Assembly: GCF_028389875.1 (NCBI RefSeq)
Contig: NC_084702.1
Coordinates: 41,477,053 to 41,541,052 of the forward strand
Direction: 5' to 3'
From: Rhea pennata
Taxonomy: Eukaryota; Chordata; Aves; Rheiformes; Rheidae
DNA length: 64,000 nucleotides
The notes below the pieces were generated by a model. The model was not told the DNA's origin and ran no database searches. It saw nothing but the letters and a program-made list of their open reading frames with translations. How positions within the stretch are numbered: the stretch's first letter is position 1; every line of letters begins with the position of its first letter. Below are positions 1 to 64,000 of this stretch, piece after piece. The position numbers were made by a program, and so were the translations under genes.

Positions 1-2399
1 TGAGCATGTTCCCCGTTAGTGGGGATATGCACTCGTTTTCTCTGGGTGCGTGAGGTGCCACTGTTGTGTTTTCCACAACTCCAGCAGCCAGTTGGAAGAG
101 GAACTGTTGAGAGCAGAAGCTGTGCTGACTTCTGCAGTCCAAATGACAAATTTGGGGATCCTAGAAATCATGTTTTTCTGGAAATACTAGCCTCTCCCTC
201 TCTTCCTGCCATCAAATGCAGACCTAAGTGCTTTCTCAGGGTCCATATTTGTCTGTGTTGTAGCCCAGGGGCACAGCAGCGGTGTGGGTTTGGCACTTAA
301 GCTCCTGTGGTAGTTCCTTCCCCAGACTCTGGAAGGTTGTTGGGCGGGGGGAGGCCATGCCGCAGCCCCGGAGCTGTTCCTATCAGGGTGACGTTCGTGT
401 GGCTGCGTGACATGCAGTTCCAGCCCGGGCTCGCAGTTTTGAGATGCTCTCATCCTGGAAAGATACTGCATTATGAGTAGGATTATTGTTTTTTAATTTC
501 CTGTTTTATTAAGCCTATGCTGGGTGATTCTTCATCGCCTGCTGATTTATAAGAGCAATCAGGAAAGGGAAGCAGTGCTGGGGAGTCCATGAGGACACCT
601 AATCCTGTAATGCAGTAAGGGGATACAAAGGGCACCTCACAATTCTTTATCTCTGCCATACATTGCCAAACTAAAGGATCAGTATTGGAAAGACACAAAT
701 GGGGAGGATTCCCTGTGCCCAACCTGAGCTAATTAGAGGTAGAAGCAGTGAGCATTGAGGCCTGGGATTTTATGAAGGGAGCTTTAGAGCTTTCGCTGAG
801 TAACCACTAAGGCGGTCACTCTGAGGTCTCTGATCTGCTACTAAAATAGAAGATGCAGCACTGTGGGAGAAGACCTTAGGTTGCATGTAGTGGTCATTAA
901 GCAAGCGTTTGCATCTCCATTTCCCAGACTAAAACAAGGTGTTTGTTGTCCCTTTGCTGTTGCTGATACAGTGTCTGTATGCCTGGATGAAATGCCTCTT
1001 GAAGTGAGGACATACAGATAAATGTGTTTTTAAGCAGCAGCTGTAAGTCCAGAAGTGTTGGGTTCCTATGTATGGTTTTTGCAGTATTTTGGGAAGTTTA
1101 TGTAGAGCTCCAGCACATACTTTCAACCTGCTGCACTGATTTCCCTAAGAGTAAGGTAAGAGCAGGCAGCTGTGCTCTTTTCACTGACTTCTGGACACCA
1201 TGACAAGGCAACAGAACTGTCTGGATCTTGCTGCTACAGATTGGGGAAAACATATCTTTTACTGGTAGGCTCGACACTGAGCACCTAGCTTTGAAGCATT
1301 ACCCCGCTGCTCAAAGCCTATGTAAGCTGGCATAGGGAAGTTGTTTAACTAGCCTGGGGTAGTCAGCAGTGCGCTGGCTCTGTGTCTTTGGCAAGCAGCA
1401 AGACAAAGGTATTACAGGTCAGAAGTGAAAAAATACTGTAGATGTTTCATTTGAGTTGAGAGTGAACATTACTGTTTGAGAGATTTGTCTGCAGAAACAG
1501 GAACAAAAGGTGCTGGAGTTGTCTTACCGAACAGCGCTCAGCAGCCAGTCTTCAACATGCGTCAAAAGCTCCTCCGAGTCTTTCTGATGTTTCTTTCTCG
1601 GTGCCTTGTCCACTACATTTTTATTACAGCTGGGGTGTTATAAACTTCAGCTAAAATAAATTGTGGCTCCCATGGGACTGTGCATAGTGTTTTCAGGGCA
1701 ATACCTTCTCCTGCACTTATTGTTAAATCAACCTCTGATTTTTAGTTTTCTTCTTAATTCCCAAAACTGTAAATGTTTGTTCCAGCTGACCTGCTGTTCC
1801 TGCTAGGAGGCAGCCGGGCAGGGTGCTGTGCTGCTGGGCTCCTCTGAGCCCCTGCTGCGCCGTTCTTTAGGATGGGCAAATATCAGATTTATGCTACTCG
1901 GTTCTGTTCTTGTGCAGCTCTTACCAGTGGTGTCACATATGTGGTAGGTAATAGGTCTGACTTCTGCTGGGTCTGATCTGTTTTCAATTGATCATATATT
2001 GCAACTAAAATCTCCTGGATTTTTTAGTTCCTGTCTTCTTTGCAGAACACAGATTTCGACTGTAGACTGTTCTGAGTCCTTCTATTAGGTAAAACAGGGT
2101 ATAAGAAATAAACTTTATATTTGGAGTAGAAGATGGTGAGCAATTAAAGAAAAAAAAAGTAGTAACTTGAAAGTTAATATTATTTTAATGAAAGGATCCA
2201 TAAAGAATATGGAAAATATCAACAACGTATCTCGTATGTCTTTTTTTAATTTGTTTAATAAGAAGTGTCAACAGTGTGCTGGGATAAATTGCTAGCTTGG
2301 AATACTTCCCCGATTTATTTTGTCAAAGCCCTGCTGCTGCTGAAGATGGACACAGTGAAATGTGCCGCATGGGCTCTCTGTGTCTCTGGTTACAAAATG

Positions 2400-3230
2400 C
2401 TGCCGTTGCCAGGCCAGCCTTGGAAGCGCAACCTAGCGCAGCCCGACTCCGCCGTCGCACGGTCTGAGGAGAACCGCGGCAGGTTTCACACGCTCTGGTG
2501 CAATAAACTGGTGCCAAGCACTTTAGATTTTAGAGAAAGTGTTTAGCTGTCTCAAAGTGTAGCTCGGGTTTGGAGAAGTGCTTTTCTCTAGTTTGCACTG
2601 ACCACCTGTAAAAGGACGGACCCTGGCAAATCCGGGCAGTTCGTTCTGGTCTGGGTTGGGGATTTTTGCGCAGCTGTCAGCCTTGCAGACGCAGCCTTGG
2701 CTTGGAAAACTTCACGGGGCGTTTCTCCTCCAGAGCATCCGTTCGAGCAGGGAGGGTCGGCGAGCCAGATCATGCCTCAGTATTTCAGCAGCTGCTGTTT
2801 TTGAAGTGAGCATCATCAGCGCAGAGCCTCACGTTGGGATTTTCCATCTGCGATGAGTGTCCCTTCGCAGGGGGCTCGGAGAGCTTGCACGGGTGCTAGT
2901 GGCGGCCCTGCCGCTGAGATGAGATCCAGTGTGCTCACTCAGCAACTCTGACTTGTGCCACAGGAACGGGAGGAAAAGCCTGTGGCAGCAAGGTGGCTCT
3001 AAGGAGTAAAGCACTGGCACAGGGCTCCATACCTGCCGAGCTCGGCAGAGCCCCCAGGCGAGAGCCGGGGACGGCCCATCGCTGCCTCCATGCAGGAGGC
3101 ACCTGCCCCGCTGCTGGCAGCTCCCCTGGAGGCGGCGGCTGCCCAGGGGGCTGCTGCGCAGCAAGGGCCCGGGGCCGGGCCTCGCCGTCACGGCCCGCAG
3201 GCCGCTCGCCTACTCGCCTGGGCTGGGAGG
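2400..3230. other. GC/CpG-rich patch inside MCC intron
   Basis: Two GC-rich blocks with many CpG dinucleotides (about 2420-2480 and 3040-3230) stand out from the AT-rich surroundings. Overlapping open frames of about 60-120 codons occur on both strands, as expected for GC-rich DNA, and none looks like a known protein. It could be a weak CpG island, an alternative promoter, or simply a local rise in GC content. No splice-flanked exon was recognised. Confidence 0.4.
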
Positions 3231-3831
3231 AGGTGCCTCTTAAAGATGCATTTTTTAAAAGTGGCTGGAAGCCCAAATGTTAATACTTACTCCTCCCAGA
3301 ACCTCTGTGTCATTTCATTTTATTCTTTGCCTCATAGATCCTGAGGTACCTTACTTCCATTTTGGCACTCTTCATGCAATTTTTTGTTGGTTAGCTCACT
3401 ACTGTGGATTACAGGAAAGGGAAAGAGGAGTATTTCATCTACGACAGTTCCTGTGCTCTCATTTCTTCTACATTTCTCGTGTGTGTATTCCCTTCTCTTG
3501 CTGTTCTTAACCTTTTCTATTTCCTGCTGCCAAGTGGATTGGACTCACTGACCCCTAATAAAAACTAGGGAGCTACAATCAGACTGTTGTATAAATTATT
3601 CAGATAAATTTGGGGCAGTAACTGAAACTGATGGAATTTCTCCTGATCCCTAGTAATTCCTGAGTAAAAATAAATTTGATAGTAATCCTAGTGTCCTATT
3701 TTTAATTAAAATTTCTGTATGATTGCCATTGTTGCATTTTTTTTGTCATAGTTTTCTTTACTGTCTCAAGATGCAGAAGGTGGCAGATGACAGGCATTAC
3801 ATCTTCGCAATTATTTGTTAGTGCGATTCAT

Positions 3832-3855
3832 ATGATCATGGTCTTCCATGATCAT
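3832..3855. repeat. Short perfect inverted repeat
   Basis: Arms of 10 bp (3832-3841 and 3846-3855, ATGATCATGG / CCATGATCAT) flank a 4-base loop. It lies in the MCC intron about 275 bases before the next exon. No function is known. Confidence 0.6.
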
Positions 3856-4130
3856 CAGAGTTTTTCACCTTTTCTGTCTACTGCAGCTCTGATCCTATAA
3901 GCCAAAATGATAAATTTTATAAAATCAATCTTTGGAAGAGCTGAACGTAAGAACTAAAATCTTGTATCACTGTAAATGAAAGAAAATCTTACATTACCCA
4001 AGTAGTACTAAGGAAAACATTTTCAGCCTGTCAGTCTACCACAGGTGCTGGCTGCCATGCATGCTCTTGCGAACTGAAGTGTTATTTCTGTTTTGAAAAC
4101 AATTTTCTCGCTCCTTTTCTTCTGATCCAG

Positions 4131-4253
4131 GGAGAAGAAACTGAAAGCTCGAGTGCAAGAGTTAGTGAGTGCTTTGGAGAGGCTCACAAAGAGCAGTGAA
4201 ATCAGGCATCAGCAGTCTGCAGAATTTGTTAATGACCTTAAGCGGGCGAACAG
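4131..4253 (+). CDS. MCC: MCC penultimate coding exon
   Basis: The exon follows a CAG acceptor and ends AACAG before a GTAAAG donor. It is 123 bases long: one base completes a codon begun upstream, 40 codons follow, and two bases (AG) are completed by T in the next exon to give Ser. The encoded text is coiled-coil sequence, including the stretch RHQQSAEFVNDLKRAN. Confidence 0.92.
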
Positions 4254-5333
4254 GTAAAGGATCTGCTGGCAAACAGACGCACCATTGAGTGTTCTGCGGT
4301 GTTCTGGTAATGTGCTGTCATCCCCTCCCCAGCTTAATGAGCAGCTTCTGGACCCTTGTCCTCGCACTCACTGGCCCTCGAAGGTTATCGTTAGACAGGG
4401 GGGAGGGTATAAACTTCTCTTGTAGGATACTGAAAACTACGTAACTAAGAATAGAGTGGGGAAAGTTAACCTTAATTGAGTTGCTATTATTACATGCATT
4501 ATTATTAAACAAAATATAAATCTCTCCATCTAGTGAGATTTATGTACTGCAGTTAACTGCTCTTTCCTTTGGCTCCAGCCTCCTTACTAACAAACTGGCT
4601 TCCATAACAGCGCTTAAATTTTATTGGTTGCAGAGGTACAGCTGATGCTGTAAGCTCTCTGCAGGCTTGTACTGGCAGTAGCTTTGGATGGACTGAGAAT
4701 ATTATGGACTGTAGCTCCCCCTCCTGCAACGAGCCTACAGCTCACAAAGTAATTTCCACTAATTGTATTTATGGAGGAGAAATAAACACTAGTTTGCTTA
4801 ATGGTGGGTTTTGTAAGCAGATGCTGGCTGTGAGAGAAGCTTTCTGTAAAACATTACATGTTTGATATTGTAGCATACTGATTCATGAATAGTGCTCTGC
4901 AAAGGCATCATAAGCAACCCTCTAGCTGGTTCTTCAAACCACGTTTTAAAAAGTGTTTTGAGTAACCAGTTTACTGGTAGAGATGCATGCCTGCCCGAAA
5001 GAAACACAGAGGTTAGCACTGATGTGAATTTGGAAATGAGTTTTAAAATAGTTACCCAAACTTCAGAGTGCCCTTGTGGCTTTTCTTTTTGGTAACATTT
5101 GCTGTGAGCTAACTTTGTTGAATGGTCTTGTATTATCTTGTATTTCTAACAGTAACTTGGTAGCTGCTTATGAAAAAGCAAAGAAAAAGCATCAAAACAA
5201 GCTGAAGAAACTGGAATCACAAATGATGGCCATGGTGGAGAGACATGAAACACAAGTGAGGATGCTCAAACAAAGAATAGCGTTGCTAGAAGAGGAGAAC
5301 TCTAGACCGCACACCAATGAAACTTCACTTTGA
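4131..5333 (+). CDS. MCC: MCC, last two coding exons (C-terminal coiled coil and PDZ ligand)
   Basis: Joined exons 4131-4253 and 5153-5333 encode the C-terminal end of MCC (mutated in colorectal cancers), a cytoplasmic coiled-coil scaffold. The reading starts EKKLKARVQELVSALERL and runs without a break through charged heptad-like sequence (NLVAAYEKAKKKHQNKLKKL). It ends in a short Asn/Pro-containing tail with the last residues T-N-E-T-S-L and a TGA stop. The final ETSL fits a class I PDZ ligand, which in mammals binds polarity proteins such as Scribble. The upstream exons, most of the protein, lie outside the window. Recognition rests on near identity with the remembered mammalian MCC tail and on conserved neighbours. 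The gene is convergent with DCP2. Confidence 0.93.
4254..5152 (+). other. MCC: MCC last intron
   Basis: A GT-AG intron of 899 bases, starting GTAAAG and ending TTTCTAACAG. Nothing else is recognised in it. Confidence 0.85.
5153..5333 (+). CDS. MCC: MCC terminal coding exon
   Basis: The exon begins just after the acceptor TTTCTAACAG and encodes the final coiled coil (NLVAAYEKAKKK..., MLKQRIALLEEEN) and the PDZ-binding tail, then TGA at 5331-5333. Its reading frame is fixed by continuity with the previous exon. An ATG at 5076 in the same frame lies in the intron and is not the start of a gene. Confidence 0.93.
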
Positions 5334-8300
5334 ATGCGTCTCTTTCAACAATGGTTAGTGCCATTACCAATCTGTTTCTTTTGGAGGCTGTTTTTTAGGT
5401 TGCTTCAAACTCCAAGAGCTGTGACTGTCAACACAGGTGTAGTTCATGGCCATCTCTAGGGTAGCAGCTCTCCAGCCAGGAGCCATGGGGAGAACCTAAG
5501 CATTAAGCAAGGACTCTCTAACAATGTAAATGGACAGTGCCTGAATTATCATGCCATGAGTATGTCTGTACTCCTACAGGTTCTCTTCCATCTGATGTCC
5601 CAAAGGCAAGTGTCGCGTAACAAAATAATACATGTTAAGAGATTTTATTTGGGGCAGTTTGGAGATAACTGGAGAGTTTCTCCCAATCCCCAAGCTTCCT
5701 CTGCACACACCTTCTCTCTGTATTGTACGCAAGCCTTGCTGCTGCGGTTTTATCAACTAAATAGGCAGATTAGGGGTAGGGGATGGAAGTCTCTTTAAGG
5801 TGATGGGCTGGTTTGCTGTTTCCCCCATACCTGCAGTACTCTTGCTCACAGAGCAGGTAGAGTAGGAAGAACTGTTTGTTTGGCAAAAAACAAGAAACCC
5901 TGGGCATCTCTGGAAACTACGGTGATGTATTTCTTAGTTTGTAAGGGGGCTAAAGGCTGTGAGTTTCACCATGCTGGATAGTTTGTGCCAAGTTTGGGTA
6001 AGAAATAGAAAATCTCCTCATATTGCGTGTTGTATGCAATTATTTTCTGCGACAGCTGGATTTTCCTATTAATACATTATAGCCAAGGTTTTCTTTAAGA
6101 GGCTGGGCCATCTTTGTCATGTGCATAGTTTTATTACATCTTTCTATGATCAAGGGGCAGAATGTCTTTTTTTAATACTTTTGACCAAAAAAGGTACTTA
6201 TTTATTAGGAATGTACCTGTTCAATATTAAATACATATGCACAAGGCTCTAAATGTGTGTATGTATGGATGTACAACCACAAGCAGAATGTGAATGGTTA
6301 TGTCTTTATGTAACTTCTTAAGCTAACTTTTGTTCCTGTTAACTTTCTTTTCTTAAGTAACATCATCCTAACATATTACCCAAGTAAATGAATGGAAAAT
6401 TTTGGCCTGTAACAGTAATGAAGGCAAAGCAAGGTGATAAGGTTGATGTCTCTAGGGAGCAAAAAAGGGGAGTCTGACATAAGAAAATTCTTATGTGAAA
6501 CTTTCTCTTTTCAATGTAGCCATGACCAAGCATGTGAAATACAACTGCCAATTTGGCATTGTTAAAACAAGCAGGGAGCCCAATAACTTTGTTCAGCTGT
6601 TACTGTGTTACTTCTCGCCTTTGTATTTTTTCAAGCTTTGTTTTCTCCAGGAAATCCAATTTCAGGAGTTACTATCCTTTCCGTTCGAACTACGACTTGT
6701 TTTATGCTGGACTGCATTTCGAGTTTGATTAATGTGTTCTTTCGTTAGTACTGCAGTTTCTAGTACTAAAGAAGTATTTGTAAGAGGACTTCAACTGTTT
6801 CTGACTCGTCTTGGGTTAGGCCAGGCAGCCAAAGCAGTTCTGGGACTTTGTGTTCAGAATTTGGTATTATTGTTAACTCTTGGTTACAACTGAAACACTT
6901 ATGGTTGTTGTTCATCCCAGCTCTCTTATTACGGTAGCTGCTGTTTTCGTCTTTCCTTGCAGTATAATTTCTTGATACTTCTATAGATTCTGATACATCC
7001 AGCCACAAAGCCAATGTCGTAAGTGGCTGATTGCAGTAGTGTAAGTTAAGACAATGCAGTTTTCAAAATTTAAGTTGTAGGTGGTGTCCTCTTTATTAAG
7101 ATAATTGCACAATTCTCACTTAATTCTAAAATGCAAATGGAATTTTTTGCATAATCAGACCATTGAGGCAATAGTTACCTTGATTTCTTACTGTCTTTAT
7201 GCTTTTGCTAAGTATCCATTATGTTTCTTTTTTGGCCAACTTTGTCAACAACAGAAATATGCATTTTGCCATGTGTGTGCTTTAGTAGTGGCTGATCACA
7301 CTTACTTCTGAAGAAACATGAAAAAATAATCCACTGTGTGCTCTAGTAAAAATGCAGTTACAGTTTTGTCTGCTGGTACCTGGAACAAGTAACTGGAGGT
7401 CATCTCAAACCGTCAATGTGAAATACCTTTCACCTAAGGTAGCTAGTAACCATTGTTCACTGGATTCTCTCTTTGGCTCCATGTTTTTCATTTTGTTAGT
7501 AGCTAAAGAAATTGTTAAGCCAGTTAGGCTTGAGGCAGTTGAGCCGAAACCCATCTTTATAGGCAAAAGTGTACATTAAGGAAGCATGAAATGTACCTGG
7601 ATTTAAAAAACAAAGTTGCAGTGTCCTTCACTGGGCCTTAAATAGGCGATGATTTGCTGACTCCGTATGAACTAAGTGCAGTTGACTCCGTTTACTGCAC
7701 AGCTCCCTGGCCAGCCGTGCTCTGAGAGCGTGTTAGAATCAATCACGTATCATCGCTAAGGTAAGTCGCTCTCCCTTGCTGCCCGTGGGGCTTAGATACA
7801 GCAGCAAGACCGGTATCTCACAGCGTCCACAGTCGTGGCTGATCCACGTGCCAAACCAACAGGCAGCTTACAACAAGGCAGCAAGTAGCTACTGCTCATT
7901 TAGTGGTGCACTGGCAAAGGCTGGTAGGAAAGCGGAGAAGGCTTTACTGGTGTTGTTTCGTATTTTAACAATTAGCCGCAGTTCCAGTGTGTCTCTTAAA
8001 ATGGCACTAATCCTGAGAGTAAATGCCAAAAACCTAGTTCCTTTTATGCAAGTCTGAGACACAAGCCTATACAAAAGTGTGCATTTTAACTTTGTATGAT
8101 GCAAGTCACCTCAAATCGCTGCTACTAGCTCACTTAACACCTGTAACAGAAATAGTACATTTGCAAAGCAGGAAAAATAATTGTTCACTTATTAATTAAT
8201 CTTAGTTTGTATTTTATTTTTTGACTTTTTAAATTGCCAGAGTGCATGAGACTTTTTCCGAATGCAAAGCAAAATATAAACCAAGTACTTTTTCTAATTA

Positions 8301-8630
8301 AGTGTATAAATCTTCACCAGCTTGAATGTACTGTTAGCTATTACAAAGCACACGTGACTAAGTCTGCATTAATGTCAGTATTGTTCTACCCTTTTTATTA
8401 GGAGTTTCTCATTTAAAAACTCATTTAATGCTGTACCATACATTGTAAGTTTAGAAATTAGCTTTAAATGTGTTGCTGATTTTTAGTTTTTCCTAGCTGC
8501 TGTAAAATAGCTATTTTGTGTTTATTTGATATAGAATTGTAAAAACTGCATTTATTTATACAGAGACATTTATAATACTTTTATTTTACAAATGTTCTTA
8601 TATTCTGAATAAATTTTTAATGCTGTCTTT
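5334..8630 (+). other. MCC: MCC 3' untranslated region (extent inferred)
   Basis: AT-rich non-coding sequence follows the MCC stop. A canonical AATAAA at 8608-8613 is followed by a T-rich element, so the transcript probably ends near 8630, giving a 3'UTR of about 3.3 kb. An ATTAAA near 6226 could give a shorter form. No open frame in the interval resembles a known protein. Confidence 0.5.
8608..8613 (+). terminator. MCC: Polyadenylation signal, probable MCC 3' end
   Basis: An AATAAA hexamer in AT-rich sequence (TCTGAATAAATTTTTAATGC) is followed within 20-30 bases by a long T run suited to a downstream U-rich element. The distance from the MCC stop is about 3.3 kb. Confidence 0.5.
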
Positions 8631-9045
8631 TTTTTCTGGCGTTTCTTCAACATACCTGCCATCTTGTTGCTGAACGGTTCTGCTAAAAGGTAACACAATC
8701 CCGTCATCGTTCTCTGCGAGAAGTCAGTAAGGGAGCTGGTGTGACACTGTAAGGAGTTACTGTAACGGGGGCATTAGATGTTGGCTCAGTGGCTTTCACC
8801 GAGCTCAAGAACATAAGCACTTACCACAAACCCTCTACGATTTCAGTTAAAACTTTACAGAAAGGAAAAGCACATATGAAACTGTTTCCACACATCCAGT
8901 TCTTTTAATGACAAGTTATATGGACCAAAAACTCTGTCATCTCATAAATACTTTAAAAGCACTGATTAAGTTTGCCATACTTCCTTTCTTCAACACACCA
9001 GTCACTTTAAAATAAATGTTGCTTCCCATTGTTTCATGGGTCCAT
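8631..9045. other. Convergent intergenic gap between MCC and DCP2
   Basis: A short stretch between the inferred 3' ends of two genes that face each other. No gene or repeat is recognised. The transcripts may overlap here if longer polyadenylation sites are used. Confidence 0.4.
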
Positions 9046-9066
9046 TTCCACCTTCACAATTGGCTT

Positions 9067-9072
9067 TTTATT
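9067..9072 (-). terminator. DCP2: Candidate distal polyadenylation signal of DCP2
   Basis: TTTATT on the + strand reads AATAAA on the - strand (CCAATAAAAAGCC). It lies about 5.9 kb downstream of the DCP2 stop. Other - strand AATAAA-like hexamers occur inside the interval, so the major site cannot be chosen from sequence alone. Confidence 0.35.
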
Positions 9073-11124
9073 GGCACATACATATGTATCTGTGCTGCTA
9101 ACTGGCTTAAGGCAATATCAGTTTAAACATTCTATTGTGAAAGAATACACTGTACCGGCAGCACAGGCTTTACATTTCACACTGCAAACAGTAATGTTTC
9201 ATTACTACAGTAAGTTATGAACTCATTTACTTTAACTTCACAGAGAAATTACAGTAGAAAAGGTCAGTTTAGGCATAGCCTCTTAAGTGATGTGCTTCAG
9301 TTTCTGAATCAGTGAATAACGAATAAAACCACAGCCATTAGTACAACAAGATGTTATGGCTAGTCTAAGATTTTACCTACTAAAACTGAAGAGCTGACCA
9401 GCGCAGACTGCTCTTCAAGATAGCATAATGGAAGTTGACCAAAATCTGCAACTTTACATGGGGTTTAACTCACAATTAGAGCTAAGTACTTTCTACTAAG
9501 CTAGTACTGTTACACTCCAGATACATACCAGCGAGGAAAATGGATTAAGTTCTTGAACTTTACACAAGCAAGAGGAAGACAGGTCACCCTTCATGCACAA
9601 GCCACATGAAAGAGCAGCTCCCTATGTTTCTGCAAGGCAAGCAGAGCTGCACAGTAACTGTCACCGTGGCACAGCAGTTCGGAGCTGCTCTGGGTCCTAG
9701 AGCCTGGAGAGCAATGCAGCACTGCACCAAAATCACTGAACAGAAACCCACCTCTCTGCCAGGTCTGTTTTGTTTTTTCATGTCACTGTGCTGCTTTAGC
9801 CCAGCGACACTGACGCTCAAGCCTAAGTAGTGTTTCCGAACGCTGCAGTGCCGTGCAGCCGTACCAGCTCACTTAAGGACTGTGCTGTAAGTACAGGCTT
9901 GAGAACATTTAATCATGCAATTTTACGTACTTTTCTGCATAACATAAATATATGTATCCAACTAGTAGGAATATATGGATCATCTTCCTCATTTACTAAT
10001 TTTACTTAAAAACACTTAAAACATTTGTATTCAAAGCAAATTTTTCTCATAGTGGAACGTGTGTTGTAGGATTTGTGTCTTCAAAAGGTATAAATGCTTG
10101 GGTTTTTTAAACAATGCTTCATGAGCTATAACTATTTTCTTAAGCATATTGAAGCCATAATGGAAACAAAATGAAAATTAGTTCTGATTAACAACTAAAG
10201 TGTTAAGAATGACGAAATGCTTATCTTTTGAATAAGTATACCGTTAAAGTTCATGGTGGACCTTTCCAAATTTAAACATTCTGAACGCTGTGAAGCCTTC
10301 TGACAATTGCTTTCAAGTAACTGTAGGGCTGCATGCTTCCTCTTACTCTGCTAGTAGTGAAGAATGAACTGCAGTCACTTACACTTCCTTCCCAGAAGCA
10401 CCCACAGGTGAGACCTCTAAGCATGCGTATAGGTGTTTCTGTAAAGTCAGAGCTGCACAAGAGTCTACTTTAACCTAACCTTTCCAATGAAAAGACAAGT
10501 TAAAACTCAAGCGTTTGATTCTAATGTACTCCTGCTAATCCAGATTCTTCCTGTTGGTATGATCCTGAATATGGCCAATGGAATTGCTACATATACTGTC
10601 TTGCTTTAAGTTCACAACCTACTTGAAACAGTGAAAATGCACACAGAGCACAAATCCTAATGCAGCTCCTATCAGTGCAGATGTACAGTATTTAGAACAG
10701 TGCAAATTCTAGCAGTTAGCCTATTACTTTCATTCTTGAACTAGACTATTGCTACAAATGCATAAGAACAAAAACCTATTATGCAAGAGTAGTGACAGTT
10801 CCAGGCCTGATTTACTGTAAAAGCACCTTCAGTTAGTTTGTAGAAACTTACCACATCTTAAATAATTTTGGTTGTTTCAAAAGCTGAAATACTGTAATAA
10901 CAAAAGCAATCTTAAATTAGCATGAAGTCAGTCAGTCATGTATAAGCACCAGATTCTTTAACATTTACAGTGCAATTCTTTAAGTAGAGAAGCTACTTTT
11001 AAATCAATGAGAGGCTATTCTACCAGTTCTCAAGAGTTTTGAGCTTCCTAAAATGTGTATAGCATAACCTCCTAATTTGTAAGATGAAGGCACCTGATTT
11101 TAAACTCTGAAAAAACTTGTTCAG

Positions 11125-11128
<4 letters not shown>

Positions 11129-11167
<39 letters not shown>
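11129..11167. repeat. A39 homopolymer (U39 in DCP2 mRNA sense)
   Basis: Thirty-nine consecutive A on the + strand, preceded by CAGTATT and followed by GGTAG. In the - strand transcript it would be a long U-run in the 3'UTR. It may be the tail of an old retroposed sequence, but no body was recognised next to it. Confidence 0.85.
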
Positions 11168-11169
<2 letters not shown>

Positions 11170-12600
11170 TAGATGAAAATTAGAAAGCCCACTGACCCAA
11201 CAGCTGGACAGCCAGTCACCCACAGAGCAGCAGTACCATTCTGTACCACAGGGTATTACAGCCTGGCTTCTTAATGGAGACTCTTGCTCTTCACACTGGA
11301 GAGGTATGAGTGCGGCTTTATACTACAAATCACCAAGAAAGAGCTTAATATGTGAAGCATCAGAGTTGGAAAACTAATTTCCTCTACAAAATCACTGAGA
11401 GCAAGTCTGTTAGGAGTGGCCAGATTGCAAAGTCTGCTTTGTCTTTGAAAGGAACTATTACATATCTGACAGCCACAAGCAGGTAAAGCAAGAGCACATT
11501 GAACACACTGTTCTCAACGCTGCAAAATAAATCACAGGAACTTTGGAGCACAGCAAAGAAGCCTGGAATAGTGATGAGGCCCAAAATTATAATAAAAACT
11601 ATTTATGCAAGTTTGGGCTAAAAAACTTACATGATGATGTTAAAAAAGATACTTTGATTGTGCAATAAATAAAGCTATTATTTCCCTGCTTCTTCCCAGA
11701 ACCGCTTTTTTTCAGACTTTGGAGCGCACAAGACAGCTGCTTTCAAAAGCATGCATGCACATCAAGGAGTTGAAGTTAGTATTTCAGCACAAAACGTACA
11801 TAACACAATTAGGCAGATCACTCTTCAAAATCCAAAGCATTCTGCAAAAGAGAGATGCTAGAAATCTCACACTACTAAGACGGGACATTATGTGGTACTA
11901 GAAACTGCAAGACAATAGTCTAGACTCTCAGGATCCACCTTTTTGTTGTTGTTGTTGTTAAATGTTTGGTCATATGTATTAATTCTTCAATTTCAAGGAG
12001 ACTGATGGATGACCATTCACAATTTGAGTAACTCCCCTACAGACAAGCACTCTGACTTCTTTTAGCTCCAAGCATAAAGTGTTTACGTTTCAAGTATGTT
12101 GAGATCAGCTGTTGAGTCTAACATGCCAACAGTAACTCATTTCTCTGTATCTATCGCCCATATTTATGAAGTTTTTTTTTTTTTTTAATCCATTACCCAC
12201 TTGTTATTTTACCCATTTTTACAGAAACTCATGTAAACTGTACTCCTAAACTTGGAAATACACTTAGTTATAAAATGATGATGAAATAAGAAACTAGGAA
12301 AAGTAAACAATCCAAAATGTTCACAGTGCAGTGCACCGCAGAGCCCAAGGCAGATCACGTGACACCACCACACTTTTACATTGCTTTACAAACCTTAGAG
12401 ACAGCAGAAAGCAATGCTAACGCAAGAAACTGTACCCTTACACAAAGTGGTAAAAGTTATTGCATATTTGATCACATTTATTTGCAATTCATGTTAAGGC
12501 TGGATTTACTAAAACCATGATGTATCTAAAAGCCCCAATTTGGGCTTCTTAATGAAGCAACCAGTTCCTTATACACTGAACCAAACCTTCATTAAGAAGG

Positions 12601-12625
12601 AAAAAAAAAAAAAAAAAAAAAAAAA
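12601..12625. repeat. A25 homopolymer
   Basis: Twenty-five A on the + strand after AAGAAGG. It is a second U-run in the DCP2 mRNA sense. Confidence 0.85.
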
Positions 12626-14778
12626 GACCCAGTGAATCTAGAGGTGAGCCAGCATCTCCTAGTCACAGGACACACTTGCTTCATTTTAGAGACTTCCTCT
12701 GTCTGTGACATGATTTAATACCTCAATATTTCAGTTGAAGTTACAAGAAGTTCAAAATTTACAGTTTCATCAACTGTCCCCTTATTTCACAGAGCATGAG
12801 ATAACAGTAACTCATCTGAAAAGTCAACACATAGTTACTTATTAAAGATTTCCACAGTTTGCTATTTAATCATGCCTTAGGAGAGGCTCGTTAACTCTGC
12901 AGGCAGCAGCAGCCTAGCAGTACAAATACAAACTTCTGCCTTGCTATGAGTAAAGGCACTTTTGCTGGGACATCAACTACTTGCACTGAAGAAGAAACTA
13001 AAAGGTTAGTTTTCACCTGAAGCTGAATAACATCACATTCTCCAGCATCATCCCACCCTCAGTTGCTGTACTGCTTACCCATTTACTGTTTTGAACAGCC
13101 TTTGGATACTATTCTTTTTGCAAGGTAAAACAAAGCTAGACCAGGCTATTTCACAACTTGGTCTTGAACAACAAGGCCCTGAGGACTCTTGCTCTCCAGG
13201 GGGAGGAAGTGTTGTAGTCTGTTTCTCCTGTTAACTGAAACAGAAGTTCAGGCTTCCCATAGCTAAAAAGTGCTACAGCTTTAAAAGTCCCAAATCACCT
13301 GGTGCCATGCAGCTAAATAAACCAGAATATACTTCTAAAGCCATTTTTGAGAAAATAAAATACTAAGAAGTACTAGATGATATAGGGTAGTTGAAGGAAG
13401 ACTAGGATTGTGAGGTTTTTTTGGATACCACAAGAGTTGTGTAAAGACTCAATGCGTGAACATACATACACGCTGATGAGAGAAAAAGGCCTAGTTCGCT
13501 CAACCAGTCAAATAATCATTTGCTCACTGACCCTTACTTTATAGAAAATTACATTTTAAGATCTTTTGCTAGAACCTGCTGTGACAAACAGGGACAGTAC
13601 ATTTTTCCCAACTGCAAAGCAGGTATTCAAAACCCCTTAATTTGAATCATGAAGAACAGATTTAATACTTACTTACAGTTTGTCACCTCAACTCCTATTT
13701 TTTCCCCCCACATCATCTTTGATACTGTTATTAAGAAAAAGTGTTGTAGCTGAAAATGACTGCGGCTACATCATTCAAATGCTAGCTGCAAGTGCAATTC
13801 GATACTACTGGATATATACAGAACATACATACATACACACGCTACACTAGAGCTTTAAGGACAACAGTATAGATAGATATAGATAGCTAGAGATAATACT
13901 CGGCACTCTTAGGATAGTTATTGCAAGCCTGATTAAAAGCCATTTAGTGTCACACAATATTTCTATTGTCCATGCACCTGCCTTCTTCCTCTCAGCAAGA
14001 TCTACAGAGGCTTATTTACATTCAATAAAATGCTACACAAGTAACCTCCCACCAAAAGAAAAAAAGAAAAAAAACTTTTTTTTTGTGAAAACAGCTGCAA
14101 TTGGTTAACACAAAACTTTGTAACTTCTCCTCAGTTAGTTAGGAATAGGTCTTAGAATTGAGGCTAGACATTTCAAAAAGCCAAGTTCTACCCAGTTTGT
14201 GCATCCTCACTGAAGACAGAAGCAGAGTAGCTACAAGAAGGCAAAATGTTATTGATTTGACTTTAAGGGTTACTGATCACTGGCCAATAAAAAATAACCT
14301 TCAGCGTGAAGGTGGTAAGATATTCTGGGGCAAAAAGAAGAGAAAAAGAGTGAAAGGTTGAAGCTAAGTTTGAAATGTGCAACTTAAGGTTTCAAAGCTA
14401 GTAGGGCAGACATTGGAGTCCTCTGAGAATCAGTTTCATTGCCACTGCCATAATATTGCAATGTACTGGAAAATGAAGACTTAACAATTCAACAGCTTTA
14501 CAGTAGACCAGTTAAAAGTTTAGCAAGCTGGTACTCTGCCAACAAACTAAAAAGAAAAAAAAATCACAATCTAAAAAATACAGAGTAAGTTAAAAAACAA
14601 GGAAATAAAAAAGAATGCCCTCTAACGCACAGCTAGGAACTAGTGAACTGAATACTGGAAAGGTACTTTCGTGGACAAAGGCGATACTGCATTTAAAGTG
14701 CAACACTTCACTGTGCCACTCCCATACTGTGAAGAGAACAGACCCTTCCAAACCATCAGTCAGTCCCTGCATTGCATA

Positions 14779-14820
14779 AAAAAAAAAAAAAGCGTGCGCG
14801 GACACACACGCATGCGTGCA

Positions 14821-14855
<35 letters not shown>
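14779..14855. repeat. A-run plus long alternating purine-pyrimidine tract with (CA)n
   Basis: An A run is followed by GCGTGCGCG at 14792-14800. From 14802 to about 14854 there is strict purine-pyrimidine alternation, made of CA repeats around a GC-rich core (GCATGCGTGCACGCGC). This is the classical pattern for left-handed Z-DNA. In DCP2 mRNA sense it becomes an extended GU repeat. A C-run follows at about 14878-14889. Confidence 0.85.
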
Positions 14856-14858
<3 letters not shown>

Positions 14859-14982
14859 ATCATTCCTTCTCCCCTTCCCCCCCCCCCCAAACAAAAAAAC
14901 TCCTGAGAAAGAGTAAGGCTGGATTAGAAACCCACTCAATTGCAACAGGCAAGTCTGATATTTGTTCTTAACACGTTTGCTG

Positions 14983-15146
14983 TCAGAGGTCAAAACTTTT
15001 CATTATGGCATCATGGTCAAACTTGAAGCTCAAGAAAGCTCTCGATGAAAATGCAAATTTGTAATGGCCATTGCATGCCACAGAGTGTCCCTCTCCGTGT
15101 TCCAGCAGTGGGTCTTCACTGGAGCAACACATCTCACATGCTGCAT
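14983..15146 (-). CDS. DCP2: DCP2 coding exon 11 and stop
   Basis: 164 coding bases: two bases complete Asp362, then residues 363-415 and TGA at 14985-14983. It reads [20 protein letters not shown] and then [18 protein letters not shown], ending FDL. This is the conserved metazoan DCP2 C-terminus. The Cys-rich start (AACEMCC) differs from the mammalian text. Confidence 0.93.
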
Positions 15147-18100
15147 CTGCTTAAAGGGAGCGGGAAAGAAACATGGAACAAATTTAAACAGCTAGTGAGC
15201 AGTAAGTGGATCAACGACAGTATGCAAGGCTACAAGCCATGCACGAAACGCATATTCAGTGAACAGCTACAGTAAAGTCTGCGTCTGGTCATAAACTGTA
15301 AGGGCAAGTCGCACAGCCGTATTTACCAGGCATCTAGTAGCTCGGACAGATCTTAAAACTCATGACAATCTGGAGGCACTTTCAATAGCCAATTTTACTC
15401 ACAGGTTTCTATTTTGCAAATCACATCTTAGTAAGGAGGAAATAATTGTGGCTCTATTTCCTGAACAGGAAGTAGAAAACTGAAAACACTCAAGAAGCTG
15501 TTGGACCAATCTGTATTAACTAGTGAAACTGTAGAGGGCAGGAAGTATGATAACACTTCATTACCAGCATTATGTTGATTCAGCTATTTTCTGAATCAAG
15601 CCTTGGTTATTTTTGCCCAGCAACAAGGTGAGAGCAGACAGTTTTCATAATTAATTAAACAGAGGAATTGCAAAACTACACAAAGCTGACAAAAAACAAC
15701 AGTCTTCCTTAGAGGAATACTGCTTTGTAACATTTGGCAGGAGGGGAAAAAACAAACAAACAATCGTCTAGTGTCTTCAGCCCTAAATGCATGACAGCGG
15801 ATGGAAATTCAGAGTGTACTTGCCTGTTTCAAAGTTATCTTGCAGTCTTCTTGGATTAAGCCTTTTTTCACATTTCTAGTTAAGAGAATGACCACATGTT
15901 ACACATTTCATAAGAAAATTATTTATGTTCTTCGAGATATTGCTGAAGTGTCAGCTACAAGACACGTTGGTTACCTTTGCTTTGACACACCTCCTGATGC
16001 GGGAATTACGTCATTTACAACACAGAACACGAATTCTGTGATGCTGCTTTATCTAGTAAGCACACTCCAATTCCACCCAAGTGTTTCAGAAGCACACAAT
16101 CTTGCGAGTCAGCCAATCACTTTTAAGATAGAGGGTTTTAAAGAAGAATTTTGAGCAATTTCTGAATGTTTTAAGCCAGAAACTGCTTGCATATGATGGT
16201 GTGGAATCAAAGTGGCACACGCATATGCCTGTTCTTAAGTCTGCCTGCCCTGAAAAGCTGGGGGTAGAGTATTTGCAAACAGGCTGCTACTACCACTTAG
16301 ATTAGCATGCATTAAGGACAGAAACTTAAAACATCTCCAAAAAAGAATTAAGTGCTAGCACCATGGGTATACAGAGAAGTATAACCTTGTGCAATCTGTT
16401 AAGAGCTTCCTGGCCTTCAAATTAGGTTAGAAAACATTTCTGAGAAATGTAGTGTTTAAACTTTAGTTCATAAACTAAATAATCATGAAAACACAAACAA
16501 AACAATACAGAAATATTCGGCCAAGTCTATAAAGAGCTTGCACACTAACTGTGGAGGATTAACAGTTCCACTCATTTCTAGAAAGATCCTGCAGACTACC
16601 ACCATCATAAAATACAGCCTTTTTTATAAAGCCACAGCATTTCTGGAAAGTCAATCCTCTAACTTTTCATTCTTCTACTCTCAGACCCAAATGCAGCTTA
16701 ACCATTGCTTTCTACAAAAATGATTTCACAAGGAGGAGAGTTTATGGTTTCTGCATTTTTACATGAAAACAAAAAAGAAGGCAAGAAGTACAAGCCAAGA
16801 TAAGAAAAGTCTAGCTTACAGCTAATAAATAAGAAGAGCTAAAGCCTGGGCAAGCAGTTCTCCACTGCAGTTCAGCTTGGGGCTCAGTTGCACAAAAGCC
16901 AACTGAGCAGAATTAGAGAACTGTAAAGACCAGTGGGGAGGAGAAGGGGGGGGAGGAGAAGATGTTAAGGAAGTAACTCAGTGAGTTCTCCCAGCCGGCA
17001 GAACTTTGGGGGCAAGGACAGTTACAACAAACAAGAGGTAGGAAAACAAGAATTCATACTGGCGTTTACATGCTGCTGAAGAAAGCACAGGAGATGCTGG
17101 CACACAACTCAAAAGTCTAGCTGATATCTCAAAATTCATGCCAGAGAAGAGGGAAATAATTAAGTATATACTTTATAGTTTTTTTATCTAACTGTTGAAT
17201 AACAAAACTTGTTATTTAAAATAATGTCTGACATATTAATGTCTTATATATAATGTATACATAGATTTACAGTGACATACGTTAGCATATCACACTATAG
17301 TATACTATAACATGTTACCTGACAGGAACACAGAAAGCTGCAGGAGGACTGTCTACTGACAGAGAGACGCTGACGAAATTCTCAGCAGATGAGATAAGCC
17401 TTATTTCCGAAATGCTTACTTAATAAGGTTTAGTACGCTTACCTATAGATGTATGTACATGTAAGTTAAGAAATGGCACATTCCTACAACATACCTACTG
17501 AATATTCTGTTCAAATATATTTTTGATAGATACGCACTCCCGCTATTACTGGAACCTGATAAATGAGACAGCCACTACATGTTTCTTACCAAGGCGTGGT
17601 TTTGCTTAGCTGGTTGACTGTGGACTCCGTTTGTTCGCTTCTTTTGGCTGGGAGTGTCTTGATATTGCTTTCTGCCATTGCCCCTCAAGTTCTGACTCAG
17701 CCATTACATCCAAAACATCGTAGAGACAACAGTTTAAATGGCAGCATTGAGCATTATTGCACTGTGACACTTTCTACTTGTTAACTAAACCCTCCCTCCC
17801 AGTACCTCAAAACATTTTAATATTTTTGTAGACAAACTGAAGCACACAGAAATTAACAAAGCAACATGCACTCAAGTTACAAAAGTTATCAGCTCTTACG
17901 CAGTCTCTTGCATATTACAGATGCATTGCTATACAATAAATACAACGCAGTAAGTTCCCACACCCTGATACACACATACTAGTCGTATGCAGAAAACTTC
18001 AAAGAGGTATGTGAAGGACACCGAAGGGCGAATGCCAACTGCTGTGCAGATCTGAAACAACTACAGCCTGATACCCACCCCCTCCAGTGTCAATACCAAG

Positions 18101-21079
18101 CAAGCGAGTCTGAGAACTCCTTGCAGGAATATTTTTCCCCCTTTTTTTGCAAGTTTTTCTTTTGCATGTTATGGCAATAAAATTCTTCAGTTCCAGGGCA
18201 GAATGATGAGTCTGGAAAATGTAACATACCTTTATTTTTAAAACTTCAGACATCTCTGGATGATTGTATGGCTTCTGTGGCTGTTTTGGCTTTACCCACT
18301 GCTCTCCCGAAAAGCCATCTGTAAACACCTGCTGACTACAGCGAAGTTTGGATCTGGCACATGAGAAAAAACAGGATTTACAACACAACTTCAAGGCCAT
18401 TAATAGAAGAACAGAAATACATTAAAGTTTTCTGCCCCTCCAGAACAAGCTGAAGTGTCAAAACTATAATGATGCTCACTCCATTCACCCAGCTTTAGCT
18501 TGCCTGCTGGCAGGATGCCCGTGCTCTGCGCAGACAGCAAGCTGTGCCCACCTTAGCATCTTTAATACGTCAGTGGTCAGTGCTCAGCTGACCCAAATTA
18601 CTGCAATGTAGCCTTCCTCATAGGAATCCAGGTTTGAAGATTTGCTTCACACTTTTAGTTTAGCTGAGACAAGAAAACAGTAGGACTTGTTTCCCTACCA
18701 ATCCTTTCCAGTGTTCTTGAAAGGTTTCGCTCTGATTTTAGACTGTTTTTCCAATACCCCTCTCAGTACTACTACTTCTTTAAAAAGTCTTATTTCTCTT
18801 ATGGAAGTAGCAAAAGCATTGAACAAAGTTATCTACTCATTCCAATTGTTTTTTGGATTCCTATATATAGGACTCAATAAATTATCTCAGTTCTGACATG
18901 GTTGAGAATTCACCCTTCCCTCCATCCTCCCTCCCCTAAAAAAAGCACATAAAGACAGTAATTAACTTTCCAACTTGTTTAAAATCCCCCAAGATATTCC
19001 TGTTATCTTATTAACCATTCCTATTCCTGAAACAGGAATATTCAGAGAGAAAGCTTTGTGCAACCAGTGTTTGCTAGAAAGGCTATAGACAGAAGAATTA
19101 AACTGACCTGGATCTTACCTCGCTTTTTCCATGTTGAGCTTAGAGGGTGTGCTCCCAGTAGATGAAAATCCATTGTCGCTATCTGAGGAATCTCCATTCC
19201 TTCGAGAAAGCCATTCCCTCAACGGCCTATGACCAAGCAGATGTTCAACAAGATTCACTTACTAAAACAAGTCTGAAGAAATTAACCTGTTCTGAAAGGT
19301 ACTGCCCTAGTATTTGGCTCATCTTGAACATACCTGATGAAGGGAATGGCCATAAAAAATTTGTTAGGTGCTAAACCTAGCTTGGACTTTGGGGTCATAT
19401 CATTCCTGTGGCATGGTAATTTGTCGATGGAAAACCATTCGATATTCTGAAAAACAGAAAAAACCCACACTGCTGTAGCATTAGAAAATTTTACAAGTGC
19501 ACCCCACCCACAATTATTTTCTTTAATTAAAAACTGTAACAAAAGACTTGAATTAACAGCCTAAAACAGCTTTCCACATAAGGCTAATTAATGACAAGCT
19601 ATTTTTCTGACTGTAACTACACAATAATGGCTGCTACAGCACATATTCATTGTAAGATATATTATCTAAAATACAAAAATATATTACTCAAAATCTAGTT
19701 GCTGGATAGTTTTCAAAACCCAGAAACCACAACAAACCACTGTGTACTTGCCATAGTACAGAGGTAGCAGCTTTAAGTGACTTTCAAAGCCACTACTGTT
19801 CCTGCTACTTTTGAAGTGCCACCAAAACCAGACCACCAATAATAATTCAAAAAAAATATCAAAAGCAAGGAACTTAGTCTGCAGAATATGTTTCAGCTTC
19901 TGTTACAAAAGAAAAAAATGGGAAGAATACAGAATCTGTGTTAGAAGAATTTTTACATTACAGTTTTAACTACCGTAACTGTATACTTTGTAGGATATGG
20001 GGAGATACCAAGAATTCTGATATGCATAAAAACCTGTATGAGCTTTTCTATTAATTAATCTAGCCCCTAAACCCAGCTCCAGTTAAGATAAATAAATTCA
20101 AAAGAAGTTACAAGCTGAGTGAGTTTCTAGAACAATTCTATATGAATTACAAAAATGACATGCCAGGTTGAACTATATCAGGTGAAGAAAGTACTTCAAC
20201 ATGTAGACAACCATCTTTTGTGGTAAGAACTCTACATAACTTTGACCATGTGCACAGGGGTGAAGAGAAAGGGAGAACGTTACTGTACTTTTTTTTTAAA
20301 AAAAATAGCAGTTCCCACTCTTTCATTTGGTGTTAAAACTGTATCACTGCAGTTCAGAGTTGCATGCCACTCTACTTCTATAAAATAATTCTTTAGTGCC
20401 AAACAAAGAGTCTTGTCCAGTCAACCATTAGCACCTTTTCCCATTTTGAAATCTGATACCCTGGTCAGTGGCACCATCTGCATAAAAAAAATGGAGATAG
20501 CTGTTTTAAAGTGAATTGCAGTACTAGAAAAATATCCAGATTTCAAAGTTGATGGAGGTCACCCACAGTAACAAATCTTCCAGCAATTCTGACACTTGCG
20601 TATCTGATTCTCCAGTTCACAATACCTGTTAACAGCCTAGTGGTACACAGATCATCTCAGATAGGTAGCTCCCAGTGCATGCTCCCTCCCCAGTCTCCTC
20701 TTTCACACACACCATTCACTAAGTCAGACTGTGTTAGTTATAAGAGAAAGCACACAATACTTAGTTCCCTCTTCTAATATGCAGAGGACTGCATATCATC
20801 AATTAATAATTTTATCTTCAGTTATAGCTAGGAATAACATGAAATGAGTAACGCATACACCACTTAGGTGAAAAGGAGGAGAGAATCAGTGTTTGCTTGC
20901 ACGTTTTAATGTTGTTTTCACAATTAATGGAGATGTCAGATAGGTGGTCAAGAATCAGTCTTTCCATCAGAGTTGCAAGAAGTTTGTAAGACCTTACAGT
21001 GATGAGATGCCATTTGTAACTAGTATTTGAGACATTCATCACATCTGGCAGTTTCATTATTTTACAGGCCAAAAGCTTT

Positions 21080-21127
<48 letters not shown>

Positions 21128-24100
21128 CACATACGTTATATATACACACACACACATATATTATATATGTGTGTGTGTGTGTGTACGTATATATATTATA
21201 AAAAGAAAATTAAGAAAACACTCAACCTCTACAACAAAGCACCTTCACAATTAAACAAACCAATACATACCCGAATTTCCCTTCTAGTTTTGGGATTGAA
21301 TTTTGTGTTCTTTGGAACTCCTGGAATGATGTACAGCCGTGCTAACTGATCATTAATTCGCAGCTCAATGTATTCTTCTTTGCAGATATAATCTTTTATG
21401 TCAAACCCAGTTTCTTCAAACACCTGAGAGGCATATAGATTATATGAGTATATACATTAAGATTCATCATTTCAAAAGCTATCATCATGAGGGAAGGCAC
21501 AACTAGTTTTCAGATCTACACAGGAAAGCAGGTTGCGGTTAACAAAAAACAAGCTTTAACAGATATATGCCTATTAACTGAAAGGGTATTTAAGATCCTG
21601 TATACTTCACATTTCTTTAAGACAGACAGATCTATAATTAAAAAAAAAAAAAATTCGAAACAACCTTATTAAACTTTCATTTATCAATTCATTAATATGA
21701 ATGCGGAGTCTCAAGCTGGTCCTTCACGCTGCTCGATGCATGGAAGTCTAATTCCCAGGAAAGGCTAAAGTACAAACATCTGCAAACTCTAGCAAGTTTT
21801 ATTTACAGCTCAATTGCTCTGTTCATTCAAATGATCTTTTTACCTTATGAAACTCCTACCCTCAAGATATATAACCCTTTTCAAGTTCAGAATAAAAAAC
21901 AGCAATAAGGTAGAATTACTTTGACTATTAAATTCAAGCTGGACATTAACACTGATAACGGGCAAATTTAAAACTACATTGTCTGCTAATCTCAGGAAAA
22001 GACAGAAGTGTTGTATCTGCTGGAGATTACTAGAAAGACAATGATGTTTCAAAAGAACATTTGTTAGTGTATTTTAAGGTCTATGTTTGCAGCAAAAGAA
22101 GGCTACAAGTTTCATTTCCAAAAATGGAGAGGAAATTAAACACAAACAAGAAGATACAATTAATAAAAGCAAATATTAGATTAGTTAGTCTCCGAATTAG
22201 TACATATGACCTTTCATAAAAAACAGGAAACAAAACATCTTCCTATATAACTACATTAAAAGCAGCAGTTAAAAAGAACAAAAACCGAAAAACACAAGCA
22301 ACCCACAAAAAACATGCTTCTTCAATTAAAAAGAAGATGCCTTTCAATCTTATTACTATAACCAATATTTTCCATTCCTAAAGGATATTTCCAGATGGTT
22401 CAATTGATTTCAGGGTAGAAATTCATCTCACCAAGAGAATAACCCATTCAGTGTTACTTTGCCCTCATCAACACCTGAAATACTACTGAACTGTATTTGT
22501 ATTGCCCAGTGAAGATGCCTCAAATTAGACCATGTACAGTGTCACACAGATACAGTTTAGGGCTTTAGACAAGCACTGACTCAAGTGCAAGCAGCTGAAA
22601 GATTTATGCACAGATATTACGGTCATGTCCACTTCTGGCAGTATCTAAACTTAGAAGAATTTGCCAGGTTTGCCACAGTAGCAGTCTATCCTGGAGAAGA
22701 CAGCTCACAGCAAGAGCGTTACTCGCTCATGTAATTTAAAGCAATTCTCCAAATGAAAAACACATCAAAGGAGTTTTTGCCAGTATAACTGTGCCTGCAT
22801 TAAGGCTGTTGATAGCATGACACAAACTAAAGGGGAAGGGATATTTCATGTTATCCTTTCCCAAACTAGTTATGCCCACTTTCAACAAGCCCTTGTCAAC
22901 TGTGCTGCAGTCCATATTTTTTTGGTCTCCTCTCCCTTCAAGTTGCAGTCCTTCAGACGAACCTTAATAATACCTGCCTAGCAAAATTTTAATTAATATG
23001 CTCTTTTATGGGTGAGAAGAGATACTCACTGAATAATAAAGTTAACTTCATTGGCCTTCTGATCATCTTTCCTAATCCTTGAGCTATGCAATGACAGTCC
23101 ACTGTATCTACAGCTCAGGTGTTTTACTCTTCGATAAGTCATACAATACTACATAAACAATGTTCTGCGCTCAGGAATCAGTAAGGAATCACATGACAGT
23201 TCACTTCACATCTGACTACTGCATAATAACGCACTGCTAAGATATAACACCTGATTTTGTTATTCCGAGTCCCTATGAAGTAGCTAAATGGTATAGAAAA
23301 CATCCTCAGAAAGTCAGAAATAGTAAGTTTTTCATTCATCTGTTTTCAACACATACACATAGGAAGAAAACACATGATTTCTCAGATGCTCACGCAGTTC
23401 AGTCAAGAAGAAAAATAATGCATCTTATTACTTTCCTTCATCAACTTAATTCTTTCTCAAGATAAAGTGTATTACGAGACTCTCAGTTATAGGAACACTG
23501 AGTTTATAACCAGTAATATTCTTTTACAGGTTTTTTTTCAGTATACAACTCTAGTATAAGTTTCAGATTTCCTGCAGCAATAAATCCTGCAGATTATTTT
23601 TATAGTCTATTTGCCATATATAGTGATCCTTGGTCCTGTATCATTGAACAATTTAAAATAAAGTTCTTTGTAGGTTTTACATAACCTTCTACAACCTCCA
23701 TCAACTTCACATAGCCCTTCTTACCTAGGCTCAATTCCCACTCTTCCATTATCTTACAGTTCTGGTGGCTCTTGCAATTAATATTCCAAAAGCCATAGAG
23801 CAGAAGAAATCATTAAGAACAAATAAGTTATTTACCTGATTTTCATAAGCAGATACCTAAATAAAATGTCTTATTATCTAACGCATATATCCTGCTCTCA
23901 GCAAGATTTCTTTTCTTTATCTTAAAAGAAAAATTCAATTTAAGAGAATCAAACAAAACTTACCTCTCTAGCAGCACAGTCATGAGGAGCCTCTTCTTTA
24001 TTTACCTTCCCTTTTGGAAAACCCCAACCAGACTTTGCTAAATAGCCCTGGACCAAAAGAACCTGCAGAAAACAAGAAATGCAACTGTCAACATCCATTA

Positions 24101-27100
24101 TTCTAACCAATTTCTAGGAAACCTCTTTCCTTTAACCTCACAGATAAACTTTTCACTGGATTGGTTCCTTCACTGGAGAAGGAACCAATCCTTAAGCAGT
24201 CATTACTCAGCTCTCTGATAAAGTTTTCTGTGTTCTGAGAGAGGCGGAAAAAAAAAGGAAAAAGAAAAGAAGAAAGAAAAGAAAGCAAAAGTGTACCTCA
24301 TCTCCCATATTTTACACATACATTATATTCCTGTACACATTTCAACTGCATCATATTTCTGTCAGGTCTCTGTGAATCTGAACTGCCTCAAATTTATTTA
24401 TTTATTTATTTTCAAGATGACTAAAGTGAATTACAAAAAGATTACTTTTGCCAGTTCACATCCCATGTGTCTAGCTAGTCCTTCACCATTATTTCCATAC
24501 TTACATTTTCAAGTGTCTCATCAAGAATAATTGCACCATAGGTTGGCACTCCCATTTTATACTCCTTCCACTCATCTAAAACCTTCTGTACATCTTCACC
24601 TTGAGGCAGTAAAAAAGGGCAGTGATTGAAGAGTACAGCAGCATGTTAAGGATGCTAAATTTATCCAGTTTCCAATCATATGCAGTCAAACGAAGATACC
24701 TACTCAACATTTACAATAACCTTCTCAGAGTGTTTCCAGATATGTTCTCTTGGATGTGAAGAATATTACAGATTCTCACCGTGCAGAGGAAATACAAATA
24801 ACATTTACAACTCTAGAACTTTGAAAGCAAATGTTCAAGTCCTTAAAAAAATCTTATCAAAATCCCAAAGACAGTATCAATAAAAATCCTTTAGTATTAT
24901 ATTTAAAAACAAATACCACAGCAGAAATAACATTCCTGGCAAATGTAAGCCAGAAAGAAAAAGGTGTAACGAACAAGTATTTTCTACTACACTATTTCTC
25001 TTCTGCTGCCTACAGCAGCACAACAGGAACTGCTTTAGTCTGAAAAATACTGCTATAACTTAAAATTCTACCTGAAATTAATCAAAAACTCTACATAGTA
25101 TCTAGTAACCAAAAAATAATAACAATTTATTGCTAAAATAAGTACTTATAAGTACTGTCAGCCTTCCAAACCAAGTCTCTGATGTTCAAACTGACAAGGA
25201 ATTAATTTGGACAGTGAAACCACAGATGATATTATTATAAAGGTTAGAACAAATAATCTAGTTCCATGTCAAAAAGGAATGGGAAAAGATTAAAATAAAA
25301 ACACTTTCTGCATGTTGGTATGAAATTTATTTGTCAAGTTTTTTTTTCCAACAAGGCACTGATCATAGAAGTTCTGCTTTTTTTTCCAGTAAGTGTCAGG
25401 CCTGGCAGAAGACAGCCATAGCAGTTCAGTAAAAATGCCTCCTCCTCCCTATCAACAGGACAGTTTCTATGAGAATCCTGCAGCAACTGCCAGAACTCCC
25501 AACAAATACATACTGCTTTCCATTGGGGAACATATACCACCTTTAGCTACACTCGCACCAAGTTTTTCAGTGAAAGGCTTTAAATAAGGAGAGAGCATAC
25601 ACTGAAGAGTTCCAACAGCTCATGTGAAACCCACCCAGTCTGCCAACCTGCAGCCATGAGGAAAAGTGAATAATCTTCCTTACTTTCCACAGTTCCTAAG
25701 CAGCAAGAGAAATATCTCTTCTAGAAGCCACAAAACTATGGGAGCACTGAAAAGTTAAAAATCATGTCTAGTAGATAATCACCAAGACAGGAACATCTCC
25801 TGTTTGCATTCCATTTTCCTGTTGCAAATACAAGATACAAAGTTTTACTAACAGTACGTAGTTTGCATTTTATCCACAGAGTCTAAAAACATTTATAGTA
25901 ATAAAAAGGATATCAGCTTTAGCAAAGTCTCTTATCCCACACTGAGGTAATCCTGGTGTGTTTTGCATGTAGAAATCCAAGTAAAACCAATGGGCGAGTT
26001 CAATCTGAAAACATACTCTGATTGCATTGTCTCTCTCTTCACTTGGAATGTGCAAAATAAATCGGCTGCCAGGAAAGAAAGAAAAATAAGATTAGACAAA
26101 CCTATTGATTTAAATCTAACAATGAAAATGCAGTACAGCAGCAGTTTTCCTAATCTCTGAGTGCAGAGCAACAGATCTTCCTGGTGATCTGCACAGCAAA
26201 AAGTTTTCATGTGAAAGTTACAGCTTTTAAAATTAGGAAGGAAAATGTGTCATGAGGTCCCAAAACTCAATTACAAGTAATTAGTAAGTAATTTAACTGT
26301 TGTGAAAACAAAGAAGGTGAAGACAGCCTAAGTAAATGGCTATATTGCAAAAATTAAATAATTTTTAAATGCCCAGTAAAAAAATTTCACTGAATTCCAA
26401 TATATTTCTTTTGAGCACAAGTTAAAACACATTCATGTATTTTTTTCCACTAAAACACCACAGTAAAATATCATTTTTTGTAAATTTTATAGTTTATCTA
26501 ATTCTGGCAATATGATCTTATTCATTTCCTCAGTCTGAAGTAGGAAGTGGAAAATTGGTACATTTTTCACATCTATTTTACAGGTACCTCCAGTTTGTAC
26601 CTCCCAAAGTTAAAAGACGAGGCAACAGTAAGAAAGTAAGAGAAAGAAAAGAGAAAGGTCAAGCAATCCAAACCCTAAATTAAGGCTCTGCAATAAGATG
26701 CTACATTAAGATTGTGCAGCTTCTACTCGTTTATCTAGGAGCCACAGAGTATAACTCAGTAGCAAGACAGTATGATGAAAAATGAAATGTGCATGTAAGT
26801 CTTGTTAAATAAAGGGTCAGAGCAGTCCTGCTATTGAAGCATACATATAGATTAATTTGCCAGAACTAGAATTGTTATCTTTGTTTTCTGTAACTCTAAA
26901 ACAGCCTAAGAGGAACTCTACAGACACTTGAAGACATTCTATATCTGGCTTTAGCTTGCGACTTGTTTTTATATGCTGCCAAGTAACATTTCATCCTCTG
27001 AAAAAGAATTAAGATGTAGCAGTTTTATTTACTAGCAGGTAAAAGCCATGATAGTTTTAAGAAGTTTCAGTGAAAGTGACATTAGATTTTTCTTTTTTTT

Positions 27101-30100
27101 TGGGGGGGGGGTATCTTTCAAGGAATGGCTTTGCAATTAAATCGTTTAACAATAGTCACCACCTATACCTGATCCTCACACAGATCTCTGAAGTGGAATA
27201 TAAAAGTCTACTTATTACTTCCTACAGTTGAAAAATGATTATTTTTAAGAGCTAGTTTATACTGGTTCTTCATTACAGGCCTCAGTGCTATAGAATTTCA
27301 GTACCAGATTCTGTGAACTCACAGCTATGGATATTTGACTCAGAATATAGCACAATGTTACCTACAGTAATGGATGAATTCCACATCGGAAACAAAGCCT
27401 ATAGTCTGAGTCTTTCATCTGATCTACTTGATTTACTAAATCCAACACGTAGGAGAATTTTTAGTAACATGCAGTAAGAATCCCATCCCATTTAAGCTTA
27501 ACTATAACCTACATAATTTTACTATATATTCCACTGCTGACAACCTGGCAAACATTGATGGTAATTAGTATCAGAGAGAACGTCCACTGGTACACATTGT
27601 TTTCTCCTACACAAGGAATCAATTTAATAATTTCCCTTTTTCAAGTAAACATTTAATTTGGTGCTAAATGCTATACTTGCTACTAAATTGCCAACCTCTA
27701 CCCCCAGCAAAATATATCATCACAGAAATACTGCAAACCACACCTTGTATATACAAGAGCCTAATTAGTAACATTAGGCCATAAACCATACCTAAGAACA
27801 TAATTTAGGCCTTCCTACAGGGTAAGTTTATATATGAAAATTAAGTTGCTTCAAGCCACTACAGATAATAAAAAGGAGATTTAGCCCAATTAATCATATA
27901 ATTTAATGGTATTTCGTAATTTAAGATCAAAATTGTTGAATACAAGAAATCCACAGTCATCCTGCACAATGCATAAGAACTTAGAACCCAAAGATAAAAC
28001 TAAAATAATAAAAACATATCACATCCACCCCTCACGTCATACAAAATTAAGGTATCAGCTGAGGTGTCTTTGGTGCTGGCAACAGCCGTGAGAATTACCC
28101 GCAGGCACTGAACTGTAGCTGCCCTGCCCTGAACAATGGAATTATTACTTAGACTAACTGGCTGAATTAGGTGGCACAGCTTCAAATGATCTGAGGACCT
28201 ATATATGAACCTCTTTGATTGTCTTTTGAGTGGGATCAAAGAAAAGTGATTTGGCTTGAAGAAAAATCTACATGCATTTTAATTCAGCAGTGTGTTATAT
28301 TGACTACCTCTACAACCACTCACAGTGGTCTTTTTGTCACAGAGAACAGTATCAGATAACAAGCAGGTCAACTGCAAATACAGGCAGAGGTACTTAAGTT
28401 GAGCCCTCCTTACACAAGAGGGCTCTGCATTTAACAGACACTTTTCTACAGAGAATCCAAGCTTCAGGTGAAAGGAAAATATACCTGTCCGAAGAGAACC
28501 CAAGTCTGAAAGATACTCTGACACTCTCAAGATACACAAAGAGAGTGGCTGTGTTTTGTGGACATCTAAGGTTTAACTGAGCTTCTTGGTTTTAAAGTGA
28601 AATAAATGTATGTGTTATATATAAAAATATATTCACACACACAAAATCCTAAACTACTCAGCAAGCTTGACCTGAGATCAGATTTTTTTTCTCTTTTTCT
28701 TTTTAGCTTAATAAAAGAAATACACATTTTTGCCATCTCCTAAAAATTCAACAACATTATTTAGACTTTTAGGTGACACACTATACAGTCCATATAGAAA
28801 AAGTAGAGATTTTCTAAGGGTCCTGTAACCTCCCAAAGCTTTTATTATACTGAAATTATCATAATATTCTAAATATTGAAGGCTCATTTGCCAGCAGGAC
28901 TAACAACAAAAAAATAGTGTGGGTTGTGTTAAAAGATGTTAAATCTAATGTAAGCTCAATAACTAAGGAAAAAAACTTGCAAAGCTTCTCCTACTAAAAT
29001 TTCCACATCATACAGAAACCGAAGATTGCAGAAGTAACAGATCTTCTAATATTCTGTTTACAGTTAACCACCCCAAGTGCATCACCACTGATCTTCCACT
29101 TCCTTACCTCCCTTGAGCCAAGGCCTGCATGGTCCTCTCACTTCTCCACTTTCTCTCTTTGTCAAAGCATTAGAGGCCAATTCCCCTACTCCTTTCAGTT
29201 GCTCTGCCCATGTCCAAAGCAGGGTAATATATTCGAAACAGGGCTGATCTGTCGGCAATAATGGAAGACAAGCCCCTAACCTACCAATTCGTAGCTTTTT
29301 TTTTTTTAATTAAAGCCACACCAATAGATTCATGCAAATACCAGACAAATCAGCATTTTAAAGGTAGAATATGACAGCAGCTCAAATGGAACACGATTAC
29401 ACAGACAGTGGGACTAAGCCTGAAACAACTTAAGATCCAGATTAGTCATGTGCCCTTCCACCAGCTTCCCTGCAGGCAGGCTATTTCAGTTCTAGAAGTA
29501 TTTGAATTCCCCCTCCTGATTCTCTGGAATAGTCTTAATTCATTCTTTATATGTGAGCAGGCATCTAAAGGAAAAGCCCTGCCTCTGAGGGGTCTCTTTA
29601 GGGAGCTCAGAACAGACGTTATAGACAAACAAACATGTTTCAGTGGCCAGACTTACAGAACTAAAATTAGTACCTATCCACTGCAAACTTTGACTCTTGC
29701 TTAGATACAAAATGAAACAGTAGTGCACTGAACAGGCCTGGTTTTCTGTGGAATTCTCAATTCTAAGCACTCTCATTCATCTGAAAACAGTAATTTCACG
29801 CAAGTGGACTATCCTTCACTTCTGGCAACCATTTTCTGTTGCACGTAAATACTTTAGAATCTGTTCAATGTAGTAAGATACAAGGATTATTTCATGTGTA
29901 CACCACATTCAGTTCTGGGCATCAAATTCTGGGGATGATACAGATGAATCAGGAAGTCCAAAAGACAGCATTAGTGATGATCAGAGGTTGAGATCATAAG
30001 AAAACAAACAAAAAGTTTCTGTGTCTTACACTATGAAAACTTACATGTGTAGCCTTTAGGATGAGAAAAACTGATCACTCACTCTAAAAGGATCGGCAAA

Positions 30101-30991
30101 CAATAGAGAACAATTTTGCAGTCATGGGTGTTCCTTGACCCCTTTTTCCCCTGTCCCACCAGACCCCTCTTTTCTAGTAGAGGTAGATCAGCAGAAAGGA
30201 CTCCTCATCACCTATCACCCCATCAACCAAACTAAACTTCTGAGCTATACGCATCACGTTAACTCATCACAACACGCACTGTATGAACCTTACGCTTACA
30301 ACTCTCCTCTCACTCGCACAAACCTCGCCGATGCAGTTTTACTTCCTTGGCCAAACAGTACGAACTTTTGAACCTCGAAACACTGGAAGAAAAACATGAA
30401 GCATCCTCTGCTGCTCCACCCCCCTCCGCAATATTCTCGATTTCTTCCGCGCTGCTCATTTAGCGCTACATCGGTTTTCCACTCCGGTGCCCACTACAAA
30501 GCAGCAGGTACCTTCCGCACCCCGCCAGGGGAGCTTTCAAGAGGCTCCTGACGCGGCAGCACCTCCCGCCAAGACGCCGATGCGGCCCCCGCGCACGCAC
30601 AGCGCGAGGCTCCTCAGCAGCGCCGACCCCCTTCCGTTTCGCAGCCGCCGCAGGAGGCCCAACACCCCTTCCTTCCCGAGGCTCCCGGACCGCCTCCCTC
30701 CCGCCTCGCCCTCCAACCTTGCCCAAGAGCTCCAAAAAGCCCCGAGCCGACTGCGCTGCCGTGCCCAACGGACGGGCCCCGCGCGCACCGGTGGGAGGGG
30801 GGGAAGCCGCGCGCGCCCCCTCCCCCCTCAACGGCCGCGCGCCCGGGGCACCATGGGAGGGGGCGCCGCCGCCGCCGCGGGGGGAGGGGGAGGGAGCTGC
30901 CCAGCCGGGGCTGCCCGGTCGGCGGTGGCCCGAGCTACCTGCACAGGTCGTCCAAAACGCTGCTGGGGATCTCGGCCCGTTTGGTCTCCAT
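14983..30991 (-). CDS. DCP2: DCP2, m7GpppN mRNA-decapping hydrolase, complete coding region
   Basis: Eleven exons join in frame: 30991-30939, 26065-25914, 24632-24505, 24062-23964, 21423-21271, 19446-19334, 19226-19119, 18353-18230, 17691-17590, 15875-15824 and 15146-14983. They total 1248 bases and encode 415 residues (the human protein has about 420). DCP2 removes the 5' cap, releasing m7GDP, in cytoplasmic P bodies and with DCP1/EDC proteins. Seen: start METKR, the N-terminal regulatory domain with W44 and D48 (the DCP1/cap-side face), and the Nudix box at residues 129-151 (GX5EX7REUXEEXGU) with metal-binding E144, E147 and E148. After box B comes a Ser-rich, basic disordered tail and the conserved ending FLSFKFDH..., a motif tied to EDC4 in metazoans. 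No break or missing catalytic residue is seen. Introns 2 and 10 have unusual ends. Confidence 0.96.
15147..15823 (-). other. DCP2: DCP2 intron 10: GC-AG intron
   Basis: The 677-base intron starts GCAAGTACAC and ends TTTAAGCAG. The donor context ACAG|GCAAGT is otherwise a near-perfect U1 match, as is typical for GC donors. The nearby GT (in AAGTAC) would break the conserved frame. With GC the joint reads ...NFETDAACEM, aligning with the mammalian NFETDAVYDL. Confidence 0.85.
15824..15875 (-). CDS. DCP2: DCP2 coding exon 10 (52-base small exon)
   Basis: The exon encodes [17 protein letters not shown] plus the first base of Asp362, matching the family segment K-C-E-K-K-L-H-P-R-K-L-Q-D-N-F. It is too short to show as a long open frame. 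It is followed by GCAAGT, a non-canonical GC donor. Confidence 0.9.
15876..17589 (-). other. DCP2: DCP2 intron 9
   Basis: A GT-AG intron of 1714 bases (donor GTAAGAAAC, acceptor TCTTAACTAG). A purine-rich G-run occurs near 16938-16960. Nothing else is recognised. Confidence 0.8.
17590..17691 (-). CDS. DCP2: DCP2 coding exon 9 (basic segment)
   Basis: 102 bases, 34 codons, phase 0. It encodes [20 protein letters not shown] and then [14 protein letters not shown]. The basic QKKRT patch is conserved in mammals. The acceptor is chosen as TGAGTCAG because it alone keeps the frame with exon 8. Donor GTAAGA. Confidence 0.9.
17692..18229 (-). other. DCP2: DCP2 intron 8
   Basis: A GT-AG intron of 538 bases, donor GTATGTTACA, acceptor GCTGAGTCAG. 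Nothing else is recognised. Confidence 0.8.
18230..18353 (-). CDS. DCP2: DCP2 coding exon 8
   Basis: 124 bases: one base completes Arg269, then 41 codons read [20 protein letters not shown] and on to [12 protein letters not shown]. The family reads alike here (RHSQQLFPDG...QWVK). Acceptor CATGTGCCAG, donor GTATGT. Confidence 0.92.
18354..19118 (-). other. DCP2: DCP2 intron 7
   Basis: A GT-AG intron of 765 bases (donor GTAAGATCC, acceptor CATGTGCCAG). No other feature is recognised. Confidence 0.85.
19119..19226 (-). CDS. DCP2: DCP2 coding exon 7
   Basis: 108 bases, residues 233-269 in part. It encodes [20 protein letters not shown] and then a Ser/Thr-rich, probably disordered segment ending MEKA. 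This is the start of the flexible C-terminal region. The donor is GTAAGA. Confidence 0.92.
19227..19333 (-). other. DCP2: DCP2 intron 6 (short)
   Basis: A 107-base GT-AG intron (donor GTATGTTC, acceptor GGTCATAG), the shortest in the gene. Nothing else is seen in it. Confidence 0.85.
19334..19446 (-). CDS. DCP2: DCP2 coding exon 6 (end of Nudix domain, box B)
   Basis: 113 bases: 37 codons (residues 196-232) plus two bases of Arg233. It reads [16 protein letters not shown] and then [16 protein letters not shown], the box B helix region that contacts RNA in the family. Acceptor TTTTTCAG, donor GTATGT. Confidence 0.94.
19447..21270 (-). other. DCP2: DCP2 intron 5 with repeat-rich donor end
   Basis: A GT-AG intron of 1824 bases. 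Its first 200 bases, in gene direction, contain the TA/CA/TG repeat cluster at 21083-21200, about 70 bases from the donor. Confidence 0.85.
21083..21200. repeat. Compound (TA)n/(CA)n/(TG)n repeat with palindromic core
   Basis: (AT)n at 21083-21120 is followed by CA-rich, TA-rich and TG-rich blocks. Bases 21144-21160 and 21164-21180 are 17-bp perfect inverted arms around the spacer TTA, so a CA arm pairs with a TG arm. The outer TA blocks can extend the pairing imperfectly. Confidence 0.85.
21271..21423 (-). CDS. DCP2: DCP2 coding exon 5 (catalytic Glu pair)
   Basis: 153 bases, 51 codons, residues 145-195. It opens [14 protein letters not shown], which holds the catalytic/metal-binding pair E147 and E148, and ends NPKTRREIR before donor GTATGT. 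The acceptor is CTCTCAG. Confidence 0.95.
21424..23963 (-). other. DCP2: DCP2 intron 4
   Basis: A GT-AG intron of 2540 bases that interrupts the Nudix signature between REx and EExG. No other feature was recognised in it. Confidence 0.85.
23964..24062 (-). CDS. DCP2: DCP2 coding exon 4 (first half of Nudix box)
   Basis: 99 bases, 33 codons, phase 0 at both ends, residues 112-144. The text [19 protein letters not shown] is followed by the first part of the Nudix signature, from G129 through E135 to R143-E144. Acceptor TTTTCTGCAG, donor GTAAGT. Confidence 0.95.
24063..24504 (-). other. DCP2: DCP2 intron 3 with a strong hairpin
   Basis: A GT-AG intron of 442 bases (donor GTAAGTATGG, acceptor TTTTCTGCAG). 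On the + strand it holds a TTTA tandem tract at about 24390-24411 and a perfect inverted repeat at 24158-24191, about 95 bases before exon 4 in the gene direction. Confidence 0.85.
24158..24191. repeat. Perfect 14-bp inverted repeat (hairpin)
   Basis: Arms GGATTGGTTCCTTC (24158-24171) and GAAGGAACCAATCC (24178-24191) are exact reverse complements around a 6-base loop. The word TTCACTGGA also occurs twice in direct orientation here. In the DCP2 pre-mRNA it would fold upstream of the exon 4 acceptor. Confidence 0.85.
24505..24632 (-). CDS. DCP2: DCP2 coding exon 3
   Basis: 128 bases: two leading bases complete Val69, then 42 codons run from [17 protein letters not shown] to LDETLEN. The donor is GTAAGT. 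It covers the link from the regulatory domain to the Nudix fold ([11 protein letters not shown] is the first Nudix beta segment). Confidence 0.94.
24633..25913 (-). other. DCP2: DCP2 intron 2: AT-AC, U12-type (minor spliceosome) intron
   Basis: The 1281-base intron starts ATATCCTTTTT (25913 downward), matching the U12 donor consensus ATATCCTTT. A branch-site match TCCTTAAC lies at 24652-24645, and the intron ends in AC (24634-24633), about 13 bases past the branch adenosine. No GT-AG pair at the same place gives the conserved protein. With AT-AC ends the junction reads ...[15 protein letters not shown], as in the family. Confidence 0.9.
25914..26065 (-). CDS. DCP2: DCP2 coding exon 2 (regulatory domain)
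   Basis: 152 bases with one leading base completing Ser18, 50 codons, and one trailing G. It encodes [16 protein letters not shown] and continues through AHWFYLDFY to RDFAKA, the alpha-helical N-terminal regulatory domain. The exon is followed not by GT but by ATATCCTTTTT, a U12-type donor. The frame across the junction (G + TC giving Val69) supports this border. Confidence 0.94.
26066..30938 (-). other. DCP2: DCP2 intron 1
   Basis: A GT-AG intron of about 4.9 kb with donor GTAGCT and acceptor TTTCCTGGCAG. It contains a decayed CR1-like piece near 29.9 kb. Nothing else is recognised. Confidence 0.85.
29896..30005 (+). mobile_element. Decayed CR1-like LINE fragment
   Basis: Text such as TTCAGTTCTGGGCATC and GATGATCAGAGG resembles the CR1 region that normally reads CCAGTTCTGGGC...GATGATCAGAGGGCTGGAG. 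The rest is heavily diverged. It is an old 5' and 3' truncated copy in DCP2 intron 1. Confidence 0.45.
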
Positions 30992-31560
30992 GGGGAAACG
31001 CGGCTCATCCCGACGCGACTGAGCCCGAACCAAGCGCGGCGGCACAGGCGGGACTGCGCGGCGCCCGCCCAGCGCGCGGAGCGGCGGGGCGGGGCGGGGC
31101 GAGAGCGACAGCCCGCTGCGCCAATCCCCGCGTGCGCACCGCGCCGCGGGCCGCCCAGCGGGCCCACGCGACTCCGAAAGCAGAGCCAATCAGCTCGGGA
31201 GATATTGGGGCAAGAGACGAATCAGCCCATGGCGGGAGCGAGCCAATCGGCGCCACTGCGATCGCCATGCGCGCTGTGCGCCTGCGCACGGCAGCCCCGG
31301 CGGGCGGCGCGGCCGCCATTTCAGCCGGTGCGGCGCGGCGCTCGGCGACTCGCGGCGGCTCCTGGGGAGGCCCCGCGCCGGCTGCGGCCCCGGGACTCGC
31401 CCTCCATCTTCCCAGCGGCCCGCCGGGGCTTCGTGCAGGGCTGCAGCTTTTATGCTGGGTGCCCGGGCTGCTCTGCTGAGCGCCAAACGCCGTTCGTTAA
31501 ACGATGTTACCTCCTCGGGCCCGTGAGCGCGTTGCGCAGCTGTGCATGAAGAAGTAAACT
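30480..31560. promoter_or_regulatory. DCP2: DCP2 CpG-island promoter, possibly bidirectional
   Basis: About 1 kb of dense CpG sequence surrounds DCP2 exon 1. Upstream of the start, CCAAT boxes read on the + strand at 31121-31125, 31186-31190 and 31243-31247, and one on the - strand at 31208-31204. A GC-box cluster lies at 31084-31099. An NRF-1-like palindrome (TGCGCCTGCGCA) lies at 31277-31288 and a YY1-like GCCGCCATTT at 31312-31321. No TATA box was noted. Boxes on both strands would permit divergent transcription to the right, but no coding gene is seen there. Large open frames on both strands are by-products of GC content. Confidence 0.75.
30939..30991 (-). CDS. DCP2: DCP2 coding exon 1
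   Basis: ATG at 30991-30989 opens [17 protein letters not shown] and the exon ends in AG before the donor GTAGCTC. The start is chosen because METKR is the conserved family N-terminus. The frame stays open upstream to about 31189, but no upstream in-frame ATG was found there, only TTG. The exon lies in a CpG island. Confidence 0.93.
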
Positions 31561-34500
31561 ACTTTAAATCTGTCTTTGCTTCGTTCTTCTCGTCTCAAAA
31601 TCACTTTAGATGAGGGGAAAAAAAAACATTTGACAGCTGATAGGCTTTAAACAGATAATACAAAACATCAGGTACAGGAGTTCTGTTTTTCATTCTCATT
31701 ACCATAAAGATTTTAGGCTAAAGTCATAAAGTTTAATGATTGGGGATATTTAAACCTCACACTGTAAATAACCATAAGCACAGCAAGTATTTTTAACTCA
31801 AGACTAGAGGACAAAAAATCACATACCAAACAAAAACGTTTCCCAATTCACGTTAATGGAAAATAATTTCTGCTGCAGTTAGAGCCACCAGAGGGTGCCC
31901 ACTGCGCAGTTCATAGAAGCTGCATGAAATGGTAATGAGGATACAGCCCTGTCTTAGGGAGCTACTTCCCTACTGTAAGCCAATAGCTGCTCTTGCCTTT
32001 GACTTCAATAGAATTTTAAAGCTTATTTAAAGCTTATTTCTCAGCCTTGTTTCCTGAGTGGCCACGGTATGTCTGTCTGTAAACATTCCCCTTTGAAACA
32101 GCTGCGTCCATCTGTCTATGTGCTGCTTGCACCCTGCTCTGTTCCTCACCGAAGCACCCGAGCACTCTCAGACTCCACTTCTCCATGCCAGCTGCTGCTG
32201 CATTCCCTTACTCACAGGAAACATGGTGTAAAAAACGGTGAATAGTTTTCTACTAGTTTAGCTACATGAACTAGCAGAATCAGATACATTGATATTAGCA
32301 GAGGAAAGAGGATAAGAATGGATGACCAAGAGAAAGAAATGATGCTGGCAGCACCAGTCCAGAGTGGCTTAATTGTTTGGGCGAATTTACATTTATGACT
32401 TACTACGATCAGCAGAAGGGGTAAGTCCCATTTTTAGCCTTCCCTCTGCTGCTCTATCCCTGGCATTCCACCAGGTCTTGTACTAAGGCAATTCAACTCC
32501 CCAATTCAACTTTCAATCCTTTCAGAAGAAAACTTACCAGCAAAGAAAAAAAGAAATCTCACAGAGTGCAACTTTCCAAACTTAAAAAAGGGGAAAAGAG
32601 AACCCTGATACCTCCAAAGTACAAGAGAAAGGCATTCAACTAGGTCTGGAAGCAGCAGTATTGTAAGAACACTTCAGAGCACAATCCTAGTAGAAGCCAC
32701 AGATTTGCGAGTATTGGTGCCTTTCTTCAGCAAACACCACACAACAATATGACACACAATGACACCTGCCCCACCAACTCCTTTGCTGTTATATTTGAGA
32801 TGACAAGTGGCTCACACTACTTCCAGAAGTACTTTGCAGAGGAAGAGAAGTCAAGCACTAATAAAACCCTAATATTGCTAGACAGAGGGACAGATGGGAA
32901 GGTGTGAGTGCAAATTGGTAAATACAAAAATACAAAGTAAGAGATACATAATTTGAATTACTTTCAACGTATTACTTCAAGTTATCACTTTTACTAATTG
33001 ATAAAAGATGGTCTATAAGTCAGTGGGCAGAGGCTTATACTGTCTAAAAATCATTCTGCTGGAGTCCATTTCCTTTTCTCTAACTTCTTACCTTGATGCC
33101 CATTTTCCACTTCTTGATTACTTGTAATTGCTGGGAACATATATAACACAGAACACAAACATGAAATGTATCTTAAGCTTTTCCTACAGAAATTGTTGCA
33201 CTTACAAGTGCTTACATGAAAAAAGCTGAAATTTCAAAGTGCAGTTTCCCTGGTGGAGTAAAACCTATCCTGAAGCAGGGATTCGGGAAAAAAAAAATCC
33301 TTTTTTTTTTTTAATGCATATATGATACCAGGAGCCCCCCCCCCACAACTATTAAAGAGAGGAAAAAATATTTTAGGAAGCACACTTTGATACCATAGCT
33401 ATCATCTCTGGTACTATTAGTCCATTCATTGTTTCTGGGAAAAAAAAAAAAAAGAGACATGGCAGACAATGTAATTGTGTCTGATGTATAAGTTACGAAA
33501 CACTGTTGGATAATAAGCTGCTTAATCTAGGAGGATTGAACTAACTGAAGAACATAATGAAAATTTAAACAAAGTGCTGTCAAGCCCTCAGGACAGGGGA
33601 GCTGGAAGAGGGCCCACTTGCACATTTCTGCTTGCTGCATTTTTGAAACATGCCTGAAAAGATTAGCTAGAACAGAAATTGAAGAAAAAAAAATCTGTTA
33701 AGAATTTGGAACTGCTTATCACTGTTCCCCCACCAGCCCCTATTTACAAGTTTGTTGTCAATGTTATCCTGTCAAGCTGAAAGGGTAGTTGGGTACTAGG
33801 ATCCCAGGTACAGAGCTGGGAAATTTTCCCTAGTACCCACAGCACCTCACAGCTCCAAGCAGCTTGCAGAATAATCCGCTGATGTAGTCAAACAGGTTTT
33901 TAATCTTTGCTTATCAGTCAGTCCTGATTCCACAGCAAGACTATAATAAAATAAAATAAAAAAAAAATTAATGTTTGTTTGCTGTTTGTATTAGGGAAAG
34001 GAAAGAAGGTAGCAGAAAATAAAAAAGGGTGAGCAGTTTGCACACTTAGAAGGGAAGCTCAGAACAGGAGCTAGATTGCCCAGGAAAAGCTACAGCTGAG
34101 GGTAGAGAGAGTTTTGCTTGGGGAAACTGGCCAAGGTGGAGGATAGGTAGTTGAATAGGAGGAAACTCTCTCAGAAGCTAAGAAACAGCCAAACCTAGAT
34201 CTCAACAATATGCTTTTGCAGCTCAAGTTAATTAGAACCAAGACTACGGTAGCACCTGGAGGGTCTGCAACCAAGTGACTTGGTTTGAGGCTTGCCTTCA
34301 TTACCAGAAAAATAGATTCCTCCCAAACTGCACTCCAATAAACTATTTCTATACCAAAATTTCCAGTAAGGCATAGCTAACAGAGGTAGCAAGAGGGCTG
34401 AGAAGCGCTGACTTACTTTTGTAAGCAACAAGTTAATGCAGAAGTCTCCTGTTGGAGGAATGTATGTAAACCAAACAGTATCCAACTAAAAAGCCCAGAT

Positions 34501-37500
34501 TAGCACAATGAGTATTAAGCGTGGGTATCCATAAAGGACCAGTGTTATCAGAGAGCTGAGAGCTCAGCACTCCCAGTTGCCCAAGCTGATACTCTGAGTC
34601 AAATTTGCTTAAAAGCTAACCAGTGGCAATGTGACACTACTCCCCGGCTCTGCTCAGTTAGGAGGTGTTACAGGGCACACAGTGCAAGTGGGAGGGCTCA
34701 CCCTGACACACATCTCTGATGCACAACAGCAATCAACCAATGTTATACAACCTAAGCTGAGAAACAAATTGTTAAATATTTTGAAATGGTTTTGAGGTTT
34801 AGGTACAGCAAATTACCCACCCAAAGTTACTAAAAAATTAGGCCTAAATCCATGTATGTCTTAGTTCCCTGTTTATAAGGAAAGATCTGAAAGTAATCTG
34901 GCAGGGTTTGTGATTATTTTTTTTTTAATGAAAACCATCATAGAAAATGCCACACATGGCATGAAATGCAAGAAATTATGAATCAGATATTCAGTAGAAT
35001 ATTTGGACGAAATATAAATCCTGATGAAATTCCCTGAACCCCGCAGAGGAGGTCAGAAACCTGTGGCAAAAAGAAGTCTGTGATCACGTAATTACTGGAT
35101 ATGTACAGAACTTCCATAAACCTGCACAGAAAATCTGCATTTAAGCTTTTCTTAACATTATAGTACTTTATTCAAATAATCTTCAGGTGAAGTCTTTTTA
35201 TTAATTTAATTAAAATAACATGTATAGTGTTATATGTACACAGAACAAGCATGCAGTAAAGCACAGTGCATGCTTACAGGGCATGTCTATGTGATACACT
35301 TAAAGCAACACTGAGATCACACAGGCTTAACTGGGTGATCCAATAACAATTTACACATCCCCTGGGCAGGATCATCCACTCAAACTCCAAGTTAAGCAGA
35401 TTGCTGGAGGAAGCATGCACCTCTGCTAAAGCCAGAGGCTTACCTCTAATTCTTGCTGGGTGGATGATAGGAGTAGACCACAGCTCAGGGTGAAGACAAA
35501 CAAGAAAACAGATTAAGAAGTCATAGAGCACATCTCATCTCTAGGCCTTTCTGCTGATACCATCAGACTAGACAGCTCAAACCACCAAAGTGGAGAAGCA
35601 GAAGAGAGACATGAATTTGTATTAATTAGAAAATGAAAGCAGAACAAGAAATAGTGTAAAAAGGGGAACAGAAGAATCGAGGAAGACCATAGAAAGAAAG
35701 TCTGCTGTGTGCCATTTTTTCTTTTTTTCATTTCCTCTTAAAAAGTAGCCCTCAGGGAAAGAGGAGACAGTCTCTTAAGCATGTGGCTTAAGGGTGAAAT
35801 TCTCCCAGTCCAGGTGTCCCCGGTAGCCCATGACTTTAAGTGTCAGAGTTTGGAATGTCAGGGTAATTACTGCTAATGGCACAGTACCCTGGGCAAACTG
35901 GCTACCCTTGCATGTGCTTTTACTTTGAGGATACAGTAGCAGGTCACTGCTACTTTCCAAACTTATAAGGTGGGAAGGTTCTCCTCTCTTGGCCCTCCCA
36001 GAGATTGTTCCTTTTTTTTTATTATTTTTTTTTTTTTATTTCTACTCATCTCCAGTCGAGACTCTCTAAACCGTTCACTAAATTCCTCTTATAATTTTCC
36101 CTTCTACGCTAGCAGCCTTCAGGTTGTAGTATCCTTCTTTGATCTTAGTATCAGGCTTTGCTGGGAACAAGAAGGAGCACTACTCAGTATGTTCTCCATA
36201 CTGTGCCGGAAGAGCTTTTGTATTCTCTAGTACAGCACCTTTTGTTTCCTTTTGCCTTTTCAGGTTGATTCTTTTAATAATCCACTTTGCTCTTGCTCCA
36301 CAGCAAATAATTCATCATGAACACATGAGTTACACAAATTACTGTTAGAAGTAATTTTCTCAACACATTGTAATACACCTCTTGTTTAGCACGGATCAAG
36401 CAGAGGAGATATTAGTTCAGTATCTAAAAATATGTCCTTTCAATTTTTTGTATTAGGTCTCCTTTTCTGTATTAGTTTGTGTCTCACTTGCTCTTCTCTA
36501 CAGTCCTTCAGTTTTACATATATGACAAGACAGAACAGAATTTTAGAGGGAACCTGGAAAGTGTGATCTTTCACACATCAGCAGTAAATCTGCTGATTTA
36601 GAACTTAGCAGGTCCGTTAATTTTTCTACATCTCAACTTACCCCTAAGCAAAATAAGAATAATCCTGCTTTCTGCAGTATTATTTTATGCAGTATACGTA
36701 GCATTATTATGCAGTATTATAGTATTTCTGATGCTCACCTTATGTCACTTTTAGGCCCTTGGGCACATCAGAATAGTAATGTATTCTTACACAACTGGGC
36801 AGTCTTCATATCTGACAAAAAAGAGAATCTCAAGGAAGTTTCTAACATTTCTATTACCATATCTTAAATTCAAGTATAGAGTTTTATTGTCTGAAGCTGA
36901 GAAATAAATCTATTGACAAAGGTTATTAATGATCTTTTCTTAAGGATAACTGAGATACCATTACTGATGCCATTGCAGCATCATCCTTTCATGCTTGATT
37001 GCCAGCAATCCTCTGCATTCTCCATAAAAGCCAAGAAATATCAGGTGGATACTTCAAACAAAGAGAAGGAAATGAGGAGGTGTGGAGTACATGATATATG
37101 AGAAGAGGCTCAGGAATGTGGATTTGTTGTGCTTGTTCTCAGAAGAGAAGACTAAGCATGGGTATGTAATTGCTATCTTCAGCTACCTACAGGGAGGTTA
37201 TAGAGAAACAGATTCTCCTCAGCAGTATGAAGAGCCAGGACAAAAGACAAGAGGAAACACTCAAAAGCGACACCAAAGGAAATTTCATTTTCAAGCATAA
37301 GGAAATCTCCTGTGTGTGTGCAGTTAAGCACAGGAAGAGGCAGCCCAGAGAGGCTGCAGAACCTCTACCCTTGAAAATTTCCACACGCCGCTGGCCAAAG
37401 CCCTGTGCACTGTCATCTTTGACCTAAGCCCTGCTTTCAGCACCAGACTGGACTAAATGACCTCCACAGCTGCCTTCCAAATTAAAGTATGTTTTGATCC

Positions 37501-38080
37501 CATTAAATAAGATAAAAACTTTTACCTCAATAAAGTTGAAATTACAAGATGAACCTTTGAACCTGGGGTTAGAGAGCAGGCATTACTCTCTCTCCTGACC
37601 TCTTGCCTTACTAAGAGCTACTTGAAAGAAGTAAAGGGTTTTCAACAGTTTGGCAAATTTGTCTTCAATTCCTTGCAAGATGCATTCCCTAAAGACAGTG
37701 GGAGCTTGAAAGGATGATGTGTCACTTTAAGTTAAGTGAAGAAAAATAAAAACCCTTTTGAAGACAAACCAAGATCTTCCTGCATGCTTATGAGTGACAC
37801 AGATTTGAAGAAGGCATGAAGAGTCTACATTGCAAGCCAGAAAGCTGAGTCAGATGCAGATAAGTTACTGGGAAGGGTCAGCCCAGCCAAGGATGCTTCC
37901 AAGATTATGTCATCGCCAGTAAATTACACTTTCTTGGCAAGGACGTTATACGGATAGCCTGAATCCCAGGGTACAGTTACAGCTACCCCCTGCAGCCCGC
38001 GGCGTGGCCACACACCTCCTGGGTAACAGCAGAGCCTTTCTTCTCACTTATCCCAGCTCCTACCTTTCTGACTTCTCCTC
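31561..38080. other. Intergenic region between the divergent DCP2 and REEP5 promoters
   Basis: AT-rich sequence with short A, T and C runs (for example the C-run near 33336-33346) and one decayed CR1 at about 37.09-37.49 kb. Short open frames on either strand show no family similarity and no splice-flanked pattern. No RNA gene was recognised. Confidence 0.5.
37085..37490 (+). mobile_element. Decayed CR1 LINE, 3' part, sense on + strand
   Basis: Scattered text matches the CR1 3' region in order: GAAGAGGCTCAGGAATG, CTACCTACAGGGAGG, GGCAGCCCAGAGAGGCTGCA, CTGGACTAAATGACCTCCAC and GCTGCCTTCC. Divergence is high and the 3' octamer repeats are lost. It is an old, 5'-truncated copy. Confidence 0.7.
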
Positions 38081-38355
38081 GCCACTTGGCGCGCGCAGAA
38101 TCTGCGGCAGCGCGCACTAGATGTTTACCTCTTGCTCCACAGTGCCTCCTGAAGCTGCGTGGCTTTAGGGACTAGAGGGGGCTCCCTGAGCCACCCCGCG
38201 TGACACGACCTGCCGCCCGGCCGGGCCGAGGCCGCAGCTCTCCCGAGGCCTCCGCCAGGAGCACCTGGGGACAGGCACCCCGCCAAGCACGAGCACGGCC
38301 GGAGGTGCGACTGCAGCTTAACCGCACCAGCGATTAACAAAGCCCTGTTGTGCCC

Positions 38356-38456
38356 AGAAAAAAAAGAAAAGGAAAAAAAGGAAAATAAATAAAAGAGAAA
38401 AGAAAAAAGAAAGAGGAATGGGGGGAAAATAAAAGAAAAGAAAGGAAAAGAAGCAG
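38356..38456. repeat. About 100-bp A/G-rich polypurine tract
   Basis: Nearly all bases are A or G on the + strand, with only a few T interruptions (AAATAAATAAAAG, GAATGGGGGG). It abuts the upstream side of the REEP5 promoter. Such tracts can form triplex DNA or exclude nucleosomes. Confidence 0.8.
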
Positions 38457-38563
38457 CAGCAAGGCTGGCTGCTCACCCGCGACGCGCAGACGCAGCGCGG
38501 GCATCCGAAGGCCGCGCCGTCGCCGCCTCCATTTCGCGGGCGGGACGGGGCGGGCGGGGCAAG

Positions 38564-59361
<20,798 letters not shown>

Positions 59362-59655
59362 ACTGGATAAAGAATGTTCCCCTACCATCTCCTTTATAAA
59401 GCTTGATGTTACTGGGGACTGTGGTATAACTTTGATAATGTTGCCTTGGAAACATTTTGGTATCAAAGGAATGTGTTGTAAGTTTGCTTACTACTTTGCT
59501 GTTGTCTGTATAGAAAGTAAGCATTTTTATTTAAAAGCAATGCAGTGGGCAACATCTGAAGCTTATTGAAAATATTTTGTCTGACTTCATGCAGAAGAAA
59601 TCTTTCAGTAATCACCTTCTGCAAACATAAATAAAAAGTATATATCCCACAGGCT
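59362..59655 (+). other. REEP5: REEP5 3' untranslated region (shortest likely form)
   Basis: Sequence between the stop and about 20 bases past the AATAAA at 59630-59635. Longer forms are possible. Confidence 0.55.
59630..59635 (+). terminator. REEP5: REEP5 polyadenylation signal
   Basis: An AATAAA hexamer (AACATAAATAAAAAG) lies 269 bases after the stop and is followed by a T/G-rich stretch (TTTAGTTGTCTCTTTGTG). Confidence 0.6.
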
Positions 59656-60261
59656 CTGCACTTTAGTTGTCTCTTTGTGCATGTAATTACTCTTAACACT
59701 TTAACTGTGGTGTGTCTGGTAACATAAAATTTTTGTATAAGGAAAATACAGCCTGAAAGGATTCTCTTGAAGATGCAGGGAATTATTGAGAGGTGACATA
59801 ATGGATGTATTCCCCATTAATGAAGTTGTAAACGATGAAACTGTTCTAGGCACCTGCTATAGAGATTATTCACTGTTGCATGTTTCATTGTAACTTACAG
59901 TATTTGTTATAGTGTGTGTATTCTTAAATGGATAGATACTGAATATAGGAAAGAGTAACTTCATTCAAGTGATCCAGCTTACATCAGTGTGAAGTAATTT
60001 GCCAGAAATTGAAGCATTAATGAGAGCATAGAATTACTGAAGTACAACTCCCTGCCTTTTTTTGCTAAAAGTTGTCATCTAAAATTGAAAATAGAGTGCC
60101 TTGTAAGATCAACTCAAAAGCACAAACCACTTTTCACTAAGGAGTGGTATTATTACAAATACTTTTTTCTAAAGTCCTGTTGAAATAGTTACTGTCCTGG
60201 ATGTCGATCCCCAGAAATATATCAATAATTAGCATCACAACCTCTGTGAGCATTTCCACTC

Positions 60262-60307
<46 letters not shown>

Positions 60308-62920
60308 GTCTGTTCTGACACTAAGAACAACTCTGCATGAGCACTAATCCTTCTTGAGGAAAAGGGATGCTGTTGTCTGAACTAGCTGATCTATTCCTGA
60401 TCAATCAGTATCAATGCAAGAAAAAGTTGTTAAAAGAATATATTGTTTTGCAATTCATGAAATAGAACTGAATTCAGAATATGGAGAAGTTTAAGCTTAA
60501 ATTTTTGATACGATAAAAAGTGGTTTCTAGGTCCACTATCCTAAATTGATCAGGTTTTAAGATAGGCACTGAAGGCTTTTGACTTTCCACAACAAGCTGA
60601 TATATCAAGACTTTCCCTCTTAAGTTTTCAGGCACTAGAACTATAAAAGAATGAAGCATGCACTATTATTTAGCAGATCAGTTTTACATTTGAGAGATAC
60701 CTATATATGAACAGACATAATAGTGTCCTAAGAGTAAGCTCTTTAGACTAAGCTGGAAAACACAGCACTGACTCTCTAAGACAGCACCTACAGCTGTCAA
60801 AGAGCATCTACAGTAGGGAAGTAGGAGATTCACCAAGCATCATTTTCTGTCCTACAGCATACACTGTTTGTCATTTGAAGGAAGAATACAGAATACTGCA
60901 GTATGTAAATGAACACATCTGGCTGGTTACTCAACGACAGCTGTTTGTTATGAATAGATGTACTGCAAAGAGTAAAGTTTACAGCAAAGCTGTGGATGTG
61001 AAAAAGGAGAAAATTCTAAGAGTGTCACAATTTAAGCAAGCTGATTTCTTGTCCTAGCTTCTTCTGTCTTTAGCCCACTGAACTTTGCAATCCATACTAA
61101 ATCCTAATGCTGTATTTTAAACAGTTACATCCATAGCAGTCATACAGGGTCAGTGTAATTTAGTTTCATAAAATAAATTATATAATGATACTTACACTTG
61201 AGACTGTATTTGATTTAGGTACAAAGTACTAAAAAGACTGCTTCTCTAAAAGTTGTTTTTAAGTCTGAGACTTTAAAAGACTATCCAGGTCTGTGGCAGA
61301 GACAAAACTTAATTCTCAAACAAATCATCAGTTTAAATCATCAGTCTTTAAATCCCATCATTATTAACGAGAAAAAACACTTTTAGGTAAGTAGGTGTTA
61401 GAGTGAACATTCATTTACACTTCTCAGAGAACTTAACAGCTGGGCTTGATATCAACTTCCTATATTTACAACCCAGTATTTCTTGATCCAACAGCTCAAT
61501 TTGTGCTCTTTATCAGATTTCTACTTGAAGGCAGAACTTCAACCTGTTTGAAAGTTGCTGTTAATATAACTTGGTCTCATTTGCATTGTTGCAAACTCAA
61601 ATGACCATCTGCAACATTCTTGGGCTTTTACAATGATTCAATTCTGAGAGCTAAGCATATCATGTCCTTAAAGAGTGATTCTTTTATCGAAGACTGAGAA
61701 ACTTCTGGGAAGACTTTAGTTAAAAGTAAAGATGCAGGACTAACTGTGCTTTCTTATGAAAAAGAGTATTTTCTGCAGCAAGTTACCCTTTTCTGCAAAT
61801 AACTCCACTGGGCTGGCCCCTCCTATCAGTGCTCTTCTCAAGGTTGTCTTCACAACATTTATAGGACAATGTTAATAGACACTTCTACTCAATGTCTGTG
61901 CAGAAGTTGTATATGCTAAATAAAAATGGATACAAATAAAGAGATTCTGACAGGACCGGTAAATTGCTTCAGTATTTCTTAAGAACCTTATACCTCAACA
62001 CATGGATAAACCTAATTAGTTTAAAAGGCGGAATGTCTTTACAGGATATTCACTTTTCTACTTAAACTTCATTACTGCGAAACTACTAGGAACTTCTATA
62101 AAAGCATGATGGAAGCACTTTCACTTTATGACTAGATCTCGTGGTGCAATGTGGCTGTTCTAGAGCATCAGACTTTTAACAGAACAGTTTGGAAGACACA
62201 CCTGAACAGTGAGCACCATAACAGACTGCCAGTGCAGCACAGCTTTCCAGACTTCTTAGCCTTACTTTTCTGAGGAATTATCAAGGACTAGGTCCCAGGA
62301 ATTCAGGGTCCTTTAGAAATATACACAGGAAACAGTATAAACTACAGGGATTTCAGACTATTCTTTCTTCTGTTGATTTGCTAGCCTTCCATAAGTGTTA
62401 CAGATAAACAGTACTGCATAGTTATTGACATGCGGGAGTGGTTACACTTACAGTTCTTTCTGCTTAAAGTTCATATAGAACATTTCTTCCAGATTATCCC
62501 ATACATTTCCAAATTCAGCAAGCAGAATAAAAGTTCTTAGGCAATGAAAGCAATAAAACCCCCACAATGATACGAACACCACTAATGATACTAAAATAAA
62601 CCTGAAATTATTAAAACAAAGCCAGATAGTTCACAAAGAATACACCTTCTTGTAAGGAGTGGAAGATGTAACTAGTATTTGCCAGGCCAAAACCTCACAA
62701 CTTTTTTAATCTGACAAACTTAAAAGTGCCTTGAGTTTGTATTCCAATCTTGTCAATTTTTTACAATAAATTGTACTTTGTACAACTATTCTGAGAAACA
62801 ATGTAAAAATATTATGACTAATTCCTTAATCCTCCCCCCATTTCAGTCTCAACCAACCATAACTTCCTTATGCACACAAGGAAGAACAGGGTTTAAAAAA
62901 AATAAAGGACAAATTCTAGG
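59656..62920. other. Region downstream of REEP5, no gene recognised
   Basis: AT-rich sequence with short open frames lacking family similarity. It contains the A40 run at 60265-60304. It could include longer REEP5 3'UTR or 3' flanking sequence of the putative - strand gene to the right. Confidence 0.4.
60265..60304. repeat. A40 homopolymer
   Basis: Forty consecutive A after CACTCATT and before GTAGTC. No retroposon body is recognised beside it. Confidence 0.85.
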
Positions 62921-62946
62921 TCATTCTACTACATAGAATTATGTTG

Positions 62947-62952
62947 TTTATT
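62947..62952 (-). terminator. Candidate polyadenylation signal of unassigned - strand gene
   Basis: TTTATT on the + strand reads AATAAA on the - strand, about 135 bases downstream of the stop codon of the candidate terminal exon at 63087-63200. The spacing fits a short 3'UTR, but such hexamers are common in AT-rich DNA. Confidence 0.3.
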
Positions 62953-63086
62953 TAGGCTCAACAGTTATTTGACTACAGGTAAAGGATAACAACTTTAAAT
63001 TAAAGTTGCCATTACTAAGAATACAATAAATACATTTTGTCCTCTATCAAATCTTAGTGGGAAAATTATGTTGATAAGATTTGTGA

Positions 63087-63200
63087 TTATTCAGAGACAT
63101 ATACATATTTCCTATACACTACATGTTCTGCATGAGTGAACCTCAGTCTTTTATTTCCATCCAGTGTGACAGTATGAAGCACTACTTGGAGAGTAACAAC
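63087..63200 (-). CDS. Candidate terminal exon of an unassigned gene
   Basis: After the acceptor-like TAGTGGTTTTCAG an open frame of 37 codons runs to TAA: VVTLQVVLHTVTLDGNKRLR and then FTHAEHVVYRKYVYVSE. The alternating hydrophobic pattern suggests beta strands. It is not recognised as any family. A phase-0 joint with the 32-base candidate exon to the right would read ...GCEIQ-VVTLQ.... It may be a chance frame. Human synteny predicts SRP19 on this strand, but the text does not match SRP19 as remembered. Confidence 0.3.
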   Translation of the reverse strand, partial: VVTLQVVLHTVTLDGNKRLRFTHAEHVVYRKYVYVSE

Positions 63201-63367
63201 CTGAAAACCACTAAGGGAATCCTCAGATGTACAGCCATACTGACATAGCCTGTGAGGAACAGATCTCTTCATGTCCACAAAATAGTAAGAAATGCCTGAG
63301 GAAGAAACTCAGTGACTATGTGAACTCATGAAATAGTGAAGTAAAAAATAACTGAAGAGGAACTTAC

Positions 63368-63399
63368 TTGAATTTCGCAACCCGCTGGAAGGATGTTTA
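63368..63399 (-). CDS. Candidate 32-base exon of an unassigned gene
   Basis: It is flanked by a good acceptor (TTCCACTGCCTACAG) and a strong donor (CAA|GTAAGTT). Read as two bases plus ten codons it gives NILPAGCEIQ, in frame with the candidate terminal exon. The upstream partner would need to end with one spare base, which the candidate exon at 63871 does not. Evidence is limited to splice consensus and frame. Confidence 0.25.
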
Positions 63400-63870
63400 C
63401 TGTAGGCAGTGGAATTCCACAAACAAAAACACCTTATAGGTCTGCTGCTTTTTATTATTGCATCCTTGCAGGAGAATACTGAAAGCCTAAGGACTTCAAT
63501 TAAACATTTAAAGTTCTGCTATCTGGAAAAAAATTATAGAGAAGATAAAAGCGCATGCTGTTTCATAAGAAGCAGAATTCCATTGCATTCTACTCAGTTC
63601 CTACCTGGAGCTTTCTCTGCTTATTCCCACGTCCCATGCTACCAATTATTTCCTTCCCATCTCCTTTATGCCTACCACCACAATCCAGTCAGCATCTTTT
63701 CAGGGCCTTGACAGAAAACAGGTAATTTTGTAGTTATTTCACCAGATCTAATCTGTACCTACTCTGATGTACTCTATGTACTCTGAAGCTACATACATGC
63801 CAATATACTAGATGCAGCTTGGCCAAAGCAAATTGCCAACCTGGAAGAATCCATGCTCATTTTCCTTACC

Positions 63871-63991
63871 TCTTTTTGTTCCATCCAGGACACAGAAAGT
63901 TCCTTCACTGGAAGCACTAAAGGAGTGTCATCTCTCAACTTAGCCACTGAACTTCTTGACTTACGGGAAGTCACTATCTCTGAGAACTCTA
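63871..63991 (-). CDS. Candidate exon of an unassigned gene (right-hand border uncertain)
   Basis: An open frame reads EIVTSRKSRSSVAKLRDDTP and then LVLPVKELSVSWMEQKE, ending exactly at a consensus donor GAG|GTAAGG. The frame has no ATG. It could begin at an acceptor-like TTCTCAG near 63980 or further right. No family was recognised. Its phase (0) does not connect directly to the 32-base candidate exon, so a further exon or a wrong call must be assumed. Confidence 0.3.
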
Positions 63992-64000
63992 GTCATTGCA

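Follow-up and report, generated by a model that had tools for sequence, protein, structure and literature searches.

Gene content of the window and structure of DCP2

The minus strand of the window, i.e., the whole stretch of 64,000 nt analysed here, carries a complete DCP2 gene with a coding region that extends from ATG to stop over positions 14983..30991. The plus strand carries REEP5 (38722..59358), which was located with a protein probe in blocks at 38722-38841, 39035-39127, 52856-52999, 57714-57902, and 59311-59358. A scan of the window against Rfam at gathering scores gave no matches and ARAGORN found no genes in it. Simple repeats were observed at 20818..21349, where stop-to-stop ORFs on both strands contain IYIYIY and HTHT runs.

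DCP2 was searched with tblastn, using the human DCP2 protein as an approximate query. This returned 22 rows against the window, 11 of which form ordered blocks from 30991 down to 14986 (E ≤ 3e-4); the remaining 11 were scattered and weak (E 1.2 to 8.2) and were dropped. Junctions were picked by eye at the edges of the tblastn blocks and then verified by reading frame. The joined blocks make up 11 exons with a CDS of 1248 nt, a single frame of 415 aa ending in ...MKSFDL, and a normal stop. Introns 1 and 3-9 are of the GT-AG class (n = 8), intron 2 is AT-AC, and intron 10 is GC-AG (n = 1). The latter (15823..15147, minus strand) reads ACAG/GCAAGT ... AAGCAG/ATG and appears to belong to this uncommon major-spliceosome subtype, so that non-GT donors are found in two DCP2 introns. 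At the join of exons 8 and 9 (18229..17692, minus strand), where the acceptor CAG/AAC was chosen by frame only, the protein reads KIK/NLRGNGR, which is shorter than the human sequence at this place, presumably KGKNQSMRGNGR.

The identity of the gene was checked with the peptide encoded by exons 2 and 3, residues 1-75 of which are matched by the Pfam family PF05026 'Dcp2, box A domain' (E = 7.5e-27). The same peptide aligns with Dcp2 of S. pombe over 88 residues, across the exon junction and without gaps (best E = 1.5e-20). All five alignments listed in the PDB search are to S. pombe Dcp2 (E about 1.5e-20 to 1.9e-20), and the PDB matches comprise nine distinct sequences, eight of which would, by their names and sequences, come from S. 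pombe or K. lactis, the ninth being 6y3z. In collections without vertebrates, the 88-aa peptide gave four stretches fitting the pattern among viral contigs and 64 pattern matches among genome contigs, none of which was confirmed in either case, an outcome to be expected from the make-up of these collections. A Nudix box, recognised by eye through the motif GX5EX7REUXEEXGU, is present in the 415-aa protein and is encoded by exons 4-5.

U12-type motifs in intron 2

Exon 2 (25914..26065, minus strand, 152 nt) ends with the codons for ...RDFAKA plus a single G and terminates in ...GCTAAAGCTG at 25914, and exon 3 (24505..24632, minus strand, 128 nt) opens with TCTTCAATCAC at 24632, its first two bases being the TC of the split Val69 codon (G / TC). 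The intron between them (24633..25913, minus strand) is an AT-AC intron of 1281 nt in phase 1, with ATATCCTTTTT as its first and ATCCTTAACATGCTGCTGTAC as its last bases. Its 5' splice site, ATATCCTTT at 25905..25913 (minus strand), agrees with RTATCCTTT at 9/9 positions and is followed by TT; from 25913 onwards the intron matches the U12-type donor consensus ATATCCTT(T) at 9/9. Towards the other end, the U12-type branch site ATCCTTAAC (24645..24653, minus strand) agrees with TTCCTTRAC at 8/9 positions, the sole mismatch in this extended motif being its first base (A where T is expected), and the core motif TCCTTAAC at 24652..24645 (minus strand) agrees with UCCUURAY at 8/8. The putative branch A (24646) precedes the final intron base by 13 nt, and the terminal AC (24633..24634, minus strand) is the first AC or AG 3' of the branch motif. 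By eye, a polypyrimidine tract is absent between the branch motif and the 3' end, where ATGCTGCTGTAC is found instead.

The original prediction had placed an AT-AC intron at 24633..25913 and had credited it with three U12 hallmarks, i.e., the donor, a branch site about 13 bases from the end, and the terminal AC. Its coordinates turned out to be exact, with the junction at 25914/24632 by sequence, and all three hallmarks sit at the exact exon boundaries. Measured against the published core consensus of U12-type introns (RUAUCCUU for the donor and UCCUURAY for the branch site; PMC10853781), intron 2 agrees at 16/16 positions. The MIDB paper gives 11-13 nt as the optimal distance from branch to intron end (PMC6717393), and the phase of intron 2 is in line with the known tendency of minor introns to avoid phase 0 (PMC10639083).

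The nine other introns of DCP2 reach at most 6/9 on the donor motif and at most 6/9 on the branch motif and look like major-spliceosome introns. When the first 8 nt of U11 snRNA were paired with the donors, intron 2 gave -6.6 kcal/mol with 7 bp and the other nine gave -2.2 kcal/mol or weaker. A U12 segment gave -6.6 kcal/mol with intron 2 and values from -3.4 to -11.0 kcal/mol with the other introns; this comparison does not discriminate between them and was given no weight in either direction.

Chance expectation

Among the 63,991 positions of each strand of the window, a 9/9 donor is found at one on the plus strand and at four on the minus strand, the donor of intron 2 included in the latter. 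Intron ends that combine an AC or AG with a branch site scoring 8/9 or better in range make up 4.7e-4 (plus strand) and 3.1e-4 (minus strand) of the window positions. With the boundary pair taken as given by the protein, the product of donor and end frequencies is 7e-9 on the plus and 2e-8 on the minus strand. A Markov-1 model of the intron, in which four joins and 13 branch positions were allowed, yielded a chance of 2.3e-8, and the overall figure for both motifs at fixed boundaries is thus near 1e-8.

The window contains 13 loose pairs, defined as RTATCCTT followed by TCCTTRAC and an AC or AG at a distance of 60-20,000 nt; eight lie on the plus and five on the minus strand, intron 2 included. 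A motif pair alone thus proves nothing, and it is the coincidence with exon edges that carries weight: as judged by eye with DCP2 and REEP5 annotated, the pair 25913/24652 is the only one located at exon edges. Two other occurrences of the donor motif were looked at individually. On the plus strand (55221..55325), ATATCCTTT at 55221 is followed 97 nt on by TCCTTGAC at 55318 (TTCCTTGAC 96 nt on); this pair lies deep in REEP5 intron 3, flanked by the blocks 52856-52999 and 57714-57902, with no known exon adjoining, and was rejected as probably due to chance. On the minus strand, ATATCCTTT recurs as a 9/9 AT donor at 22388 inside DCP2 intron 4, has no partner branch site in the list of pairs, and was likewise taken as chance.

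The exon 2/exon 3 junction and alternative explanations

The boundary of intron 2 cannot slide, because the last base of the exon (G) differs from the last base of the intron (C) and the first base of the intron (A) differs from the first base of the following exon (T). Four joins leave a single residue between A68 and F70, namely GA-TA (giving Leu), AT-AC (Val), TA-CT (Asp), and AT-TC (Asp), and AT-AC is the only one among them with accepted termini. It is also the only one that yields Val, the residue that we take human DCP2 to carry at junction position 69. The corresponding residue of S. pombe Dcp2 is Leu, which would need GA-TA ends, so the argument from Val depends on human DCP2; the termini and motifs decide here, and the residue alone would not.

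On this evidence, the interval 25913..24633 (minus strand) is almost certainly a genuine AT-AC intron of the U12 type, and the DCP2 gene that contains it a functional vertebrate one, probably from a bird to judge by gene order, compactness, and protein sequence. One alternative is a GT-AG or GC-AG intron whose removal would alter the protein slightly where exons 2 and 3 meet, and room for this exists insofar as 48 in-frame, stop-free GT-AG or GC-AG pairs are available within 120 nt of either boundary. Nevertheless, all of the best 25 of these 48 (ranked by smallest change to the protein) lose V69-F70 and more, amounting to at least 12 residues of box A. In the mildest of these 25, 12 residues are swapped for 13 others through a weak donor (TCT/GTGGAT), and the residues lost include FxHCP, which is common to S. 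pombe Dcp2. We consider this alternative extremely improbable. The earlier statement that the protein is not preserved by any GT-AG solution is borne out for the best 25 of the 48 alternatives, all of which fail.

A different possibility is that the intron has AT-AC ends and is nevertheless removed by the U2-type (major) spliceosome. Such major-spliceosome AT-AC introns do exist (PMC6717393), and they make up 0.01% of the U2-type introns of chicken (PMC7367187, Table 2), but the donor of intron 2 agrees with GTRAGT at only 2/6 positions, and the complete agreement with both U12 cores, the position of the branch A, and the missing polypyrimidine tract all argue for the minor class, which makes removal by the major spliceosome very unlikely. 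As a single assembly was examined, a pseudogene or an assembly error also has to be considered; against this stand the presence of 11/11 exons, the intact frame, and the eight GT-AG and one GC-AG introns besides intron 2, and an assembly error would be very unlikely to place donor and branch motifs of this quality (9/9 and 8/9) exactly where they belong. To this last explanation we give next to no credence.

If intron 2 is indeed U12-type, the U11/U12 di-snRNP would recognise ATATCCTTT and ATCCTTAAC, the U4atac/U6atac.U5 particle would then join, and the AC located 13 nt past the branch A would be used. Splicing would thereby join GCTG to TCTTC and restore A68-V69-F70 within the N-terminal regulatory (box A) domain.

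Predicted consequences of failed splicing

The outcome of a failure to remove intron 2 was predicted for retention and for exon skipping. With intron 2 retained, translation would stop at codon 83 within the intron, after 82 aa (68 native and 14 intronic). Skipping of exon 2, of exon 3, or of both is predicted to end the frame after 29, 89, and 25 aa, respectively. The stop precedes the Nudix box in retention and in all three skipping cases, and, as this box is lost in every case, active DCP2 would need the minor spliceosome if it is this machinery that removes intron 2. Both the use of the minor spliceosome and the loss of product upon its failure are what we infer from the known class of the intron, and the dependence of DCP2 output on the minor spliceosome would follow from established knowledge of that class. 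A coupling of decapping capacity to the activity of the minor spliceosome would be plausible. Provided that intron 2 is spliced in the way typical of its class, production of the core decapping enzyme requires one minor-intron splicing event, which would make DCP2 a concrete candidate for explaining changes in mRNA stability upon failure of the minor spliceosome (U12, U4atac, U11/U12-65K, ZRSR2).

A further step would be to regard intron 2 as a valve. Because many exon junctions follow the premature stop, a transcript that retains the intron could, if exported, be marked for nonsense-mediated decay, a process that itself uses decapping. When U6atac is scarce, intron 2 would be kept, translation would meet the stop at codon 83, and the transcript would be destroyed by nonsense-mediated decay, so that decapping capacity would track stress and the activity of the minor spliceosome, and the system would contain its own feedback. 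We regard such a valve as unlikely. In one expression table of a study on heated human breast cells, with columns unlabelled in the part available, RNU6ATAC is raised (16.3, 11.8, 12.4) and DCP2 lowered (-2.5, -2.5, -3.0), and another table of the same study, also with unlabelled columns, gives 3.1, -3.4, -2.4, and -6.8 for DCP2 (PMC3931319). A rise of RNU6ATAC together with a fall of DCP2 on heating is a weak sign against a simple valve, and DCP2 could be lowered by many other causes.

Comparison with known minor introns

According to the MIDB paper, human minor introns number 770, about 22% of them AT-AC (PMC6717393), so a case in DCP2 is not surprising and the gene may already be among them. 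For birds, chicken is covered by both U12DB and IAOD (PMC7367187), and Table 2 of the same article has an entry of 18% for chicken U12-type introns. In our opinion, DCP2 probably figures in U12DB/IAOD already. The literature search, which covered article texts, confirmed no paper naming DCP2 a minor-intron gene, and 'DCP2' is absent from the main texts of PMC7367187, PMC6717393, PMC10639083, and PMC10853781. Two other articles (PMC11765398 and PMC3931319) mention both DCP2 and splicing terms, but in the sections available these are unrelated to each other.

Among individual AT-AC introns, those of prospero and SRSF10 resemble that of DCP2 in being minor introns in genes that act on gene expression; they differ in containing a nested major-spliceosome intron (PMC8329584), whereas none of the best 25 of the 48 near-boundary pairs in DCP2 preserves the protein. 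The minor intron of PTEN has been described as a switch regulated by U6atac and p38 (PMC3728624), and DCP2 likewise has a single minor intron, retention of which would reduce its product, a link by analogy only. Compared with the U12-type AT-AC class as a whole (U12DB, IAOD/intronIC, MIDB), intron 2 has the same termini, the RUAUCCUU donor, and the UCCUURAY branch site, and it shares the branch distance of 11-13 nt, the lack of a polypyrimidine tract, and the situation of one minor intron among major ones. No defining difference separates it from this class, the first base of the extended branch motif being A in place of T, and the comparison supports the view of DCP2 intron 2 as a clean, ordinary example of a well-known class of introns.
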